From an uncultured Isoptericola sp. (lineage in GTDB: Bacteria > Actinomycetota > Actinomycetes > Actinomycetales > Cellulomonadaceae): 64,000 bases of DNA. Every line of letters starts with the position of its first letter. Positions within the stretch are counted from its first letter, which is position 1. Shown here piece after piece: positions 1 to 64,000 of the stretch. Under the pieces are notes generated by a model. It did no database searches. It was not told where the DNA came from and was given only the letters and a program-made list of their open reading frames with translations. The stretch is from the NCBI GenBank assembly GCA_947497265.1, contig CANMFP010000014.1, positions 1-64,000 of the forward strand. The letters are read 5' to 3'. The position numbers were made by a program, and so were the translations under genes.

Positions 1-74
1 GCCGCCCCCCGCGCGGCCGTGCCGCGGCGCGCCCGGGCCCGCTGACCCCCCCCCCCACCCCGGTTCCCCCCTGG
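1..74. other. GC-rich window edge with C homopolymer
   Basis: This stretch holds no gene I can support. One plus-strand frame runs open to a TGA at 43-45 and could be the last codons of a gene that starts before the window, but its short Arg/Ala/Pro-rich translation gives no identity. Eleven consecutive C residues lie at 46-56. Confidence 0.3.
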
Positions 75-130
75 CGGTAGTTCGTGCCGAGATCGGTAGT
101 GCGCACTACCGATCTCGGCACGAACTACCG
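75..130. repeat. Perfect 56-bp palindrome
   Basis: Bases 75-102 are the exact reverse complement of 103-130, with no loop. The half-site includes TTCGTGCCGAGATCGGTAGT. It lies 43 bp upstream of the dimethylargininase start, so it could be a strong hairpin ending the preceding transcript or a dispersed intergenic palindrome. The related short motif CGAGGTAGTGCC occurs twice near 6447-6478. Confidence 0.85.
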
Positions 131-172
131 ACATCGGTAAAAGGGCAAGGGGCGGCGCGCTACGTTGGCCCG

Positions 173-931
173 GTGCAACGACTTCTCGTGCGACCGCCCT
201 CGCCCCGCCTCGCCGAGGGCGAGCTGACCCACCTGGACCGCGTGCCGGTAGACGCCGGCCTCGCCCGTGAGCAGTGGGAGCGGTACGTCACCGCGTTCCG
301 CGAGCGCGGCTGGTCGGTGACCGAGCTGGACCCGGCCGACGAGCACGCCGACGGCGTCTTCGTCGAGGACACGGTGGTCGTGTTCGGCGACCTGGCGGTC
401 CTCACCCGGCCCGGCGCCGCGTCCCGTCGCGGCGAGCTCGACTCGGTACGTCCCGTCGTCGAGCGCCTCGGGTTCGACCTCGCAGAGATCGCGGCACCCG
501 CCACGCTCGAGGGCGGGGACGTGCTGAAGGTGGGCCGCACCGCCTACGTGGGACGCAGCTCCCGGACTGACGACGCCGGCATCGCCGCGCTGGACGAGCT
601 GCTCGCCCCCCGCGGGTGGCAGGTGGTGGCTGTGCCGGTCACGAAGGCGCTGCACCTCAAGAGCGCAGTCACGGCCCTGCCGGACGGCACCGTCGTCGGG
701 CACCCTCCCCTGGTCGACGACCCCGACGTCTTCGAGCGATTCCTGCCCGTCCCCGAGCCGGAGGGCACCGCCGTCGTCGTCCTCGACGAGCGCACCGTGC
801 TGATGTTCGCCGCCGCCCCGCGCAGCGCCGAGATCTTCCGCGAGCACGGGCTGCACGTCGTCACCACGCCGGTGACCGAGCTGGAGAAGCTTGAGGGCTG
901 TGTGACGTGCCTGTCGGTGCGGCTGCGCTGA
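173..931 (+). CDS. ddaH: Dimethylargininase (DDAH), amidinotransferase fold
   Basis: This 252-aa protein of the guanidino-group-modifying superfamily probably hydrolyses N-omega-methylated arginines to citrulline and methylamine in the cytoplasm. The expected catalytic elements are visible: an acidic FVEDT motif near residue 61, the catalytic His in LHLKSAV near residue 160, and the nucleophilic Cys in EGCVTC close to the C-terminus. Length fits bacterial DDAH. The start is a GTG with no clear Shine-Dalgarno sequence. The gene stands alone behind the 75-130 palindrome, so there is no operon context. A related arginine deiminase-like activity cannot be excluded. Confidence 0.85.
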   Translation: MQRLLVRPPSPRLAEGELTHLDRVPVDAGLAREQWERYVTAFRERGWSVTELDPADEHADGVFVEDTVVVFGDLAVLTRPGAASRRGELDSVRPVVERLGFDLAEIAAPATLEGGDVLKVGRTAYVGRSSRTDDAGIAALDELLAPRGWQVVAVPVTKALHLKSAVTALPDGTVVGHPPLVDDPDVFERFLPVPEPEGTAVVVLDERTVLMFAAAPRSAEIFREHGLHVVTTPVTELEKLEGCVTCLSVRLR

Positions 932-1243
932 ACGCCCCCGACCCACCCGCCCCGCGACAGCGGTGAGCCACGTCACCGGACCGCGTCCAGGCGCCCTGGC
1001 CTGGGCCGGAGTAGACTGGGCCGGCCCAGAGCATGCGGCGACCACGCCGCCCGAACCGCGAGGAGGTGTCGCGCATGACCCGCAGCGAGCCTCCTAGTAG
1101 TCCGAGCCGCGACTGACCTCGGCTCGATACCGTCCTGCGCTGCGCGCGGGACGCCGCCGTCCCTGAACGAAGTACCGGTACGCCGCCTCAGTCGCGGGAT
1201 CCACAGCACGCAGACCACCGTTCCTGCACGCCTGGGAGTCCCA
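932..1243 (+). promoter_or_regulatory. corA leader region with upstream ORF and hairpins
   Basis: This 312-nt gap precedes corA. It holds a TAGACT hexamer at 1012-1017, which could be a -10 element although no good -35 is visible, a 13-codon upstream ORF (1075-1116), a CGAGCC/GGCTCG stem (1103-1108 with 1121-1126) that overlaps the ORF stop, and a roughly 10-bp hairpin at 1131-1153. The organisation resembles Mg-responsive leaders of Mg transporter genes, but I recognise no M-box consensus. Confidence 0.5.
1075..1116 (+). CDS. Upstream leader peptide ORF of corA (13 aa)
   Basis: The ATG is preceded by GAGGAGG at a good distance and the frame encodes MTRSEPPSSPSRD before TGA. The strong ribosome binding site and the Glu-Pro-Pro followed by a further Pro suggest a regulatory leader peptide. 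In enterobacteria, acidic and proline-rich leader peptides upstream of Mg transporter genes stall or destabilise ribosomes at low Mg. That this ORF senses Mg here is inference from its place before corA. The stop codon lies inside a potential stem, so translation could alter the fold downstream. Confidence 0.6.
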   Translation: MTRSEPPSSPSRD

Positions 1244-2389
1244 ATGGCCTTCAGCTCTCCTCGCTCGGCACGTCCCCGCCAGGTCCTCGGGGCCCTGCGC
1301 CCGCGCCGCGGCGGCACGCCCGCCGTCGGCCCCGAAGCGACGCCGCCGACCCCGCTCCGGCCCCGCTCCGCCATCGTGGCTGCCGTCGTCTACGACGACG
1401 GCGGCCATCGCACCGCGTCGTTCACCCGGCTCGCGGACACGTTCCGCGCTCTGCGCTCGACGCCGGGCGGCATGGCCTGGATCGGCCTGGAGCGCCCCGA
1501 CGAACGCGAGCTGGCCGCCCTCGCCCGCGAGTTCGATCTGCACCCGCTGGCCATCGAGGACGCGATCCAGGCCCACCAGCGGCCCAAGATCGAACGGTAC
1601 GGCGACACGCTGTTCGTCGTCCTGCACGCCGCGCGCTATCTGGACTCCATCGAGGAGGTGGAGTTCTCCGAGCTGCACCTGTTCGTGGGTCCCGACTTCG
1701 TGGTGTCCGTCCGCCACGGCGACTCCCCCGACCTCGCCACGGTCCGCGGGCGCCTCGAGTCGACACCGCAGATGCTCTCCCGTGGCCCGGAGGCCGTGCT
1801 CTACGCGATCATGGACCGCGTCGTGGACGACTACGCGCCCGTCGTGTCCGGCCTCGACTTCGACATCGACCAGATCGAGTCCGAGGTGTTCTCCGGCGAC
1901 AAGTCCGTCTCCCGGCGCATCTACGAGCTGTCGCGCGAGGTGGTCGACTTCCAGCGCGCGGTGCGCCCCCTGCAGAACGTGTGCCAGTCCCTGGCCAAGG
2001 GCGCCGAGAAGTACCACGTCGACGAGGAGCTCCAGGCGTACCTGCGCGACGTCGCCGACCACCTCATCGAGGTCGCCGAGTCCGTCGAGACCTTCCGCGT
2101 GGTGCTGCGCGACATCCTCACGGTGAACGCGACCCTGGTGGCGCAGCGGCAGAACGAGGAGATGACGCACCTGACGGAGGTCTCGATCCGGCAGGGCGAC
2201 GACGTCAAGAAGATCTCCGGCTGGGCGGCGATCATCTTCGCCCCGTCGCTGGTGGGGTCGGTCTACGGCATGAACTTCGACTTCATGCCGGAGCTGCACG
2301 CGGCGTGGGGCTACCCGGTGGCCCTGCTCGCCATGCTCGCGGTGAGCGTCGGCCTCTACGGCGTGTTCCGCTGGAAGAAGTGGATGTAG
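1244..2389 (+). CDS. corA: CorA-family magnesium/cobalt transporter
   Basis: This 381-aa protein has a long soluble N-terminal region and two C-terminal membrane segments. The first segment ends in the signature YGMNF near residue 343 and the second runs from about 353 to 373, closing with a basic WKKWM tail. That is the CorA channel architecture: a homopentamer conducting Mg2+ (or Co2+) across the inner membrane, gated by cytoplasmic Mg binding. The N-terminal 40 residues are Pro/Arg-rich and may be lineage-specific. The ATG follows GGGAG. Expression is probably controlled through the leader ORF at 1075-1116. Confidence 0.93.
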   Translation: MAFSSPRSARPRQVLGALRPRRGGTPAVGPEATPPTPLRPRSAIVAAVVYDDGGHRTASFTRLADTFRALRSTPGGMAWIGLERPDERELAALAREFDLHPLAIEDAIQAHQRPKIERYGDTLFVVLHAARYLDSIEEVEFSELHLFVGPDFVVSVRHGDSPDLATVRGRLESTPQMLSRGPEAVLYAIMDRVVDDYAPVVSGLDFDIDQIESEVFSGDKSVSRRIYELSREVVDFQRAVRPLQNVCQSLAKGAEKYHVDEELQAYLRDVADHLIEVAESVETFRVVLRDILTVNATLVAQRQNEEMTHLTEVSIRQGDDVKKISGWAAIIFAPSLVGSVYGMNFDFMPELHAAWGYPVALLAMLAVSVGLYGVFRWKKWM

Positions 2390-2393
2390 CCCG

Positions 2394-2867
2394 TCAGGAG
2401 TCGAGCCAGCCGTGGGCGCGGGCGATCTGCTCGACGGTGCCCCGCACGGCGAGCACCTGTCGTCCGGTGAGGTCACCGGCCGAGGCGAGCAGCCGCTCGG
2501 TGACCTCGCTGCGCAGCTCGGCCGCCGACAGGACGTCGGCGAACCCGTCGTGCGCGTGGCCGCTCGGGGCGGGCGCCGCCGTCGTCCTCGGTCCCACCAG
2601 CGGGACCTGACCGCCACCCAGGGCCTCCTGGACGGCATCGGCGACGGGCGACCGCACGAGCGACGCGCTGACCGCACGCGGCCCTCGCTCACCCACCTCG
2701 TGGACGAGCTCGACCACCGCGCCGACCGCCATGAGCGTCTTGTCGAAGTCGATGTCGTTGACGTGGAGGAAGACGTCCTCCTCCAGCCCTTCAGCCGCGA
2801 CGAACGCATAGCCCTTGACGGCGTCGTACCGCACCACCTCGCCGCGCACCGGCAGCCACCACCTCAC
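2394..2867 (-). CDS. Cold-shock-domain protein with C-terminal extension
   Basis: This 157-aa protein starts with a cold-shock-like fold (RGEVVRYDAVKGYAFVA near residue 8, then DVFLHVNDID). These match the RNP1-like and RNP2-like strands of CspA proteins, although the aromatic set is altered. About 90 further residues follow, Ala/Glu-rich, with no domain I recognise. I chose the GTG at 2867 because GAGGAGG lies just upstream; an in-frame start at 2897 would add ten residues. Nucleic-acid binding is inferred from the fold. The gene converges on corA with only 4 bp between stop codons. Confidence 0.75.
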   Translation of the reverse strand: MRWWLPVRGEVVRYDAVKGYAFVAAEGLEEDVFLHVNDIDFDKTLMAVGAVVELVHEVGERGPRAVSASLVRSPVADAVQEALGGGQVPLVGPRTTAAPAPSGHAHDGFADVLSAAELRSEVTERLLASAGDLTGRQVLAVRGTVEQIARAHGWLDS

Positions 2868-2962
2868 GTCGACCCTCCTCGCAGCATATCCCTGCACGCC
2901 GACGGCGGGACCGGTCGGCGCGGCCCGCGCCCGGGTGCCAGTCCGGCCGTTAGGGTCGACGC

Positions 2963-4189
2963 GTGACCTCGACGCCCGGCGCCCCTACCGTCCTGTCCCG
3001 CACGGACCCGGGCCTCGGCCCTGCCGCCCGGACGCTGCTCGTGCTGGCCGCGGGTGCTGTCGTGCTGGCCGCGGTCCATCTCGCGTCCGGCGTCCTGGCA
3101 CCGTTGTTCCTCGCCGCCGTGATCGTCATCATCTGCCACCCGGTACGGTTCCCTCTCGAGGCTCGCGGCTGGCCACGCTGGGCCGCCACCACCGTCGTCG
3201 TGGTCGTCGCCTACCTCATCCTCGCGGCCTTCCTCGCGATGCTGGCGTGGGCAGGGTTCCAGTTCGCGGAGCTCGTGCGGAGCTACATCCCCGAGCTCGC
3301 CCGGTCGGTCGCCGAGGTGGAGGGCTACCTCGCGACGACGGGCATCGACACCCAGGTCGCCGACACCGTGACGTCCTGGCTGCAGCCCTCGAACATCCTG
3401 TCCGTCGCCGGGACCGTCAGCGGGACCGTGGTCACGATCGGCACCGCCTTCTTCTTCGTGCTGGCCTATGCCGTCTTCATGGCCGTCGACGCCGCACGCT
3501 ACGCCACGGCGCAGGAGCACTTCGGCACCACGCGCGCCGACGCGATCGACCGCTCCACCCGGTTCAGCACCGGGGTACGTCGCTACTACGTGGTCAACGC
3601 GACCTTCGGTGCGATCGTGGCGGTGGTCGACGGCGTCGCGCTGTGGCTGCTGAACGTCCCCGGGGCGGGCATCTGGGCCATCCTCGCGTTCGTCACCAAC
3701 TTCGTGCCCAACATCGGGTTCGTCCTCGGGCTCATCCCGCCGATGGTCATGGGGTTCGTCGTGGGTGGCTGGCAGCTGGCGCTCGCCGTCGTCGCCGTGT
3801 ACTGCGTCGTCAACGTCGTGCTGCAGGTCTTCGTGCAGCCCAAGTTCGTCGCGGACGCCGTCTCGCTCTCGCTCACCCTCAGCTTCGTCTCGGTGGTCTT
3901 CTGGACCTTCGTGATCGGCCCGCTGGGCGCGATCCTGGCGATCCCGCTCACCCTGCTCGTGCGGGCGCTCGTCCTGGAGGGCGACCCTCGCAACAACTGG
4001 CTGCGCTGGCTCTCCGGCGACGACGTCACCGATGCCGTCCCGTCCGAGCGCACCGCGGACGACGTCGAGGCCTCGCCGGACACCGACGACGTCGACGCCG
4101 CCGGAGGGATCGAGACGGACGACACGGCCGCCGGAGCAGCCGCGGACGTCACCCCCGGCACCACGGCCGAGCAGGATCCTGCGCGGTAG
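2963..4189 (+). CDS. AI-2E / PerM family membrane transporter
   Basis: This 408-aa protein has seven or eight hydrophobic segments in the arrangement of the AI-2 exporter superfamily (UPF0118/DUF20): two N-terminal helices, one near residue 80, a soluble stretch, then a C-terminal block with FVPNIGFVLGLIPP near residue 248 and FVQPKFVADAVSLS near residue 290. These match conserved family motifs. Some members export autoinducer-2 or act as Na+(Li+)/H+ antiporters; the substrate here is unknown. The last 60 residues are acidic and Ala/Asp/Thr-rich, probably a disordered cytoplasmic tail. Start GTG. It ends 3 bp from the convergent hydrolase. Confidence 0.85.
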   Translation: MTSTPGAPTVLSRTDPGLGPAARTLLVLAAGAVVLAAVHLASGVLAPLFLAAVIVIICHPVRFPLEARGWPRWAATTVVVVVAYLILAAFLAMLAWAGFQFAELVRSYIPELARSVAEVEGYLATTGIDTQVADTVTSWLQPSNILSVAGTVSGTVVTIGTAFFFVLAYAVFMAVDAARYATAQEHFGTTRADAIDRSTRFSTGVRRYYVVNATFGAIVAVVDGVALWLLNVPGAGIWAILAFVTNFVPNIGFVLGLIPPMVMGFVVGGWQLALAVVAVYCVVNVVLQVFVQPKFVADAVSLSLTLSFVSVVFWTFVIGPLGAILAIPLTLLVRALVLEGDPRNNWLRWLSGDDVTDAVPSERTADDVEASPDTDDVDAAGGIETDDTAAGAAADVTPGTTAEQDPAR

Positions 4190-4192
4190 CGG

Positions 4193-4984
4193 TCAGTCGT
4201 CGCCGCGCGCGAAGCGCACGATCCGCTCCGCCATCGCTTCCGGCTCCCAGGAGTGCTGGGCGCCGGCGACCTCTTCCACCGCACCGCGCGTGACGGCACC
4301 GGCGATCCGCTCGGCGGCCGTCGGCATCTCCGGGGCGGTCTGCGACCCGTAGGTGGCCAGCACCGGGATGGCGAGCTCGCGCAGACGCTCGGTCTCGACC
4401 AGGTCGGTGGCACGGACCAGGGCCTGACCGTCCGCCCGCTGGCTCACCGCGGCGCGGGCCAGGAGCTCGAAGTCGGGCGAGGCGCGCAGGCCCTCGAGCC
4501 ACTGCGGTGGCATGTCCTTCATGTACTGCTCGGTGGCACCCACGTAGTCCTCGGCGTCGAGACGACACTCGAACTCGATGATCCACCGGGCGACGTCGTC
4601 CGCGGGTGCTGCCAGCGGCGCCTCCCACAGCAGCAGGCCGGCCGCAGGTAGCTCCGCGTCCGCGGCGCACAGGGCGATCGCGGCGCCGGACGAGTGCCCG
4701 ACCAGCACCACGGGTGGTCCGGCCGCATCCATCACCGCGGACAGCGCGTGCAGCTCGCGATCGAGATCGAGCGGTCCGTCGGCGGGGCTGTCGCCCCGCC
4801 CGAGCCGGTCGTACACGAGCGTCGTGAGTCCCTGCTCGGCGCAGAGCTGCGCCGTCCGCGTGGTGACGGGGTCGGTCGCCCGGTACGGCCCAGCACCCGC
4901 GACGAACACGACGACGGGGCTCCCCTTGCCGTAGCGGTCGAAGCCGATGCGATCACCGGTCACGCTCGACACGTGCTGCGTCAT
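4193..4984 (-). CDS. Alpha/beta hydrolase
   Basis: This 263-aa protein has the alpha/beta hydrolase layout: an N-terminal strand with VVVFVAGAG (oxyanion region), the nucleophile elbow GHSSG with Ser near residue 97, and a terminal AQHSW in which His would complete the triad. The Asp is likely in the strand before it (ATYGSQTAPEM region). It lacks a signal peptide and should be cytoplasmic. The substrate cannot be told; it resembles general esterase or epoxide-hydrolase-like proteins. The ATG at 4984 follows GGAAGGAGACGG, preferred over an in-frame start 14 codons upstream. Confidence 0.8.
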   Translation of the reverse strand: MTQHVSSVTGDRIGFDRYGKGSPVVVFVAGAGPYRATDPVTTRTAQLCAEQGLTTLVYDRLGRGDSPADGPLDLDRELHALSAVMDAAGPPVVLVGHSSGAAIALCAADAELPAAGLLLWEAPLAAPADDVARWIIEFECRLDAEDYVGATEQYMKDMPPQWLEGLRASPDFELLARAAVSQRADGQALVRATDLVETERLRELAIPVLATYGSQTAPEMPTAAERIAGAVTRGAVEEVAGAQHSWEPEAMAERIVRFARGDD

Positions 4985-5073
4985 CCGTCTCCTTCCACGG
5001 CCCGGGAGAAGGATCCCGGACCTCACCCCGTGACGGTAGCCCCTGTTCCGCGCGACCGCTACGCTGCGGCGGC

Positions 5074-5580
5074 ATGAACGCCTCGACGTCCCATGCCGCC
5101 GTCGACCAGGTCCGTGCCGCCCTCCTGGCCGCCGGCGCCGCCTCCGCTGCCGGCGGCATCCGCTGGTTCGACGACGCCGTCACCACGGCCGCGGCCGCCG
5201 CACGCGCGCTGGGCGTCGAGTCCGGCGCGATCGCGAACTCGCTCGTGTTCACGCTGGACGAGGAACCGCTGCTGGTGCTGACCTCCGGCGCGCACCGGGT
5301 GGACACCGGGTTCCTCGGGGATCGCCTCGGTGGACGCGTCGGGCGGGCGTCGAAGGAGACGGTCAAGGAGGCGACCGGCCAGGTGATCGGCGGCGTCGCG
5401 CCGCTCGGGCACCCGGCACCGGTGCGAACGCTCGTCGACGCCGCGCTGGCAGAGTTCCCGGTCGTGTGGGCAGCCGCCGGTCACGCTCGCACGGTGTTCC
5501 CGACGACCTTCGACGAGCTCGTGCGGATCACCGGCGGCGAGCCCGTCCCGGTCGAAGCGCCCGCAGGCTCAGCGGGCTGA
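5074..5580 (+). CDS. YbaK/EbsC-family aminoacyl-tRNA deacylase
   Basis: This 168-aa single-domain protein matches the YbaK/ProX editing fold: IANSLVFTLDEEPLLVLTSG near residue 50, then the family motif RASKETVKEATGQVIGGVAPLGH around residues 90-113. Such proteins hydrolyse mischarged tRNAs, for example Cys-tRNA(Pro) or Ala-tRNA(Pro), in trans. The Lys of ASKE is the usual catalytic residue and is present. Which mischarged tRNA is the substrate is not decided by the sequence. It is followed 13 nt later by a VOC protein on the same strand, so the two may be co-transcribed. Confidence 0.85.
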   Translation: MNASTSHAAVDQVRAALLAAGAASAAGGIRWFDDAVTTAAAAARALGVESGAIANSLVFTLDEEPLLVLTSGAHRVDTGFLGDRLGGRVGRASKETVKEATGQVIGGVAPLGHPAPVRTLVDAALAEFPVVWAAAGHARTVFPTTFDELVRITGGEPVPVEAPAGSAG

Positions 5581-5593
5581 GAGGAGAGATCCC

Positions 5594-5974
5594 ATGGCGT
5601 GCCGCATCAGCGAGCTCGTCCTCGACTGCCACGACCCGGAGCGCCTTGCCCGGTTCTGGTGCGAGGTCCTGGACTTCGTCGAGCTCGACCGCGAGGAGGA
5701 CGGCTCGATCGAGATCGGTCCGCGGGCGGGGTTCGGCGGTCCGCAGCCGACGATCGTCCTCGGCCGTAGCGACGACCCGAGGCGAGGAAAGCTCCCGCTG
5801 CACTTCGACGTCAACGCGACCGACCGCGACCAAGACGCCGAGCTCGAACGCCTGCTGGCCATCGGCGCACGCAGGGCCGACGTCGGTCAGTCCGGCGAGG
5901 AACCCTGGCACGTCCTGACCGACCCCGAGGGCAACGAGTTCTGCCTCCTCAGGGCGCGCCTCGACCCGGTCTGA
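5594..5974 (+). CDS. VOC/glyoxalase-like protein
   Basis: This 126-aa protein has the vicinal oxygen chelate fold typical of small actinobacterial glyoxalase-like proteins: ISELVLDCHDPERLARFWCEVL at the start, a central HFDVNA strand, and DPEGNEFCLL near the C-terminus. The pattern suggests a metal or small-molecule binding site, but the enzyme activity (dioxygenase, glyoxalase or resistance protein) cannot be assigned. The ATG follows GGAGAG. It lies 13 nt downstream of the YbaK gene and ends 6 bp from the convergent gene at 5981. Confidence 0.8.
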   Translation: MACRISELVLDCHDPERLARFWCEVLDFVELDREEDGSIEIGPRAGFGGPQPTIVLGRSDDPRRGKLPLHFDVNATDRDQDAELERLLAIGARRADVGQSGEEPWHVLTDPEGNEFCLLRARLDPV

Positions 5975-5980
5975 CCCGGT

Positions 5981-6397
5981 TCAGTCCAGCACGGGAGGCG
6001 TCCCGTCGACAGGGGCTCCGGCGAAGACCCGACCGTCGGGGTCGTCGGACCGCCGGGGACGCAGGCGCGGCGGAGCCGGCCATGGCAGCACGTACCGCTC
6101 GACCTGCGCGTCGATCGCGCCGAAGTCGTCGGTCTGCACCACGACCTTGTCCGGGGTGACCTCTACCAGGCGGACACGCAGCGGAACACCCTCGGCCTGG
6201 TCGAGCATCCACGGGTCGGCGAGCCACGACAGGCTCGTCGCGTCGAGCGCCTCCTCGGCGGCCAGCCAGTCGACCGGCTCGGTCAGGTCGTGACCCAGCA
6301 GCGAGACGGCGACCCAGTCGTCGCCGTCCGGCCGGATCCAGCCGACGACCTCGCGGTCGCCGGTTCGCCGATGTTCGATCCATCCCGTGGGCAGCAT
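5981..6397 (-). CDS. Conserved hypothetical protein (138 aa)
   Basis: I do not recognise a named domain. The protein is soluble, starting with MLPTGWIEHRRTG and rich in acidic and Trp residues (GWIRPDGDDWVAVSLLG, then LSWLADPWML). The last 35 residues are Pro/Arg-rich and probably flexible. The clear start, the stop next to the convergent VOC gene and codon use like its neighbours support a real gene. Similar short Trp-rich proteins occur in Micrococcales without assigned function. Confidence 0.6.
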   Translation of the reverse strand: MLPTGWIEHRRTGDREVVGWIRPDGDDWVAVSLLGHDLTEPVDWLAAEEALDATSLSWLADPWMLDQAEGVPLRVRLVEVTPDKVVVQTDDFGAIDAQVERYVLPWPAPPRLRPRRSDDPDGRVFAGAPVDGTPPVLD

Positions 6398-6446
6398 GCG
6401 GCCACGCTAACGGCCGGGCCGCCGTCTGGCGAGAACATTGTCGGCA

Positions 6447-7286
6447 CTACCTCGGCGAGCGGGGCACTACCTCGGCGCGAGCGTCCGCGACGCCGCGTGC
6501 GTAGGCCTCGGCCGTCCCCTCGCGGAAGAGATCGTCCGGTCCGCCCCGCACCAGCGTGCGCGCACCGGCTCCGTCACCGTCCGGACCGCCACCGGGCAAC
6601 ACATACCGCCCGACGCCACGCACGACGGCGACGGCGCGTCCGGTCGTCTTGCCTCGCACCAGCTCCGAGGCTGCGGCGATCTCGTCGGCCACCGCGGTGA
6701 CGGTGGCCGAGAGCGGTCGGCCGTGGGCGTCCGTGCCGCCGCGCAGGTCGTCCACGACCTGCAGCCCCGCGGCACCGATCGCGATGTCGGCGACCCCGTC
6801 GCGCCACGGCCGCCCAGCAGTGTCGGTCACCACCACGCCCAGGCGGTCGATCCCGAACCGTCGCCGCAGCGCGGCCCGCAACGTCCGGGCCGAGGCGTCG
6901 GGGTCGAGGGGCAGCAGCAGCACCGTGCCCTCCGGGGTGTTCGAGGCGTCCACGCCGGCCGCGGCCATCACGAGCCCGAGACGGTTCTCCACGATCCGCA
7001 GCGGCGGCAGCCCGCCGGGACGCTCTCGCACGGCCACGACCCGCACCGTCTCGTCGGTGATCGCCTGCTCGCGGTCGGCGGCTCGGACGACCCTGCCCTC
7101 GGCCTTCGACACGATCTTGGAGGTGACGACGACGACGTCACCCTCCGCGAGCGCCTCACCTGCGAGCAGGTCTCCGACGAGCATGGCAAGGTCGTCTCCC
7201 GGCCGCACCTCACCGAGCCCTGCCGGTGCCCACACCTCGAGGCGTGCGTCCCGCAAGACCTGCGCCTCGCCGTCGGGCGCTGTCAC
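6447..7286 (-). CDS. cofE: Coenzyme F420-0:L-glutamate ligase
   Basis: This 279-aa enzyme adds gamma-linked glutamates to F420-0 using GTP, the last step of coenzyme F420 biosynthesis. Family motifs are clear: [17 protein letters not shown] near residue 40, [14 protein letters not shown] near 118, and [17 protein letters not shown] near 155. It lacks the C-terminal nitroreductase domain of mycobacterial FbiB, so it is the single-domain CofE form. The GTG start overlaps the stop of the upstream F420-dependent oxidoreductase (GTGA), implying translational coupling of cofactor maturation and use. The last codons contain a direct repeat (see 6449-6478). Confidence 0.88.
6449..6478. repeat. Direct repeat GGGCACTACCTCGGCG-like at cofE 3' end
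   Basis: The segment GCACTACCTCGGCG occurs at 6445-6458 and again at 6464-6477. The copies form the last codons and stop of cofE. A shorter relative (GTACTACCTCG) sits at the end of malQ near 38862, and a perfect palindrome built on a similar half-site lies at 75-130. Confidence 0.55.
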
Positions 7287-8287
7287 CGGACGAGCTTCGG
7301 CAGCACCTCGCGGCCGAAGGTCTCGATCCACTCGCGCTGGTTGCGGCCCACGTTGTGCAGGTAGATGCGGTCGAAGCCGAGGTCGACGTACTTCTGGATC
7401 GCCTCGCGGTGCTTGTCCGGGTCGGCGGAGACGACCATGCGACCCTCGAAGTCCTCCGGCCGCACCAGCTTGGCCATCTGCGCGAAGTCGTGCGGAGAGC
7501 GGATGTCCGCCTTGGGGAACTTCATGCCGCCGTTGGGCCACTCGGTCATGGCGTTCGCCATGGCCTCCTCGTCCGTCTCGGCCCACGACATGTGCACCTG
7601 CAGCACCTTGGGCATCGGCTCGGGGTCGCGACCCACCTCGCGCGCACCGGCGTCGAAACGGCCGAACAGCATCTCGATCTTCTCCAGCGGGGCGCCGACG
7701 GTGATCAGCCCGTCGGCGTGCTTGCCGGCACGCTTCGCGGTCACCGGGCCTGCGGTGGCGACCAGGATCTCCGGGGCGACCTCCGGCATGGTCCACAGCC
7801 GGGTGGACTCCATCTTGTAGAACTGGCCGGAGTGCTTGACGTCCTTGCCCTCCAACCCGGAGGTGAAGAGCTTCTTGATGATGTCGATCGCCTCGAACAT
7901 CCGGTTGATGCGCTCCGGAGCCTCCGGCCAGTAGCCCGCGGTGACGTGCTCGTTGAGCGCCTCGCCGGAGCCGAGGCCGAGCCAGTGCCGGCCGGGGTAC
8001 ATCGCGGCGAGGGTCGCGGACGCCTGGGCCACCATGGCGGGGTGCCACCGGAACGTCGGTGCGGTGACCCCCGGACCCAGGTCCCCCCGGGTGCGCTCGC
8101 CCAGGGCGCTCAGGACGTTCCACACGAACGCGGCGTGCCCCTGCTGCGGCACCCACGGCTGGAAGTGGTCCGCCGCCATCACCCCGGAGAAGCCGTGCTC
8201 CTCCGCGTACGCCGAGAGGTCGACGACCTCGGTGGGGTGGAACTGCTCGAGCATCGCGGCGTAGCCGACGGTGAGATCAGAAGCCAT
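7283..8287 (-). CDS. LLM-class F420-dependent oxidoreductase, G6PDH family
   Basis: This 334-aa TIM-barrel protein belongs to the luciferase-like monooxygenase class that uses coenzyme F420 instead of flavin. MAADHFQPW near residue 36, PTFRWHPA near 79 and [11 protein letters not shown] near 102 closely resemble F420-dependent glucose-6-phosphate dehydrogenase (Fgd). Fgd supplies reduced F420; members of this subfamily may instead oxidise other substrates, so the substrate is uncertain. Its stop overlaps the start of cofE, supporting F420 dependence. Start ATG at 8287; no signal peptide. Confidence 0.85.
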
Positions 8288-8332
8288 GCTCCCGAGCCTA
8301 TCCCCCGGCGCCGACGGTGGGCGGCCGGGACG

Positions 8333-9256
8333 TCAGTGCAGGCCCTTGGCGAAGAAGTGCTCGGCGTAGGGGTTGTCGTTGTAGCGCTCGATCTCCCGGT
8401 AGCCCGCCCGGCGGTACATCCCGACGGCCTCGGTGAGGGACCCGTGCGTGTCGAGGCGCACGGCGCTGTGGCCCAGGTCGCGCGCGACGCCTTCCAGGTG
8501 CCGCAGCAGCCGCGACCCGAGGCCGGCGCCACGCCATCCCGGGTGCACCCACATGCGCTTGATCTCGCCGACGCCACCGCCGAGCGGTTGGACCCCGCCG
8601 CAGGCGGCGGGCACCCCGTCGCAGGCGGCGACCATGAAGGCGCCGTCGGGTCGCCGCAGCCGCTCCGTGCCCGCGGTGAGGTCCCCGACCGCGAACCCGC
8701 GGGGGAACCGTTCGTCGAGCTCGGCGACGTAGGACCGGACCGCAGCGAGCGCCGCGGCGCCCGCCGGGTCGACCTCCTCGATCCGCACGGTCGCCGCACG
8801 GACCAGGAGGTCGGCCTCCGCGAGCGCGGCGGCCAGCCGGGCCCGCTGGCGGCCGGTCAGGGGCGCGACCAGGTTCTCCGCGCGCTCGGCCGAGCGTCGT
8901 TCGAGCTCGGCCCACGCCCGCCGCCCCGCGGGGGTGAGCTCGACGCGACGACGACGACGGTCGTCCGGGTCGGGCCCGACGACCACCAGCGCGTCCGCCT
9001 CCAGCCGCCGCAGCAGGCGGCTCAGGTAGCCGGAGTCCAGGTGGAGGCGAGCCCGCAGGTCGCGCGTCGTGCCGGCCTCCGCACCGATCTCGTAGAGGAG
9101 CCGTGCCGTCCCGAGCGGCATGCCGAGGCCCAGGAAGGACTCTTCCAGCACACCGATGCGCTGGGTATAGCTGCGGTTGAAGCGGCGGACGACCTCGACG
9201 TGGTCGGGCAGGTCCGGCTGCTCGACGGCGGCGGGCGACGGACGCGGAGTTGCCAT
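8333..9256 (-). CDS. MarR-type regulator fused to GNAT acetyltransferase
   Basis: This 307-aa protein joins two domains. Residues 1-150 form a MarR winged helix (TTRDLRARLHLDSGYLSRLL recognition region near 60, the wing DPDDRRRRRVELTPAGR near 97). Residues 155-307 form a GNAT domain with the acetyl-CoA loop HPGWRGAGLGSRLL near 255 and NDNPYAEHFFAKGL at the end. Such fusions probably bind DNA and acetylate a small molecule or protein, but targets are unknown. I chose the ATG at 9256. A CTCTGA-N6-TCAGAG dyad lies just upstream, consistent with autoregulation and possible control of divergent valS. Confidence 0.88.
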   Translation of the reverse strand: MATPRPSPAAVEQPDLPDHVEVVRRFNRSYTQRIGVLEESFLGLGMPLGTARLLYEIGAEAGTTRDLRARLHLDSGYLSRLLRRLEADALVVVGPDPDDRRRRRVELTPAGRRAWAELERRSAERAENLVAPLTGRQRARLAAALAEADLLVRAATVRIEEVDPAGAAALAAVRSYVAELDERFPRGFAVGDLTAGTERLRRPDGAFMVAACDGVPAACGGVQPLGGGVGEIKRMWVHPGWRGAGLGSRLLRHLEGVARDLGHSAVRLDTHGSLTEAVGMYRRAGYREIERYNDNPYAEHFFAKGLH

Positions 9257-9258
9257 AC

Positions 9259-9276
9259 CTCTGATCTTAGTCAGAG
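9259..9276. promoter_or_regulatory. Candidate MarR operator
   Basis: CTCTGA and TCAGAG form a 6-bp inverted repeat around a 6-bp spacer, centred about 11 bp upstream of the MarR-GNAT start codon. MarR proteins commonly bind such dyads over their own promoter. Assignment is by position and symmetry only. Confidence 0.5.
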
Positions 9277-9335
9277 ACTTTCGCGGTCCGGAAGCCGTGA
9301 CGAGGACGGGACGCGATCTGGGACAATGACTGACC

Positions 9336-12146
9336 ATGAGCGACTTCCCGAGCACCGGGGCCCGCGCGCAGTCCGACGCGGCGCCCGCACAGACCTCCGC
9401 ACCCACCACCGGTACCGGCCAGGCCGGCGACGTCGTGCGCGCGGTGGTCCGGGAGGTACCGGACAAGGTCAGCACCGACGGGCTCGAGCAGAAGTTCGAC
9501 GAGCGCTGGTCGGCCGAGGGCACCTTCGCCTTCGACCGCACCGCCACGCGCGAGCAGGTCTACTCGATCGACACCCCGCCGCCCACCGTCTCCGGCTCGC
9601 TGCACGTCGGTCACGTGTTCAGCTACACCCACACCGACGTGATCGCCCGGTTCCAGCGCATGCGGGGCAAGGAGGTCTTCTACCCGATGGGGTGGGACGA
9701 CAACGGCTTGCCCACCGAGCGCCGGGTGCAGAACTACTACGGTGTGCGGTGCGACCCGTCGCTGCCGTATGTCGAGGGCTTCGAGCCCCCGCACGCCGGG
9801 ACCGAGGGCAAGGCCGTCAAGCCTGCCGACCAGGTCCCGATCAGCCGCCGCAACTTCATCGAGCTCTGTGAGCGCCTCACCGCCGACGACGAGCGCCAGT
9901 TCGAGGAGCTGTGGCGCCGGCTCGGCCTCAGCGTCGACTGGTCGCAGACCTACCAGACCATCGACGCGACGTCGCGTGCCGCGAGCCAGCGGGCGTTCCT
10001 GCGCAACCTCGAGCGTGGCGAGGCCTACCAGGCCGAGGCGCCGGGCCTGTGGGACGTGACGTTCCAGACGGCCGTGGCCCAGGCCGAGCTCGAGGCGCGC
10101 GAGTACCCCGGCCACTACCACCGGGTGGCCTTCCACCGCACCGGGGCGGCGGGCACCACCACCGAGCCCGTCTACATCGAGACGACCCGGCCCGAGCTGC
10201 TGCCCGCCGTGGTCGCCCTCATCGCCCACCCGGACGACGAGCGCTACCAGCACCTCTTCGGCACCACGGTGACGTCGCCCCTCTTCGGCGTCGAGATCCC
10301 CGTCCTGGCGCACCCGGCGGCCGCGATGGACAAGGGTGCCGGCATCGCGATGTGCTGCACCTTCGGCGACCTGACCGACGTGCAGTGGTGGCGCGAGCTG
10401 CAGCTGCCGACGCGCTCCGTCGTCGGCCGTGACGGGCGGCTGCACCGCGAGACGCCGGAGTGGATCGCCGCCGGACCCGGTGCCGGGCTCTACGCCGAGG
10501 GCCTCGCCGGCAAGACCACCTTCAGCGCCCGCAAGGCCGTCGTGGAGGCGCTCGTCGACTCCGGCGACCTGGACGGCGAGCCGAAGCCCACGCAGCGCAT
10601 GACGAACTTCTACGAGAAGGGCGACAAGCCTCTCGAGATCGTCACGTCGCGCCAGTGGTACATCCGCAACGGCGGCCGCGAGTGGAGCACCGGCGGGACC
10701 ACCCGCGACCTCAAGTCCGAGCTGCTGGCCCGCGGCAAGGAGCTCGACTTCCACCCCGACTTCATGCGCGTGCGCTACGAGAACTGGGTGGGTGGCCTCA
10801 ACGGCGACTGGCTGGTCTCGCGCCAGCGGTTCTTCGGCGTGGCGGTCCCTGTCTGGTACCCGGTGCTCGACTCGGGCGAGATCGACCACGAGCACCCGAT
10901 CACGCCGTCGGCCGCCGAGCTCCCGGTGGACCCCACCTCCCAGGCACCCGCCGGCTACGACGAGTCGCAGCGCGGCGAGCCGGGCGGGTTCGTCGGGGAC
11001 GCCGACGTCATGGACACGTGGGCGACGTCCTCGCTGACGCCGCTCATCGTGGCCGGCTGGGAGCGGGACACGGACCTCTTCGAGCGCGTGTACCCGATGG
11101 ACCTGCGCCCCCAGGGCCAGGACATCATCCGTACCTGGCTGTTCTCCACCGTGGTGCGCTCGCACCTCGAGTGCGGCGTGCTGCCGTGGAAGAACGCCGC
11201 CATCAGCGGCTGGATCCTCGACCCGGACCGCAAGAAGATGTCCAAGTCCAAGGGCAACGTCGTCACCCCGATGGACCTGCTCGTCGAGCACGGCTCGGAC
11301 GCGGTGCGCTACTGGGCGGCCGCCGCACGGCTCGGCACGGACGCCGCGTTCGAGGTCGGACAGATGAAGATCGGCCGTCGGCTGGCCATCAAGGTCCTCA
11401 ACGCCTCCAAGTTCGCCCTGACCTTCGGCGTCGACCCGGAGACCGGCGCGGGCGAGATCACCCTCGACCCGGCTGCCGTGACCGTGCAGCTGGACCGGGC
11501 GATGCTCGCCGGCCTGGCCGACGTCGTCGACCAGGCCACCGCGGCGCTCGAGGCGTACGACCACACCCGCGCGCTCGAGCTGACCGAGTCGTACTTCTGG
11601 GCGTTCTGCGACGACTACCTCGAGCTCGTCAAGGACCGCGCGTACGGGGCCGGGGCTTCCGCCGACGCCCTCAGCGCCGAGACGGTCTCCGCGCGCACCG
11701 CCCTCGCGCTCGCGCTCGACGTCATGCTCCGCCTGCTCGCGCCGTACATCCCCTTCGCCACCGAGGAGGTCTGGTCCTGGTGGCGCACCGGTTCGGTGCA
11801 CCGGGCTCCGTGGCCGACGGCGGAGCCCCTGCGGTCGGCCGCAGCGGGTGCGGACCCGCTGGACCTCACCGCCGCCGGCAACGCGCTCGCCGCGCTGCGC
11901 AAGGTCAAGTCCGCGGCGAAGGTCTCCATGCGGACCCCGATCCTCTCGGGGACCGTGGCCGTGCCGGTGGCGCTGCTGCCCGGCGTCGAGTCGGCGATCG
12001 GCGACGTGCGCGGCGCCGGTCGCGTCGAGGGCCCGCTCGAGCTCGTCGAGGCGACCGAGGGGCAGGGTGACCCGGACGTGCAGGGTGGCATCGTCGTCAC
12101 CGCCTCCGAGCTGGGCGAGTCGCCGGCCAAGAAGCCGCGCGGCTGA
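9336..12146 (+). CDS. valS: Valyl-tRNA synthetase
   Basis: This 936-aa class I synthetase charges tRNA-Val. The HIGH-type motif is SGSLHVGHVFSYTHTD near residue 88 and the KMSKS loop is DRKKMSKSKGNVV near 632. The editing domain (YIETTRPELL near 280) and WDDNGLPTERRVQNYYG near 121 are intact. The latter and the lack of a C-terminal coiled-coil tRNA arm suggest the type 2 (archaeal-like) ValRS found in some actinobacteria. Residues 1-45 are a low-complexity extension. The ATG at 9336 is divergent from the MarR-GNAT gene, and a strong hairpin follows the stop. Confidence 0.95.
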   Translation: MSDFPSTGARAQSDAAPAQTSAPTTGTGQAGDVVRAVVREVPDKVSTDGLEQKFDERWSAEGTFAFDRTATREQVYSIDTPPPTVSGSLHVGHVFSYTHTDVIARFQRMRGKEVFYPMGWDDNGLPTERRVQNYYGVRCDPSLPYVEGFEPPHAGTEGKAVKPADQVPISRRNFIELCERLTADDERQFEELWRRLGLSVDWSQTYQTIDATSRAASQRAFLRNLERGEAYQAEAPGLWDVTFQTAVAQAELEAREYPGHYHRVAFHRTGAAGTTTEPVYIETTRPELLPAVVALIAHPDDERYQHLFGTTVTSPLFGVEIPVLAHPAAAMDKGAGIAMCCTFGDLTDVQWWRELQLPTRSVVGRDGRLHRETPEWIAAGPGAGLYAEGLAGKTTFSARKAVVEALVDSGDLDGEPKPTQRMTNFYEKGDKPLEIVTSRQWYIRNGGREWSTGGTTRDLKSELLARGKELDFHPDFMRVRYENWVGGLNGDWLVSRQRFFGVAVPVWYPVLDSGEIDHEHPITPSAAELPVDPTSQAPAGYDESQRGEPGGFVGDADVMDTWATSSLTPLIVAGWERDTDLFERVYPMDLRPQGQDIIRTWLFSTVVRSHLECGVLPWKNAAISGWILDPDRKKMSKSKGNVVTPMDLLVEHGSDAVRYWAAAARLGTDAAFEVGQMKIGRRLAIKVLNASKFALTFGVDPETGAGEITLDPAAVTVQLDRAMLAGLADVVDQATAALEAYDHTRALELTESYFWAFCDDYLELVKDRAYGAGASADALSAETVSARTALALALDVMLRLLAPYIPFATEEVWSWWRTGSVHRAPWPTAEPLRSAAAGADPLDLTAAGNALAALRKVKSAAKVSMRTPILSGTVAVPVALLPGVESAIGDVRGAGRVEGPLELVEATEGQGDPDVQGGIVVTASELGESPAKKPRG

Positions 12147-12165
12147 CACCACCGGGCGCACACGA

Positions 12166-12210
12166 CGGACGCCGGGGCGGCACGCGATCTGCGTGCCGCC
12201 CCGGCGTCCG
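12166..12210. terminator. Bidirectional terminator, 20-bp perfect stem
   Basis: Bases 12166-12185 pair exactly with 12191-12210 around the loop GATCT. It lies between the convergent ends of valS and the baeRF-like gene and would fold on either strand. There is no long T tract, as is usual in high-GC actinobacteria. Confidence 0.8.
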
Positions 12211-12217
12211 TTCCTCG

Positions 12218-13468
12218 TCAGAGCGTGTTGCGACGCCCGCTGTCACCGCTCATCGAGTCCGCGGACTCGTGCGGCGTGCCGTCGTCGTGCCACCGCAGCG
12301 TCGCACCGACGCCGTCCATGAGCTCGACCGATCCCTCGGGCGCGAACACGAGCCCCGCGTCCTGCGCCACGGCGGCGCGCAGGAGAGCCGACGCCGCCGG
12401 TAGCTCCTCGAGCCCGTCCGTGACACCCAGGCCCTCGAGCTGGGCCTTCGCGACACCGATGTGCAGCGGCTCCGGGCCGATCCACAGGTTGCGACCGCCG
12501 AGCAGGCCGCCCGTCGCAGCCCCGTTGGTCTCGCCGTCGCTCCAGGACCGCAGGGCGCGTGCCGCGTCGTCGGCGAGCTGCTCGGACAGCACGAGGTGCT
12601 TGACCTGACCGCGCGAGAGCATCTCGACCACGTCGTCCACGCTCGTGACCGCACCCGCGTCGCGGCCGAGTCCTTCGCGGAGCTCGGCCAGGACGCGCTC
12701 GCGACGACGCTCCCGGAACGACTCGAGGGCGTCGGCCGCCGCTGCCGCGAAAGCCCCCGGGTGGACCCCGGACCCTCCGCGGCCGCCGCCCGGCACCTCG
12801 ACCGTGATCCGGGCCGCGTCCTGCCCGAGCTCTCCACGGACCAGGTTGACCGCCCGGACGTCGCCCGTGATCACGATGATCTCGGGCTGGTCCGCGGACG
12901 CGCGGCGGCCGATCTCGCCCGCGACGGCCTCAGCGTTGCGGCGCCATGAGTCCTCCGCACGGGACTCGATCGTGGCCCGCTTGGTGCGGGTGCTGGACGT
13001 CTTGGAGACCTCGTCGTGCGAGCCCTCGAACGTCTCCACCTCTCCCACGGGATGGCCTTCGCCGTCCAGGACGCAGAAGTCCGCGCCCTGGCGGTCGACG
13101 GAGACGCAGAGCGCGTCCACCGCCTGGTCCGCAGAACGCGCTGCCTGCAGCAGCGACGGCACCGGGTGCCAGACGCCCGCCATGACCGCCGGCGGCTCCC
13201 GCAGGACCCGGTCCACCAGGACGCCTTCGGCGTCGGCGATGAGCACGCGGCCGTGCGGTCCCGGCACCCGTGTGGGGCGGTCGACCGCCTCGTCGAGATC
13301 ACTCAGCACGGCATCCGGTGTGCCCTGCTTGGTCAGCATCCGCCGCACCGAGCGCCAGCGGTTCGCCACGTCCCGGTCCCCGGCCTCGGCCGCACGCGTC
13401 GCGTCAAGGTAGACGGTCGCGAACGGGCCCGGGTGGCCGACGAGAGGTTTGAGCCATTCGATCGTCAT
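12218..13468 (-). CDS. Vms1/Rv2629-like (baeRF family) protein
   Basis: This 416-aa protein resembles the bacterial archaeo-eukaryotic release-factor-like family, including mycobacterial Rv2629. Visible features are the start TIEWLKPLVGHPGPFATVYLD, a central region with PEIIVITGDVRAVNLV near 200, and a C-terminal strand with GQVKHLVLSEQLADDAA near 295, resembling eRF1 domain 3. Family members associate with ribosomes or act in stress; the activity here is not known. The ATG at 13468 follows AAGGGGGATCC, preferred over a start 22 codons upstream. It may follow the chorismate mutase gene in one transcript. Confidence 0.72.
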   Translation of the reverse strand: MTIEWLKPLVGHPGPFATVYLDATRAAEAGDRDVANRWRSVRRMLTKQGTPDAVLSDLDEAVDRPTRVPGPHGRVLIADAEGVLVDRVLREPPAVMAGVWHPVPSLLQAARSADQAVDALCVSVDRQGADFCVLDGEGHPVGEVETFEGSHDEVSKTSSTRTKRATIESRAEDSWRRNAEAVAGEIGRRASADQPEIIVITGDVRAVNLVRGELGQDAARITVEVPGGGRGGSGVHPGAFAAAAADALESFRERRRERVLAELREGLGRDAGAVTSVDDVVEMLSRGQVKHLVLSEQLADDAARALRSWSDGETNGAATGGLLGGRNLWIGPEPLHIGVAKAQLEGLGVTDGLEELPAASALLRAAVAQDAGLVFAPEGSVELMDGVGATLRWHDDGTPHESADSMSGDSGRRNTL

Positions 13469-13617
13469 GCAGGATCCCCCTTGGGTCCGTCGACTGTGCC
13501 TCCCAGCGTGCGACGGATCCCGGCGGCGCGCCACCCGCGACCGCCCGTGGAGAGGGTCGTTTCGCGCTCCACGAACAGCCGGTCACCTCAGGTGGACGGA
13601 CCCCTCCCCCGAGCTCT

Positions 13618-13995
13618 TCAACTGTAGGTGTCGAGCGGCGGCGCGTTTCCCGGGCGTCGTCCCGCGGCGTGGTCCGCCGCGATCCGCTCGTGGTGCCGGA
13701 TCACCTCGGAGACGATGAAGTTGCGGAACTCCTCGGCGAACTGCGGATCCAGACCCGCGCCCGACGCGATCGTCTTGAGCCGGTCGATCTGCTGGCGGTC
13801 CCGCTGCGGGTCCGCGGGCGGCAGTCCGTCCGTCGCCTTGAGCTCACCGACCCGTTCTGTCGCTCGGAACCTCTCGGCCAGCAGGTGGACGAGCGCAGCG
13901 TCGATGTTGTCGATGGTGCTGCGCAGCGCGAGGATCTCGGCCGGCAGCGCACGACCGGTCTCGGGGACGGGCGCTTCGTCGAAGGGCTGGACCAT
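13618..13995 (-). CDS. Chorismate mutase (AroQ class)
   Basis: This 125-aa all-helical protein converts chorismate to prephenate for Phe and Tyr synthesis. The AroQ pattern is visible: ILALRSTIDNIDAALVHLLAERFRATERVGELKA (Arg near 26, Asp near 30, Arg and Lys around 43-54), then DRQQIDRLKTIASGAGLDPQFAEEFRNFIVSEVIRHHE. Chorismate binding by the Arg/Lys set is inferred from the family. There is no signal peptide, so this is the cytoplasmic form. It precedes the baeRF-like gene by 149 bp on the same strand. Confidence 0.85.
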   Translation of the reverse strand: MVQPFDEAPVPETGRALPAEILALRSTIDNIDAALVHLLAERFRATERVGELKATDGLPPADPQRDRQQIDRLKTIASGAGLDPQFAEEFRNFIVSEVIRHHERIAADHAAGRRPGNAPPLDTYS

Positions 13996-14057
13996 GCCTC
14001 GATCCTACGATCGCGACGCGGCGGCCGGTGCACCTGACCGGGATGTGACCTCGGCCG

Positions 14058-15323
14058 TCAGGCGGACTTCCGGTTGCGGACCGGCCCCGAGGACCGCGGG
14101 ACGATGGTCGGGTTCACGTTCTCCTCGACCACGTCGCGCGTGACGACCACGCCCTCGACGTCGTCACGGCTGGGGACGTCGAACATCACCTGCTGGAGGA
14201 CCTCCTCCATGATGGCGCGCAGTCCTCGGGCACCCGTGCCCCGCAGCAGCGCCTGCTCAGCGATGGCGTCGATGGCGTCGTCCGCGAACTCCAGGCGGAC
14301 ACCGTCGATCTCGAACATCCGCTGGTACTGCTTGACGAGCGCGTTGCGGGGTTCGGTCAGGATCCGCACGAGCGCCTCGCGGTCGAGCGGGGAGACCGAG
14401 GCGATGACAGGGAGCCTGCCGATGAACTCCGGGATCAGGCCGTACTTGTGCAGGTCCTCGGGGCGGACCTCCGAGAAGAGGTCTTCCTGCCCGCCCGACT
14501 CCATCGGTGCGGAGAAGCCGATGCCGCGCTTGCGTGCCCGCGAGGCGATGATGTCGTCCAGCCCCGCGAAGGCGCCGGCCACGATGAACAGCACGTTCGA
14601 CGTGTCGATCTGGATGAACTCCTGGTGCGGGTGCTTGCGGCCGCCCTGCGGCGGCACCGAGGCGCTGGTGCCCTCGATGATCTTCAGCAGCGCCTGCTGG
14701 ACGCCCTCGCCGGACACGTCACGCGTGATCGAGGGGTTCTCCGCCTTGCGGGCGACCTTGTCGACCTCGTCGATGTAGATGATGCCCGACTCGGCCTTCT
14801 TGACGTCGTAGTCGGCGGCCTGGATGAGCTTGAGCAGGATGTTCTCGACGTCCTCGCCCACGTAGCCCGCCTCGGTGAGGGCCGTGGCGTCCGCGATGGC
14901 GAACGGGACGTTGAGCATCTTGGCGAGCGTCTGCGCCAGGTACGTCTTGCCGGTCCCCGTGGGACCGATCAGCAGGATGTTGGACTTCGAGATCTCGACG
15001 GAGTCGTCGTCGTCCTTCGCCGGCGGCGCGGCCTGCACCCGCTTGTAGTGGTTGTAGACCGCGACGGCGAGGGCGCGCTTCGCCGGCTCCTGCCCGATCA
15101 CGTACTGCTCGAGGAACGAGAAGATCTCACGAGGCTTGGGCAGCTCGGTCATCCCGACCTCGGTGGCCTCGCCGAGCTCCTCCTCGATGATCTCGTTGCA
15201 CAGGTCGATGCACTCGTCACAGATGTACACGCCCGGTCCGGCGATGAGCTTCTTGACCTGTTTCTGAGACTTGCCGCAGAACGAGCACTTGAGCAGGTCT
15301 GCGCCGTCACCGATACGAGCCAC
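14058..15323 (-). CDS. clpX: ATP-dependent Clp protease ATP-binding subunit ClpX
   Basis: This 421-aa AAA+ unfoldase feeds substrates into the ClpP barrel. It has the N-terminal zinc-binding domain (CSFCGKSQ near residue 11 and CDECIDLC near 35), Walker A GPTGTGKT near 120, pore-1 loop GYVGED near 155 and Walker B YIDEVDK near 188. The C-terminal substrate and ClpP-docking domain is complete. The GTG at 15323 follows AAGGAGG, preferred over an in-frame ATG 14 codons upstream. It lies downstream of clpP2 but a strong hairpin (15409-15447) separates them, so clpX probably has its own promoter. Confidence 0.97.
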
Positions 15324-15408
15324 CTCGGGCCTCCTTGTCTCGTGCAGGTCCTTCGTCCATTCCACACTACGCAGGCCGACTTGTCAGTACGGTTGCCCCG
15401 GTGTGGCG

Positions 15409-15447
15409 CGACCCGGGTCGCCGACGAGCTGTCGGCGACCCGGGTCG
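15409..15447 (-). terminator. Terminator between clpP2 and clpX
   Basis: Bases 15409-15425 pair perfectly with 15431-15447 (17 bp) around the loop GAGCT. It lies after the clpP2 stop and before the clpX start on the minus strand, so it likely ends or attenuates clpP transcription before clpX. Confidence 0.75.
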
Positions 15448-15476
15448 GCGTGCATCGACGGCGCCTCGAGAGCCCG

Positions 15477-16193
15477 TCAGCGCTCGATCTGCTGCAGGAC
15501 CTTGCGGGACTCGAGCACCTGGTCGACCAGGCCGTAGTCCTTCGCGGCCGCGGCGGTGAGGATCTTGTCCCGCTCGATGTCGTCGCGGATCTCCTGGACG
15601 TCCTTGCCGGTGTGCATCGCCAGGGTGTCCTCGAGCCACTCCCGCATGCGGATCAGCTCGTTGGCGTGGATCTCGATGTCGGACGCCTGCGCGTAGCCAC
15701 CGTTCTCCATCGCCGGCTGGTGGATGAGGACGCGGGCGTTGGGCAGCGCCAGACGCTTGCCCTTCTGCCCCGCGGCCAGCAGCACGGCGGCCGCCGACGC
15801 CGCCTGCCCGAGGCAGACGGTCTGGATCTGCGGCTTGATGAACTGCATCGTGTCGTACAGCGCGGTCATGGCCGTGAACGACCCACCCGGCGAGTTGATG
15901 TAGATCATGATGTCGCGGTCGGGGTCCTGGGACTCCAGGACCAGCAGCTGCGCCATCACGTCGTCCGCCGACGCGTCGTCGACCTGGACGCCCATGAAGA
16001 TGATGCGGTCCTCGAACAGCTTGGTGTAGGGGTCCTGGCGCTTGAACCCGTACGGCGTGCGCTCCTCGAACTGGGGCAGCACGTAGCGCGACGTCGGCGC
16101 GCCGTTGGGCATCGCCACGCCGCCGGGGCGGCCGGCGTTCCCGGCGAGGCGCTCCGCCGTCATCGCGAACTGGTACTCGGGCGAGTAGCTCAT
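15477..16193 (-). CDS. clpP2: ATP-dependent Clp protease proteolytic subunit ClpP2
   Basis: This 238-aa serine protease subunit carries the full triad: Ser in [10 protein letters not shown] near residue 128, His in LIHQPA near 153 and Asp in IERDK near 203. The 30-residue N-terminal extension before [14 protein letters not shown] is longer than in ClpP1. In actinobacteria ClpP1 and ClpP2 form a mixed 14-mer activated by ClpX or ClpC. It lies 51 bp downstream of clpP1 on the same strand and is very likely co-transcribed with it. The ATG follows GGAGAACC. Confidence 0.96.
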
Positions 16194-16244
16194 GGTTCTC
16201 CTCGGAACAGGAAGGGTCTTGCGACCGGGGTCGGTGGGGTGGTC

Positions 16245-16883
16245 TCAGTCGGCGTTCGTGCCACCGCCACCGGAGACCGACGACGCCGTCTCGACGACGC
16301 GGTCGACGAAGCCGTACTCCAGCGCCTCCTGCGCCGTGAACCAGCTGTCGCGGTCGTTGTCCTTGAGAATCTGCTCGAGCGGCTTGCCGGTCTGCTCGGC
16401 CGTGAGCTCGGCGAGCACCTTCTTCATGTGCATGATCAGCTGGGCACCGATGCGCACGTCGGTGGCGGTACCGCCGACGCCGCCCGAGGGCTGGTGCATC
16501 AGCACGCGGGCGTGGGGCGTGATGTAGCGCTTGCCCCGCGCGCCCGAGGACAGCAGGAACTGTCCCATCGATGCCGCCATGCCCATGGCCACGGTGGCCA
16601 CGTCGGGCTGGATGAACTGCATCGTGTCGTAGATCGCCATGCCCGCCGTGATCGAGCCACCGGGCGAGTTGATGTAGAGGTAGATGTCCTTGTCAGGGTC
16701 CTCGGCCGCCAGGAGCATCAGCTGGGCGCAGATCGCGTTGGCGTTGTCGTCGCGCACCTCCGAACCCAGCCAGATGATGCGCTCCTTGAGGAGCCGGTTG
16801 TAGATGGAGTCGTTGAGGCCGAGGCCCTGTCCCTCGGACCGGGCCACCGGCGCCGCCTGGTCCACCTGCAGCAGGTCGTTCAC
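16245..16883 (-). CDS. clpP1: ATP-dependent Clp protease proteolytic subunit ClpP1
   Basis: This 212-aa ClpP has a complete triad: Ser in [10 protein letters not shown] near residue 108, His in LMHQPSG near 133 and Asp in DRDSWF near 182. It partners ClpP2 in the mixed protease. The Gly/Ser-rich tail [12 protein letters not shown] is probably flexible. The ATG follows GAAGGAGACGGAC. It is downstream of tig, separated from it by a strong hairpin at 16994-17043, so the clpP1-clpP2 unit should have a promoter in the roughly 110-bp gap between hairpin and start. Confidence 0.96.
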
Positions 16884-16993
16884 GTCCGTCTCCTTCAGTT
16901 CGCTGTCGCTCGACCCTAACGCGCCCGACCGGCACGAAGAGTCCCTGGTGCGGCCTGTTTCGCTGCTGGCGCACAGGCCCCGTCCCCGGGTGG

Positions 16994-17043
16994 GACGACG
17001 ACGGCCCGCAACCTCCGTGCGGGAGGTGCGGGCCGTCGTCGTC
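16994..17043 (-). terminator. Terminator downstream of tig
   Basis: GACGACGACGGCCCGCA at 16994-17010 pairs with TGCGGGCCGTCGTCGTC at the right side, and the inner CCTCC pairs with GGAGG; one A is bulged. The stem of about 22 bp lies just after the tig stop on the minus strand and before clpP1. Confidence 0.75.
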
Positions 17044-17053
17044 GGCGAGAGGG

Positions 17054-18436
17054 TCAGGCCTTGGCCTGGTCCTCGGTCGCCTCGTTCTCGGCGGGCTCGT
17101 CCGTGTCGGCGTCCGCCTCGACGGCGGCGTCCTCGGCAGCGGCGGCCTCGGCCTCGTCGTCCTCGGCGGTGCCGATGAACTCGGTCAGGTCCACCACGTT
17201 GCCCTCGGAGTCCTTGACCTCGATGTCCCGCAGTGCCACCGCGAGCGCCTTGGAGCGCGCGACCTCGCCGACCATCGCGGGGATCTGCCCGCCCTGGTCG
17301 AGGGTCTGGATGAACTGCTGCGGCTCCATGCCGTACTGCTGCGAGGCCTGCACGAGGTACTCGATGAGCTCGCCCTGGCCGACCTGCACCTTGAGCTCTT
17401 CGGCGAGGGTGTCGAGCAGGATCTGGTTGGTGATCGCCTTCGTGGCGTCCACGGTGACCTCGGCGCGGTGCTCGTCGTCCTCGAGCCGGCCCTCCTGCTC
17501 GAGGTGGCGGTGCACCTCGGCCTCCACGACGCCCTGCGGCACCGGGATCTCGACGGCCTCGAGAAGCTTCTCGAGCAGGGCGTCGCGGGCTGCGACGGCC
17601 TGGGTCGAGGTCTTGGACGACGCCACCTGCTCACGCAGGTCCGCCTTGAGCTCGTCGAGGGTGTCGAACTCCGACGCCATCTGGGCGAAGTCGTCGTCGG
17701 CCTCGGGCAGCTCGCGCTCCTTGACGGAGGTCGCGGTGACCGTGACGGTCGCCTCGTCGCCCGCGTGCTCGCCACCGGCGAGGTTCGAGGTGAAGGTCGT
17801 GGTCTCGTCGGCGGACAGGCCGGTGAGGGCCTCGTCCAGGCCCTCGAGCATGTTGCCGGCGCCGATCTGGTACGAGACGCCGGAGACCGAGTCGATCTCC
17901 TCGTCGCCGATGACGGCACGGAGGTCGATGACGACGTAGTCGCCCTCGACGGCGGGGCGGTCGACGCCCACCAGGGTGCCGAAGCGCTCGCGCAGGGACT
18001 CGAGGCGCTCGTCCACGTCGGCGTCGGTGACCTCGGTCGACTCGACGGTCAGCTCCATGCCGGCCAGGTCGGGCAGCGTCACCTCGGGACGGATCTCGAC
18101 CTCGGCGACGAACGCCAGCTGGCCCTCGCCCGCCTTCTCCGGGATCTCGGTGACCTCGACCTCGGGCTGGCCCAGGGGACGCAGCTCGGTCTCGTTCACG
18201 GCGTCGCGGTAGAAGCCCGACAGGCCCTCGTTCACGGCGTGCTCGACGACGGCACCCCAGCCGACCCGCTGGTCGATGATGCGCGGGGGGACCTTGCCCT
18301 TGCGGAAGCCGGGGATGTTCACCTGCTCCGCGATGTGCTTGTAGGCGTGGTCGATGCTCGGCTTGAGCTCGTCGTACTCCACCTCGACGGTCAGCTTGAC
18401 CTTGGTGGGGTCCAGGGTCTCGACGGCGCTCTTCAC
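17054..18436 (-). CDS. tig: Trigger factor
   Basis: This 460-aa ribosome-associated chaperone has the ribosome-binding signature GFRKGKVPP near residue 44, the FKBP-like peptidyl-prolyl isomerase domain (about 150-240) and the helical C-terminal chaperone domain. The last 40 residues are a Glu/Asp/Ala-rich acidic tail. I chose the GTG at 18436, which follows GGAGACC and gives a start ([15 protein letters not shown]) typical of the family; upstream in-frame codons lack a ribosome site. The order tig-clpP1-clpP2-clpX is the common one. Confidence 0.96.
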
Positions 18437-18654
18437 TTCGATGGTCTCCAACGTGTCGGGTGCGTGCGCGCGCGTCTCGCCGGTAGGAGCCGGGCTGGTT
18501 GCTGCGGCGCTGGATGCTGTGCGGTCGTGCGGTGCTGCGATCGTGCAAAGCCCGGTACGACGGGCGCACGGGCAACCCATCGATCATACGCCACACGGCT
18601 CGGCGTCGACGTGCCGTCAGCGGTGGGATGTGCCACGCCGCAAGCACGCCGTGC

Positions 18655-19311
18655 TCACGGTTCGGCCGTCGAGCGCTTCGGACGCACACGGGTGTGCGCC
18701 CGCTGCCCCTGCTTGCCGAAGAGGCTGAGCAGCTCCACGGCCTCGCCCGCGGCGGGACCGAACCAGTGCGGCACCCGGGTGTCGAACTCGGCGGCCTCCC
18801 CCGGCCCCATGACGACGTCGTGGTGACCGAGCACGAGTCGGAGCCGGCCGGTGAGCACGTAGAGCCACTCGTACCCCTCGTGCGTGCGCGGGTCGGGGGT
18901 GGTGCGCGCGTCAGCCTCGAGGATCATCTTGTAGGCCCCGATCTCGGGCGATCCGGGCGTCAGGGCGATCATCGTGAGCCCGTGGGCCGTCACCGGCTTG
19001 AGGTGCACCCGCGGGTCTCCGGTCGTCGGGGCGTCCACCAGGTCGTCGAGGGTGACGCCGTGCGCGCGGGCCAACGGGAGCAGCAGCTCGAGCGACGGCC
19101 GGCGCGCTCCCGACTCCAGCCGGGACAGCGTGCTCACCGAGATGCCCGTGCTGGCCGAGAGCGCGGCGAGCGTGACCTCCCGCGCCTGCCGGAGGCTCCG
19201 CAGCCGCGGCCCGACGGTGCCCAGCGCCGCGGCGAGGTCGTCGGGCGCCCCGTCTGGCTCGTGGTCGTGGGTCGGGCCGGGTGCCGGTTCGTCATCGTCC
19301 ATACCCAACAC
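18655..19311 (-). CDS. XRE-family regulator with C-terminal cupin domain
   Basis: This 218-aa regulator has an HTH at residues 33-90 (LRQAREVTLAALSASTGISVSTLSRLESGARRPSLELL) and a cupin sensor at about 125-205 (EGYEWLYVLTGRLRLVLGHHDVVMGPGEAAEFD). This is the SutR/PuuR-like architecture in which the cupin binds a small molecule and alters DNA binding. It is divergent from the flavoprotein at 19371, with a TTGCC-N5-GGCAA palindrome at 19313-19327 between them. The start could instead be the ATG at 19302. The ligand is unknown. Confidence 0.87.
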   Translation of the reverse strand: MLGMDDDEPAPGPTHDHEPDGAPDDLAAALGTVGPRLRSLRQAREVTLAALSASTGISVSTLSRLESGARRPSLELLLPLARAHGVTLDDLVDAPTTGDPRVHLKPVTAHGLTMIALTPGSPEIGAYKMILEADARTTPDPRTHEGYEWLYVLTGRLRLVLGHHDVVMGPGEAAEFDTRVPHWFGPAAGEAVELLSLFGKQGQRAHTRVRPKRSTAEP

Positions 19312-19312
19312 T

Positions 19313-19327
19313 TTGCCATATCGGCAA
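19313..19327. promoter_or_regulatory. Candidate operator between XRE-cupin and flavoprotein genes
   Basis: TTGCC-ATATC-GGCAA is a perfect 5-bp inverted repeat with a 5-bp spacer, lying 2 bp upstream of the XRE-cupin start and 44 bp before the divergent flavoprotein gene. Its position suits autoregulation and shared control. Confidence 0.55.
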
Positions 19328-19370
19328 CGCGCCTTGCTGCCCGACCTGGGTCGGGCGCACGCTGGGGCAC

Positions 19371-20330
19371 ATGGACGAGAATCTGGACACGACGTACGAC
19401 GTACTGGTGATCGGTGGCGGCGCCGCCGGGCTGAGCGGTGCCCTCACGCTCGCCCGCGCCCGGTGGAGGGTCGCCGTGATCGACGCGGGCGAGCCTCGCA
19501 ACGCCCCCGCGGCCGGCGTGCACGGGCTCCTCGGGCGCGAGGGCGTCGCACCGGCCGAGCTGGTCGCGACGGGCCGCGCCGAGGTTCGCGGCTACGGCGG
19601 GCAGATCGTGGACGGGCGCGCGGCCCAGGTCGTCCGGGACGACGGCGGCACGCACCCCTTCGCGGTCACGCTCGACGACGGGAGGGTCTCCCGCGCCCGG
19701 CGCCTGCTCGTGACGACCGGCCTCGTCGACGAGCTGCCCGACGTGCCCGGGCTGGCCGAGCACTGGGGACGCGACGTGGTGCACTGCCCGTTCTGCCACG
19801 GCTACGAGGTGCGCGACCGGCGCATCGGCGTCCTCGCCTCCGGCCCGACGGCCGCGCACCAGGCGCTGCTCTTCAGTCAGTGGAGCGACCAGGTGGTCCT
19901 GCTGGCGCACACCGCGCCGGAACCGTCACCGGAGGACGCCGCGAAGCTCGCGGCCCGCGGGGTCACGGTGGCGACAGGCAAGGTCCGCGAGGTGACGGCC
20001 CGGGACGGCCGGCTGACCGGCGTCGTGCTCGTCGACGGCACGGCCGTCGCGCTCGACGCCCTCGCCGTCGCGACGACGATGCGCGCCCGGGCCGACGTCG
20101 TCGGGCAGCTCGGCCTCGAGACCGCACCGCATCCGTCCGGCCAGGGCGAGCACCTCGTCGCGGACGCGACCGGCCGCAGCTCCGTCCCGGGCGTCTGGGT
20201 GGCGGGCAACGCCACCAACCTGACCGCCCAGGTCTCGACGGCCGCCGCCGAGGGCACCTGGGCCGCCGCGCAGATCACCGCCGACCTCATCGGTGCGGAC
20301 GCGACTGCCGCGGTTGCCGCAGGTCGCTAG
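19371..20330 (+). CDS. NAD(P)/FAD-dependent oxidoreductase, thioredoxin-reductase-like
   Basis: This 319-aa flavoprotein has the FAD Rossmann motif VIGGGAAGLSGALTLARA near residue 13 and the redox CPFC pair (VVHCPFCHGYE) near 143. The second nucleotide-binding site is degenerate (GVLASGP instead of GxGxxG), so NADPH binding may be altered. This places it among thioredoxin reductase-like proteins, some of which reduce dithiol natural products (GliT/HlmI type). It is divergent from the XRE-cupin regulator, likely its controller. The ATG at 19371 is preferred over a start 30 codons upstream. Substrate unknown. Confidence 0.83.
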   Translation: MDENLDTTYDVLVIGGGAAGLSGALTLARARWRVAVIDAGEPRNAPAAGVHGLLGREGVAPAELVATGRAEVRGYGGQIVDGRAAQVVRDDGGTHPFAVTLDDGRVSRARRLLVTTGLVDELPDVPGLAEHWGRDVVHCPFCHGYEVRDRRIGVLASGPTAAHQALLFSQWSDQVVLLAHTAPEPSPEDAAKLAARGVTVATGKVREVTARDGRLTGVVLVDGTAVALDALAVATTMRARADVVGQLGLETAPHPSGQGEHLVADATGRSSVPGVWVAGNATNLTAQVSTAAAEGTWAAAQITADLIGADATAAVAAGR

Positions 20331-20405
20331 GACCCGATGGTGCGGGCGGTGCCCGGGTGCCAGGATGGCGGCGGGACGCCCAGCCGAGACACCGGGAGGA
20401 GCCTG

Positions 20406-20768
20406 ATGGCCGCCGAACGCTTCCCGCGCTGGGTGTACTCCCGGGGCACCGAGCCCGACGCCCGGTTCTCCCTGGCGAACGAACGCACGGTCCTCGCCTG
20501 GATCCGTACGTCGCTCGGGCTCGTCGCCGGCGGGACGGCGCTCGAGGCGCTCGACCTGCCGATGGAACCCCACCTGCGCCTCGCCGCGGCGATCGTGCTG
20601 CTGGTCGCCGGGTCGGCAGTGCCCGTGCTGGCGGCGGTCGAGTGGGCGCGCACGGAGCGCGCCATGCGTGAGGAGGCCCCGCTGCCGGGCGGGTTCACCG
20701 GCCTCCTGCTCGTGACGTCGGTGACCGTGGTGGGCATCCTGGTCCTGCTGGCGCTGCTGCTGAGATGA
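20406..20768 (+). CDS. DUF202 membrane protein (first of pair)
   Basis: This 120-aa protein has the YidH/DUF202 pattern: DARFSLANERTVLAWIRTSLGLVAGGTALE near residue 18, followed by three membrane segments ending in ILVLLALLLR. The function of the family is unknown. The ATG follows GGGAGGAGCCTG and gives the typical short N-terminus. Its stop overlaps the start of the next DUF202 gene (ATGA), so the two are translationally coupled and may form a heteromer. Confidence 0.85.
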   Translation: MAAERFPRWVYSRGTEPDARFSLANERTVLAWIRTSLGLVAGGTALEALDLPMEPHLRLAAAIVLLVAGSAVPVLAAVEWARTERAMREEAPLPGGFTGLLLVTSVTVVGILVLLALLLR

Positions 20769-21103
20769 GCGAGGCCGAAGGTCCCCACCGGCCCGGACGC
20801 GGGCTGGCCGCCGAGCGCACCGAGCTGGCGTGGCGGCGCTCCGTGCTGTCGTTCGCGGCGGCGGCACTGGTGACGATGCAGGTCTTCCCTGCGGTCCGGG
20901 GCACCCACGCCCTGGCCGTGGCCGGTGTCGCCCTCCTGCTCACTCCCCCGGCGTGGTGGTTCGCAAGCCGCCACGCCCGCCGGACGCAGGCGCACCTGCG
21001 GCAGGAGGTCCCCCGCCTGAGGCACGGCCGTCGCATCGCGCTGGTCTGCGCGGGGACGTCGCTGCTCGGCCTGGGCGGCACGGTCCTGGTGCTCGTCTTC
21101 TGA
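20765..21103 (+). CDS. DUF202 membrane protein (second of pair)
   Basis: This 112-aa protein is a second DUF202 member: GLAAERTELAWRRSVLSFAAAALVT near residue 13, then two further hydrophobic segments, the last ending VLVLVF. The ERTELAWRR motif replaces the ERTVLAWIR of its partner. It overlaps the first DUF202 gene by 4 bp. The ORF ends 38 bp before the tRNA-Pro gene on the opposite strand. No function is known. Confidence 0.85.
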   Translation: MSEAEGPHRPGRGLAAERTELAWRRSVLSFAAAALVTMQVFPAVRGTHALAVAGVALLLTPPAWWFASRHARRTQAHLRQEVPRLRHGRRIALVCAGTSLLGLGGTVLVLVF

Positions 21104-21140
21104 CCGAGGCCGGACCTCACCACGTCGTCGCAGGTCAGAA

Positions 21141-21218
<78 letters not shown>

Positions 21219-21350
21219 AGGTACCTGTCCGCCCGAGGACGGCAGGCCCGGCGCAAGTCTAGTGCCCCGGAGCACCGCCGAGTCTTTGCTAGGCTGGCGC
21301 CCGCATCCCGACGCATGCGGCACCTACCGGTGCTGTGCCGTCGGGCACGT

Positions 21351-21421
21351 GCGGGCGTAGCTTAATGGTAAAGCCTCAGTCTTCCAAACTGATGACGCGG
21401 GTTCGATTCCCGTCGCCCGCT
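21351..21421 (+). tRNA. tRNA-Gly (UCC)
   Basis: Acceptor GCGGGCG pairs with CGCCCGC, the anticodon stem TCAGT/ACTGA carries loop CTTCCAA (anticodon TCC), and the T-loop is TTCGATT. CCA is not encoded. A TAGGCT hexamer at 21290-21295 may be its -10, though no -35 is clear. A hairpin follows at 21430-21467. Confidence 0.95.
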
Positions 21422-21429
21422 CTCCCTGT

Positions 21430-21467
21430 CGAAGCCCAGGTCAGCCAGCGTGCCGGCCTGGGCTTCG
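21430..21467 (+). terminator. Terminator after tRNA-Gly
   Basis: CGAAGCCCAGG at 21430-21440 pairs perfectly with CCTGGGCTTCG at 21457-21467. It lies 8 bp after the tRNA and 43 bp before the box A-like site of the LPMO gene. Confidence 0.7.
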
Positions 21468-21509
21468 CTGCATCCCGGGCACCGCCAGGCAATTCGATCG
21501 CCTCGGTAA

Positions 21510-21522
21510 CCTAAACGGTTCG
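21510..21522 (+). promoter_or_regulatory. Box A-like operator upstream of LPMO
   Basis: CCTAAACGGTTCG differs in few positions from the CCCTAAACGTTTC sites upstream of GH48, GH6 and GH74. It lies about 90 bp before the LPMO start. The inserted G breaks the perfect AAACGTTT core, so binding may be weaker. No box B is visible here. Confidence 0.5.
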
Positions 21523-21611
21523 ATCATGGCGCCGGAGGCGTCCCGCGTGGCCTGATGGCATCTGTTCGGGCCGCCTCGTGCGGCCGCCGCACGAGCATCA
21601 GGAGGACACCG

Positions 21612-22721
21612 ATGTCCCGCACAACCCGATGGCGCAAGGCGGCGATGGCCGCCTCCGCCGCCCTCGTCGCGCCACTCGCGTTCGTGGCCGTCGCCACGGT
21701 GGGCGCGAGCTCGGCCGCCGCCCACGGTTCGGTCACCGACCCGCCCACCCGCAACTACGGCTGCCTCGAGCGGTGGGGCGACGATCACCTGAACCCCGAG
21801 ATGGCTGAGATCGACCCGATGTGCTGGGGCGCCTGGCAGGCCGAGCCGGCCGCCATGTGGAACTGGAACGGCCTGTACCACGAAGGCATCAACCACCGGC
21901 ACGAGGAGCTCATCCCCGACGGCCAGCTCTGCTCCGGCGGTCAGACCGAGGGCGGGCGGTACGACTACCTCGACACGCCCGGCGGCTGGTACGCCACCGG
22001 CGTCGACCACCAGTTCACGCTCACCCTCACCGACGGCGCGAACCACGGCGCGGACTACCTGCGGATCTACGTCTCGAAGCCCAGCTTCGACCCCACGACC
22101 GAGCGTCTCGGCTGGGACGACCTCGACCTGCTGCAGGTGACGGACTCCTACCCGACCACGTCGCCGTACCAGGCCGAGGTGGACCTGACCGGCTACGACG
22201 GCCGCGCGGTGCTCTACACCGTCTGGCAGGCGAGCCACGCCGACCAGCCGTACTACCTGTGCTCCGACATCAACATCGGTGGCGGGGACATCGTCGGCGA
22301 CGGCCCCGCCGACGGTGAGGACCCGGGCGACGGCGAAGACCCCGGTGACGGTGAAGACCCCGGTGACGGTGAAGACCCCGGTGACGGTGAAGACCCGGGC
22401 GACGGCGAAGACCCCGGTGACGGCGAGGACCCGGGCGACGGCACCGGCGGTGACTGCACCGCCGAGGCGACCGTCACCAACTCGTGGTCCGGCGGCTACC
22501 AGGCCGACGTGACCGTGACCGCCGGCGACGCGGCGATCGACGGCTGGGACGTCGTCGTCGACGGCGCGACGATCAACCAGGCGTGGAACGGGTCGGTGTC
22601 CGGCAGCACCGTCTCGAACGTCGACTGGAACGGCAGCCTCGCGGCCGGCGCGTCCACGTCGTTCGGATTCATCGGCAACGGCGATCCGAGCGCCATCTCC
22701 ACGGAGTGCTCGGCAGCCTGA
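21612..22721 (+). CDS. AA10 lytic polysaccharide monooxygenase with CBM2
   Basis: This 369-aa secreted enzyme cleaves crystalline cellulose (or chitin) oxidatively using a copper centre. A signal peptide of 37 residues ends in SSAAA, leaving His38 as mature residue 1; with the later His in QASHADQPYYLC it makes the histidine brace. The AA10 domain spans about 38-228, followed by a linker of seven DGEDPG repeats (about 234-275) and a C-terminal CBM2 (TNSWSGGYQADVTV start). Start ATG after AGGAGGACACCG. Linkage to cellulase operators suggests cellulose as substrate. Confidence 0.93.
   Translation: MSRTTRWRKAAMAASAALVAPLAFVAVATVGASSAAAHGSVTDPPTRNYGCLERWGDDHLNPEMAEIDPMCWGAWQAEPAAMWNWNGLYHEGINHRHEELIPDGQLCSGGQTEGGRYDYLDTPGGWYATGVDHQFTLTLTDGANHGADYLRIYVSKPSFDPTTERLGWDDLDLLQVTDSYPTTSPYQAEVDLTGYDGRAVLYTVWQASHADQPYYLCSDINIGGGDIVGDGPADGEDPGDGEDPGDGEDPGDGEDPGDGEDPGDGEDPGDGEDPGDGTGGDCTAEATVTNSWSGGYQADVTVTAGDAAIDGWDVVVDGATINQAWNGSVSGSTVSNVDWNGSLAAGASTSFGFIGNGDPSAISTECSAA
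22311..22436 (+). repeat. Seven 18-bp tandem repeats in LPMO linker
   Basis: Seven in-frame 18-bp units encode DGEDPG each. Units differ only at wobble positions (GAA/GAG, GGT/GGC, CCC/CCG), which points to recent expansion. The repeat forms the flexible acidic linker between AA10 and CBM2 and could vary in copy number between strains. Confidence 0.9.
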
Positions 22722-22730
22722 CCTGCTCGC

Positions 22731-22769
22731 GGCGTCGGCCCCGGTCCTGGCAGGATCGGGGCCGACGCC
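22731..22769 (+). terminator. Terminator after LPMO
   Basis: GGCGTCGGCCCC at 22731-22742 pairs with GGGGCCGACGCC at 22758-22769. It ends the LPMO transcript 13 bp before the zapE start. Confidence 0.7.
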
Positions 22770-22782
22770 GTAGGTTCGGACG

Positions 22783-23853
22783 GTGCACCCGATCCTCGAC
22801 GCGGCCGCCGGCTCCGGCTTCGTCCTCTCCCCCGCACAGCGGGTGGCCGCCGGCCGGCTGGAGGAGCTGCTGCGCACCGGCGGGCGCGGGGACGGCGTCT
22901 ACCTGTGGGGACCGGTGGGCCGCGGCAAGACCTGGCTGCTCGACACCTTCAACGCGGCGGCCGGCGGTCCCCGCTTCCACTTCCACGAGTTCTACCGGGC
23001 GCTGCACGCCGAGGTGTGGGCCCGCACCGGGCGCGAGAAGGCCATGGAGCGCGCGCTCGACGCGCTGCTCGGCGACGCCCGCACCCTCTGCTTCGACGAG
23101 CTCCACCTGCACGACCCCGGCGACGCCATGCTCCTCACCCGTGCCCTGCGCGCGCTCCTCGCACGGCGCGTCACCGTCGTCGCGACGTCGAACTACCCGC
23201 CGCACGGGTTGTTGCCGTCGCCGCTCTACCACCATCTCGCCGAGCCGCTCGTCGAGATGGTCGAGGAGTCCCTGGCCGTGATCGAGGTCGCCGGCCCCAC
23301 GGACTTCCGCACCCTCGCGCCCGACGACGGCCGCGTGGCCCAGGGCTGGCGATCCGGCCGTGTCCTGGCCGCCGGCACGCTCGAGACGCCGGACGTGGCG
23401 GACCGCGTGGACGTCCCGCTGCCCGGCGGTCGCGCGGTGGAGGCGCTGCGGGTCGACGGCGGCACGCTCTGGTTCGACTTCCTGGGCCTGTGCGCCGCTC
23501 CCGTGTCTGCCGCGGACCTGCTGTCCCTGGCCGAGCGCTACCGACGGTTCGTGCTGCTCGGCCTCCCGCCCCTCACCGACTGCCGCCCCGACACGCAGGC
23601 GCGGTTCGTGAGCCTCGTGGACGTGCTGCACGACAAGGACCGACCGCTCGTGCTCACGCTCACCGCCGACGAGGACGACCGGCAGCCCTCGGACCACCTC
23701 GCGACGCTGCTGACCGTGCCCGCCGACCGGCCGGCGCCGCCGGACCTGCCGCGTGCCGCGAGCCGGCTGCACCAGGTGGCACAGTCGCCGTCCGACTCAT
23801 CGAGGTTGCTGATGAGTGGGACCAGCCTTGTCGATCGGTCGTCGGGTCGTTAG
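22783..23853 (+). CDS. zapE: Cell division protein ZapE (AFG1-like ATPase)
   Basis: This 356-aa P-loop ATPase has Walker A GPVGRGKT near residue 45, the FHEFYRALH segment typical of AFG1/ZapE near 68, Walker B LCFDELHLHDP near 108, and a sensor ATSNYPPHGL near 138. In proteobacteria ZapE acts on FtsZ rings; the role in actinobacteria is less studied. No signal peptide, so cytoplasmic. The start GTG at 22783 is consistent with MHPILDAAAGSGF. Its stop codon lies within the -10 hexamer of the cysK leader promoter. Confidence 0.85.
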   Translation: MHPILDAAAGSGFVLSPAQRVAAGRLEELLRTGGRGDGVYLWGPVGRGKTWLLDTFNAAAGGPRFHFHEFYRALHAEVWARTGREKAMERALDALLGDARTLCFDELHLHDPGDAMLLTRALRALLARRVTVVATSNYPPHGLLPSPLYHHLAEPLVEMVEESLAVIEVAGPTDFRTLAPDDGRVAQGWRSGRVLAAGTLETPDVADRVDVPLPGGRAVEALRVDGGTLWFDFLGLCAAPVSAADLLSLAERYRRFVLLGLPPLTDCRPDTQARFVSLVDVLHDKDRPLVLTLTADEDDRQPSDHLATLLTVPADRPAPPDLPRAASRLHQVAQSPSDSSRLLMSGTSLVDRSSGR

Positions 23854-23856
23854 GCT
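23828..23856 (+). promoter_or_regulatory. Promoter of the cys leader
   Basis: TTGTCG at 23828-23833 and TAGGCT at 23851-23856 are separated by 17 bp, close to the housekeeping sigma factor consensus. The -10 overlaps the zapE stop. Transcription would begin near 23863, about 70 nt before the leader peptide ATG. Confidence 0.6.
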
Positions 23857-23932
23857 CGACGCCGCAGGCCCTTGCCCGGCCCGCCCGGAAAGCACACGAT
23901 ACGGCCCACGCCGCCGACCACGGGAGGAACCG

Positions 23933-24043
23933 ATGAGCACCACCGCGTTCCTCCGTGCTGCTTTCCCCGCCACCTCCCGGACGTGCACCGCCGTGCGCCT
24001 GCCGGTGAGCGGCGCCCTCATGGCAGCCTGCTGCTGTCGGTAG
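23933..24043 (+). CDS. Cysteine leader peptide upstream of cysK (36 aa)
   Basis: A 36-codon ORF starts with ATG after GGGAGGAACCG and ends in Ala-Cys-Cys-Cys-Arg before TAG, with one more Cys mid-peptide. Three consecutive Cys codons at the end of a leader upstream of cysteine synthesis genes suggest that charged Cys-tRNA level controls ribosome stalling and so expression of cysK-cysE. Polycysteine leader ORFs acting as cysteine-responsive attenuators are known in mycobacteria. The mechanism between the stop and cysK (180 nt) is not clear; I see no convincing terminator/antiterminator pair. Confidence 0.72.
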   Translation: MSTTAFLRAAFPATSRTCTAVRLPVSGALMAACCCR

Positions 24044-24223
24044 AGCGTCCACGCCACGCCTGACCCGCCACGCGGGCCGCGGCGACCGTGCGACGCTCGC
24101 CCCACTCTGCCTCTCCGCCACGACGACACGTCAGCGCCGCTCCCTGGCGCGCGCCCCCGTCGGGCACCGCCGCTCAGCACCCTCGACCACCGCACCACCG
24201 CAACTGACGAAGGAACATCACAC
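24044..24223 (+). other. Spacer between cys leader peptide and cysK
   Basis: The 180-nt stretch holds no gene. It is C-rich in its second half, which could suit a Rho-dependent or exposure-type control after leader translation. A ribosome site (GAAGGAAC) lies just before cysK at about 24209. Confidence 0.4.
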
Positions 24224-25159
24224 ATGGCCACCATCTACGACGACGCGACGAAGCTCATCGGGCGCACCCCGCTGGTCAAGATCAACCGACTCACCGAGGG
24301 CGCTCCCGCGACGGTCGCCGCCAAGCTGGAGTTCTACAACCCGGCGAACTCCGTCAAGGACCGCATCGGCGTCTCGATCATCGACGCCGCCGAGGCGTCC
24401 GGCGAGCTCCAGCCCGGCGGCACGATCGTCGAGGGCACCTCGGGCAACACCGGCATCGCCCTGGCGTGGGTCGGCGCGGCGCGTGGCTACGACGTCGTGC
24501 TCACCATGCCGGAGACCATGTCCAAGGAGCGCCGCGCCCTGCTGCGCGCGTACGGTGCCGAGCTCGTGCTCACGCCGGGCGCCGAGGGCATGAAGGGTGC
24601 CGTCTCCGCGGCCGAGAAGATCGCCGCCGAGCGCCCGGGCGCCGTCCTGGCCCGCCAGTTCGCCAACGAGGCGAACCCGAAGGTCCACCGGGAGACCACC
24701 GCCGAGGAGATCTGGGCGGACACCGACGGCGGCGTCGACATCGTCATCTCCGGCATCGGCACCGGCGGCACCATCACCGGCGTCGGCCAGGTGCTCAAGG
24801 AGCGCAAGCCCGAGGTCAAGATCATCGCCGTCGAGCCCGAGGAGTCCGCCATCCTCAACGGCGGCGCCCCCGGTCCGCACAAGATCCAGGGCCTCGGCGC
24901 GAACTTCGTGCCCGACATCCTCGACCGCGAGGTGTACGACGAGGTCATCGACATCAACGCGGAGACGTCCGTCGAGTTCGCCAAGCGCGCAGCCAAGGAG
25001 GAGGGCCTGCTCGTCGGGATCTCCTCGGGTGCCGCCCTGGCCGCCGCGGTGCAGGTCGCTCAGCGCGAGGAGAACGCCGGCAAGACGATCGTCGTGATCA
25101 TCCCCGACTTCGGCGAGCGCTACCTGTCGACCATCCTGTACGCGGACCTGCTGGACTGA
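24224..25159 (+). CDS. cysK: Cysteine synthase A (O-acetylserine sulfhydrylase)
   Basis: This 311-aa PLP enzyme makes cysteine from O-acetylserine and sulfide. The PLP lysine sits in NPANSVKDR near residue 44, the substrate loop in EGTSGNTG near 71 and the phosphate loop in [10 protein letters not shown] near 178. Length and motifs fit CysK and not cystathionine beta-synthase. The ATG follows GAAGGAACATCACAC. cysE begins within its stop region, so both enzymes of the pathway are co-translated; CysK and CysE also form the cysteine synthase complex. The Cys-rich leader upstream likely regulates it. Confidence 0.96.
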
Positions 25160-25764
25160 TGGACCGCTCCTCGGCGCGCGCGTTCCTCCGCCTCCTCCGT
25201 GAGGACGCGGAGACCGCGCGCGCCCAGGACCCGGCCGCGACCTCGCTCGCCGCGGTCGTCCTGACCTACCCCGGCGTCCACGCCGTGTGGCACTACCGCG
25301 TCGCGCACGCCCTGTGGCAGCAGCCCGCGCTGCGCCTGCTCGCGCGCGTGATATCGCTCGCGTCCCGGCTCTTCACCGGCGTCGAGATCCACCCGGGTGC
25401 CCGCATCGGCCGTCGGCTGTTCATCGACCACGGGATGGGCGTCGTCATCGGCGCCACCGCCGAGGTCGGCGACGACTGCCTGCTCTTCCACGGTGTGACG
25501 CTCGGCGGCCGCTCGATGAACCCGGGCAAGCGGCACCCCACCCTCGGCGACCGGGTGATGGTCGGTTCCGGCGCCAAGATCCTCGGCCCGCTGTGGATCG
25601 GCCACGACGCCAAGATCGGCGCCAACGCCGTCGTGACGCGCGACGTCCCGGCGTCCGCCGTCGCCGTCGGGGTCCCGGCACGCCTGCGGACGCCACCCCC
25701 GCCGCGGCCGACCAACGGGCAGAGCTTCGAGGACCCCTCGCAGCTCATCGAGTACGTCATCTGA
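25159..25764 (+). CDS. cysE: Serine O-acetyltransferase
   Basis: This 201-aa left-handed beta-helix enzyme acetylates serine, supplying CysK. Hexapeptide repeats run from about 75 to 165 ([44 protein letters not shown]), with the catalytic His in DHGMG near 90 and HGVTLGG near 110. The C-terminus ends in EYVI; CysE usually binds the CysK active site through a terminal Ile, and that residue is present. The start codon overlaps the cysK stop (TGATG), so translation is coupled. Confidence 0.95.
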
Positions 25765-25831
25765 TGTCGATTCGGCAACGGACGCGTCCAGCCCTTGTTC
25801 GGTGCCGTCGGCGGCACTAGAAAGGTTGGTG

Positions 25832-25855
25832 GTGCGGGGCAACGGCGCCCCGCAC
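25832..25855 (+). terminator. Terminator after cysE
   Basis: GTGCGGGGC at 25832-25840 pairs perfectly with GCCCCGCAC at 25847-25855. It lies 68 bp after cysE and just before the convergent MmcQ-like gene, so may serve both. Confidence 0.6.
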
Positions 25856-25859
25856 TCCT

Positions 25860-26243
25860 TCACGGCCCGTGCTCGGCGGCCAGCCGACGCGGGGCTCGCG
25901 CCAGCCAGGCGTCCTCGACGGTCTCGGCCAGCGTGCCGCCGTCGACCACATCGAGCCGCACCAGCACGGCGGCGTACCCGTCCAGGTGCGCGATGGTGAA
26001 GTGGCTTCCGGGGCGGGCCGCGAGGACGGCCTCCTTCTCGCCCAGGTCCTCGACGGCGGCCGCGAGGATCGGCCCGGGCGGCACGGCCTCGTCGCCGAAC
26101 CGCCGCAGGTCCGCCTGCGTGAAGGGCCGCTCCCAGACGAACTGCCGGCCGGCGACCTTCCACACTCGCCATCCGCGCGAGGTGCCCTCCGTCGTCTCCG
26201 GCAGGGCGAGCGCCAGACGGGCGACGTCGTCGTAGGTGGCCAT
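25860..26243 (-). CDS. MmcQ/YjbR-family protein
   Basis: This 127-aa protein fits the MmcQ/YjbR fold: DDVARLALALPETTEGTSRGWRVWKVAGRQFVW at the start, and FTIAHLDGYAAVLVRLD later. Members are often annotated as DNA-binding, though evidence is slim. The ATG at 26243 gives the usual N-terminus, but the GAGGAG is very close, so the start is not certain. It is divergent from the F420-dependent oxidoreductase and could share its promoter region. Confidence 0.78.
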   Translation of the reverse strand: MATYDDVARLALALPETTEGTSRGWRVWKVAGRQFVWERPFTQADLRRFGDEAVPPGPILAAAVEDLGEKEAVLAARPGSHFTIAHLDGYAAVLVRLDVVDGGTLAETVEDAWLARAPRRLAAEHGP

Positions 26244-26344
26244 CTCCTCAGGATCGGACGCACCGTCCGCCGACGCCACCTCGGCTAGGGTGTGAGGTAT
26301 CCGGGACCGGACGTCCCAGATACCACGACTCGACGAGGAGACCC

Positions 26345-27385
26345 ATGACCACCCTGCGCATCGGCATCCAGACCGGCTACTGGTCCCGCAAGCCACCGGT
26401 CGGCATCGTGGAGGCTCTGCAGCAGGCCGAGGCCGCCGGGCTCGACTCCGTGTGGACGGCGGAGGCCTACGGGTCCGACGCCTTCACCCCGCTCGCGTGG
26501 TGGGGCTCGCACACGTCCCGGCTGCGGCTCGGCACGGGGATCGCGCAGATGGCAGCCCGCACTCCCACCGCCACGGCGATGCAGGCGCTCACCTTGGACC
26601 ACCTCTCCGGCGGGCGGTTCGTGCTCGGCCTCGGCGCCTCCGGACCCCAGGTCGTCGAGGGCTGGTACGGGCAGCCCTACCGCCGGCCCCTGGCCCGCAC
26701 GCGCGAGTACGTCGACATCGTGCGCCAGGTCATCGCCCGCGAGCGCCCCGTCACGTTCGACGGCGAGTTCTACCACCTGCCCCTGCCCGCGGACACTCCC
26801 GGCGCCACCGGTCTCGGCAAGGCGCTCAAGCCGACGGTGCATCCCGTGCGGGCGGAGGTGCCGATCGTGCTCGCGGCGCAGGGCCCGAAGAACGTCGCCC
26901 TGGCGGCCGAGATCGCCGACGGCTGGATGGCAGGCTTCTACGCGCCCCGCACGGACGCGGAGCACCGCGAGCTGCTGGCCGAGGGCTTCGCGCGGCGAGC
27001 CGACGAGCGCTCCCGGCCCGAGGACTTCGAGGTCGCGGCGACCGTGCCCGTCGTGGTGCGCGACGACGTCGAGTCCGCGGCCGACGTCGTCCGCCCCCAC
27101 ATCGCTCTCTACGCGGGCGGGATGGGCTCCAAGGAGGCGAACTTCCACAAGGCGTCCCTCGACCGCCTCGGGTACGCGGAGGTCACCGACGAGGTGCAGC
27201 GGCTCTATCTCGAGGGCCGCAAGGAGGACGCCGCCCGTGCGGTGCCGACCGAGCTCGTCGAGGAGATCGCGCTCGTGGGGCCCGCGGCGAAGGTCCGCGC
27301 GGACCTCGCGCGCTGGGAGAGCACGGCCCTGACGACGCTCCTGGTCCAGGGGGACGCCGCGTCGGCGGCGGCCCTGCTCGGCTGA
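26345..27385 (+). CDS. LLM-class F420-dependent oxidoreductase (Rv3520c-like)
   Basis: This 346-aa TIM-barrel protein belongs to the F420-dependent luciferase-like class. The N-terminus LRIGIQTGYWSRKPP and VWTAEAYGSDAFTPLAWWG near residue 37 are typical of the Rv3520c type. GLGASGPQVVEGWYGQPY near 97 lines the cofactor pocket. Together with cofE and the oxidoreductase at 7283 it shows that the organism uses F420. Substrate unknown. The ATG follows GAGGAGACCC. Confidence 0.88.
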   Translation: MTTLRIGIQTGYWSRKPPVGIVEALQQAEAAGLDSVWTAEAYGSDAFTPLAWWGSHTSRLRLGTGIAQMAARTPTATAMQALTLDHLSGGRFVLGLGASGPQVVEGWYGQPYRRPLARTREYVDIVRQVIARERPVTFDGEFYHLPLPADTPGATGLGKALKPTVHPVRAEVPIVLAAQGPKNVALAAEIADGWMAGFYAPRTDAEHRELLAEGFARRADERSRPEDFEVAATVPVVVRDDVESAADVVRPHIALYAGGMGSKEANFHKASLDRLGYAEVTDEVQRLYLEGRKEDAARAVPTELVEEIALVGPAAKVRADLARWESTALTTLLVQGDAASAAALLG

Positions 27386-27433
27386 GCCGCAGGCTCGGCC
27401 GACGCCGGCTCGGCCGACCCGGCGCGACCACCG

Positions 27434-27763
27434 TCAGGGAAGCCAGACGGCGCGGCGCAGGTCGACCCGCCGCCCGTCGCGGGTCAGGGGGCAGCCCTCG
27501 GCGCGCAGCTCGGTGAGCGCGCGGTCCAGGTGGTGGGCAGGGGGCGCCCCCGCGGCGTTGACCACCCGCCACCAGGCGACCCCGGAACCTGCGCGGGCCA
27601 TGACCTGGCCGACCTGGCGTGGGCCGCCGCGGCCGAGCACCTCGGCGACGGCCTCGGCGACCAGCCCGTAGGTCGTGGCCCGCCCTGACGGGACCCGTTC
27701 GACGACGGCGAGCACCTCGTCCAGGTACTCCTCGGCAGCGCTGGTCGCGGCGTCCTCGATCAC
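27434..27763 (-). CDS. Alkyltransferase-like (ATL/MGMT-fold) protein
   Basis: This 109-aa protein matches the C-terminal domain of O6-alkylguanine DNA alkyltransferase: VPSGRATTYGLVAEAVAEVLG near residue 22 (HTH) and AWWRVVNAAG near 64. The residue where MGMT has its acceptor Cys (PCHRVV) is Trp, so it should bind alkylated DNA without removing the alkyl group and may hand lesions to nucleotide excision repair. I chose the GTG at 27763; one at 27772 is possible. It converges on the F420 oxidoreductase. Confidence 0.82.
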   Translation of the reverse strand: MIEDAATSAAEEYLDEVLAVVERVPSGRATTYGLVAEAVAEVLGRGGPRQVGQVMARAGSGVAWWRVVNAAGAPPAHHLDRALTELRAEGCPLTRDGRRVDLRRAVWLP

Positions 27764-27823
27764 GCGGCGCACCCTACCGCGGCCGCTCTGGCGCCGGACC
27801 GGGCCAGGCGGCAGGATCGGCCC

Positions 27824-29131
27824 GTGACCATCGACGCACCCGCCCCGCACGGGTACCGCTTCCGCCAGCTCACCGCCGACGACCGCCGCGCCGTCACGCA
27901 CGTCGACTCGTGGGCCTTCCCCTCGCCGGTGGAACCGGACGAGATCGAGAAGGAACCGTCACCGCTGACGTGGGAGCGCGCGGTGGGCGTCGTGGTCGAC
28001 GGCGGCACGAGCCCCGGCTCCGAGCTCGCGGCCATGCACGCCTCGTACCCGTTCAGCCGCTTCCCCGTCCCGGGTGGCACGCTGCCCACGGCGGGCTTGA
28101 CGTGGGTGGGCGTGCACCCCCAGCACCGTCGGCGCGGTATCGCGAGCGCCATGATCGACCTGCACCTGGCCCGCTGCCGGGAACGAGGCGAACCCCTGTC
28201 CGCGCTCTTCGCCGCGGAGTACCCGATCTACGGCCGGTTCGGCTACGGCAAGGCGGCCGACGACGTCCGTCTGACCATCCCGCGCGGCGCATCCCTGCGC
28301 GACGTGCCTGGCGCGGCCGAGCACACGGTGCGGATCGAGCACGCCGACCGCGAGCGCCACGCCTCCCTCGTCGACACGGTGCACCGCGCAGCCGGTGAGT
28401 CCGCGGGCGGCACCGGGTCGAACCGCCCGGGGTGGGCGACCCGGGAGTCGGCCGAGCTGCAGGCGTCCTGGTGGCACGACTCGACCGCGTCCCGCGGCGG
28501 CCAGGAGTCGCGACGCATCGTGATCGTGGAGCGCGACGGGGCGCCGCGAGGCTACGCGCTGCTGCGCCGCAAGCTCGACTGGGTCCCCACGGGCACGGAC
28601 GGCACGGTGAACGTCATGGAGGCCGTCACCCTCGACGCCGCAGCGTCGCGCGCCCTGTGGGGCGTCCTGGTCGACCTCGACCTGATGACCGAGACCAAGC
28701 CGTTCATCCTCGCTCCGGACGACCCGCTCCTCACCCTGCTCCAGAACCCGCGCGCAGCGGGGCAGCGCCGGATCGACAACGTCTGGGTCCGCCTCGTGGA
28801 CCTCCCCACCGCCCTCGCCGGACGGCAGTACACCACGGCGATCGACACGACCCTCGCCGTCACCGACGCCCGGCTGCCCGCCAACGCCGGTGTATGGCGG
28901 CTGCGGGCCGAGCCCTTCGGTTCGGCGCGTTGCGAACCGGCGGACGTGCCGCCGTCGGAGGCCGACCTGGCGCTGGACGTCCGCGAGCTCGGCGCCGTGT
29001 ACCTGGGCGGGACGTCGCTCGCGGGACTGGCCACCGCAGGCCTGGTCGCGGAGCGCACCCCCGGCTCGCTGGCGGCGGCGAGCACGGCGTTCGGCTGGCC
29101 GGTCGCGCCGGTGTGCAGCTGGGTGTTCTAG
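27824..29131 (+). CDS. Eis-like GNAT acetyltransferase
   Basis: This 435-aa protein has the Eis layout: an N-terminal GNAT domain with TWVGVHPQHRRRGIASAMI (acetyl-CoA loop) near residue 88, a second degenerate GNAT-like domain, and a C-terminal sterol-carrier-like domain ending in PVCSWVF with a terminal carboxylate used as catalytic base in family members. Eis enzymes acetylate aminoglycosides or protein lysines, often as hexamers. The substrate here is unknown. Start GTG. The gene is followed 70 bp later by the ABC ATPase, with AT-richer sequence between. Confidence 0.88.
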   Translation: MTIDAPAPHGYRFRQLTADDRRAVTHVDSWAFPSPVEPDEIEKEPSPLTWERAVGVVVDGGTSPGSELAAMHASYPFSRFPVPGGTLPTAGLTWVGVHPQHRRRGIASAMIDLHLARCRERGEPLSALFAAEYPIYGRFGYGKAADDVRLTIPRGASLRDVPGAAEHTVRIEHADRERHASLVDTVHRAAGESAGGTGSNRPGWATRESAELQASWWHDSTASRGGQESRRIVIVERDGAPRGYALLRRKLDWVPTGTDGTVNVMEAVTLDAAASRALWGVLVDLDLMTETKPFILAPDDPLLTLLQNPRAAGQRRIDNVWVRLVDLPTALAGRQYTTAIDTTLAVTDARLPANAGVWRLRAEPFGSARCEPADVPPSEADLALDVRELGAVYLGGTSLAGLATAGLVAERTPGSLAAASTAFGWPVAPVCSWVF

Positions 29132-29201
29132 GACCCGGCCAGGAGGCACTTTACCCAACCATTCCTATCGACTCAATAGGTCATCTGATACCGTCCTCGC
29201 C

Positions 29202-30089
29202 ATGGCATCGACCATGGTCCGTGGCGACCGGTTCCCCGACGTCGACCTGGAGCTCGAGGAGGACGACGAGGGGGAACGCGCCGACGCCGTCCGGCTCGGC
29301 GACCCGTGCCTGGTGGTGGACGAGCTCCACATCGTCTTCCGGGTGTTCGGCGGCGGTGCCGGCCAGCCCGTCAGCGCGGCACGGTCGGCACCTGCGAGGC
29401 GCAGCCTGGTCAAGCGGCTGCTCGGGGCGGGGCGTCAGCACGTCGGTGCGGTCAGCGAGGTCCACGCCGTGCGCGGGGTGTCCTTCACCGCACGCCACGG
29501 CGAGTCCATCGGGATCGTCGGGATCAACGGCTCCGGCAAGTCCACCCTGCTACGCGCCATCACCGGCCTCATCCCACCCCACTCCGGCTCCGTCTACGTC
29601 GACGGCGAACCCGCCCTGCTCGGCGTCAACGCAGCCCTCATGCCCCAGATGACCGGCTCCAAGAACATCGAGATCGGCGGCCTGGCCCTGGGCATGACCC
29701 CCAAGCAGATCGACGACAAGTTCGACGAGGTCGTCGAGTTCGCCGACATCGGCAGCTTCGTCGACCTACCCATGAAGACCTACTCCTCCGGCATGGCCGC
29801 CCGCCTCCGCTTCGCCATCAGCTCGGCCGCCATCCCCGACATCCTCATGGTCGACGAAGCCCTCGCCACCGGCGACGCCGCCTTCAAGGCCCGCTCCAAA
29901 GCCCGCATCGAAGAGGTCCGCCAACAAGCCGGCACCGTCTTCCTGGTCAGCCACTCCATCTCCACCATCGAAGCCATGTGCACCCGCGTGCTGTGGATGC
30001 ACCAAGGCCGCCTCGTCATGGACGGACCCGTCGACCAGGTCACCACCGCCTACAAGAAGTTCGTCCGCGCGCAGCGGAACAAGAGCTAG
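29202..30089 (+). CDS. ABC transporter ATPase of polysaccharide export (Wzt/TagH type)
   Basis: This 295-aa ATPase has Walker A GINGSGKS near residue 107, the short ABC signature YSSGMAARLRFA near 194 and Walker B ILMVDEALATGD near 216. The signature and ALATGD fit exporters of teichoic acids or O-antigen (TagH/Wzt). An unusual acidic N-terminal extension of about 40 residues precedes the domain. No matching permease is in the window. Codon use shifts after about 29560 to more GAA and CAA than in neighbours, hinting at mosaic ancestry. ATG at 29202 is behind an AT-rich 70-bp gap. Confidence 0.87.
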   Translation: MASTMVRGDRFPDVDLELEEDDEGERADAVRLGDPCLVVDELHIVFRVFGGGAGQPVSAARSAPARRSLVKRLLGAGRQHVGAVSEVHAVRGVSFTARHGESIGIVGINGSGKSTLLRAITGLIPPHSGSVYVDGEPALLGVNAALMPQMTGSKNIEIGGLALGMTPKQIDDKFDEVVEFADIGSFVDLPMKTYSSGMAARLRFAISSAAIPDILMVDEALATGDAAFKARSKARIEEVRQQAGTVFLVSHSISTIEAMCTRVLWMHQGRLVMDGPVDQVTTAYKKFVRAQRNKS

Positions 30090-31084
30090 CCCTGGCACAC
30101 CCCGCACCAGAACAGGTTGCGGCCGGCCAGCTCCTTGAGCAGCACGGGGGCACCGCAGACCCGGCACGGCTGCCCGTCACGGTGGTACACGTAGAACGCC
30201 TGCTCCGGCGGCACGGCTCCGGGATCCCCGTCGGAGTTCTGGCGGGTCCGGCGTCGTGCGTCCGCGGCACCGTCGTCGGCCGGCCCGGACCGGTGCTCGG
30301 GCCGCGTGGTGACGATCCGGCCGGTGTCCGCGCCGTCGCGCATCAGGACGACCAGGTCGTCCCAGACCGCCGCGAGCGCCGTCGCCGGGACGTCACGCCC
30401 CGGGCGCAGCGGGTCGACGCCCGCGCGGAACAGCGCCTCGGCACGGTAGATGTTGCCGACCCCGGCGATCACGGCCTGGTCCATGAGCTGCTGCCCGACG
30501 GTCACGCGCGAACGCCGGGCCCTGGCGACGAACGCCTCGCGCGCCGCGTCGAGGGACGCCCGGCCGCCGTCGGGCCGGATCGGGTCCGGCCCGAGCCTCG
30601 CCTCGACGCCCGCCTTCTCGACGGGCGTGAGCACCTCGCACGCGGTGGGACCGGTCAGGTCTGCCACGGCGTGCGGGCCCAGCAGACGAGCCCGCACCGC
30701 CCCCCGCGGGTCCGGCGGGACCCACTCCCCCGGCGTCGGCACGGGAGCGGGGAGCGAGTCGCGCTCACCGATCCGTCGCCGCGGTGCCCCGATGGCGTGC
30801 ACGACGTCGGTGCTCCCGTCGCCAGCGAACGTCCAGGCCCCGTAGAGACCCAGGTGGACACGGAGCCAGTGCACGGGCTCCTGGGGCACGGAGGCTGACG
30901 GGGCGGCCGCGAAGCCGACGAAGAGCTGCTTCCCCCAGGCCTCGGCCGTCACCACCGTGCCGCCGTCGAGCAGCGACGCCCCGGCCGCGAACCGGCCCTG
31001 CGGGCTGGTGACGCGCACCGGACGGCCGCCGAACAGCTCGCGCAGCATGCGGGCGAGCCGGTGGACGGTGTGCCCCTCGGGCAC
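30086..31084 (-). CDS. nei: Nei-type DNA glycosylase/AP lyase
   Basis: This 332-aa base-excision repair enzyme starts PEGHTVHR (catalytic Pro after Met removal, then Glu), as in Nei/Nei2. The H2TH region is IAGVGNIYRAEALFRAGV near 208 and the C-terminal zinc finger is CRVCGAP...FWCGVC near 309-331. It should excise oxidised pyrimidines and incise the strand. A Pro/Ala/Asp-rich insert of about 50 residues sits before the zinc finger. The GTG start lies 1 bp after the rpiB stop, indicating an operon. Confidence 0.9.
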   Translation of the reverse strand: MPEGHTVHRLARMLRELFGGRPVRVTSPQGRFAAGASLLDGGTVVTAEAWGKQLFVGFAAAPSASVPQEPVHWLRVHLGLYGAWTFAGDGSTDVVHAIGAPRRRIGERDSLPAPVPTPGEWVPPDPRGAVRARLLGPHAVADLTGPTACEVLTPVEKAGVEARLGPDPIRPDGGRASLDAAREAFVARARRSRVTVGQQLMDQAVIAGVGNIYRAEALFRAGVDPLRPGRDVPATALAAVWDDLVVLMRDGADTGRIVTTRPEHRSGPADDGAADARRRTRQNSDGDPGAVPPEQAFYVYHRDGQPCRVCGAPVLLKELAGRNLFWCGVCQG

Positions 31085-31085
31085 G

Positions 31086-31544
31086 TCAGGCGGAGGTGCG
31101 CGACGCCTCGTAGGCGGCGAGCTGGTCGATCCGGCGCTGGTGGCGCTCGTCGCCGGAGAAGGGCTCGGCGACGAAGGCGTCGACCAGCGCCGCGGCCTCC
31201 TCGAGCGAGTGCATGCGTCCACCGACGGCGACGACGTTCGCGTCGTTGTGCTGCCGGCCGAGCGTGGCGGTCTCCCGCGACCAGGCCAGGACGGCGCGCA
31301 CACCCGTGACCTTGTTCGCGGCGATCTGCTCGCCGTTGCCCGACCCGCCGATGACGATGCCCAGCGACCCGGGCTCCGCCACGACGGCCTCCCCCGCGGA
31401 GAAGCAGAACGACGGGTAGTCGTCCAGCGCGTCGTAGGCGTTGGCACCGTGGTCGATGACGTCGTGCCCCGCGGCGCGCAGGTGCTCGACGAGGTGGGAC
31501 TTGAGCTCGAATCCGGCGTGGTCGGCGGCGATGTGCAAGCGCAT
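31086..31544 (-). CDS. rpiB: Ribose-5-phosphate isomerase B
   Basis: This 152-aa enzyme interconverts ribose-5-phosphate and ribulose-5-phosphate. The RpiB motifs are HIAADHAGFELK near residue 4 and the anion loop GSGNGEQIAANKV near 68, with NDANVVAVGGR near 99. The residue before GSGNGE is Gly, and the family's active-site Cys position appears replaced (IVIGGSGN rather than CGTG), so this is the actinobacterial form using Glu. It is directly upstream of nei. Confidence 0.93.
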   Translation of the reverse strand: MRLHIAADHAGFELKSHLVEHLRAAGHDVIDHGANAYDALDDYPSFCFSAGEAVVAEPGSLGIVIGGSGNGEQIAANKVTGVRAVLAWSRETATLGRQHNDANVVAVGGRMHSLEEAAALVDAFVAEPFSGDERHQRRIDQLAAYEASRTSA

Positions 31545-31623
31545 GGCCCCATTCTCACCCACGCGCGACCCTGCGTGCCGCCTCGTCTCACCGACCATCC
31601 CGCTCGGTGCGTACGCTGGCGCC

Positions 31624-33636
31624 ATGACGACCGACGCGACCGGGCTGCGGTCCGGCATCGACACTTCAGCACTCGACCAGGGCGTCCGCCCGCAGGACGA
31701 CCTGTTCCGCCACGTGAACGGCCGCTGGCTCGACTCGTACGAGATCCCTGCCGACCGCTCCATGGACGGGGCCTTCCGCGCGCTGCACGACGCCGCCGAG
31801 GAACAGGTCCGCGAGATCATCACCGACGCGGGCGCGGCGGCGCGGCGCGGGGAGGCCACGGGCTCCCAGGCTCAGGTCGGCGCCCTCTACGCGAGCTTCA
31901 TGGACACCGAGCGGATCGAGGCGCTCGGCACCTCGCCGGTGCTCGACGAGCTCGCCGCGGTCAAAGGCGCGACCGACCGGGCGGCGCTCGCTCGCGTGCT
32001 CGGCACGCTCCAGCGCACCGGTGGGGGCGGCGCCGTCGCCTTCTACGTCGACAACGACGCCAAGGACCCCGAGACGTACGTGACGTACCTCGTCCAGGGC
32101 GGCATCGGCCTGCCCGACGAGGCGTACTACCGCGAGGACCAGTACGCACCGATCCGGGCGCGGTACACCCCGCACGTGGCGCGCATGCTGACGCTCGCCG
32201 GCGTCGGGCAGGACGCCGAAGGCCCGACGGCGGCGGACGCGGCGGAGCGGGTCGTCGCCCTCGAGACGCAGCTCGCCTCCCACCACTGGGACGTCGTGCG
32301 CGACCGCGACGCCACCGAGACGTACAACCCGACGACGTTCGACGCGTTGGTCTCCTCCGCGCCCGGGTACGACTGGGCCGGCTGGGCCGAGGCCCTGGGC
32401 GTCCCGGACGGCGCGCTGGACGCGCTCGTGGTGCGCGAGCCGTCGTTCGCCACGGGCTTCGCCGCCCTGTGGGCGTCGGCCGACCTCGACGACTGGAAGC
32501 TCTGGGCGACCTACCACCTGATCACCGCCCGCGCGCCCTACCTGGCCGACGCCGTCGTCGAGGCGAACTTCGACTTCTACGGGCGCACCCTCTCTGGCGC
32601 CCAGGAGGTGCGTGAACGCTGGAAGCGGGCCGTGACGGTGGTGCAGAGTGCGCTCGGCGAGGCCGTCGGCCAGGAGTACGTGGCCCGGCACTTCCCGCCC
32701 ACGCACAAGGAGCGGATGGACGAGCTCGTCTCGTACCTGGTGGCGGCCTACCGCGAGTCCATCCAGGAGCTCGACTGGATGACCGACGAGACCAAGCGAC
32801 GGGCCCTGACCAAGCTGGAGAAGTTCACGCCGAAGGTCGGCTACCCCGTCCGGTGGCGGGACTACTCCGGCCTCGAGGTCACCGCCGACGACCTCGTTGG
32901 CAACGTCCGGCGCGCGCACGCGTTCGAGCAGGACTACGAGCTGGGCAAGATCGGCCGACCGCTGGACCGCGACGAGTGGTTCATGACTCCCCAGACGGTC
33001 AACGCGTACTACAACCCGGGGATGAACGAGATCGTGTTCCCCGCGGCGATCCTGCAGCCGCCGTTCTTCGACCCGGAGGCCGAGGACGCGGTCAACTTCG
33101 GCGGGATCGGCGCGGTCATCGGCCACGAGATCGGGCACGGGTTCGACGACCAGGGGTCGAAGTACGACGGCGACGGGCGCCTCGAGGACTGGTGGACGCC
33201 GACCGACCGGGCCGAGTTCGAGCAGCGGACGAAGGCGCTCGTCGACCAGTACGGCGCCTACCGGCCGGCCCAGCTGACCGACGACGACGCGCACGTCAAC
33301 GGCGCGCTGACGATCGGCGAGAACATCGGCGACCTCGGCGGGCTCTCGATCGCGATCAAGGCGTACCGGATCGCTCTCGGCGGCTCCCTGGACGAGGCCC
33401 CGGTGATCGACGGGCTGACCGGCCTGCAGCGGGTGTTCCTCGGCTGGGCCCAGGTGTGGCAGGCCAAGGGCAGGGACGAGGAGGTCGTGCGCCGCCTGGC
33501 CACCGACCCGCACTCGCCCAACGAGTTCCGGTGCAACGGCGTCGTGCGCAACCTCGATGAGTACTACGAGGCGTACGACGTCGCGGCGGGCGACGCGCTG
33601 TTCCTCCCGGCCGAGGAGCGCGTCCGCATCTGGTGA
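31624..33636 (+). CDS. M13-family zinc metallopeptidase (neprilysin-like)
   Basis: This 670-aa endopeptidase has the M13 motifs in order: DDLFRHVNGRWLD near residue 26, VNAYYNPGMNEIVFPAAILQPP near 459, the zinc site IGHEIGHGFDDQG near 500 (two His and the base Glu) and ENIGDLGG near 561 with the third ligand Glu. There is no signal peptide or membrane anchor, unlike eukaryotic neprilysins, so it is cytoplasmic or exported by an unknown route. It probably degrades peptides. Start ATG at 31624, divergent from rpiB. Confidence 0.93.
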   Translation: MTTDATGLRSGIDTSALDQGVRPQDDLFRHVNGRWLDSYEIPADRSMDGAFRALHDAAEEQVREIITDAGAAARRGEATGSQAQVGALYASFMDTERIEALGTSPVLDELAAVKGATDRAALARVLGTLQRTGGGGAVAFYVDNDAKDPETYVTYLVQGGIGLPDEAYYREDQYAPIRARYTPHVARMLTLAGVGQDAEGPTAADAAERVVALETQLASHHWDVVRDRDATETYNPTTFDALVSSAPGYDWAGWAEALGVPDGALDALVVREPSFATGFAALWASADLDDWKLWATYHLITARAPYLADAVVEANFDFYGRTLSGAQEVRERWKRAVTVVQSALGEAVGQEYVARHFPPTHKERMDELVSYLVAAYRESIQELDWMTDETKRRALTKLEKFTPKVGYPVRWRDYSGLEVTADDLVGNVRRAHAFEQDYELGKIGRPLDRDEWFMTPQTVNAYYNPGMNEIVFPAAILQPPFFDPEAEDAVNFGGIGAVIGHEIGHGFDDQGSKYDGDGRLEDWWTPTDRAEFEQRTKALVDQYGAYRPAQLTDDDAHVNGALTIGENIGDLGGLSIAIKAYRIALGGSLDEAPVIDGLTGLQRVFLGWAQVWQAKGRDEEVVRRLATDPHSPNEFRCNGVVRNLDEYYEAYDVAAGDALFLPAEERVRIW

Positions 33637-33642
33637 CGGCGT

Positions 33643-33678
33643 CCGGCGTCGGGGCCGGTTAGTAGGTCCCGACGCCGG
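33643..33678. terminator. Hairpin between convergent M13 peptidase and Pro-rich protein genes
   Basis: CCGGCGTCGGG at 33643-33653 pairs with CCCGACGCCGG at 33668-33678. The loop contains the stop codon of the minus-strand gene. It probably terminates both transcripts. Confidence 0.6.
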
Positions 33679-34720
33679 CGCGTGCCAGCGAGAAGCCCTT
33701 GCCGGTCGGGTCGTGCTGGCAGTACATGCCGTCCTGCTTGCTGGAGCAGGTGAAGTCACCCTCGGTCACGGAATCGCCGTAGGACACCTGGTCGAGCTTC
33801 TTCGGCGCCTTCTTGGGCATGTCGGCGCTGCCGACGCACGGCAGCGCCACCTCGCCCTCGGCGTCGATGGACACGACGTAGCCGGTGGCACCGTCGCAAC
33901 CCTCCACCGGCGCGGGCTGCTGGTTCAGCTCGGCGATCGCGCACGAGACCTGCTTCTCGAAGATCTCGCACGAGATGTTGCGCGACGGAGAGGCGAACGT
34001 GCTGACCGACGCTCCCGGGTCGGCGGAGGCGGACTCGTCCTCCTCGTCCTCGTCCTTCGTCTCGTCGGCGCCCTGGCTCGCGACCGGTCCCGGCTCCGCA
34101 CCCGCCTCGACCGAGGGCACGTCCGACCCGCCCAGCACGTTGATCGCGAAGACGACCGCCACGATGATCAGGATGGCGTCCGCCGCGATGAACGCGATCC
34201 AGCCGGGTGTCAGCCGCTTCCCGCTCCGCCTCGCCGCCGGTGCGGCCGGGTTCTGCGTGGTCCCGGCGGGCGGCGTGGGCTGCTGGTAGGCGTACTGCTG
34301 CGGCGTGTACCCGTACTGCTGCGGGGGCGCCTGGCCGTACGTCGGCTGGTGGTATTCGGGCTGCTGGTACGCGGCCGGCTGATAGGCGGGCTGGCGCACC
34401 GGCGCGGTGTACTGCGTCTGCTGGGGCGCCGGTGCGGGCTGCGGCTGGTGCACCTGGGTGGGGGCCGGCTGCAGCTGACCGGGAGCCGGGGGGATCGGCG
34501 CGTGCGGGCTCGCCGTCGGCTGGTGGACCGCCGTCGGGGGCGCAGGGGCGTGGCTCGGCGCGGGCGACGGCGAGCCCGTCGCCCGGGCGTCGGGTGCAGC
34601 GCCAGGGGCGAACGACGGCGGGCTCGCCGCGGACTGACGTCGCACGGGCTCGCGCGAGTCGCCACCGTGACCCTGGGCAGGGCCGGGCGGCGGCGGGGGC
34701 GGCGGCACGTTGCCGGACAT
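33659..34720 (-). CDS. Pro-rich single-pass membrane protein with Cys-rich exterior domain
   Basis: This 353-aa protein has a long Pro/Gln/Tyr-rich cytoplasmic N-terminus (about 1-180, repeated QP, YQ and PAPQ units), one membrane segment near 190-210 (WIAFIAADAILIIVAVVFAINVL), an acidic linker, and an outside domain with FASPSRNISCEIFEKQVSCAI near 262. Six Cys residues there probably form disulfides. The F-x-S-P-S-x-N-I-x-C motif resembles DUF6636-like secreted domains of actinobacteria; I am not sure of this. No activity can be assigned. ATG at 34720. Confidence 0.65.
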   Translation of the reverse strand: MSGNVPPPPPPPGPAQGHGGDSREPVRRQSAASPPSFAPGAAPDARATGSPSPAPSHAPAPPTAVHQPTASPHAPIPPAPGQLQPAPTQVHQPQPAPAPQQTQYTAPVRQPAYQPAAYQQPEYHQPTYGQAPPQQYGYTPQQYAYQQPTPPAGTTQNPAAPAARRSGKRLTPGWIAFIAADAILIIVAVVFAINVLGGSDVPSVEAGAEPGPVASQGADETKDEDEEDESASADPGASVSTFASPSRNISCEIFEKQVSCAIAELNQQPAPVEGCDGATGYVVSIDAEGEVALPCVGSADMPKKAPKKLDQVSYGDSVTEGDFTCSSKQDGMYCQHDPTGKGFSLARAGVGTY

Positions 34721-34788
34721 CTGGACTCCCTCCCGGGACGGACGGCCGCTACGACCGGCCGACGCGCTGACGCGCACAGCGCAGGATG

Positions 34789-35466
34789 TCACGAGCGGGT
34801 CTTGTCCGTCGAACCCGCACCTCCTGCCGCTGACGGTCCGCCGAGGGCCGCGACGGCGTCGAGGACGGCGTCCAGGCCCGGTTCGAACTCGGCGCCGAAC
34901 GTGTAGTCCGGCCGGGCGACGTACCCGCGCGCCAGCGCGGCCAGGTGCGGAAGCTCGTCCGCCAGGCCCGTCCCCGGGTCGAACGCCGCCACCATCTGTT
35001 CGCGCACCCCCGGAGCGGCCGGCACCGCGGACTCCTGGAGGACGAAGCCGTACACGTAGGCGTCCACCACCGTGTAGGCGCGCGCCGCGGCAGGCAGGGA
35101 GAACCCTGCTTCGCGCAGCACGCCGAGCACGGCGTCGTGGTGGCGCAGCGCGGCGGGCCCCGGCGAGACCCGCGACTCCATCAGCCCCAGCGCCCACGGG
35201 TGCCGGAACAGGACCGCACGGGCCGAGACGGCACGTCGTCGCAGCTCGGCCCGCCACCCGCCGGTGGGGTCCGGCGTCGCGACCTGCGCGAGCACGGCGT
35301 CGACCATCCCGTCCAGGAGGTCGTCCTTGCCCGCGGTGTGCCGGTAGAGGGCCATGGGCTTGTATCCCAGGGACGCAGCGACCGAACGCATCGTCACGGC
35401 GGCGATCCCGTCGGCGTCGGCGACGGCGGTCGCCGCCGCGAGGATCGCGTCACGATCGAGGGGCAT
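34789..35466 (-). CDS. TetR/AcrR-family regulator
   Basis: This 225-aa regulator has the TetR HTH at residues 5-50 (RDAILAAATAVADADGIAAVTMRSVAASLGYKPMALYRHTAGKDDLLDGM), and a C-terminal ligand domain of the TetR_C type. It is divergent from a DUF4386-like membrane protein at 35557. The 30-bp palindrome at 35507-35536 between them is an excellent operator candidate. The likely role is repression of itself and the membrane protein gene. The ATG at 35466 is the typical start. Confidence 0.88.
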   Translation of the reverse strand: MPLDRDAILAAATAVADADGIAAVTMRSVAASLGYKPMALYRHTAGKDDLLDGMVDAVLAQVATPDPTGGWRAELRRRAVSARAVLFRHPWALGLMESRVSPGPAALRHHDAVLGVLREAGFSLPAAARAYTVVDAYVYGFVLQESAVPAAPGVREQMVAAFDPGTGLADELPHLAALARGYVARPDYTFGAEFEPGLDAVLDAVAALGGPSAAGGAGSTDKTRS

Positions 35467-35506
35467 CTCGCCTCCGGCTGGTTGACGGCAGGTCGTCGCG
35501 ACCCTA

Positions 35507-35536
35507 GCGTACTAAGTACACGCGTACTTAGTACGC
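35507..35536. promoter_or_regulatory. TetR operator palindrome
   Basis: GCGTACTAAGTAC and GTACTTAGTACGC form a perfect 13-bp inverted repeat with a 4-bp spacer (ACGC). It sits 41 bp upstream of the TetR start and 20 bp before the divergent gene. Size and position are those of TetR-family operators. Confidence 0.8.
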
Positions 35537-35556
35537 ACCCATGAAGGGATCTCCCC

Positions 35557-36147
35557 GTGCCATCACCGTCCTCGTTCCGCCTCGTCGCCGGCCGACTCAC
35601 CGGCATCCTCTTCCTCTCCGCCTTCGTCCTCTACGGAGCCGGCAGCGCACTGGCGCCGGGAGCCCTCGGCAGCGCCCTCGTCCTCGCCAACTCGGCCGCC
35701 GTGGTCACCATCGGCGTGCTGTGCGCGCGAGCCCTGCGTCCCGACGCCCCGGCCGCGGCCCGCACCTACGTCGTCGCGCGTGGCGTCGAGGCCCTGCTCC
35801 TGGTGGTCGGGCTCTGGCTCGTCGTCACCGGTCGTGCCGGCGACGACATCGCCTACGCCGGAGCGATGGTCGCCCTGGCGCTCGGCAGCCTGCCGTTCTG
35901 CCGTGCCGTGGCGAACCGTTGGGTCCCCCGCTGGTTCGCGGTCTGGGGCGCGGTCGGCTACGTCCTCATGGCCGCGGGAGCGGTGGCGGACCTGCTCGCC
36001 ACCGGGCCCGGCATCTACCTCGCGGTCCCCGGCGGCCTGTTCGAGATCGCCTTCGGCGTGCTGCTGGTGGTCCGCGGGTTCCCGAGGGTGAGAACCGCGC
36101 CGTCGCGCCCCGAAAGGGTTCGGCACGCAGGGGCCGAGGTGGCATGA
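35557..36147 (+). CDS. DUF4386-like integral membrane protein
   Basis: This 196-aa protein has about six hydrophobic segments (starting RLTGILFLSAFVLYGAGSAL near residue 13, ending PGGLFEIAFGVLLVVRGF). The pattern is that of DUF4386 proteins, which have no known function. The divergent TetR gene and shared palindrome suggest inducible expression. The GTG at 35557 follows GAAGGGATCTCCC. The last 25 residues are basic and likely cytoplasmic. Confidence 0.65.
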   Translation: MPSPSSFRLVAGRLTGILFLSAFVLYGAGSALAPGALGSALVLANSAAVVTIGVLCARALRPDAPAAARTYVVARGVEALLLVVGLWLVVTGRAGDDIAYAGAMVALALGSLPFCRAVANRWVPRWFAVWGAVGYVLMAAGAVADLLATGPGIYLAVPGGLFEIAFGVLLVVRGFPRVRTAPSRPERVRHAGAEVA

Positions 36148-36211
36148 TCGACGCACGCGACCGCGACGACCTCGTGGTCGGCGCCATCCGTCACCGTCCC
36201 AGGGAGCACCC

Positions 36212-38785
36212 GTGCCCGGAGAGAACCTGACCCGCGTCGAAGCGATCGAGCGCGCCGGGGTCATCACCACCGTCGAGTCGTACGCCGTCGACCTCGACCT
36301 GACCACCGGTCCGGAGACGTTCTCGTCCACGACCGTCATCCGGTTCTCCGCGGTCGAGGGGTCGAGCACCTTCGTCGACCTCGTCGCCCCGGTCCTGCGC
36401 GAGGTGACGCTCAACGGGCGGTCCCTCGACGTCACGGAGGTCTTCGCCGACTCCCGCATCGCCCTCGAGGGCCTCGCCGCCGAGAACGAGCTGCGCGTCG
36501 TCGCCGACTGCGCCTACATGAACACCGGCGAGGGCCTGCACCGGTTCGTCGACCCCGTCGACGGCGAGGTGTACCTCTACACGCAGTTCGAGGTCCCCGA
36601 CGCCCGCCGCGTGTTCGCCACGTTCGAGCAGCCCGACCTCAAGGCGCCCTTCCAGCTCACCGTGACGGCCCCGGCCGCGTGGCACGTCGTGTCGAACCAG
36701 CCGACGCCGGAGCCCACGCCCGCCGAGCACGCGACCGAGCCCGACGTCGCCGCGGCCCGGTGGGAGTTCGGGCCCACGCCGCGCATCTCCACCTACCTGG
36801 CGGCGCTCGTCGCCGGGCCGTACGCCGTCGAGCGCGGCGAGGTCACGTCGTCGGACGGCCGGACGATCCCGCTGGGCGTGTTCTGCCGCTCCTCGCTGTC
36901 CGAGCACCTCGACGCCGAGGCGATCATGACCACGACGCGCCAGGGCTTCGCGTTCTACGAGGAGACCTTCGGCGTCCCCTACCCGTTCGACAAGTACGAC
37001 CAGCTGTTCGTGCCCGAGTACAACATGGGCGCGATGGAGAACCCCGGCTGCGTCACCTTCACCGAGTCCTACGTGTTCCGCTCCCAGGTGACCGACGCCG
37101 TGCGGGAGCGCCGCGTGGTGACCGTGCTGCACGAGCTCGCGCACATGTGGTTCGGCGACCTGGTCACCATGAAGTGGTGGAACGACCTGTGGCTCAACGA
37201 GTCGTTCGCCGAGTACGTCTCGACGCTCGCCACGGCCGAGGCCACCGAGTGGGAGGCGGCCTGGACCACCTTCAACGCGATGGAGAAGACCTGGGCCTAC
37301 CGCCAGGACCAGCTCCCGTCCACGCACCCGATCGTCGCGCCGATCGACGACCTCGAGGACGTCCAGGTCAACTTCGACGGCATCACCTACGCCAAGGGCG
37401 CCTCGGTGCTCAAGCAGCTCGTGGCCTGGGTCGGGCGCGAGGAGTTCGTCAGCGGCGTCTCGGCCTACTTCCGCAAGCACGCCTGGGGCAACACCGAGCT
37501 GCCCGACCTGCTGGTCGAGCTCGAGGCCACCAGCGGCCGCGACCTGGGCGCCTGGGCGAAGACCTGGCTGGAGACCGCGGGCGTCAACACGCTGCGCCCC
37601 GTCATCGAGCTCGACGACCACCGCCGCATCACGTCGTTCCAGATCGAGCAGACGGCCCCCGCCGACCACCCCACCATCCGCCCGCACCGCCTCGGCATCG
37701 GCTGCTACGACCTGGACGACTCCGGCGCCGTCGTGCGCACGCGCTCCGTGCAGGTCGACATCGACGGCGCGCGGACGGCGGTGCCCGAGCTTGTCGGCCT
37801 GTCACGGCCCGACCTCGTGCTGATCAACGACGACGACCTGGCCTACGCCAAGGTCCGTCTCGACGACGCGTCGCTGACGTTCGCCGTCGAGAACCTGTCG
37901 CGCATCAGCGACCCGCTGGCCCGCTCGCTCGTGTGGGGCTCGGTCTGGGACGCGGTGCGTGACGGCGAGACGCCGGCGTCGGCGTACGTCGATCTGGTCC
38001 TGGGCAACATCGCGGCGGAGACGGAGTCGACGACGGTCCGGACCACGCTGGCCCAGCTCGGCCTGGCCGCGCGGTCGTACGTGGCTCCCGAGCGCCGGGC
38101 TGCCACCCTGGAGCGGGTCGGCGACACCCTCTGGACGCTGGCGCAGGACGCAGGTGCCGGTTCGGACCTGCAGCTCCAGCTCGTCAAGTACTTCTCGACG
38201 CTGGCGTCCACCCCGGCGCACGTGGCCCCGCTGCGCGGTCTGCTCGACGGCTCCGTCGTCCTCGGCGGCCTCGCGGTCGACACGGACCTGCGATGGGAGC
38301 TCCTGCAGGGGCTCGTCCAGCTCGGTGCGGCCGGCGACGACGAGATCGAGGCGGCGCTGGCCGCGGACGACACCGCCTCGGGCCGCCAGGCCGCGGCGCG
38401 GGCTCGTGCGGCGACGCCGACCACGGCGGGCAAGGAGCGCGCGTTCGCCTCGGTGGTCGAGGACGCCGACGCACCGAACGCGATCATCCGCGCGACGGCC
38501 GCCGGGTTCGTGCAGGTGACCGACCCCGCGGTGCTGGTCTCGTTCGCCCAGCGCTACGTGGACGCCCTGCTGCCGATCTGGGAGACCCGCAGCTATCACA
38601 TCGCGGAAGAGCTCATCGAGGGGCTCTACCCGGCTCCGCTCGCGTCGACGCGGCTGCGGGACACCGTCCGCGGCTGGCTCGAGACGCACGCCGACGCCCC
38701 GTCGGCCCTGCGTCGCATGGTGATCGAGGCGTTGGCGGGCACCGAGCGCGCCCTCGCCGCCCAGGCGGTCGACGCCGCGGCCTGA
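36212..38785 (+). CDS. pepN: Aminopeptidase N
   Basis: This 857-aa M1 zinc aminopeptidase removes N-terminal residues from peptides in the cytoplasm. The exopeptidase motif GAMEN is near residue 272 and the zinc site HELAHMWFGDLVTM near 307, with the third ligand Glu in NESFAEY. The C-terminal ERAP1-like helical domain (about 520-850) is complete. The length is typical of actinobacterial PepN. Start GTG at 36212; an ATG lies 68 bp upstream in another frame. A strong hairpin follows at 38810-38843. Confidence 0.95.
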   Translation: MPGENLTRVEAIERAGVITTVESYAVDLDLTTGPETFSSTTVIRFSAVEGSSTFVDLVAPVLREVTLNGRSLDVTEVFADSRIALEGLAAENELRVVADCAYMNTGEGLHRFVDPVDGEVYLYTQFEVPDARRVFATFEQPDLKAPFQLTVTAPAAWHVVSNQPTPEPTPAEHATEPDVAAARWEFGPTPRISTYLAALVAGPYAVERGEVTSSDGRTIPLGVFCRSSLSEHLDAEAIMTTTRQGFAFYEETFGVPYPFDKYDQLFVPEYNMGAMENPGCVTFTESYVFRSQVTDAVRERRVVTVLHELAHMWFGDLVTMKWWNDLWLNESFAEYVSTLATAEATEWEAAWTTFNAMEKTWAYRQDQLPSTHPIVAPIDDLEDVQVNFDGITYAKGASVLKQLVAWVGREEFVSGVSAYFRKHAWGNTELPDLLVELEATSGRDLGAWAKTWLETAGVNTLRPVIELDDHRRITSFQIEQTAPADHPTIRPHRLGIGCYDLDDSGAVVRTRSVQVDIDGARTAVPELVGLSRPDLVLINDDDLAYAKVRLDDASLTFAVENLSRISDPLARSLVWGSVWDAVRDGETPASAYVDLVLGNIAAETESTTVRTTLAQLGLAARSYVAPERRAATLERVGDTLWTLAQDAGAGSDLQLQLVKYFSTLASTPAHVAPLRGLLDGSVVLGGLAVDTDLRWELLQGLVQLGAAGDDEIEAALAADDTASGRQAAARARAATPTTAGKERAFASVVEDADAPNAIIRATAAGFVQVTDPAVLVSFAQRYVDALLPIWETRSYHIAEELIEGLYPAPLASTRLRDTVRGWLETHADAPSALRRMVIEALAGTERALAAQAVDAAA

Positions 38786-38809
38786 CGTCGCGGCACCGCC
38801 CCGGCGAGC

Positions 38810-38843
38810 GAGAGGGCCCGGACCTGGTGGTCCGGGCCCTCTC
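38810..38843. terminator. Terminator between pepN and malQ
   Basis: GAGAGGGCCCGGACC at 38810-38824 pairs perfectly with GGTCCGGGCCCTCTC at 38829-38843, loop TGGT. It serves the convergent ends of pepN and malQ. Confidence 0.8.
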
Positions 38844-38866
38844 GGTCCGTCTCGCGCGGGTCGGTA

Positions 38867-41035
38867 CTACCTCGTCGAGGCGACGGCGGCGAAGAGCGAT
38901 CGCAGGCGCGCGTTGTCGAAGAGGTCCTCGATCAGCACCACGTTCCCGGCGGAGTCGCCGAGCGGCACCTTCCAGTTCGGGTACTCCCGGTCGGTGCCCG
39001 GCTGGTTCTGGGCACGCCGCTCCCCCACGGCGTCGACGAGCTGGACCCCCACCAGGGCGGCCGACGAGCGCCGCAGGTACCGGTGCAGCGCCTCGACGAC
39101 CTCACGCTCCGACGGGTTGTCCCCGACGAGCCCCTGCTGGGCCAGGACCGCGACCGCCGCGTCCCGCTCGGCGCGAGCCTGCCCACGCAGCGCCTGGGCG
39201 TCGTCGGCCAGGAGGCCGAGCCGCTCACGCAGGTCGACGTGCTCGCCGGCGAGGTACCCGGCCGTCGGTGGCATGTCGTGCGTGCCGACGGTCGCGAGCG
39301 TCAGACGGCGGTAGTCCTCCGGCGCGGTCGGCCGGCCGTCCGTCTTCTCGAACCAGAACACGGACGTGCCGAGGACTCCCCGGTCCGCCAGGTACTCACG
39401 CACCCACGGCTCGAAGACGCCCAGGTCCTCGCCGATGACGACGGCGCCGGCGCGCTGCGCCTCCAGGGCGAGGATGCCGACCAGCGCGTCGTGGTCGTAG
39501 CGCACGTAGGCGCCGTCACGCGCGGACATGCCCTCGGGCACCCACCACAGGCGGAACAGACCCAGGACGTGGTCGACCCGCAGGGCACCGGCGTGCCGCA
39601 GCGCGGTGCGCAGCATGTCCCGGTAGGGCCCGTAGCCGGCCCGCGCGAGCGCCCGCGGGTTCCAGGGCGGCTGTGACCAGTTCTGCCCCTGCTGGTTGTA
39701 CATGTCCGGCGGGGCGCCCACCGCGACACCGCGGGCGAGCACGTCGCCGTTCGCCCACACGTCCGCCCCGTGGGGGTGGACGCCGACGGCGAGGTCGTGG
39801 ACGATCCCGAGCCGCATCCCGGCGTCGACCGCCGTGCGCTGCGCCGCTGCCTTCTGCTCGTCGAACACCCATTGCAACCAGGTGAAGAAGTCGATCCGCT
39901 CGGCGAGCCGCTCGCGCGCGGCCGCGACCGCCGGGGAACCCGGGTCCGCCAGCTCGGCGGGCCAGGGCTTGCCGCCCAGCTCCTCGACGATCGCGCACCA
40001 CGTCGCGAAGTCCTGCAGCCCGGGGCCCTGGGCGGCGACGAACTCCTCGTACGCGGCCTGCCGCGCGGCACGCCGCGGCGCGGAGTGCACCACCTCCAGC
40101 GCGGCCTTCTTCGCGTCCCAGACGGCGTCCCGGTCGAGCGGCCCGCCGTCCCCGTCGAGATACCGCACCGGGTCGGCCGCCCACTCGACGAGGGAGCGGT
40201 CCGCGGCGGAGAGGTACGCCGTCTCCAGGATGTCCTCGACACGGACGTAGACGGGGTTGCCGAACCTGCGAGACGTCGGCAGGTACGGTGACGGCGTCAT
40301 CGGGGTGGAGGGCTCCGCCGCCGAGAGCGGGTTCACAGCCACGAAGTCCGCCCCGGCACGGTGCGCCGTCAGCCAGGCGAGGTCGGCCAGGTCGGCCAGG
40401 TCCCCGAGCCCCCACGACGTGCGCGATCGGACCGAGTAGAGCTGTGCGAGGACGCCCCACGCCTGACCACGAGCGAGGTACGGCGGCAGCTCGAGACGGT
40501 CCGGGGTGACCACCAGGGTCGTGGAGAACTCGTTCCCCTCGCTCAGGGCGTACAGCGTGTGCCAGCCCAGGGAGACGTCCGCAGGCACCGTGAACGTCGC
40601 GCGGCCCAGACGCCGGCCGTCGACCTCCCGCGGCTGGACGTCGTTCTCGGACTGCAGCAGATCGCGCCGTGGGCGCACGGCGTGGCGCCGACTGGCCGGC
40701 TCGGCACCGTCCAGCTCGAGCCACACGTGCACCGACGCGCCGTCCGTGACGTGCACCGGCACGTCGGTCTCGCGCCCCTGGCGCGCGACGACGGTCGGCG
40801 GCAGCACCGAGCGCCACTCCTCGTCCCGGACGCGGCGCAGCGCCTGCGAGATCGCCTGCGGGCCGCCGGCCTCGACGCCGAGCGCCTGCAGCACGGCGAC
40901 GAGCGTCGCATCGGGCACGCGGGCGACCTCGCCCCCGAACCGGTGGTACTCGGTGAGCACCCCGTACGCCGCGGCGAGCTCGTGCAGCTCGGCGCGCACG
41001 CCGTCGTCGGGCACGGCCTGATCCATGTCCTTCAT
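38867..41035 (-). CDS. malQ: 4-alpha-glucanotransferase (GH77)
   Basis: This 722-aa amylomaltase transfers alpha-1,4-glucan segments in maltodextrin metabolism. The GH77 catalytic residues are seen in RVDHVLGLFRLWW near residue 475 (nucleophile Asp), VIGEDLGVFEPW near 530 (acid/base Glu) and VGTHDMPPTAGY near 580 (stabilising Asp). An N-terminal extension of about 160 residues, with a beta-rich domain, precedes the barrel as in other actinobacterial MalQ. The start could also be the ATG at 41026. It is divergent from mscS. Confidence 0.94.
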   Translation of the reverse strand: MKDMDQAVPDDGVRAELHELAAAYGVLTEYHRFGGEVARVPDATLVAVLQALGVEAGGPQAISQALRRVRDEEWRSVLPPTVVARQGRETDVPVHVTDGASVHVWLELDGAEPASRRHAVRPRRDLLQSENDVQPREVDGRRLGRATFTVPADVSLGWHTLYALSEGNEFSTTLVVTPDRLELPPYLARGQAWGVLAQLYSVRSRTSWGLGDLADLADLAWLTAHRAGADFVAVNPLSAAEPSTPMTPSPYLPTSRRFGNPVYVRVEDILETAYLSAADRSLVEWAADPVRYLDGDGGPLDRDAVWDAKKAALEVVHSAPRRAARQAAYEEFVAAQGPGLQDFATWCAIVEELGGKPWPAELADPGSPAVAAARERLAERIDFFTWLQWVFDEQKAAAQRTAVDAGMRLGIVHDLAVGVHPHGADVWANGDVLARGVAVGAPPDMYNQQGQNWSQPPWNPRALARAGYGPYRDMLRTALRHAGALRVDHVLGLFRLWWVPEGMSARDGAYVRYDHDALVGILALEAQRAGAVVIGEDLGVFEPWVREYLADRGVLGTSVFWFEKTDGRPTAPEDYRRLTLATVGTHDMPPTAGYLAGEHVDLRERLGLLADDAQALRGQARAERDAAVAVLAQQGLVGDNPSEREVVEALHRYLRRSSAALVGVQLVDAVGERRAQNQPGTDREYPNWKVPLGDSAGNVVLIEDLFDNARLRSLFAAVASTR

Positions 41036-41146
41036 GCTCACGGGGACGATCCTGCCACCATCGGTCGTCCGGGGCCGACCCCCCACGCCAGGAAGCGGCC
41101 CGACGACGTTGCCCACGGGCCGGGACCGGCCGTTACGGTGGCACGC

Positions 41147-42142
41147 GTGAACTTGCTACTCCCCGCCACCGCGCCGCGGACCACCAGCACGCCCGACCCG
41201 TCGCCGTCACCCGTCCTCCCGGAGGAGATCGGGGAGGCGGGCGACGCCTTCTGGACCTGGTTCACCGGCTGGCCGCTGCACGTCCTCGTCATCCTCGTCG
41301 TCGGCGTGCTCGTCCTCGTCCTGCTGCGCCGTCTCATCTCCCACGTGACGGAACGGATCGCCACCGGCAAGCCCGCCACCGAGGACAAGAGGACCAAGGA
41401 CCGGGTCCGACGGTCGCCGATCGTGGGCGACGCGATCGGCATCGCGAACCCGCTGGCCTCCGCCCGCCGGGCGCAGCGGGCCCGCACCGTGGGGTCCGTG
41501 CTGAACTCGACGGCCAACATCGTCGTCGGCGTCATGATCCTGCTCATGGTCCTGACGGAGTTCGGGTTCGAGGTCGCACCGCTGCTCGCCTCCGCCGGCG
41601 TGGCCGGCATCGCGCTCGGTTTCGGCGCGCAGTCCCTGGTCAAGGACTTCATCTCCGGCGTCTTCATCCTCATCGAGGACCAGTACGGCGTGGGCGACGT
41701 CGTCGATCTGGGCTCCGGCGCCGACGGTGTCATCGAGGAGGTGCAGCTGCGAACCACGCAGGTGCGGTCCCTGGACGGCACGCTGTGGTGGGTCCGCAAC
41801 GGCGAGATCCTGCGCGCCGGCAACCGCACCCAGGGCTGGTCGCGCGCGCTGGCCGAGGTCCGGGTCCCCGTGGACGCCGACGTCGACGTGGTCCGGACCG
41901 CGCTCGGCCGGGCGGCCGACGCCGTCGCGGCCGACCCCGAGCTGAGCGACGAGTTCCTCGAGCCGCCGTCGGTGCGCGGCGTGGACGCGGTGACTGACTT
42001 CTCCCTCGCCTTCACCCTGCACGCCCAGGTCAGGCCCGGCATGCAGTGGGAGGTCTCGCGCGCGCTGCGCCGCGCCGCGCAGGACCAGCTGCGGCGCGTC
42101 GACGTTCTGCGCACCGACGTGATCGCGTCCGACGAGGCCTGA
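41147..42142 (+). CDS. MscS-family mechanosensitive channel
   Basis: This 331-aa protein has an N-terminal helix near residue 35-55, a cytoplasmic loop, then two membrane helices with the pore-lining segment APLLASAGVAGIALGFGAQSLVKDFISGVFILIEDQYGVGD near residue 145-185. That is the MscS TM3 and beta-domain hallmark. The C-terminal vestibule domain is short. It probably relieves osmotic downshock. Start GTG at 41147. It is divergent from malQ and ends in a hairpin shared with the convergent EIIB gene. Confidence 0.9.
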   Translation: MNLLLPATAPRTTSTPDPSPSPVLPEEIGEAGDAFWTWFTGWPLHVLVILVVGVLVLVLLRRLISHVTERIATGKPATEDKRTKDRVRRSPIVGDAIGIANPLASARRAQRARTVGSVLNSTANIVVGVMILLMVLTEFGFEVAPLLASAGVAGIALGFGAQSLVKDFISGVFILIEDQYGVGDVVDLGSGADGVIEEVQLRTTQVRSLDGTLWWVRNGEILRAGNRTQGWSRALAEVRVPVDADVDVVRTALGRAADAVAADPELSDEFLEPPSVRGVDAVTDFSLAFTLHAQVRPGMQWEVSRALRRAAQDQLRRVDVLRTDVIASDEA

Positions 42143-42152
42143 CGGCACTCGG

Positions 42153-42183
42153 CGGCGGGCACGCCCTGGACGCGTGCCCGCCG
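42153..42183. terminator. Terminator between mscS-like and EIIB genes
   Basis: CGGCGGGCACG at 42153-42163 pairs with CGTGCCCGCCG at 42173-42183. It lies between the convergent ends of the two genes. Confidence 0.7.
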
Positions 42184-42194
42184 TCCGGCACCGC

Positions 42195-42434
42195 TCAGGC
42201 CGAGGTGAGGCGTCCGTCCAGCTCCGCTGCCAGGTTGTCGGCCTCGGGGCCCACGATGACCTGGATGATGGTGCCTGATCGCACCACGCCGAACGCACCC
42301 GACGCCTTGAGTCCGTGCTCGTCGACCAGCCGGGGATCGGACACCTGGACACGCAGTCGCGTGATGCACGGTTCGAGCTCGACGACGTTGGTGGTCCCGC
42401 CGAGGGCTGAGAGGATGTCTTCCGCCTTGCTCAT
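42195..42434 (-). CDS. Orphan PTS EIIB domain protein (glucose family)
   Basis: This 79-aa protein is a single EIIB domain of the glucose/N-acetylglucosamine PTS family. The phosphorylated Cys is in ELEPCITRLRVQV near residue 25 and the domain is complete (SGAFGVVRSGTIIQVIVGPEAD). No EIIA, EIIC or HPr gene is nearby, so the phosphate donor and sugar are unknown; it may serve an EIIC encoded elsewhere. The ATG follows GGGGAGATACCGA. Confidence 0.85.
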   Translation of the reverse strand: MSKAEDILSALGGTTNVVELEPCITRLRVQVSDPRLVDEHGLKASGAFGVVRSGTIIQVIVGPEADNLAAELDGRLTSA

Positions 42435-42513
42435 TCGGTATCTCCCCAGGAAGTGGTTCGTCGGATCGCGTCTTTGCAGGTCCATCACCACCTTAGCGTC
42501 TCGGGCAACAGGG

Positions 42514-42552
42514 CGGGTCGGTGGCGGGTCGGTGGCGGGTCGGTGGCGGGTC
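42514..42552. repeat. Tandem 11-bp repeat (CGGGTCGGTGG)
   Basis: Three exact copies of CGGGTCGGTGG (42514-42546) are followed by half a copy. The array lies between the EIIB and globin starts, in the divergent promoter region. It could change the spacing of promoter elements. Confidence 0.8.
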
Positions 42553-42610
42553 CTCAGCAGGCCGGGAGTGACCGTCGCCACGGAGGACCGCCGCGCCGAT
42601 CTGGGAAGAT

Positions 42611-43000
42611 GTGCCGGTGACGACACCCAGCTTCTACGACGACATCGGCGGCCACGCCACGTTCGAACGCCTCGTGGACGAGTTCTACGTGGGCGTCGCG
42701 GACGACGAGGTGCTGCGCCCCATGTACCCCGAGGAGGACCTGGGCCCCGCCAAGGAGCGGCTCACCATGTTCCTCGAGCAGTACTGGGGCGGGCCCACGA
42801 CGTACAGCGAGCGGCGCGGGCACCCGCGCCTGCGGATGCGCCACGCCTCGTTCAAGGTGAACCCGGATGCCCGCGACCGCTGGCTGGCACACATGCGCAC
42901 CGCCGTGGACTCCCTCGAACTGGCCCCGGCCCACGAGTCCCAACTGTGGGACTACCTGGAGCGCGCGGCCTTCAGCCTGATCAACACCTTCGAGGAATGA
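42611..43000 (+). CDS. glbO: Group II truncated haemoglobin
   Basis: This 129-aa protein is a truncated globin of the TrHbII/GlbO type. Tyr at B10 lies in VDEFYVGV near residue 26, the proximal His in [10 protein letters not shown] near 78 and Trp at G8 in RDRWLAHM near 90. These proteins bind oxygen and may act against NO or peroxide. Either GTG at 42611 or the one at 42617 could be the start. A thioesterase gene follows 54 bp later. Confidence 0.92.
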
Positions 43001-43053
43001 TGCGGAGCGAGCGTGCGAGCGCAGCACCATTCCGACCACCGACACGAGGATCG

Positions 43054-43965
43054 ATGCCGAACGTGAGCATGACCGACACCACCGACGGACCGCTCGACCA
43101 GCTGCTGGCAGCGCTGGACCTGCGGGAGATCGAGGGCTGGGGTCCTCGCGGCGAGGACGATCTCTGGCGCGGCGAGTCCGTCCCTGGGCCGGGTCGGCGC
43201 GTGTACGGCGGGCAGGTGCTCGCCCAGGCCCTGCTGGCGTGCGGCCGGACGGTCGAGGACGACCGGCTCCCGCACTCGCTGCACGCGTACTTCCTGCGCG
43301 AGGGCGCCCTCGACTCTCCGGTCGACTTCGCCGTCGAACGGCTGCGGGACGGGCGCTCCTTCAGTGCGCGCCGCACGCACGCCCTCCAGGCGGGCCGGCC
43401 GATCCTGTCGCTGACGGCTTCGTTCCAGGTGGACCAACCCGGCTATGAGGCACAGGTCCCGATGCCTGACGGCGTCCCCGCACCGGAGGACGTCACCTCG
43501 ACGTTCGAGGCGCTCTCGGGCGTCGACCACCCGGCGGCGAAGTACTGGTCGGAGGGGTCGGCGTTCGAGCTGGCGCACGTGGGCGGGTCCGTCTACCTCG
43601 GCGCCGCGACGGACCCCCGGCCGGACCAGCTGGTCTGGGTCCGCGCCCGCCACGCGATCGACTCCGACGACCGGTTGCTGCACCGCGCGCTGCTGGCGTT
43701 CGCGTGCGACCAGGTGATGCTCGAGCCGGTGCTGCGCCAGGCCGGCACGTCGTGGCTGGACGTGGGCGGGAAGGTCCCCATGGCCTCGCTCGACCACGCG
43801 ATGTGGTTCCACCGGGACGCGCGCGCCGACGAGTGGCTGCTGTACGTCCAGGAGTCCCCCGGCGCCCAGGGCGGCCGCGGGCTGGGGCTCGCGCGGGTCT
43901 ACGACCGCTCCGGCGCCCTGGTGGCGACGATCGCGCAGGAGGGCATGGTCCGCCTGGCCGGTTGA
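43054..43965 (+). CDS. tesB: Acyl-CoA thioesterase II
   Basis: This 303-aa double hot-dog enzyme hydrolyses acyl-CoA to free acid and CoA. TesB motifs are RVYGGQVLAQALLA near residue 48, HSLHAYFLREG near 73 and ASLDHAMWFHRD near 247 with the conserved Asp. ATG at 43054 with GAGGATCG upstream. It lies on the same strand as glbO with a 53-bp gap, and precedes the topoisomerase gene by 47 bp; co-transcription is possible. Confidence 0.93.
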   Translation: MPNVSMTDTTDGPLDQLLAALDLREIEGWGPRGEDDLWRGESVPGPGRRVYGGQVLAQALLACGRTVEDDRLPHSLHAYFLREGALDSPVDFAVERLRDGRSFSARRTHALQAGRPILSLTASFQVDQPGYEAQVPMPDGVPAPEDVTSTFEALSGVDHPAAKYWSEGSAFELAHVGGSVYLGAATDPRPDQLVWVRARHAIDSDDRLLHRALLAFACDQVMLEPVLRQAGTSWLDVGGKVPMASLDHAMWFHRDARADEWLLYVQESPGAQGGRGLGLARVYDRSGALVATIAQEGMVRLAG

Positions 43966-44012
43966 CGCCGTCGTCCCGTGCGCGATGACGCGGTTCGTTC
44001 CACACTGTCCAC

Positions 44013-44996
44013 GTGCGTCTGCGCCGTTCGTCACCGTCGGACCAGGGCTACTCGCGTCGCCGCAAGGGCGACGGATGGGTGTTCCTGGACGTCGACGGCA
44101 TGCCCTTGGCCGACACGGACCAGATCGAGCGGTGCCGGCACCTGGCGATCCCGCCCGCGTGGACGGACGTGTGGATCTGCCGGCACGAGAACGGCCACCT
44201 CCAGGCTTTCGGGCACGACGACGCGGGGCGGGGGCAGTACCTGTACCACCCGCAGTGGCAGGAGCGGCGCGCCCGGCGCAAGCACGACCACGTGCTCGGG
44301 ATCGCTCGGCGGCTGCCCGCCGCCCGGCGGGGCGTCACCCGCGACCTGGCCCTGCCGGGTTTCCCTCGGGAGAAGGTGCTGGCGCTCGCGTTCCGCCTGC
44401 TGGACGACGCCTACTTCCGGGCGGGCAGCGAGGTCTACGCCCGCAAGCACGGGACCTACGGCCTCGCCACGATCCGCAAGGAGCACGCCCGGGTGGCGCG
44501 AGACGGCTCGGTCCACTTCCGCTACCCGGCGAAGTCGGGCCAGCTCCGCGACGTCGTCGTGTCCGACGAGACGGTGGCCGGCATCGTGGCCTCCCTCAAG
44601 CGCCGACGGGGTGGTTCCGAGCTGCTCGCGTGGCGGGACGACGCCGGTGGCGCCCGATCGTGGTACGACATCGCGAGCACGGACGTGCAGGCCGACATCC
44701 GCGCGCGGCTCGGCGAGGACGCGACGCCCAAGGACTTCCGCACGTGGCACGCGACCGTCCTGTCGGCGCAGGCGCTGTCGCGCGTGGGCGCTCCGCCGGG
44801 GTCGAAGCGCGCGCGACGGCGCATCGCGGCCGACATCGTCCGGGACGTCGCGGAAGAGCTCGGGAACACCCCCGCCGTGGCCCGGTCGTCGTACATCGAC
44901 CCCCGGCTGTTCGACCTGTGGGAACGCGGCGAGACGATCCCTGCCGTCCGGCGCCGTCGGGCGGCCGAGCGGGCCGTGCTGGAGCTGCTCGGATGA
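44013..44996 (+). CDS. Type IB DNA topoisomerase
   Basis: This 327-aa enzyme resembles the poxvirus-like topoisomerase IB found in some bacteria. An N-terminal domain with RRKGDGWVFLDVDGMPLAD leads to the catalytic core: Arg and Lys of GTYGLATIRKEHA near residue 150, HFRYPAKSG near 170 and the nucleophilic Tyr in ARSSYIDPRLFDLW near 297. It relaxes supercoils through a 3'-phosphotyrosine link. The SDR gene that follows overlaps its stop (GGATGA), indicating one operon. Start GTG. Confidence 0.92.
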   Translation: MRLRRSSPSDQGYSRRRKGDGWVFLDVDGMPLADTDQIERCRHLAIPPAWTDVWICRHENGHLQAFGHDDAGRGQYLYHPQWQERRARRKHDHVLGIARRLPAARRGVTRDLALPGFPREKVLALAFRLLDDAYFRAGSEVYARKHGTYGLATIRKEHARVARDGSVHFRYPAKSGQLRDVVVSDETVAGIVASLKRRRGGSELLAWRDDAGGARSWYDIASTDVQADIRARLGEDATPKDFRTWHATVLSAQALSRVGAPPGSKRARRRIAADIVRDVAEELGNTPAVARSSYIDPRLFDLWERGETIPAVRRRRAAERAVLELLG

Positions 44997-46528
44997 GGGC
45001 CGTCGTCACCGGGGTCACCGGTTACGTCGGCGGGCGCCTCGTGCCCGAGCTGCTCGACGCCGGGTTCACGGTGCGCGCCGTCTCGCGGAACCCTGCCCGC
45101 CTGGACGGCCGGGAATGGGTCGACGACGTCGAGCGGGTGGCGGCCGACGTCGGTGACCTCGATGCGGTGCGCGCGGCGCTCGAGGGCGCCGACGTCGCCT
45201 ACTACCTGGTCCACTCGCTCGGGACGGGCCGGACGTTCGAGGCGGTCGACCGGCGCAACGCCCTGACGTTCGCCCGGGCCGCCCGCGAGGCAGGCGTGGG
45301 CCGCATCGTGTACCTGGGCGGCCTCTACCCCGACGTCCCCGAGGGAGATCTGTCCGCCCACCTCGCGTCGCGCAAGGAGGTCGAGGAGATCCTCCTGGCG
45401 TCCGGGGTGCCGACGGCGGTGCTGCGGGCGGCGGTGATCCTGGGGTCGGGATCGGCCTCGTTCGAGATGATGCGCTACCTCACCGAGCGGCTGCCCGCGA
45501 TGACGACGCCGCGCTGGGTGGACAACAGGCTCCAGCCGATCGCGATCCGCGACGTGCTGCGCTATCTCGTCGGCGCGGCGACGATCTCCTCCGAGGAGTC
45601 GCGCGGGTTCGACATCGGCGGTCCCGACGTCCTGACCTACCGGGAGATGATGCACCGGTACGCCCGGGCCGCCGGGCTGCGACGGCGCCTCGTCGTCGGC
45701 GTCCCGGTCCTGACGCCGGGTCTGTCGAGCCTCTGGGTCGGTCTGGTCACGCCGGTGCCGTCGGCGATCGCCAGGCCGCTCGTCGACTCGCTGCAGCACG
45801 AGGTGGTGTGCCGCGAGGACGACGTCCGCCGGTTCGTGCCGGACCCGCCCGAGGGGCTCGTCGGCGTCGACGACGCGATCGAGCTGGCGCTGGCCCGCAT
45901 CCATGACGGCGAGGTGACCACGCGCTGGTCGTCGGCGTCGGTGCCCGGCGCGCCGTCGGACCCGCTCCCCACGGACCCGGACTGGGCCGGCGGTTCGCTC
46001 TACGTCGACGAGCGGCGCACGGTCGTGGAGGCGCCGCGCGAGGTGCTGTGGCAGGTCATCGAGGAGATCGGCGGCCAGGGCGGGTGGTACTCGTGGTCGC
46101 TCGCGTGGCAGGCGCGGGGGCTGCTGGACCGCCTGGCGGGCGGCCCCGGCCTGCGGCGCGGCCGGCGGGACGAGCACCGGCTGCGGGTCGACGACGTGCT
46201 GGACTTCTGGCGCGTCGAGGCGATCGAGCCGGGCGAGCGCCTCCTGCTCCGGGCCGAGATGCGACTGCCGGGCCTGGCCTGGTTGGAGCTGCGGGTCGAC
46301 GAGGCCGCGGCCGAGGTCACCGACGCCGACGACGGCGGTCCCGTGCCCGAGGACGCCACCGGGCCCGGGCGCACCTACTTCGCCCAGCGGGCGCTGTTCC
46401 ACCCGCACGGTCTGGCCGGCCAGGCCTACTGGTGGTCGGTCGCGCCGTTCCACGGCATCATCTTCGGGAGCATGCAACGGAACGTGGCCCAGGAGGCCGA
46501 ACGGCTCGCCGGCCGCTCGGCCTCCTGA
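44993..46528 (+). CDS. NAD(P)-binding SDR protein with C-terminal DUF2867 domain
   Basis: This 511-aa protein has an atypical short-chain dehydrogenase fold (TGVTGYVGGRLVPELL near residue 6, NAD(P) site) and, after about 320 residues, a DUF2867/SRPBCC-like domain (YVDERRTVVEAPREVLWQVIEEIGG near 345, QRALFHPHGLAGQAYWWSVAPFH near 465). The lacking catalytic Tyr-x-x-x-Lys suggests a regulatory or epimerase-like role. The start overlaps the topoisomerase stop. Its function is not known, and it converges on the GH48 gene. Confidence 0.8.
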   Translation: MRAVVTGVTGYVGGRLVPELLDAGFTVRAVSRNPARLDGREWVDDVERVAADVGDLDAVRAALEGADVAYYLVHSLGTGRTFEAVDRRNALTFARAAREAGVGRIVYLGGLYPDVPEGDLSAHLASRKEVEEILLASGVPTAVLRAAVILGSGSASFEMMRYLTERLPAMTTPRWVDNRLQPIAIRDVLRYLVGAATISSEESRGFDIGGPDVLTYREMMHRYARAAGLRRRLVVGVPVLTPGLSSLWVGLVTPVPSAIARPLVDSLQHEVVCREDDVRRFVPDPPEGLVGVDDAIELALARIHDGEVTTRWSSASVPGAPSDPLPTDPDWAGGSLYVDERRTVVEAPREVLWQVIEEIGGQGGWYSWSLAWQARGLLDRLAGGPGLRRGRRDEHRLRVDDVLDFWRVEAIEPGERLLLRAEMRLPGLAWLELRVDEAAAEVTDADDGGPVPEDATGPGRTYFAQRALFHPHGLAGQAYWWSVAPFHGIIFGSMQRNVAQEAERLAGRSAS

Positions 46529-46539
46529 GCGGGGCGGGA

Positions 46540-49230
46540 TCAGCCTGCCGGGACGGTCCCGCTGCACTCGAGCGCCTGTTCGGGCGGCGGCGCCCCGTTG
46601 CCGATGAACCCGACCGTGGCGGACTGGTCGGGACCGAGGTCCGCGTTCCACGACTCCGGCGTGACCACCCCGTCGGCGAGACGGCCGCCCCACACGTTCG
46701 ACGTCGTCAGGCCGCCGGGGGCCACGACCTGCCAGCCCTGGACGCCGTCGGCGCCGCCGGTGACCGTGATGGCACCCTGGTACCCGCCGGACCAGGAGTT
46801 CGCGGTGGAGTACTCGGCGGTGCACGCACCGGCCGGTGGCTCGACCTCTCCCTCCCCCGTCGTCACCGTGACGGCGTCGGACTCCTGAGACACGTTGCCC
46901 GCGGCGTCGTGCGCGGTGACCGTGTAGGCGTACTCGGTCGATTCCTCCAGACCGGTGTCGGTGAACGACGTCGTGCTGCCACCGACGCTGTCGACGACCT
47001 CGCCGTCGCGGCTGACGTCGTACCCGGTCACGCGCACGTCGTCGGTCGACGCCGTCCACGCGAGCTCCACCGTGGTGCCGGCGGCCGTCGCCGTCAGGTC
47101 CTGCGGCGCCGTCGGGGCCTCGGTGTCCTCGGGCGGCTCGACGTCGTCGCCGAAGAGCCGGTCGTAGTCCGCGAGCGCCGTCGCCACCGCCGTCTGGGCC
47201 CAGAACCGGTGGTAGGTGAACTCGGGCTCCGGCCCGCCGTCCAGGTGGTCCTGGACCTTGTCCCACTCGGGGTCGTCGCGCAGGAAGGAACGGATGTCGA
47301 TGAACGACACGCCGGGCTCGATGACGTCGCCGTTCGGCATGGTGCCGCTCCAGCCCTCGGGCACGTAGATGCCGTCGCCATCGGGCTCGGTCAGCGCGTC
47401 GTCGAACCGGCCGTAGTCGCCGCGCGCCTCGGTGGTGGCCACGCCCATCGGGTCGGAGCTCTGCGTCCAGATGGCGTCGAGCAGGTCGTGGGAGACCTGC
47501 TGCGCCTGGGTGTCCCCGGACGCGGCGGCGTAGTACATCAGCGTGCGGGCGAGCGCGCCGGCGACGCCGACGTCCTGCCCGTATCCGGTGACCTCGACGC
47601 TGAGCCCGGAGTTGTCTCCCGGGTTCGCCGCGTCCCAGGTGTCGGGCTGCCCGCTCCAGGCGATGTTGGACGGGATCTGCCAGTCGTCCTCGGTGACCGT
47701 GATGTGGGAGATCACCCACGGCACCCAGGCGTCCAGGATGTCCTTGGCCCGGTCGTCACCGGTCTCGTGGTACAGCTGCGCGATCCGCTCCACGCCCCAG
47801 CCCTGCATGCCGAACCACTCGTTCGACGGCGGGTCGTGGTAGACGGGTGCCTCGTCGTAGGCCATGCCGTAGAACGTCGACATCCCGGCCGGCCGTTCGG
47901 CGTAGGCGCCGTCCCAGCTGTTCGTGGCGCCTCCCGCGATGCCGCCCTCGGGGGACTGGAGCCACTGGAAGAGCTCGACCTGGCGGTCGAGGCTCTCGGA
48001 CCAGTCGTCGTCGGCGGTGGCGGACTCGGGCACCAGGTCCGGGTCGTTGGCCAGCGCCCAGGCCGCCATCGGGTTCTGGTAGCCGAAGTGCGCGTGCGAG
48101 GAGCCGATGCGCCACGCCCACGGAGCCTGCTCGTCGAGGGCGCCGCCCCAGGCGTAGTACCAGCTCAGCAGGTAGTGGGCGCTGTCACGACCGGTGCCGG
48201 CGGGGCACGACGGCGAGTCGCAGCCCGGCGTCTTGAAGTACTTGTCGAACAGCGAGTACCGCAGGTAGTCGCCCATCTTGGCGGCCTTGGCCACGGTCCC
48301 GGCGACGGCCTCCGGCTGGCCCTGCTCGGTGGCGAACTTGTTGGCCCAGTAGGCCGCTTCGACGGCTCGGGCGTCGGCGTCGGGGGCGTTGGTGTACTTC
48401 CACTGCGTCGCCGGCTGCGGGTCGGCCGTGAACAGGTCGACGTAGCCGTACTCACCACCGAACGAGAAGTCGTCGATCGCGGGCTGCGGGATCGTCTCCC
48501 ACACGGACTCCTCGGGCCCGCGCTGGAAGGTGTTGATGTAGCTGGTGCCCTCGTGGTCCGGCCCGAGCAGCTCGCTCGACCCGGGCGCGGCACCGTAGCC
48601 GTACACGTTGTCGACGTCCGCGAGCCAGTGCATGCCGTAGATCTCGTCGGTGCCGTAGGTCTGGGACAGCTCACCGGCCAGCGGGTCGCTGCCGACCGCG
48701 ACATCGCTGTCGAGCTCGGAGGGGTAGCCGCTGGGGTGGTTGTGCTCGGCGGCATAGGTGGCCGGGCTGCCGGGATCGTAGGCGCTGTTGGTGGGCTGGT
48801 TCTCCGAGGTGGGGATCATGTACGCCTCGAGGGTGTCCCAGGCGTGGTTGAACGGCTCCCAGTCCCCGGTCACCTGGCCGTAGGACGTCTCCAGCCAGAG
48901 CCAGAACGAGTACGCCTCGCTCGTGGTCTCGTGGCCGTTGTCCGGGGCCTCGACCATCAGCGACTCGACCGAGTGGTACGGGATCCCCTGGTCGGAGAAG
49001 TAGCCGTTCGCGGGGTCGTGGACCTTGTCGTACAGCTCCAGGAACCGCTGGGTGTACTCGCCGTCGGTGTCGAGCTCGCCGAGCGCCGTGGCGACGGGGG
49101 CCGCGGCGACGTCGGCGGTGCCGGACCCGGGCGGCGCAGCGCCGGCGGGGACGGCCGCGACCAGGGCGGCGAGCGTGGCTGACGCCGCGGCTCCTGCCAG
49201 CAGCCTGGTGCGGATGGATGCGCGATGCAT
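46540..49230 (-). CDS. GH48 processive cellulase with FN3 and CBM2
   Basis: This 896-aa secreted enzyme is the cellulose-degrading exocellulase that typically partners GH6 enzymes. A signal peptide (residues 1-32, ending AGA) leads to the GH48 domain, about 45-695; the general acid Glu is in HETTSEAYS. One FN3 module spans about 705-795 and the CBM2 about 803-896 with its two Cys. It attacks cellulose from chain ends. The ATG follows GAGAGGTGCACC. Upstream on the minus strand are box B (49275-49288) and box A (49298-49310). Confidence 0.96.
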   Translation of the reverse strand: MHRASIRTRLLAGAAASATLAALVAAVPAGAAPPGSGTADVAAAPVATALGELDTDGEYTQRFLELYDKVHDPANGYFSDQGIPYHSVESLMVEAPDNGHETTSEAYSFWLWLETSYGQVTGDWEPFNHAWDTLEAYMIPTSENQPTNSAYDPGSPATYAAEHNHPSGYPSELDSDVAVGSDPLAGELSQTYGTDEIYGMHWLADVDNVYGYGAAPGSSELLGPDHEGTSYINTFQRGPEESVWETIPQPAIDDFSFGGEYGYVDLFTADPQPATQWKYTNAPDADARAVEAAYWANKFATEQGQPEAVAGTVAKAAKMGDYLRYSLFDKYFKTPGCDSPSCPAGTGRDSAHYLLSWYYAWGGALDEQAPWAWRIGSSHAHFGYQNPMAAWALANDPDLVPESATADDDWSESLDRQVELFQWLQSPEGGIAGGATNSWDGAYAERPAGMSTFYGMAYDEAPVYHDPPSNEWFGMQGWGVERIAQLYHETGDDRAKDILDAWVPWVISHITVTEDDWQIPSNIAWSGQPDTWDAANPGDNSGLSVEVTGYGQDVGVAGALARTLMYYAAASGDTQAQQVSHDLLDAIWTQSSDPMGVATTEARGDYGRFDDALTEPDGDGIYVPEGWSGTMPNGDVIEPGVSFIDIRSFLRDDPEWDKVQDHLDGGPEPEFTYHRFWAQTAVATALADYDRLFGDDVEPPEDTEAPTAPQDLTATAAGTTVELAWTASTDDVRVTGYDVSRDGEVVDSVGGSTTSFTDTGLEESTEYAYTVTAHDAAGNVSQESDAVTVTTGEGEVEPPAGACTAEYSTANSWSGGYQGAITVTGGADGVQGWQVVAPGGLTTSNVWGGRLADGVVTPESWNADLGPDQSATVGFIGNGAPPPEQALECSGTVPAG

Positions 49231-49274
49231 GGTGCACCTCTCTTCGTTGAGCGGACACCCTGACGATCGGCGCA

Positions 49275-49288
49275 TGGAAGCGTTCCCA
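49275..49288. promoter_or_regulatory. Box B operator upstream of GH48
   Basis: TGGAAGCGTTCCCA differs at two positions from TGGGAGCGCTCCCA, the site known for CelR of Thermobifida and CebR of Streptomyces. It lies 45 bp upstream of the GH48 start. LacI-family binding is inferred. Confidence 0.7.
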
Positions 49289-49297
49289 CAACACGGC

Positions 49298-49310
49298 GAA
49301 ACGTTTAGGG
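49298..49310 (-). promoter_or_regulatory. Box A upstream of GH48
   Basis: Read on the minus strand this is CCCTAAACGTTTC, with the AAACGTTT palindrome core typical of LacI-family sites. It is identical to sites at 53125 and 57187. It is separated from box B by 9 bp. Confidence 0.7.
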
Positions 49311-49339
49311 CCACGCCCCGGAAAGGCGGTGGCTCAGCG

Positions 49340-52006
49340 TCAGGCGTGGACGTCGACCGACGCCTCCCATCGCAGCACGCCGACGTCCCGGCCCAGCTCC
49401 GCCGTGACGCGATCCAGGACGTCCGCCGCCGTCAGGTGCCCGTCGCTCGGCTCGGTCGTGGCGACCCGCCGCACGTGGGCACCAGGGTCGAGCGCCGCGG
49501 AGAGCCGCGCCGCACGGTGCTGTGCCGACCGGTCGTCCTGCCCGTCCAGCAGCACGGCGATGCCCGAGATCCCGACGGCGGTGGCGCAGTCGTCCTCGTC
49601 GATCTCCCCCCGCAGGCGGCGCAGGACGGCGCGGGTCGGCGGCCCGGGCAGCGACACGGCCAGCACCTGCCACGCGTACGCGGGCAGCCGCCGGCGCCGA
49701 CGGATCGCCCGCTCCAGCCGGTCGACGAACAGCTCGTGCGCGACGAGGCCGGTCTCCCGGTCCACGAAGGGCCGGTCGACGGGGACCGACAGCTGCGACG
49801 TCGCCTGCCCGACCAGGGCCATCGACCCGACCAGCCGGGCGGGTCGGTCGCCGGCGTCGTGCACCGTCACCGCCCGGCACCGGACCCTCAGGTACGTGCC
49901 GTCGGCGTGCCGGATGCGGTGCTCCACGTCCAGCGGCTCCCGCGTGCCGGAGAGCTGCGCGGCGACGGCGGCGTGCACGCGCCGCACGTCCTCCGGGTGC
50001 ACCCGGGAGAACCACTCGCGCGGGTCGTCGGCGAGCGAGCTCCGGTCCTGCCCCACCGTCCTGGCCCACACCTCCGAGTAGCGCACGGTCCCGGCGTCGA
50101 CGTCCCAGTCCCACGTGCCGTCGTCGGAGGCGATCGAGACCAGCGCAGAACGCTCCTCGACCTCCGCGACGTCGTGCGCCAGCGCCCGTTCGCGCTCCGC
50201 CTCCTCGACCAGCCGACGGCGCTGGTCCAGCAGGGAGGCCAGCGACTCCTCCGCCTCGAGCGCCACGGCGAGCATCGCGGCCCAGTGGTTGTAGCGGGCG
50301 CGGGTGCTGGTCGCCCGCGAGTCGACGAGCCCGCCGACGGCCAGGAAGCCCCGGTCGCTGCGGCCGAACGCGACCGGCACGACCACGGTGAGCGACCGCG
50401 GGTCCGTGAGGGCCGGCGGCGGGAACTCCTGCGAGGGCATCGTACGGCCCACGAGGTTCTCCCCCGCGCCGCCCCGTGCGCCGACGATGCGGAGCACCCG
50501 CTCGCCGGGCCGCGCCGGGTCGTCCTCCCACAGGGCGAGCGCCGCCGTCGACGTCCGCCCCCGGGGCATCCAGTCCAGCCGGCGCAACGACTCGCCGTCG
50601 GCGCGCATCAGCTCGAGGTCGACGAGGTTCTGGTCGACGAGGTCCTGCTCGAGCCGTCCGGCGCGCGCCAGGTCGCCGTGGGCGCAACCCCGGGCGAGGG
50701 CGACGACGATCTGGCAGAGCGCCTCCTCGACGGCGTCGGCCGCATCGGACTCGAGCCCGGCGACCACGACCGGGCCGTCGCCGCGCGCCTCGGCCGCGAC
50801 GGCACGGTCGGCGAGCCGCTCGCGCACCCGTACGCTCTCGAGGCGCAACGCCGGGACGAGCTGTTCGAGCGCACCGGGACCGGGCCGCAGGGTCGCCGTG
50901 CGGTCCCCGAGCGCGCGCAGCGCGGTGGCCGGCGGTTGCTGGGCGGTCGCGACGCTCGCCTCGACGAGCTGGCGCACCATCGTGAGCCAGGCCTCGGTCG
51001 CCCCGGGGTTGCGCACGCCGTCGGCGCGCGCGAACACCACTCGGGCCACCGTGCCGAGCGGGTCCGGGTCGCAGGCCGGCGTGCTGCCCTGTACCACCAC
51101 GGTGCTGCGGGTCCCGCGCGCACAGCCACAGGACTCGCGCATCACCAGGGCCGAGACGTCCAGCCGGTGCGTACCGCTGACGCGCTCTCCGCGTGCCCGC
51201 GCCAGCACGAGCTCGGCGGCCAGCTCGCCGACCGTGTCGTGCATGGGGTCCACCGACGACAACCGAGGCCAGGTGCGGGCACCCACGTCCGAGTTGTCGA
51301 ACCCGACGACGGCCTGGACGGAGGGGGCGTCGAGCCCGGACAGGTGCAGCCCGCGCAGGAACCCGACCGCGTTGCGGTCGGTGGCCGCGACGGTCGCCGT
51401 CGTGGCCATGCCCTGCTCGGCCAGCCGGCGAGCGACCGCCTCCGCCGCGGCCTCCTGGTTGTCGCGGGTCCGGTAGACGTGCTCGGGCGCGTGGTCCAGG
51501 CCGTGCGCCGCGAGCGCGTCGCGGAACGCGTCGTAACGTTCGGCGATGTCTCGCTGGTCGGTGCTCCCGAGGAACCCGATGCTGCGGTGGCCGTGCTCGA
51601 CCAGGTGGTCGACGGCGGCCCGGACCCCACCGACGTTGTCCGGAGACACCGCGGGCGCCCGGAGGTCGTCGGGCGGCACACCGAGCGTCACGACCGGGAT
51701 GCCCGTCGCGTCGAGGCGCCGCAGCTCCGCGTCGGCGAGCGCCGTCGTGACCACGACGAGCCCGTCGTAGGCGCTCAGGCCCGGTGCGGTGCGACGGTAG
51801 GGCGGTACGGGGAACTCGTCGCGGTCGATGTCGGCCGGATAGGTCTGGACCGCGACGAGCCGGTGCCCCTCGGAGCGCAGCACGCGGGCCATCCCGGCGA
51901 GCATCCGTCCGAAGTAGTAGCCGCCCACGACCGGGCACAGCACACCGATCGTCAACGTCTTGCCTGGTCCTCTGCCTGCCTGTGTCCACATCGACACCTG
52001 CACCAC
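49340..52006 (-). CDS. LacI-like sensor fused to PAS and degenerate GGDEF
   Basis: This 888-aa protein has no HTH. Residues 16-290 are a LacI/periplasmic-binding-like sugar-sensing domain (TIGVLCPVVGGYYFG, HGHRSIGFLGST near 140, DPMHDTVGELAAELV near 253), ending in RESCGC. A GAF-like region (about 450-585), a coiled coil (about 590-625), a PAS fold (about 625-735) and a GGDEF-like domain (about 745-870, DRETGLVAHELFVDRLERA) follow. The GGDEF signature is GISGI, so diguanylate cyclase activity is unlikely. No signal peptide or membrane segment is seen. It is divergent from the LacI regulator and lies between GH48 and GH6. Confidence 0.72.
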   Translation of the reverse strand: MVQVSMWTQAGRGPGKTLTIGVLCPVVGGYYFGRMLAGMARVLRSEGHRLVAVQTYPADIDRDEFPVPPYRRTAPGLSAYDGLVVVTTALADAELRRLDATGIPVVTLGVPPDDLRAPAVSPDNVGGVRAAVDHLVEHGHRSIGFLGSTDQRDIAERYDAFRDALAAHGLDHAPEHVYRTRDNQEAAAEAVARRLAEQGMATTATVAATDRNAVGFLRGLHLSGLDAPSVQAVVGFDNSDVGARTWPRLSSVDPMHDTVGELAAELVLARARGERVSGTHRLDVSALVMRESCGCARGTRSTVVVQGSTPACDPDPLGTVARVVFARADGVRNPGATEAWLTMVRQLVEASVATAQQPPATALRALGDRTATLRPGPGALEQLVPALRLESVRVRERLADRAVAAEARGDGPVVVAGLESDAADAVEEALCQIVVALARGCAHGDLARAGRLEQDLVDQNLVDLELMRADGESLRRLDWMPRGRTSTAALALWEDDPARPGERVLRIVGARGGAGENLVGRTMPSQEFPPPALTDPRSLTVVVPVAFGRSDRGFLAVGGLVDSRATSTRARYNHWAAMLAVALEAEESLASLLDQRRRLVEEAERERALAHDVAEVEERSALVSIASDDGTWDWDVDAGTVRYSEVWARTVGQDRSSLADDPREWFSRVHPEDVRRVHAAVAAQLSGTREPLDVEHRIRHADGTYLRVRCRAVTVHDAGDRPARLVGSMALVGQATSQLSVPVDRPFVDRETGLVAHELFVDRLERAIRRRRRLPAYAWQVLAVSLPGPPTRAVLRRLRGEIDEDDCATAVGISGIAVLLDGQDDRSAQHRAARLSAALDPGAHVRRVATTEPSDGHLTAADVLDRVTAELGRDVGVLRWEASVDVHA

Positions 52007-52073
52007 CGTCCTCGCAGTCGAGTCCTGCGTGCGTCCCCCGCAGGTGCATCATGCCCTGAAAACCGGCAGAGTG

Positions 52074-52087
52074 TGGAAGCGTGCCCA
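52074..52087. promoter_or_regulatory. Box B-like site at LacI gene start
   Basis: TGGAAGCGTGCCCA differs at three positions from TGGGAGCGCTCCCA. It covers the LacI GTG start codon (52081) and lies 68 bp upstream of the sensor gene. It suits autoregulation of the divergent pair. Confidence 0.55.
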
Positions 52088-53130
52088 GAATCCCCGCCAG
52101 CGGCGGCACGCGTCCGGCCCCTGGACGGCGCGTCACGATCACCGACGTCGCCCGTGCCGCCGGCGTCTCCATCGCCGTGGTGTCCTACGCGCTCAACGGA
52201 CGGCAGGGAGTGTCCGAGAGCACCCGTCGCCACGTGCTCAAGGTGGCCGACGACCTCGACTGGCGTCCCAGTGCCGCTGCCCGGTCGATGCGGTCCGGGG
52301 CGGTGGCGAGCGTCGGGCTCCAGGTCCTCGACGGCGTCGGCGTGTCCCACAGCCGCTCGGCGGGGCTCGACCTCGCCGGCGGCCTGCGTGGGGTGCTCGA
52401 CACCGTCGCGCTCTCCGTCGAGGTCGCGGCGGACCGCACGGCGGGCGCCACGGACCTCGAGCGGGCCTGGAGCGAGCGGCGGCACACCGCGTTCGTCGTC
52501 CAGGACCTGCTGCTGGACGACCCGCGCACCCGCGCCGCGGCCCGGGTCGGCGCGCAGGTGGTGGGCGTCACGCCGTCCGGCCTGGGGACCGCCGGGGTGG
52601 AGCGCGGCGTGTGGTTCGACGGTGACGCGGAGGCCGCCGTCGGGCGCTACCTCGTGGACCTGGGCCACCGGCACCTCGTGCTGCTGGTCACGGAGGCCGA
52701 CAGGGACGTGGCCCGCGCTCTGCACGCGGGCCTGCTGGCGGCCACCGCCGGTCTCGTGGCGACGGTGGACGTGGTCGAGGCGGGGTCGGCACCGGCGGCC
52801 GGTGCCGCGGCCGCACGTCTCCTCGCGGACGAGCAGCGGCCGACGGCGGTGGTCACCGACGGCGACGTGACGGCGCTGGCGGTGCTGGAGGCCGCGCGGC
52901 ACCGCGGGCTGGAGGTGCCCTGGGACGTCTCCGTGGTCTCCGGCGCGGACGCCGACACCTGCCGCCTCGTGGACCCGCAGCTCACCGCGATCGCCCGTCC
53001 GTGGCAGGACCTCGCCGCAGCCGTGGCGTCGGCGCTGCGGATCGCCCCGCAGACGCCTGCCGAGGTGCCGGCCGCACGCCTGGTGATCCGTGGCACGACG
53101 GCTCCGCCGTCGGTCCCCGGGATCCCCTAA
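52081..53130 (+). CDS. LacI-family transcriptional regulator
   Basis: This 349-aa regulator has a LacI HTH at residues 17-70 (TITDVARAAGVSIAVVSYALNGRQGVSESTRRHVLKVADDLDWRPSAAARSMRSG, hinge helix included) and a periplasmic-binding-like sensor (about 75-345). The sensor is divergent, with a run of Ala/Arg-rich segments, but GDVTALAVLEAARHRGLEVPWDVSVVSGADAD near 260 is typical. It is likely the local repressor of the cellulase genes and releases DNA on binding a cello-oligosaccharide. The start GTG is within a box B-like site and the stop TAA within box A of GH6. Confidence 0.88.
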   Translation: MPRIPASGGTRPAPGRRVTITDVARAAGVSIAVVSYALNGRQGVSESTRRHVLKVADDLDWRPSAAARSMRSGAVASVGLQVLDGVGVSHSRSAGLDLAGGLRGVLDTVALSVEVAADRTAGATDLERAWSERRHTAFVVQDLLLDDPRTRAAARVGAQVVGVTPSGLGTAGVERGVWFDGDAEAAVGRYLVDLGHRHLVLLVTEADRDVARALHAGLLAATAGLVATVDVVEAGSAPAAGAAAARLLADEQRPTAVVTDGDVTALAVLEAARHRGLEVPWDVSVVSGADADTCRLVDPQLTAIARPWQDLAAAVASALRIAPQTPAEVPAARLVIRGTTAPPSVPGIP

Positions 53131-53137
53131 ACGTTTC
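53125..53137 (+). promoter_or_regulatory. Box A upstream of GH6
   Basis: CCCTAAACGTTTC, identical to the GH48 and GH74 sites. It includes the LacI gene stop codon (TAA at 53128-53130). It is 12 bp upstream of box B. Confidence 0.7.
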
Positions 53138-53149
53138 ACCAGGTGCGCG

Positions 53150-53163
53150 TGGGAGCGCAACCA
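53150..53163 (+). promoter_or_regulatory. Box B upstream of GH6
   Basis: TGGGAGCGCAACCA differs from TGGGAGCGCTCCCA at two positions. It lies 78 bp before the GH6 start. A GCACGGGC/GCCCGTGC hairpin at 53198-53219 follows in the leader. Confidence 0.65.
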
Positions 53164-53241
53164 GGACACGTTGGGGACGTCGGGCCGACAGCCCGGCGCA
53201 CGGGCGACGACGCCCGTGCTCCCGAACTCCTGGAGGATCCC

Positions 53242-55554
53242 GTGCGATCACGATCCTTGCGGCCCCGCAACGTCGCGGTGACCAGGCCCGTCGCCGTGGC
53301 GGCGACGCTGGCCCTGGCCGCCGTCCCCCTCGTGGGGGCCACGACCACCGCCTCGGCGGCGGAGCGGGTCGACAACCCGTTCGTCGGCGCCGACCAGTAC
53401 GTGAACTCCTACTGGTCCGAGAACGTCGTCGACGCGGCCGCGGAAGCCGGCGGCGACCTCGGCCAAGACATGCTCGCCGTCGCCGACACGCCCACCTCCG
53501 TGTGGATGGACCGCACCACGGCCATCGCGGGCAACGAGGACGGTCCCGGCCTGCGCCACCACCTCGACGCCGCGCTGGAGCAGCAGCAGGGCGACACCCC
53601 CCTGGTGTTCAACCTGGTGATCTACAACCTGCCGGGTCGCGACTGCTTCGCGCTCGCGTCCCAGGGGCTGGTCCCGGCCACGCCGGAAGGCATGGAGCAC
53701 TACAAGACCGAGTACGTCGACGTCATCGCCGACATGCTCGCCGAACCGCAGTACGCCGACCTGCGTGTCGTGGCGACCATCGAGCCGGACTCCCTGCCGA
53801 ACCTCGTCACCAACACCTCCGAACCCGCCTGCCAGACGGCGGCGCCGTACTACCGCGAGGGCGTCGCCTACACCCTCGACCGGCTGTACGAGGCCGGGAA
53901 CGTGTACTCCTACATCGACGCCGCCCACGCGGGCTGGCTCGGCTGGGAGTCGAACGCCGGACCGGCCGCCCAGGTGTTCGCCGAGGTCGTGGAGTCCACG
54001 GAGCACGGCTACGACACCGTCACCGGGTTCGTCACCAACACGGCGAACTCGACGCCGTTGCGCGAGCCGTTCCTCGACGACGTGAACTTCACCAGCGGCA
54101 CGTTCGTGCGCCAGGCGGACTTCTACGAGTGGAACACGGACTTCGACGAGCTCGACTGGACGGAGCACCTCTACGACGAGGTGACCGCCGCCGGGTTCCC
54201 CTCCGACATCGGCATGCTCATCGACACGTCCCGCAACGGCTGGGGCGGCCCCGACCGGCCCACCGCCGAGAGCACCTCGACGGACCTCGACACCTACGTC
54301 GACGAGTCGCGGGCCGACCGCCGCAACCACCGCGGCGCCTGGTGCAACCCGGACGGCGCCGGCCTCGGCGAGCGCCCGACGGTCAGCCCGACCGACAACG
54401 CCGGTTCGCACCTGCACGCCTATGTGTGGGTCAAGCCCCCGGGCGAGTCGGACGGCAACTCCGAGCCGGTCGACAACGACCAGGGCAAGGGCTTCGACCG
54501 GATGTGCGACCCGACCTACTCGGAGCAGGACCGCCTCGGCGGGAACCTCACGGGCGCCCTGCCGAACGCCCCGGTGGCGGGCCAGTGGTTCCAGGACCAG
54601 TTCGAGATGCTGGTGGCGAACGCGTACCCGCCGATCGACGGCGGCACCGTCGACCCCGACACCGAGGCGCCGACGGCGCCCGGCAACGTCGAGGCCACGG
54701 GCACCACGAGCACGTCGGTCGACCTGTCCTGGGACGCCTCGAGCGACGACACCGGTGTGACGCGGTACACGGTCCTCGTCGACGGTGAGACGGCCGGGAC
54801 GAGCGCGACGACGTCGCACACCCTCACCGGGCTGACGCCGTCGTCCACCTACGAGGTGACCGTCACCGCGCGCGACGCGGCCGGCAACACCTCGGCCGCG
54901 TCCGCACCTGTCACGGTGACGACCGACGAGGCCACGGGTGGCGAGGACACGCAGGCACCCACCGTGCCGACCGGCCTCGCCGCGGGCGACGTGACGTCGT
55001 CGTCGGTGGAGCTCACCTGGGACGCCGCCAGCGACGACACGGGCGTGGCCGGCTACCTGGTGCACCGCGACGGCGACGAGGTCGCCGACGTGTCGGGAAC
55101 CTCCGCCACGGACTCCGGCCTCGATGCGGGCACCGCGTACTCCTACACGGTGACCGCGTACGACGCGGCCGGCAACACCTCGGCGGCCTCGACGGCCCTG
55201 TCGGTGACCACCGAGGAGGGTGGGACCACCCCGGCCGGCGACTGCACCGTCGACTACTCGGTGAACTCCTGGAACTCCGGGTTCACCGGGTCCTTCGTGG
55301 TGACGAACGACTCCGACGCCGCGATCGACGGCTGGGAGCTCACGTTCACCTTCGCCGACGGCCAGACCATCGACCAGATCTGGTCCGCACAGGCCTCGCA
55401 GAGCGGGTCCGCGGTGACGATCACGCCGGCGGCGTGGTCGACGACGATCGCGGCCGGCGGGTCGGTGACGTTCGGCTTCAACGGGTCGCACTCCGGCACC
55501 AACACGGCACCGGACGACTTCGCCCTCGACGGCGTGGCCTGCGACATCGCCTGA
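53242..55554 (+). CDS. GH6 exo-cellobiohydrolase with two FN3 and CBM2
   Basis: This 770-aa secreted cellulase acts from non-reducing ends, complementing GH48. The signal peptide ends around TASA/AERV near residue 40. The GH6 domain (about 45-475) has the general acid Asp in TIEPDSLPNLV near 188 and the HAGWLGW motif near 232. Two FN3 modules (about 480-565, 575-660) precede the CBM2 (about 668-770). The domain order is that of Cellulomonas CbhA-type enzymes. GTG follows GGAGGATCCC. Hairpins follow the stop, before GH10. Confidence 0.95.
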   Translation: MRSRSLRPRNVAVTRPVAVAATLALAAVPLVGATTTASAAERVDNPFVGADQYVNSYWSENVVDAAAEAGGDLGQDMLAVADTPTSVWMDRTTAIAGNEDGPGLRHHLDAALEQQQGDTPLVFNLVIYNLPGRDCFALASQGLVPATPEGMEHYKTEYVDVIADMLAEPQYADLRVVATIEPDSLPNLVTNTSEPACQTAAPYYREGVAYTLDRLYEAGNVYSYIDAAHAGWLGWESNAGPAAQVFAEVVESTEHGYDTVTGFVTNTANSTPLREPFLDDVNFTSGTFVRQADFYEWNTDFDELDWTEHLYDEVTAAGFPSDIGMLIDTSRNGWGGPDRPTAESTSTDLDTYVDESRADRRNHRGAWCNPDGAGLGERPTVSPTDNAGSHLHAYVWVKPPGESDGNSEPVDNDQGKGFDRMCDPTYSEQDRLGGNLTGALPNAPVAGQWFQDQFEMLVANAYPPIDGGTVDPDTEAPTAPGNVEATGTTSTSVDLSWDASSDDTGVTRYTVLVDGETAGTSATTSHTLTGLTPSSTYEVTVTARDAAGNTSAASAPVTVTTDEATGGEDTQAPTVPTGLAAGDVTSSSVELTWDAASDDTGVAGYLVHRDGDEVADVSGTSATDSGLDAGTAYSYTVTAYDAAGNTSAASTALSVTTEEGGTTPAGDCTVDYSVNSWNSGFTGSFVVTNDSDAAIDGWELTFTFADGQTIDQIWSAQASQSGSAVTITPAAWSTTIAAGGSVTFGFNGSHSGTNTAPDDFALDGVACDIA

Positions 55555-55558
55555 CCCC

Positions 55559-55584
55559 GCGGGGGCGGCTCCGGCCGCCCCCGC
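55559..55584 (+). terminator. First hairpin between GH6 and GH10
   Basis: GGGGGCGG at 55561-55568 pairs with CCGCCCCC at 55575-55582, extended by two more pairs. It lies just after the GH6 stop. Confidence 0.65.
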
Positions 55585-55592
55585 CCCCGTTC

Positions 55593-55625
55593 TCCGCGGC
55601 CGGGGTTTCGTACCCCGGCCGCGGA
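55593..55625 (+). terminator. Second hairpin between GH6 and GH10
   Basis: TCCGCGGCCGGGG at 55593-55605 pairs perfectly with CCCCGGCCGCGGA at 55613-55625. It ends 15 bp before the GH10 ribosome site. It may terminate, or stabilise and process, the GH6-GH10 transcript. Confidence 0.65.
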
Positions 55626-55649
55626 TTCCACCTTCTTCTCGGAGGAACC

Positions 55650-57104
55650 ATGCGATCCCGTCCAGAAAACGATATCGACCGGCGCGCGCGCCGCACGACC
55701 GCCGCGGTCTCCACCGTGGCCCTGGCCGGCGGTGCCTTGCTCGCCGGGGGCATGCTGCTCAGTCCGGCGCAGGCGGCCGAACCCGTCTACGAGCCCCTCC
55801 GCGACGCCGCGGAGCGCCAGGGCGTCACGCTCGGCTTCGCCCTGACGCCCGGGCACCTGAACCAGCCCGGCTACCGGGAGATCGCCGAGCGCGAGTTCGA
55901 CCTCGTCGTCGCGGAGAACGCGATGAAGTGGGACGCCACGGAACCCAGCCAGGGCAGCTTCAGCTGGGGCCAGGCCGACCAGGTGGTGGACTTCGCCGCC
56001 GCGCAGGACGCCGACCTCTACGGCCACACCCTCGTCTGGCACTCCCAGCTGCCCGGCTGGGCCGAGAGCATCTCCGACCCCGCCCGCCTGCGCGACGCGA
56101 TGTACGACCACATCGACGCCGTGGCCGGCCGGTACGCCGACGACGTGGACTCCTGGGACGTCGTCAACGAGATGTGGGAGGGGGACGGCAGCCGGCGCCA
56201 GAGCGTCTTCCAGCGGGTGCTCGGCGACGGGTACATCGCCGACGCCCTGACCCGGGCCCGCCAGGCCGCGCCCGACGCCGACCTCTGCCTGAACGACTAC
56301 AGCACGGACGGCATCAACGCGAAGTCGACGGCGATGTACAACCTGGTGGCCGACCTCCTCGCCGACGGCGTCCCGATCGACTGCGTGGGCTTCCAGTCGC
56401 ACCTCATCGTGGGGCAGGTGCCGAGCAGCTACCAGCAGAACCTGCAGCGGTTCGCCGACCTCGGCGTCGACGTCCGCATCACCGAGCTGGACATCCGGAT
56501 GAACGTCCCGGCCTCGCAGAACGACCTGACCCGGCAGGCGCAGGACTACCGCACGGTGGTCGAGGCGTGCCTCGCCGTCGACCGCTGCACCGGCGTGACC
56601 GTGTGGGGCATCGACGACGGCCACTCCTGGGTGCCCGACGTGTTCCCCGGCGAGGGCGCGGCGCTTCCGTGGGACGCGCAGTACCAGGCCAAGCCCGCCT
56701 ACTCCGCGATCGCCGAGGCGCTCGGTGCGCAGGTCGAGGGCGACCCCGACCCGGACCCGACCGACCCAGGCGACCCCGGTGACCCGGGCGACGCCGCGTG
56801 CGAGGTGACCTGGACGAACGCCGGCTGGGACACCGGGTACACCGGCACGGTCGTCCTGACGAACACCGGCGACGCCGCCTGGTCGTCCTGGACGCTCACG
56901 GCCGACCTGCCGGCCGGGCAGACGCTGACGAACGGCTGGTCCGCCGACTGGTCGCAGTCCGGCGCGACGCTGACCGCCCGGAATGCCGCATGGAACGGCT
57001 CGGTGCCCGCGGGCGGCTCGGTACAGATCGGCTACAACGCCACGCACGGCGGCAGCAGCGCGGTGCCGACGCAGTACACGGTCAACGGCGCCGACTGCGC
57101 CTGA
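55650..57104 (+). CDS. GH10 endo-xylanase with CBM2
   Basis: This 484-aa secreted beta-1,4-xylanase has a signal peptide (residues 1-43, ending SPAQA, with RRARR near the start, possibly Tat). The GH10 domain (about 44-355) has the acid/base Glu in DVVNEMWEG near 171 and the nucleophile Glu in ITELDIR near 277. A Asp/Pro/Gly linker (about 360-380) leads to the CBM2. It hydrolyses xylan, and some GH10 enzymes also act on cellobiosides (Cex-like). ATG follows GGAGGAACC. It has no box A or B of its own, so may read through from GH6. Confidence 0.95.
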   Translation: MRSRPENDIDRRARRTTAAVSTVALAGGALLAGGMLLSPAQAAEPVYEPLRDAAERQGVTLGFALTPGHLNQPGYREIAEREFDLVVAENAMKWDATEPSQGSFSWGQADQVVDFAAAQDADLYGHTLVWHSQLPGWAESISDPARLRDAMYDHIDAVAGRYADDVDSWDVVNEMWEGDGSRRQSVFQRVLGDGYIADALTRARQAAPDADLCLNDYSTDGINAKSTAMYNLVADLLADGVPIDCVGFQSHLIVGQVPSSYQQNLQRFADLGVDVRITELDIRMNVPASQNDLTRQAQDYRTVVEACLAVDRCTGVTVWGIDDGHSWVPDVFPGEGAALPWDAQYQAKPAYSAIAEALGAQVEGDPDPDPTDPGDPGDPGDAACEVTWTNAGWDTGYTGTVVLTNTGDAAWSSWTLTADLPAGQTLTNGWSADWSQSGATLTARNAAWNGSVPAGGSVQIGYNATHGGSSAVPTQYTVNGADCA

Positions 57105-57120
57105 CGCCGTCCGCCTCGCC

Positions 57121-57174
57121 GTGGGGACGAGACCCGCGGGCCTCCTGAGGAGGTCCTGCCGGTCTCGTCCCCAC
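57121..57174 (+). terminator. Terminator after GH10
   Basis: GTGGGGACGAGACC at 57121-57134 pairs perfectly with GGTCTCGTCCCCAC at 57161-57174, with an inner CCTCC/GGAGG pairing. It separates GH10 from the GH74 promoter. Confidence 0.75.
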
Positions 57175-57186
57175 AGCCGTGTGCGG

Positions 57187-57199
57187 CCCTAAACGTTTC
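57187..57199 (+). promoter_or_regulatory. Box A upstream of GH74
   Basis: CCCTAAACGTTTC, identical to the sites at 49298 (minus strand) and 53125. It lies 128 bp before the GH74 start. Confidence 0.7.
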
Positions 57200-57223
57200 T
57201 CACGGCGGGTGCACCCTGCCCAT

Positions 57224-57239
57224 GTCGAAGCGCTTCGAC
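57224..57239. promoter_or_regulatory. Box B-like perfect palindrome upstream of GH74
   Basis: GTCGAAGCGCTTCGAC is a perfect 16-bp palindrome that shares the AGCGCT core with TGGGAGCGCTCCCA. It lies 24 bp after box A and 88 bp before the GH74 start. Confidence 0.65.
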
Positions 57240-57326
57240 TAGCCTGCGGCAGGACACGACGACGTGTCGCCCGGGCCGGACCACCGGTCGCGGCCCGGTC
57301 CGTCCGCACCGAGGAGTGAGAATCGG

Positions 57327-60056
57327 ATGAGACTTCGACCAGCGGTCGCCGTGCTGGCGGCCACCGGACTCGTGGCCACGGGGGTGGGAGTCGCCGTCGC
57401 GCAGACGCCCGCAGCACCGCTCCCCCACACCCCGCAGAGCGTCGCCGACGACTACGACTGGGGAAACGTCGAGATGGTCGGTGGCGGGTTCGTCCCCGGC
57501 ATCGTGTTCAACGAGTCCGAGCCCGGCCTCGTCTACGCGCGCACCGACGTCGGCGGCGCCTACCGGCTCGACCAGGCCACCCAGCGCTGGGTCCCGCTGC
57601 TCGACCACGTCGGCTGGGACGACTGGGGGCACTCCGGCGTGCTGTCGCTGGCCACGGACCCCGTCGACCCGGACAACGTCTACGTCATGGCAGGGTCCTA
57701 CACGAACTCCTGGGACCCGAACAACGGTGCCGTCCTGCGTTCGTCAGACCGCGGCGAGACCTGGTCCCGGACCGACCTGCCGTTCCAGGTCGGCGGGAAC
57801 ATGCCCGGCCGCGGCATGGGCGAGCGCCTGATGGTGGACCCGAACGACAGCTCGGTGCTCTACCTGGGCACGGAGGGCGGCAACGGCCTGTGGCGGTCCA
57901 CCGACTCCGGTGCCACCTGGTCCGAGGTCACCAGCTTCCCGAACCCCGGCAACTACGTCGCCGACCCCGACGGCGGCGAGTACAGCGACAGCATCCAGGG
58001 CGTCGTGTGGACGGTCTTCGACCCGTCGTCGGGCACGCCGGGAGAGCCGACGCCGACGATCTACGTCGGCGTGGCCGACAAGGAGAACAACGTCTACCGC
58101 TCCACCGACGCCGGCGAGACGTGGGAACGGGTCCCGGGCCAGCCCACGGGGTTCATCCCCCACAAGGCAGAGCTGGACCACACCTCCGGCCAGCTCTACG
58201 TGGCGACGTCGGACACCGGCGGCCCGTACGACGGCGGCTCCGGCGACGTGTGGCGACTGGACACCGCCACGGACGAGTGGAGCCGGATCAGCCCCGTGCC
58301 CTCCGACGACGCGGACGCCTACTTCGGCTACTCCGGCCTGACGATCGACCGCCAGGACCCCGACACGATCATGGTCGTCTCCCAGCTCTCCTGGTTCCCC
58401 GACAACCAGGTGTTCCGGTCCACGGACCGCGGCGAGACCTGGACGCAGATCTGGGACTGGACCAGCTATCCCGAACGGTCGAAGCGCTACGACCTCGACA
58501 TCTCCGGAGCTCCCTGGCTCGACTTCGGCGGCACCTCCCAGCCGCCCGAGGACAGCCCCAAGCTCGGCTGGATGACCGAGAGCTTCGAGATCGACCCGTT
58601 CGACTCCGACCGCTTCCTGTACGGCACCGGCGCCACGATCTACGGCGGCGAGAACCTCACCGCGTGGGACGACGGCGGCACCGTCGACATCTCCGTCAGG
58701 GCGCAGGGCGTCGAGGAGACCGCCATCCAGGACCTGGTCGCTCCGCCCGGACCCGTCGAGCTCGTCTCGGGGATGTACGACATCGGTGGCTTCGTGCACC
58801 ACGACATCTCCCAGGTGCCGAGCGACTTCTACACCCAGCCCTTCCAGAGCGGCGTGCTGAGCGTCGACGTCGCGTGGCAGGACCCGGCCACGATGGTGCG
58901 CGCCGGTGAGGGCGGCGACGACCTGCTCGGCGTCTCGACCTCGGGCGGCGACTCGTGGTGGGCCGCGCAGCAGCCGGCCGGTGCCACCGGCCCCGGCAAC
59001 GTGGCGATGGCCGCCGACGGCTCGGCGATCGTGTGGAGCCCTGACGGCACCGGCGTGCACGTCTCGACGTCGCTGGGGTCGTCGTGGACACCCGCGACCG
59101 GCGTGCCCGACGGCGCCACCGTGCGCGCCGACCGTGAGGACCCGTCGGTCTTCTACGCGCTGTCCGGCGGCACCTTCTACACCTCGCACGACGGCGGCGC
59201 GAGCTTCACGGCGTCGTCCGCCACAGGGCTGCCCGACGCCGGACGGCACCATGTGGAAGCCGTGCCCGGCCACGCGGGGCACGTGTGGGTCGCCGGCGGC
59301 GAGACCGACGGCATCTACGGCATGTGGCGCTCGACCGACCACGGCGAGACGTTCGAGCCCGTCGCCGGCGTCGACGAGGGCGACACGATCGGCTTCGGCA
59401 GGGCCGCCGACGGCCGCGACCACCCCGCCGTGTACACGTCCAGCAAGATCGACGGAGTCCGGGGGATCTTCCGGTCCGACGACGCAGGGGCCACCTGGGT
59501 CCGGATCAACGACGATGATCACCAGTACGCCTGGACGGGCGGCGCCATCAGCGGCGACCCGGACGTCTACGGGCGGGTCTACGTCGGCACCAACGGGCGC
59601 GGCATCGTCGTCGGAGAGTTCGGCGGGACGCAGCCGGAGCCGACTCCGGACCCCACGGAACCGGACCCCGACCCGTCGGACCCGGAGCCCACCCCCGATC
59701 CGACAGAGCCCGACCCTGACCCGACCGAGGACCCGGGCGAGGCGTCCTGCGCGGCGGACTACGCCGTCGTCGGCCAGTGGCAGGGCGGCTTCCAAGGCGC
59801 GGTGACCCTGACCAACACCGGTGACGAGCCCCTCGCCCCCTGGGAGCTCTCCTGGGACTTCACCGGCGGCGAGACCGTCGCCCAGTCCTGGGGCGGCGAC
59901 CTCACCCAGACCGGCGCGCACGTCACCGTCACCGGCCCGGCGTGGCAGACCGACCTCGCACCCGGGCGGTCCGTCTCCGTCGGCTTCATCGGCGCCGGCG
60001 ACCCCGCCGAGGTGACCGGCCTGTCCGCCCACGGCGCACCCTGCACCACCAGCTGA
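57327..60056 (+). CDS. GH74 xyloglucanase with CBM2
   Basis: This 909-aa secreted enzyme hydrolyses xyloglucan, exposing cellulose to the other enzymes. After a signal peptide (about 1-30) come two seven-bladed propellers (about 40-760) with many BNR-type motifs (RSTDSGATW, RSTDAGETW, RSTDRGETW). Catalytic Asp candidates lie in YARTDVGGAY near residue 72 and TAIQDLVAPP near 470. A linker of PEPTPDPTEPDPD type repeats (about 770-808) leads to the CBM2 (about 809-909). ATG at 57327; GAGGAG is 11 nt upstream. Box A and a box B palindrome lie in front. Confidence 0.94.
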   Translation: MRLRPAVAVLAATGLVATGVGVAVAQTPAAPLPHTPQSVADDYDWGNVEMVGGGFVPGIVFNESEPGLVYARTDVGGAYRLDQATQRWVPLLDHVGWDDWGHSGVLSLATDPVDPDNVYVMAGSYTNSWDPNNGAVLRSSDRGETWSRTDLPFQVGGNMPGRGMGERLMVDPNDSSVLYLGTEGGNGLWRSTDSGATWSEVTSFPNPGNYVADPDGGEYSDSIQGVVWTVFDPSSGTPGEPTPTIYVGVADKENNVYRSTDAGETWERVPGQPTGFIPHKAELDHTSGQLYVATSDTGGPYDGGSGDVWRLDTATDEWSRISPVPSDDADAYFGYSGLTIDRQDPDTIMVVSQLSWFPDNQVFRSTDRGETWTQIWDWTSYPERSKRYDLDISGAPWLDFGGTSQPPEDSPKLGWMTESFEIDPFDSDRFLYGTGATIYGGENLTAWDDGGTVDISVRAQGVEETAIQDLVAPPGPVELVSGMYDIGGFVHHDISQVPSDFYTQPFQSGVLSVDVAWQDPATMVRAGEGGDDLLGVSTSGGDSWWAAQQPAGATGPGNVAMAADGSAIVWSPDGTGVHVSTSLGSSWTPATGVPDGATVRADREDPSVFYALSGGTFYTSHDGGASFTASSATGLPDAGRHHVEAVPGHAGHVWVAGGETDGIYGMWRSTDHGETFEPVAGVDEGDTIGFGRAADGRDHPAVYTSSKIDGVRGIFRSDDAGATWVRINDDDHQYAWTGGAISGDPDVYGRVYVGTNGRGIVVGEFGGTQPEPTPDPTEPDPDPSDPEPTPDPTEPDPDPTEDPGEASCAADYAVVGQWQGGFQGAVTLTNTGDEPLAPWELSWDFTGGETVAQSWGGDLTQTGAHVTVTGPAWQTDLAPGRSVSVGFIGAGDPAEVTGLSAHGAPCTTS

Positions 60057-60064
60057 CCCCGGGG

Positions 60065-60146
60065 CGAGCGTTGTGGGCGCGATTTCTGGCCCGTTTGGTC
60101 CGTTATATCGGACTTCAGGGCCCAGAAATCGCGCCCACAACGCTCG
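60065..60146. terminator. Long hairpin after GH74
   Basis: CGAGCGTTGTGGGCGCGATT plus TCTGG at the left pair with their exact complement at the right (25 bp), and an inner CCC/GGG, GTCCG/CGGAC extension continues around a loop near TTATAT. The 82-nt structure lies between GH74 and the convergent thioesterase. It is far longer than a terminator needs, so may be a dispersed repeat. Confidence 0.7.
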
Positions 60147-60164
60147 ACGAGTGGCGGTGAGAGG

Positions 60165-60671
60165 TCAGCGGCGGCGCCGGAAGACGATCGGGTCCCCCGC
60201 GAACTCCCCGAACACCGCCCGCTCGTCGGCCGTCAACCGGCGCGGCCGCCCCTCCACCGCGTCCAGGATCACGATCGTCGTCACCGCCCGCGTGTAGGGC
60301 TGCCCGCCCGACGCCGGCCCGGTGCGCGGAAAGCCCCCGCGCGCCCCGTCATAGACCTCGTAGCAGACCTCGAGCGAGGCCCCGCCGATCGCCCCGATCC
60401 ACATCTCGACGCGCACCGGGTCGCGCGAGAACTCCAGCGGCCGCAGGTACTCGATCTGCTGCCCCGCCACCAACGTGTGCGACGTCGCGTGCGGGCCCGT
60501 GTCCAGGATCGCCGTCGGCCACGGGTCCTCCGCCTCCGGGTGCCGCCAGAACGCCGTGATCCGGGCATCCTCCAGGAGCCGGAACATCGCGACGTTGTTG
60601 ACGTGCTGGTAGGCGTCCAGATCCGACCAGCGCAGCGAGACGGGGACGTGCAGACGATTCATGCCAGGCAT
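60165..60671 (-). CDS. Acyl-CoA thioesterase (4HBT hot-dog)
   Basis: This 168-aa hot-dog protein of the 4-hydroxybenzoyl-CoA thioesterase type has LRWSDLDAYQHVNNVAMFRLLEDAR near residue 12 (catalytic Asp and HVNN), the usual start of the domain. The substrate acyl-CoA cannot be predicted. Start ATG at 60671; the ATG at 60662 (MNRLHV) is an equal choice, as neither has a good ribosome site. It lies 46 bp downstream of the GTPase gene on the same strand. Confidence 0.85.
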   Translation of the reverse strand: MPGMNRLHVPVSLRWSDLDAYQHVNNVAMFRLLEDARITAFWRHPEAEDPWPTAILDTGPHATSHTLVAGQQIEYLRPLEFSRDPVRVEMWIGAIGGASLEVCYEVYDGARGGFPRTGPASGGQPYTRAVTTIVILDAVEGRPRRLTADERAVFGEFAGDPIVFRRRR

Positions 60672-60717
60672 CGTCGCACGGTCGGGCAGCCCGCCCGACG
60701 CCGGCCCGGGCCGAGAC

Positions 60718-62400
60718 TCACCCCGCCGCCGTCGACGCGTGCTCCCGGCACGACGCCAACGCGGCCATCTCCCCCGCGACCGGCTCACGCACCTGCTCGC
60801 GCGCCACCGCCTCCACCGACGCCCGCAGACGGCGGCGCACGCGCCCCGCCCGACGCCGCGCGCCCAGCGCCGCCAGCGGCCGGGAGACCAGCGCCACGAG
60901 GAGACCGCCGAGGACTCCGCCGAGCGCGAGCACCGTGGCCCACGGCACGTCGAACGCGCCACCGCCCCACCGTGCGAAGTCGAACGTCAGCACCGGCATG
61001 AGGAGCTCCGGGAGCTGGAAGTAGCGCAGCGCCGCCGCGACCCCCAGCCACAGCAGCCCCACCACCGCGGATGCCAGCAGCAGCCACTGCAGCATCCCGA
61101 CCGCTCGCCACCAGAGCGGCCGCCGCGCCTCCTCCAGCCGCGTCGACGCGACGGCCTGGTCGAGCGTGTCCGGCAGGCGGTCGACCGCCTCGGTGCCCCG
61201 GTTCCGTGCGGCCAGCACCCAGGCGTCCGGAGCCCCGGCGGTGACCTGGTCGATGTACCCCCGCACCGCCGTCGCCGCGGCGGCCCGCACGCTCGGGCGC
61301 GTCTGCGGCAGCGACGTGCGCGCCAGGTCCGGCCGGTCGACCGGGACCCGCACCTGGTCGCCGCGCAGGCCGAGTCGACGGAGCGGGTCCTTGCGGGCGC
61401 GGGCGATCCAGCGCGTCACCGGCCAGCCGGTCGCCAGGTGCGCGTCCCGCCGCGCCGCTCTGCGGACCGCGTCCACCACCGTGGTGGCGCCGGCCGCCTC
61501 CTCCAGGGCGTCGACCAGCGTGCCGTGCGCCCGGTCGGCGGCACGCGCCGGAGGCGCCTGCCCGCACTCGTCCACCACGCGTCGGGCGACGGCCCGCATG
61601 TCCCCGGCCAGGCGGGCCGTCGAGGCCTCCCGCCGTCGGGCCGCGTCCGCGAGCAGCCCGCGCAGCCGGTCGACGCCCTGACCCGTCCGCGCCGACAACC
61701 CGAGCACGCGCGCCCCGGAGAGCCCGTCGGCGGCCACGAGCCGACGCAGGTCCGCCAGGATCGCGTCCGCCTCCTCGGGCGCCAGCCGATCGATCTGGTT
61801 GAGGGCCACGACGACGACGTCGGCGCGCCCGGCCAGCGGGCGCAGGTATCGCTCGTGCAGGGCCGCGTCGGCGTACTTCTGCGGGTCCACCACCCAGACC
61901 AGCAGGTCGGCGCGCTCCACCAGCCGCTCCGCACGGACCCGGTGCTCGACCACCACCGAGTCGTGGTCGGGCAGGTCGAGGAGCACCAGGCCGGTCGAGA
62001 TCCCGGCCGGGGGCCGGGCCCGCCGCAGCAGGCCCGTCCCCTTGCCCGTCGACGTGTCGGCGTCGGCCTCCATCGCGTGCCGGCGTGGCACCTCCAGCCA
62101 GTCCAGCAGCTCGTCGGCGCCCTCGCCCCACACTGCCGCCGACGCGTGCGACGTCGTCGGCCGCTGCACGCCCGGCTCGGCCAGGTCGGTGCCGGCCACG
62201 GCGTTGAGCACGGAGGACTTTCCCGACCCCGTGGCACCCGCGAGCGCCGCCACCGTGTGCTCCGCGCTGAGGCCGCCGCGCTCCCGGGCGCGCTCGACGA
62301 CGCGGTGCGCCTCGTCCGCCAGCTCGGGGTCCAGCCGCCCGGCACCGGCCGCGACCGCCTGCTCCAGCGCCGCGGTGCGGGTGGCGAGATCCGGCTTCAT
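60718..62400 (-). CDS. Dynamin-like GTPase (second of pair)
   Basis: This 560-aa protein has a GTPase domain with G1 GATGSGKSS near residue 54, a Thr-rich G2 region, G3 DLPDHDS near 141 and G4 NQID near 200, then helical segments and two or three C-terminal membrane segments (about 430-510). This is the membrane-associated YfjP/dynamin-like class. Such GTPases often occur in pairs and remodel or guard membranes. Its start overlaps the stop of the partner gene (ATGA), supporting a heteromeric complex. Confidence 0.85.
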   Translation of the reverse strand: MKPDLATRTAALEQAVAAGAGRLDPELADEAHRVVERARERGGLSAEHTVAALAGATGSGKSSVLNAVAGTDLAEPGVQRPTTSHASAAVWGEGADELLDWLEVPRRHAMEADADTSTGKGTGLLRRARPPAGISTGLVLLDLPDHDSVVVEHRVRAERLVERADLLVWVVDPQKYADAALHERYLRPLAGRADVVVVALNQIDRLAPEEADAILADLRRLVAADGLSGARVLGLSARTGQGVDRLRGLLADAARRREASTARLAGDMRAVARRVVDECGQAPPARAADRAHGTLVDALEEAAGATTVVDAVRRAARRDAHLATGWPVTRWIARARKDPLRRLGLRGDQVRVPVDRPDLARTSLPQTRPSVRAAAATAVRGYIDQVTAGAPDAWVLAARNRGTEAVDRLPDTLDQAVASTRLEEARRPLWWRAVGMLQWLLLASAVVGLLWLGVAAALRYFQLPELLMPVLTFDFARWGGGAFDVPWATVLALGGVLGGLLVALVSRPLAALGARRRAGRVRRRLRASVEAVAREQVREPVAGEMAALASCREHASTAAG

Positions 62401-64000
62401 CCCTGGTCCTTCCGTCGCCAGCGCCGCCAGAACCGCGCCCTGGGGGCGTCGGGTACGTCCGGTGCTCCGGCGTCGCCCTCCTGCGCCGCGGGCTCGCGGC
62501 CCGCGAGCGATCCCGGCAACCCGGGGATGCCTTCGGGGCTGGTCGGCGGCCGGAACGTCCCCGCCCCGCGCAGCATCCCACCGCTCCAGGGCCGGGTGAG
62601 GCCGTCGTCCGCCCGCGAGCGGGTCGCCCGCTCCTGCTGGGCCGCCTCCGCCACGTCGCGGGCGGCGTCACGCAGGCGGTCTCCGCGCACGTCGTCGGTG
62701 CCGAGCGCGTCGAGCTGGGCGGTGTACCGGGCGGACTGGCCGCGCAGCACGGCGTCGACGCGGGCGGTGAGCCGTTCCTTGGCCTGCGCGGCGAGGCGAC
62801 GCACCGCGTCGTCGCCGAACACGGCCTCGAGCAGCTTCTGGGCGACCACGGCGGTGCCGCCCGCGATGCCCACCTCGAGGCCCGTGAGGCCGGCGGTCGA
62901 GGCGAAGACGACGATCATCAGGCTCACGCCGAGCGCGTTCACCCCGAAGGAGAGCGCCCGGGCGGTCCCCCGCCGGCTCTCCCCCTGCTCCCGGACGAGC
63001 TCGAGGACGTCGCCCTGCCACGCTCGGATCGCTCCGGCGACCTCAGGGCGGAGACCGGGAGCGGTCCGGCTCAGCTCGAGCCCGTCGAGCAGCGCCGCGC
63101 CCGCCGCGTCGCCACGCCAGGCGGCATAGGTGCGCTCGGCGGCCTGCTCGGCCGCGTCCAGGACGACGGACTCGAGCCCGTGCGCGATCGCCTGCTCGAC
63201 GTGCGGCGCCTCCTTGACACGGCCGCGCAGGACGCGCCCGACGGCGTCCCGCACCTTCCCCGCTCGGGCCTCCAACGCCCGGAAGAACTCGCCTGTCCGG
63301 ATGAAGTCCTGCCACCGGGCGAGGACCTCGCCGCGCAGCAGGGCACCGTCCGACGTCGCGTCCTCGACCTGCCGGAGCGCGTCGGCGTGATGATGCTCGA
63401 CGACCTCTCGCAGCCGGGTGTCGGCAGCGTGCTGGACGTCCGCCGTCGCCGCCAGCTCGTGGGCCCGCCGGACGAGGTCGTCCACGACGCCGTCCCGCGT
63501 CGCGGCGATGACGCGGGCGCGCGAGTCCGGGTCGCCGCCGAGGCCGGTGAGCCAGGTAGCGAGCTCGCCGACCGCGTGCTCCGGCAGCAGGCCGTCCGAC
63601 ATCGCGTCGTCACCGCTCGCGCCGGCCCCGGACTCGGGGACGACGAACAGGGCGGCCTCGCCCAGCCCGTGCTCGCTCATGAGCCGGCGCAGGTCGGCTG
63701 CGACCTCTTCGGCGCCCGGGTCCACCCGGTCCAGGACGAGGGCGACCTGCGCTCGGCGGGCCGCCGCCGTCGTCAGCAGGTCCCACGGCACCGCGTCCGC
63801 GTAGCGGGCAGCGGTCGTGACGAAGAGCCACAGGTCGGCGGCACCGAGCAGCTGTGCGGCGAGCTCACGGTTGGCCTCCTCCACGGAGTCGACGTCGGGC
63901 GCGTCGAGCAGTGCCAGACCCTGGGGCAGGTTGCCGGAGGCCACGAGGCGCAGCGCTCGCGGCCCCGCCTGCGTCCCAGCGTCGTCGCGACGGTCCGCCG
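62397..64000 (-). CDS. Dynamin-like GTPase (first of pair), partial
   Basis: The gene runs off the window at its 5' end, so the G1 motif is not seen. Visible are the G3 motif LLDAPDVDS, G4-like VLDRVD, a helical stalk, and a hydrophobic pair near the C-terminus (ALGVSLMIVVFASTAGLTGLEVGIAGGTAVVAQ). At least 533 residues are present. An internal GTG at 63944 is not the real start since the frame continues upstream with sensible sequence (ADRRDDAGTQAGPRALRLV). The stop overlaps the start of the next GTPase gene (ATGA), so the two are coupled. Confidence 0.85.
   Translation of the reverse strand, partial: ADRRDDAGTQAGPRALRLVASGNLPQGLALLDAPDVDSVEEANRELAAQLLGAADLWLFVTTAARYADAVPWDLLTTAAARRAQVALVLDRVDPGAEEVAADLRRLMSEHGLGEAALFVVPESGAGASGDDAMSDGLLPEHAVGELATWLTGLGGDPDSRARVIAATRDGVVDDLVRRAHELAATADVQHAADTRLREVVEHHHADALRQVEDATSDGALLRGEVLARWQDFIRTGEFFRALEARAGKVRDAVGRVLRGRVKEAPHVEQAIAHGLESVVLDAAEQAAERTYAAWRGDAAGAALLDGLELSRTAPGLRPEVAGAIRAWQGDVLELVREQGESRRGTARALSFGVNALGVSLMIVVFASTAGLTGLEVGIAGGTAVVAQKLLEAVFGDDAVRRLAAQAKERLTARVDAVLRGQSARYTAQLDALGTDDVRGDRLRDAARDVAEAAQQERATRSRADDGLTRPWSGGMLRGAGTFRPPTSPEGIPGLPGSLAGREPAAQEGDAGAPDVPDAPRARFWRRWRRKDQG

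What the first reader, a model, noticed from the sequence alone, without database searches (positions are those of the whole stretch)
49340..52006. HTH-less LacI-like sensor fused to GAF-like, PAS and degenerate GGDEF domains in a cellulase cluster
The protein carries a LacI-type sugar-binding domain without any DNA-binding HTH, ending in RESCGC, then a GAF-like region, coiled coil, PAS and a GGDEF-like domain whose signature is GISGI. It sits divergent to a classic LacI regulator and is flanked by GH48 and GH6. It looks like a cytoplasmic carbohydrate sensor that signals through a catalytically dead output domain, perhaps by protein contact or c-di-GMP binding, and could modulate the neighbouring LacI. 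LacI-like sensor domains linked to GGDEF or kinase outputs are known from other bacteria, but this combination in a cellulase locus is, to my knowledge, not described.
Basis: partly seen in the sequence, partly recalled or inferred. Interest (0 to 1): 0.85.

Follow-up and report, generated by a model that had tools for sequence, protein, structure and literature searches.

The report
Split LacI-type sensor–repressor cellulase switch
In cellulose-degrading soil bacteria related to Cellulomonas, the repressor encoded beside a key cellulase gene seems to have lost its sugar-binding pocket, while a neighbouring DNA-binding-free relative keeps a near-perfectly conserved one, suggesting that one protein senses the sugar and the other grips the DNA.

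Summary
The 888-aa protein (49340-52006, minus; 'SENS' below) is an HTH-less LacI/PBP domain ending in RESCGC, an alpha/beta region of unsettled fold, a long helix, PAS, and a domain with GGDEF fold but no GGDEF active site. It lies divergent to a LacI regulator, between GH48 and GH6. It is the sensor gene of a conserved SENS-LacI-GH6 module: of 221 genomes of the host family 90 have SENS, 90 this GH6, 88 both, 129 neither; the four exceptions sit at contig ends. The four relatives examined outside the module are long GGDEF-EAL proteins. In the module the GGDEF domain is degenerate in 43 of 56 sequences and absent in 13 (about five losses), so it is unlikely to be the essential output. The neighbouring LacI is not 'classic': seven effector-contact positions are near-invariant in SENS but more variable than average in the partner LacI. 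Asp at LacI position 274: SENS 33/33, partners 0/33, LacI controls 16/16, 16/16 and 25/28. Best explanation: a two-protein LacI switch, SENS reading a cello-oligosaccharide and signalling by contact to a repressor that no longer reads sugar itself. Contact, ligand and regulation are untested. New variant of a known kind.

The parts
49340..52006 (-). SENS: 888-aa HTH-less LacI-type sensor protein
51122..51961 (-). LacI/PBP sensor domain, residues 16-295; effector-contact positions D123, Q151, D153, R157, N183, T209, D237 near-invariant in 33 sequences
51122..51139 (-). RESCGC motif, residues 290-295; S292, C293, G294, C295 invariant in 35 of 35 aligned relatives, four long paralogues included
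50237..50686 (-). conserved alpha/beta region, residues 441-590 ('GAF-like', fold not established)
50129..50308 (-). long helix (signalling-helix or coiled-coil type), residues 567-626
   Evidence: model
49796..50125 (-). PAS domain, residues 628-737
49367..49777 (-). degenerate GGDEF-fold domain, residues 744-880, GISGI at 812-816, no active site, no I-site
52081..53130 (+). partner LacI regulator: intact LacI HTH; effector pocket decayed (L214 at LacI-197 position, A289 at LacI-274 position), W281
52921..52923 (+). codon of W281: Trp in 33 of 33 partners, in none of the 60 control LacIs
52072..52087 (+). candidate operator TGTGGAAGCGTGCCCA at the LacI start, in the SENS/LacI divergent region
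49275..49290 (-). candidate operator TGTGGGAACGCTTCCA upstream of GH48
53148..53163 (+). candidate operator CGTGGGAGCGCAACCA upstream of GH6
53143..55554 (+). GH6 cellulase with fn3 and CBM2; third gene of the conserved module
46540..49314 (-). GH48 cellulase; beside SENS in 12 fetched loci of the genera of Isoptericola and Cellulosimicrobium and in one of a further genus (L074)

Best explanation
SENS and the divergent LacI protein are the two halves of one sugar-responsive repressor. SENS keeps the LacI-type sugar pocket but has no DNA-binding domain. The partner LacI keeps the DNA-binding domain but its pocket has decayed. When a cello-oligosaccharide binds SENS, its closed PBP domain (and perhaps the helix-PAS part) would touch the partner LacI and change its grip on operators in front of GH6, of the SENS/LacI promoter and, in some genera, of GH48. 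Shown by sequence: conserved module, intact pocket in SENS, decayed pocket in the partner, dead or absent GGDEF. Inferred: physical contact, ligand, direction of the effect, target operators.
For: SENS-LacI-GH6 behaves as an all-or-none module: SENS in 90 genomes, GH6 in 90, both in 88, neither in 129 of 221 (Fisher p about 9e-57, phylogeny not corrected). The four exceptions sit at contig ends with LacI still adjacent, and one of them (G124) shows the start of GH6 there. LacI adjacent and divergent in 86 of 90 by whole-genome search; the other four show it on closer look (one only in pieces). GH6 on the same strand within 3 kb downstream of LacI in 85 of 90. LacI-274 position: Asp in 33/33 SENS, 0/33 partners, 16/16 nearest LacIs of the family without SENS, 16/16 other LacI-like proteins of this genome, and 25 Asp + 3 Glu of 28 nearest LacIs of other families. 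LacI-197 Arg: 33/33, 18/33, 16/16, 15/16, 28/28. Mean entropy over seven pocket positions against the domain mean: SENS 0.03 vs 1.22; partners 2.40 vs 1.77; controls 0.57 vs 1.18 (16), 0.66 vs 1.31 (28), 1.40 vs 2.04 (16). Scan not aimed at the pocket: of 17 positions conserved in both first control sets, partners lost 5, among them LacI-197 and LacI-274. Partner HTH median identity 0.80 against 0.38 for its sensor domain. W281 is Trp in 33/33 partners and in none of 60 controls. Precedent: CcpA, a LacI-family protein, is mainly controlled by a protein, HPr-Ser46-P (PMC3877293, passages seen).
Against: No experiment, no complex prediction. Partners are one clade (SH-aLRT 99-100), so pocket decay and SENS linkage are one evolutionary coincidence, not many. 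Position 274 is a ligand contact that varies in the GntR subfamily too (PMC3877293 Table 2), and 4o5a, the solved LacI most similar to the partner, also lacks Asp there, so loss of this Asp alone does not prove loss of sensing; the partner could bind another ligand. About half of the partners keep Arg197 (18/33) and the Asp149 position (17/33, 9 gapped). The seven pocket positions were chosen by me after D274 and R197 had been looked at. Candidate operators at GH6 and GH48 were found only in the window and four close relatives; family-wide the LacI-start site has no recurring match before GH6 (crude: some sites were picked wrongly; mean control fraction 0.63), the pattern is not enriched in the whole genome (15 sites against 18 for the reversed control), and its CelR-like form may belong to another LacI (one copy precedes a GH1-like gene).
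Confidence: 0.48

Rival explanations
1. The partner LacI is an ordinary one-component repressor re-specialised for a different effector, and SENS is a second, independent sensor. The two are neighbours only because both serve cellulose use.
For: LacI-274 also varies in the GntR subfamily and in 4o5a; 18 of 33 partners keep Arg197 and 17 of 33 the Asp149 position.
Against: No replacement residue is conserved at the pocket positions in the partners (S7, A6, E6, T5, G4, R3 and others at 274); pocket positions vary more than the domain average, which looks like relaxed constraint rather than a new specificity; the pair was not found apart where the contigs allow a look.
Confidence: 0.25
2. SENS signals through c-di-GMP or another nucleotide: the degenerate GGDEF domain (or the alpha/beta and PAS parts) is a receptor and the LacI domain tunes it, as in FimX-type proteins.
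For: Four of four long relatives examined carry intact GGDEF and EAL behind the same front half; RxxD I-site kept in 22 of 43 degenerate members; 2 of 43 keep the first metal-binding Asp. A degenerate GGDEF that senses GTP is known from FimX (PMC8846402, passages).
Against: 13 of 56 members have no GGDEF-fold domain, lost about five times; the I-site is lost in the window protein and in 21 of 43; the C-terminus is the least conserved part compared (median identity 0.28 against 0.52-0.56 for three other parts).
Confidence: 0.12
3. SENS acts on a different target (for example a sigma factor, kinase or transporter) and its gene is merely co-regulated with LacI and GH6.
For: No direct evidence of SENS-LacI contact; the PAS and alpha/beta parts are about as conserved as the sensor.
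Against: The divergent pairing with this LacI and the loss of the partner's own pocket remain unexplained.
Confidence: 0.12
4. SENS is a dead relic of a c-di-GMP enzyme under no selection.
For: GG(D/E)EF in 0 of 56 short members; EAL model only in the 4 long ones of 35 scanned.
Against: Seven pocket positions nearly invariant in 33 sequences under 85% identity to each other; GH6 of the module in 13 of 25 genera, with the same gene order in 56 of 56 short-form loci fetched.
Confidence: 0.02

Closest known systems
CelR/CebR-type LacI regulators of actinobacterial cellulases (Thermobifida fusca CelR; that solved chain 5ysz is CelR is recalled)
   Same: LacI-type cellobiose-dependent control of cellulases with CelR palindromes (PMC3377646, section 8 read whole).
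   Different: There one protein holds both DNA binding and sensing; here they appear split. In section 8 that paper reports for C. flavigena cellulase sites unlike CelR and names no regulator for them.
CcpA with HPr-Ser46-P
   Same: LacI-family DNA-binding protein switched by a protein partner (PMC3877293, passages).
   Different: HPr is a phosphocarrier (recalled), not a LacI-fold sugar sensor; CcpA still has small-molecule effectors in a secondary role (same passage).
LacI/PBP-sensor GGDEF-EAL proteins (the long paralogues)
   Same: Same front half with RESCGC, alpha/beta region, PAS.
   Different: Intact GGDEF and EAL, 1131-1170 aa in the four examined, not beside the LacI-GH6 pair.
FimX-type degenerate GGDEF receptors
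   Same: Dead GGDEF fold as a regulatory module (PMC8846402, passages).
   Different: No EAL; the domain is missing in 13 of 56 members.
XylFII-LytS (PBP-type sugar sensor handing its signal to a second protein; recalled, no call)
   Same: Sugar-binding PBP fold separate from the output protein.
   Different: Membrane-side sensor and histidine kinase; here a soluble sensor and a LacI repressor.

Membership tests
LacI/GalR transcription factor (SENS) | N-terminal LacI HTH | tested here: not met
   no LacI HTH in the Pfam scan; NCBIfam LacI models match only past their HTH part, and the PBP domain begins near residue 16
LacI/GalR transcription factor (SENS) | LacI-type PBP core with effector residues | tested here: met
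   Peripla_BP_3 8e-30; R157, D237 and D123 33/33
LacI/GalR transcription factor (partner) | LacI HTH | tested here: met
   PF00356 1.2e-13
LacI/GalR transcription factor (partner) | conserved effector-contact residues | tested here: not met
   LacI-274 Asp 0/33, Arg197 18/33, pocket entropy above domain mean
Diguanylate cyclase | GGDEF fold | tested here: met
Diguanylate cyclase | GG(D/E)EF, metal-binding Asp, NxxxGHxxGD | tested here: not met
   all three absent in the window protein; GG(D/E)EF in 0 of 56 short members, first Asp in 2 of the 43 that have the domain; 4 of 4 long ones intact
c-di-GMP receptor of degenerate GGDEF type | I-site RxxD | tested here: not met
   DEDD in the window protein; RxxD in 22 of 43 degenerate relatives
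GAF-domain protein | GAF fold in 441-590 | tested here: inconclusive
   no GAF model among Pfam hits of 37 sequences; model has four strands; region barely covered in the fold comparison; separate fold job not accepted
Protein-controlled LacI repressor (CcpA-like mode) | direct, ligand-dependent protein partner | not testable with these tools
   only linkage and residue patterns available

The most novel reading that the evidence does not exclude
A LacI-family switch split over two proteins: the sugar pocket was handed over from a DNA-binding repressor to a HTH-less LacI-fold protein recruited from a c-di-GMP enzyme, whose enzymatic half then died or was deleted. This would be the dedicated induction device of the GH6 cellulase across Cellulomonas and its relatives.
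Probability: 0.42. Interest if true: 0.85.

Novelty: new variant of a known kind. Interest (0 to 1): 0.68.

Why it matters
LacI is the textbook one-component sensor. A lineage in which constraint has moved from the repressor's pocket to a separate protein would show how a one-component switch becomes a two-protein one, and would give a natural set of 33 and more repressor/sensor pairs for work on allostery. It also offers a concrete, testable candidate for how Cellulomonas-type bacteria induce their GH6 (and partly GH48) cellulases, a step for which the parts of the papers seen here name no regulator (PMC3377646 section 8; PMC3544764 passages).

Tried and rejected
Output by GGDEF catalysis: rejected for the window protein. 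GGDEF-fold domain as the essential output: unlikely, because it is missing in 13 of 56; no displaced remnant within 1.5 kb downstream of these 13 (best E 0.066). Paralogue of the same kind in the own genome: none; the 16 other hits are LacI-like at 28-36%. Short form outside the host family: 394 genomes of the class gave matches at E 1e-40 in 5 genomes outside the family (7 places). None of these 7 places has the GH6, and none the partner LacI beyond one weak fragment that overlaps the SENS-like match, in the flanks held (1.5 kb or less); five lie in frames of 1082-1383 aa, two (653 and 269 aa) are cut by or lie at contig ends, so short forms there are not excluded. Operator conserved before GH6 across the family: not found. 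The pattern was drawn from the window's own sites, so its enrichment (1.53 against 0.016 per kb at up to one mismatch) is partly circular. The C. flavigena sites of PMC3377646 were not searched for here. First control set of own-genome LacIs had three wrong-frame rows of seven; redone with 16. First script for the operator scan failed on a column index, redone. An alignment of a wrong sub-range was not used. VIA-align list: no GAF entry seen among 50 rows, which excludes nothing since PAS and GGDEF fill the list. Rows dropped before counts: L081 (cut by its contig) from the GGDEF count and tree; sequences at 85% identity or more for the 33-sequence sets. Short-subfamily members were picked by hand, whose match list was itself cut off, so 90 is a lower bound.

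Literature: 10 searches returned, in the listings seen, no paper on a HTH-less LacI/PAS/GGDEF protein beside a cellulase or on a LacI repressor paired with a LacI-fold sensor; subscription journals are mostly missing and preprints are not held, so this is no claim that none exists.

Full report

Where it comes from. In the host family, 120 of 221 genomes carry a homologue at E 1e-30 or better. There are two kinds. Long ones (four examined, 1131-1170 aa) have the same front half followed by intact GGDEF and EAL. Short ones, like the window's, have no intact GGDEF: GG(D/E)EF is kept in 0 of 56, the first metal-binding Asp in 2 of the 43 that still have the domain; 13 have no such domain, and EAL models match none of the 31 short ones scanned. 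On a tree of the conserved part the domain was lost about five times, at least three of them forced by well-supported branches. SENS is therefore read as a former c-di-GMP enzyme whose front half has found another use.

The module. I fetched 60 loci. In all 56 short-form loci SENS is divergent to a LacI gene that is followed by a GH6 gene; none of the four long-form loci shows this. GH48 was found beside SENS in 12 loci of the genera of Isoptericola and Cellulosimicrobium and in one locus of another genus (L074). By whole-genome search, short SENS is in 90 genomes and this GH6 in 90; 88 have both and 129 of 221 neither. The four mismatches sit at contig ends with LacI still adjacent; in one of them, G124, the first part of GH6 is there, and in two, G003 and G056, SENS itself lies beyond the contig end and was not seen. 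LacI was adjacent and divergent in 86 of 90 and was found for the other four on closer inspection, once only in pieces. GH6 lies on the same strand within 3 kb downstream of LacI in 85 of 90; of the other five, G171 shows it, G186, G003 and G056, and in G167 GH6 is on another contig than SENS and LacI. Apart from the split G066, only one further LacI scoring 148 bits or more lacked SENS (G080 contig 6), and that protein keeps the classical pocket. In 394 genomes of the class the module was not seen outside the family, within the limits told under Tried and rejected.

The repressor is not classic. I aligned 33 SENS sensor domains (no two at 85% identity or more over the whole protein), their 33 partner LacIs, the 16 nearest LacIs of the family that lack SENS, 16 other LacI-like proteins of the own genome and 28 nearest LacIs from other families of the class. 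At the position of E. coli LacI Asp274 the counts of Asp are SENS 33/33, partners 0/33, controls 16/16, 16/16 and 25/28 (the other three Glu). At Arg197: 33/33, 18/33, 16/16, 15/16, 28/28. At Asp149: 33/33, 17/33 (9 gapped), 16/16, 12/16, 27/28. Over seven contact positions (149, 191, 193, 197, 220, 246, 274) the mean entropy is 0.03 bits in SENS against a domain mean of 1.22, but 2.40 against 1.77 in the partners; the control sets show 0.57 against 1.18, 0.66 against 1.31 and 1.40 against 2.04. A scan not aimed at the pocket found 17 positions conserved in both first control sets; the partners lost five, including the 197 and 274 equivalents. The partners' HTH stays conserved (median identity 0.80) while their sensor domain drifts (0.38). 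So constraint on the sugar pocket is strong in SENS and relaxed in the repressor. Numbering note: 191, 246 and 274 are listed as ligand contacts in Table 2 of PMC3877293 (section 6 part 1 read); that Arg197 contacts inducer and that its replacement weakens binding is stated in PMC4632034 (passages); 149, 193 and 220 are recalled.

How it most likely works. The simplest reading is a LacI switch split over two proteins: SENS senses, LacI binds DNA, and the two communicate by contact. A Trp (W281) stands in 33 of 33 partners where none of 60 controls has one and most have small or polar residues; it is a candidate contact point, by inference. The ligand is probably a cello-oligosaccharide, judged only from the neighbouring GH6, GH48 and GH10 genes. 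In the window, CelR-like palindromes lie before GH48 (49275-49290), at the LacI start between SENS and LacI (52072-52087) and before GH6 (53148-53163); the same three sites recur in four close relatives, and the SENS/LacI site in all 14 GH48-type loci scanned at two mismatches or fewer. Family-wide, no recurring match was found before GH6, and the pattern is not enriched in the whole genome, so target operators remain open.

What speaks against it. The partners form one clade, so the coincidence of pocket decay and SENS is a single event. Position 274 also varies in GntR and is not Asp in 4o5a. A new ligand for the partner LacI is therefore a serious rival. No contact, binding or regulation has been measured.

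Comparison. A LacI-family protein ruled by a protein partner is known (CcpA with HPr-Ser46-P; PMC3877293, passages). PBP-clan domains are said to be prevalent on GGDEF/EAL proteins, and PMC8846402 notes that a Periplas_BP domain like that of LacI may bind sugars (passages). Cellulase control by a one-component LacI protein is known (CelR; PMC3377646, section 8), and the same section reports other, unassigned sites before C. flavigena cellulases. What appears new is the combination: a LacI with a decayed pocket tied to a HTH-less LacI-fold sensor derived from a c-di-GMP enzyme, as a fixed module with GH6.

Noticed in passing
L107 (G009:C1:868100-888000), ORFs near 1792, 5308 and 8799, plus strand: Three SENS-like frames stand in tandem within about 10 kb; the one at 8799 is the long GGDEF-EAL type.
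   Followed up: no
L128 (G080:C6): A LacI without SENS that scores above 148 bits to the partner LacI keeps Asp at the 274 position; a natural comparison for the split.
   Followed up: partly
L145 (G186:C86): A piece of LacI (residues 57-149) lies in a gap of the SENS gene; probably an assembly error.
   Followed up: no
L049 (Cellulosimicrobium funkei U11): The SENS reading frame of 631 aa matches only to about residue 495 of the window protein; sequencing error or real not known.
   Followed up: no
G000:C4:107537-107554 (L129): A near-perfect CelR-like palindrome precedes a gene that looks like a GH1 beta-glucosidase (identified by eye).
   Followed up: partly
52072-52087 and the same place in L052-L111: The LacI start codon lies inside or close to the candidate operator and close behind a -10-like sequence, so the LacI gene may be leaderless (by eye, sequences).
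   Followed up: no
window 51122-51139: SCGC after the LacI domain is invariant in short and long forms alike (35 of 35); two cysteines that might bind a metal or act as a redox switch.
   Followed up: no
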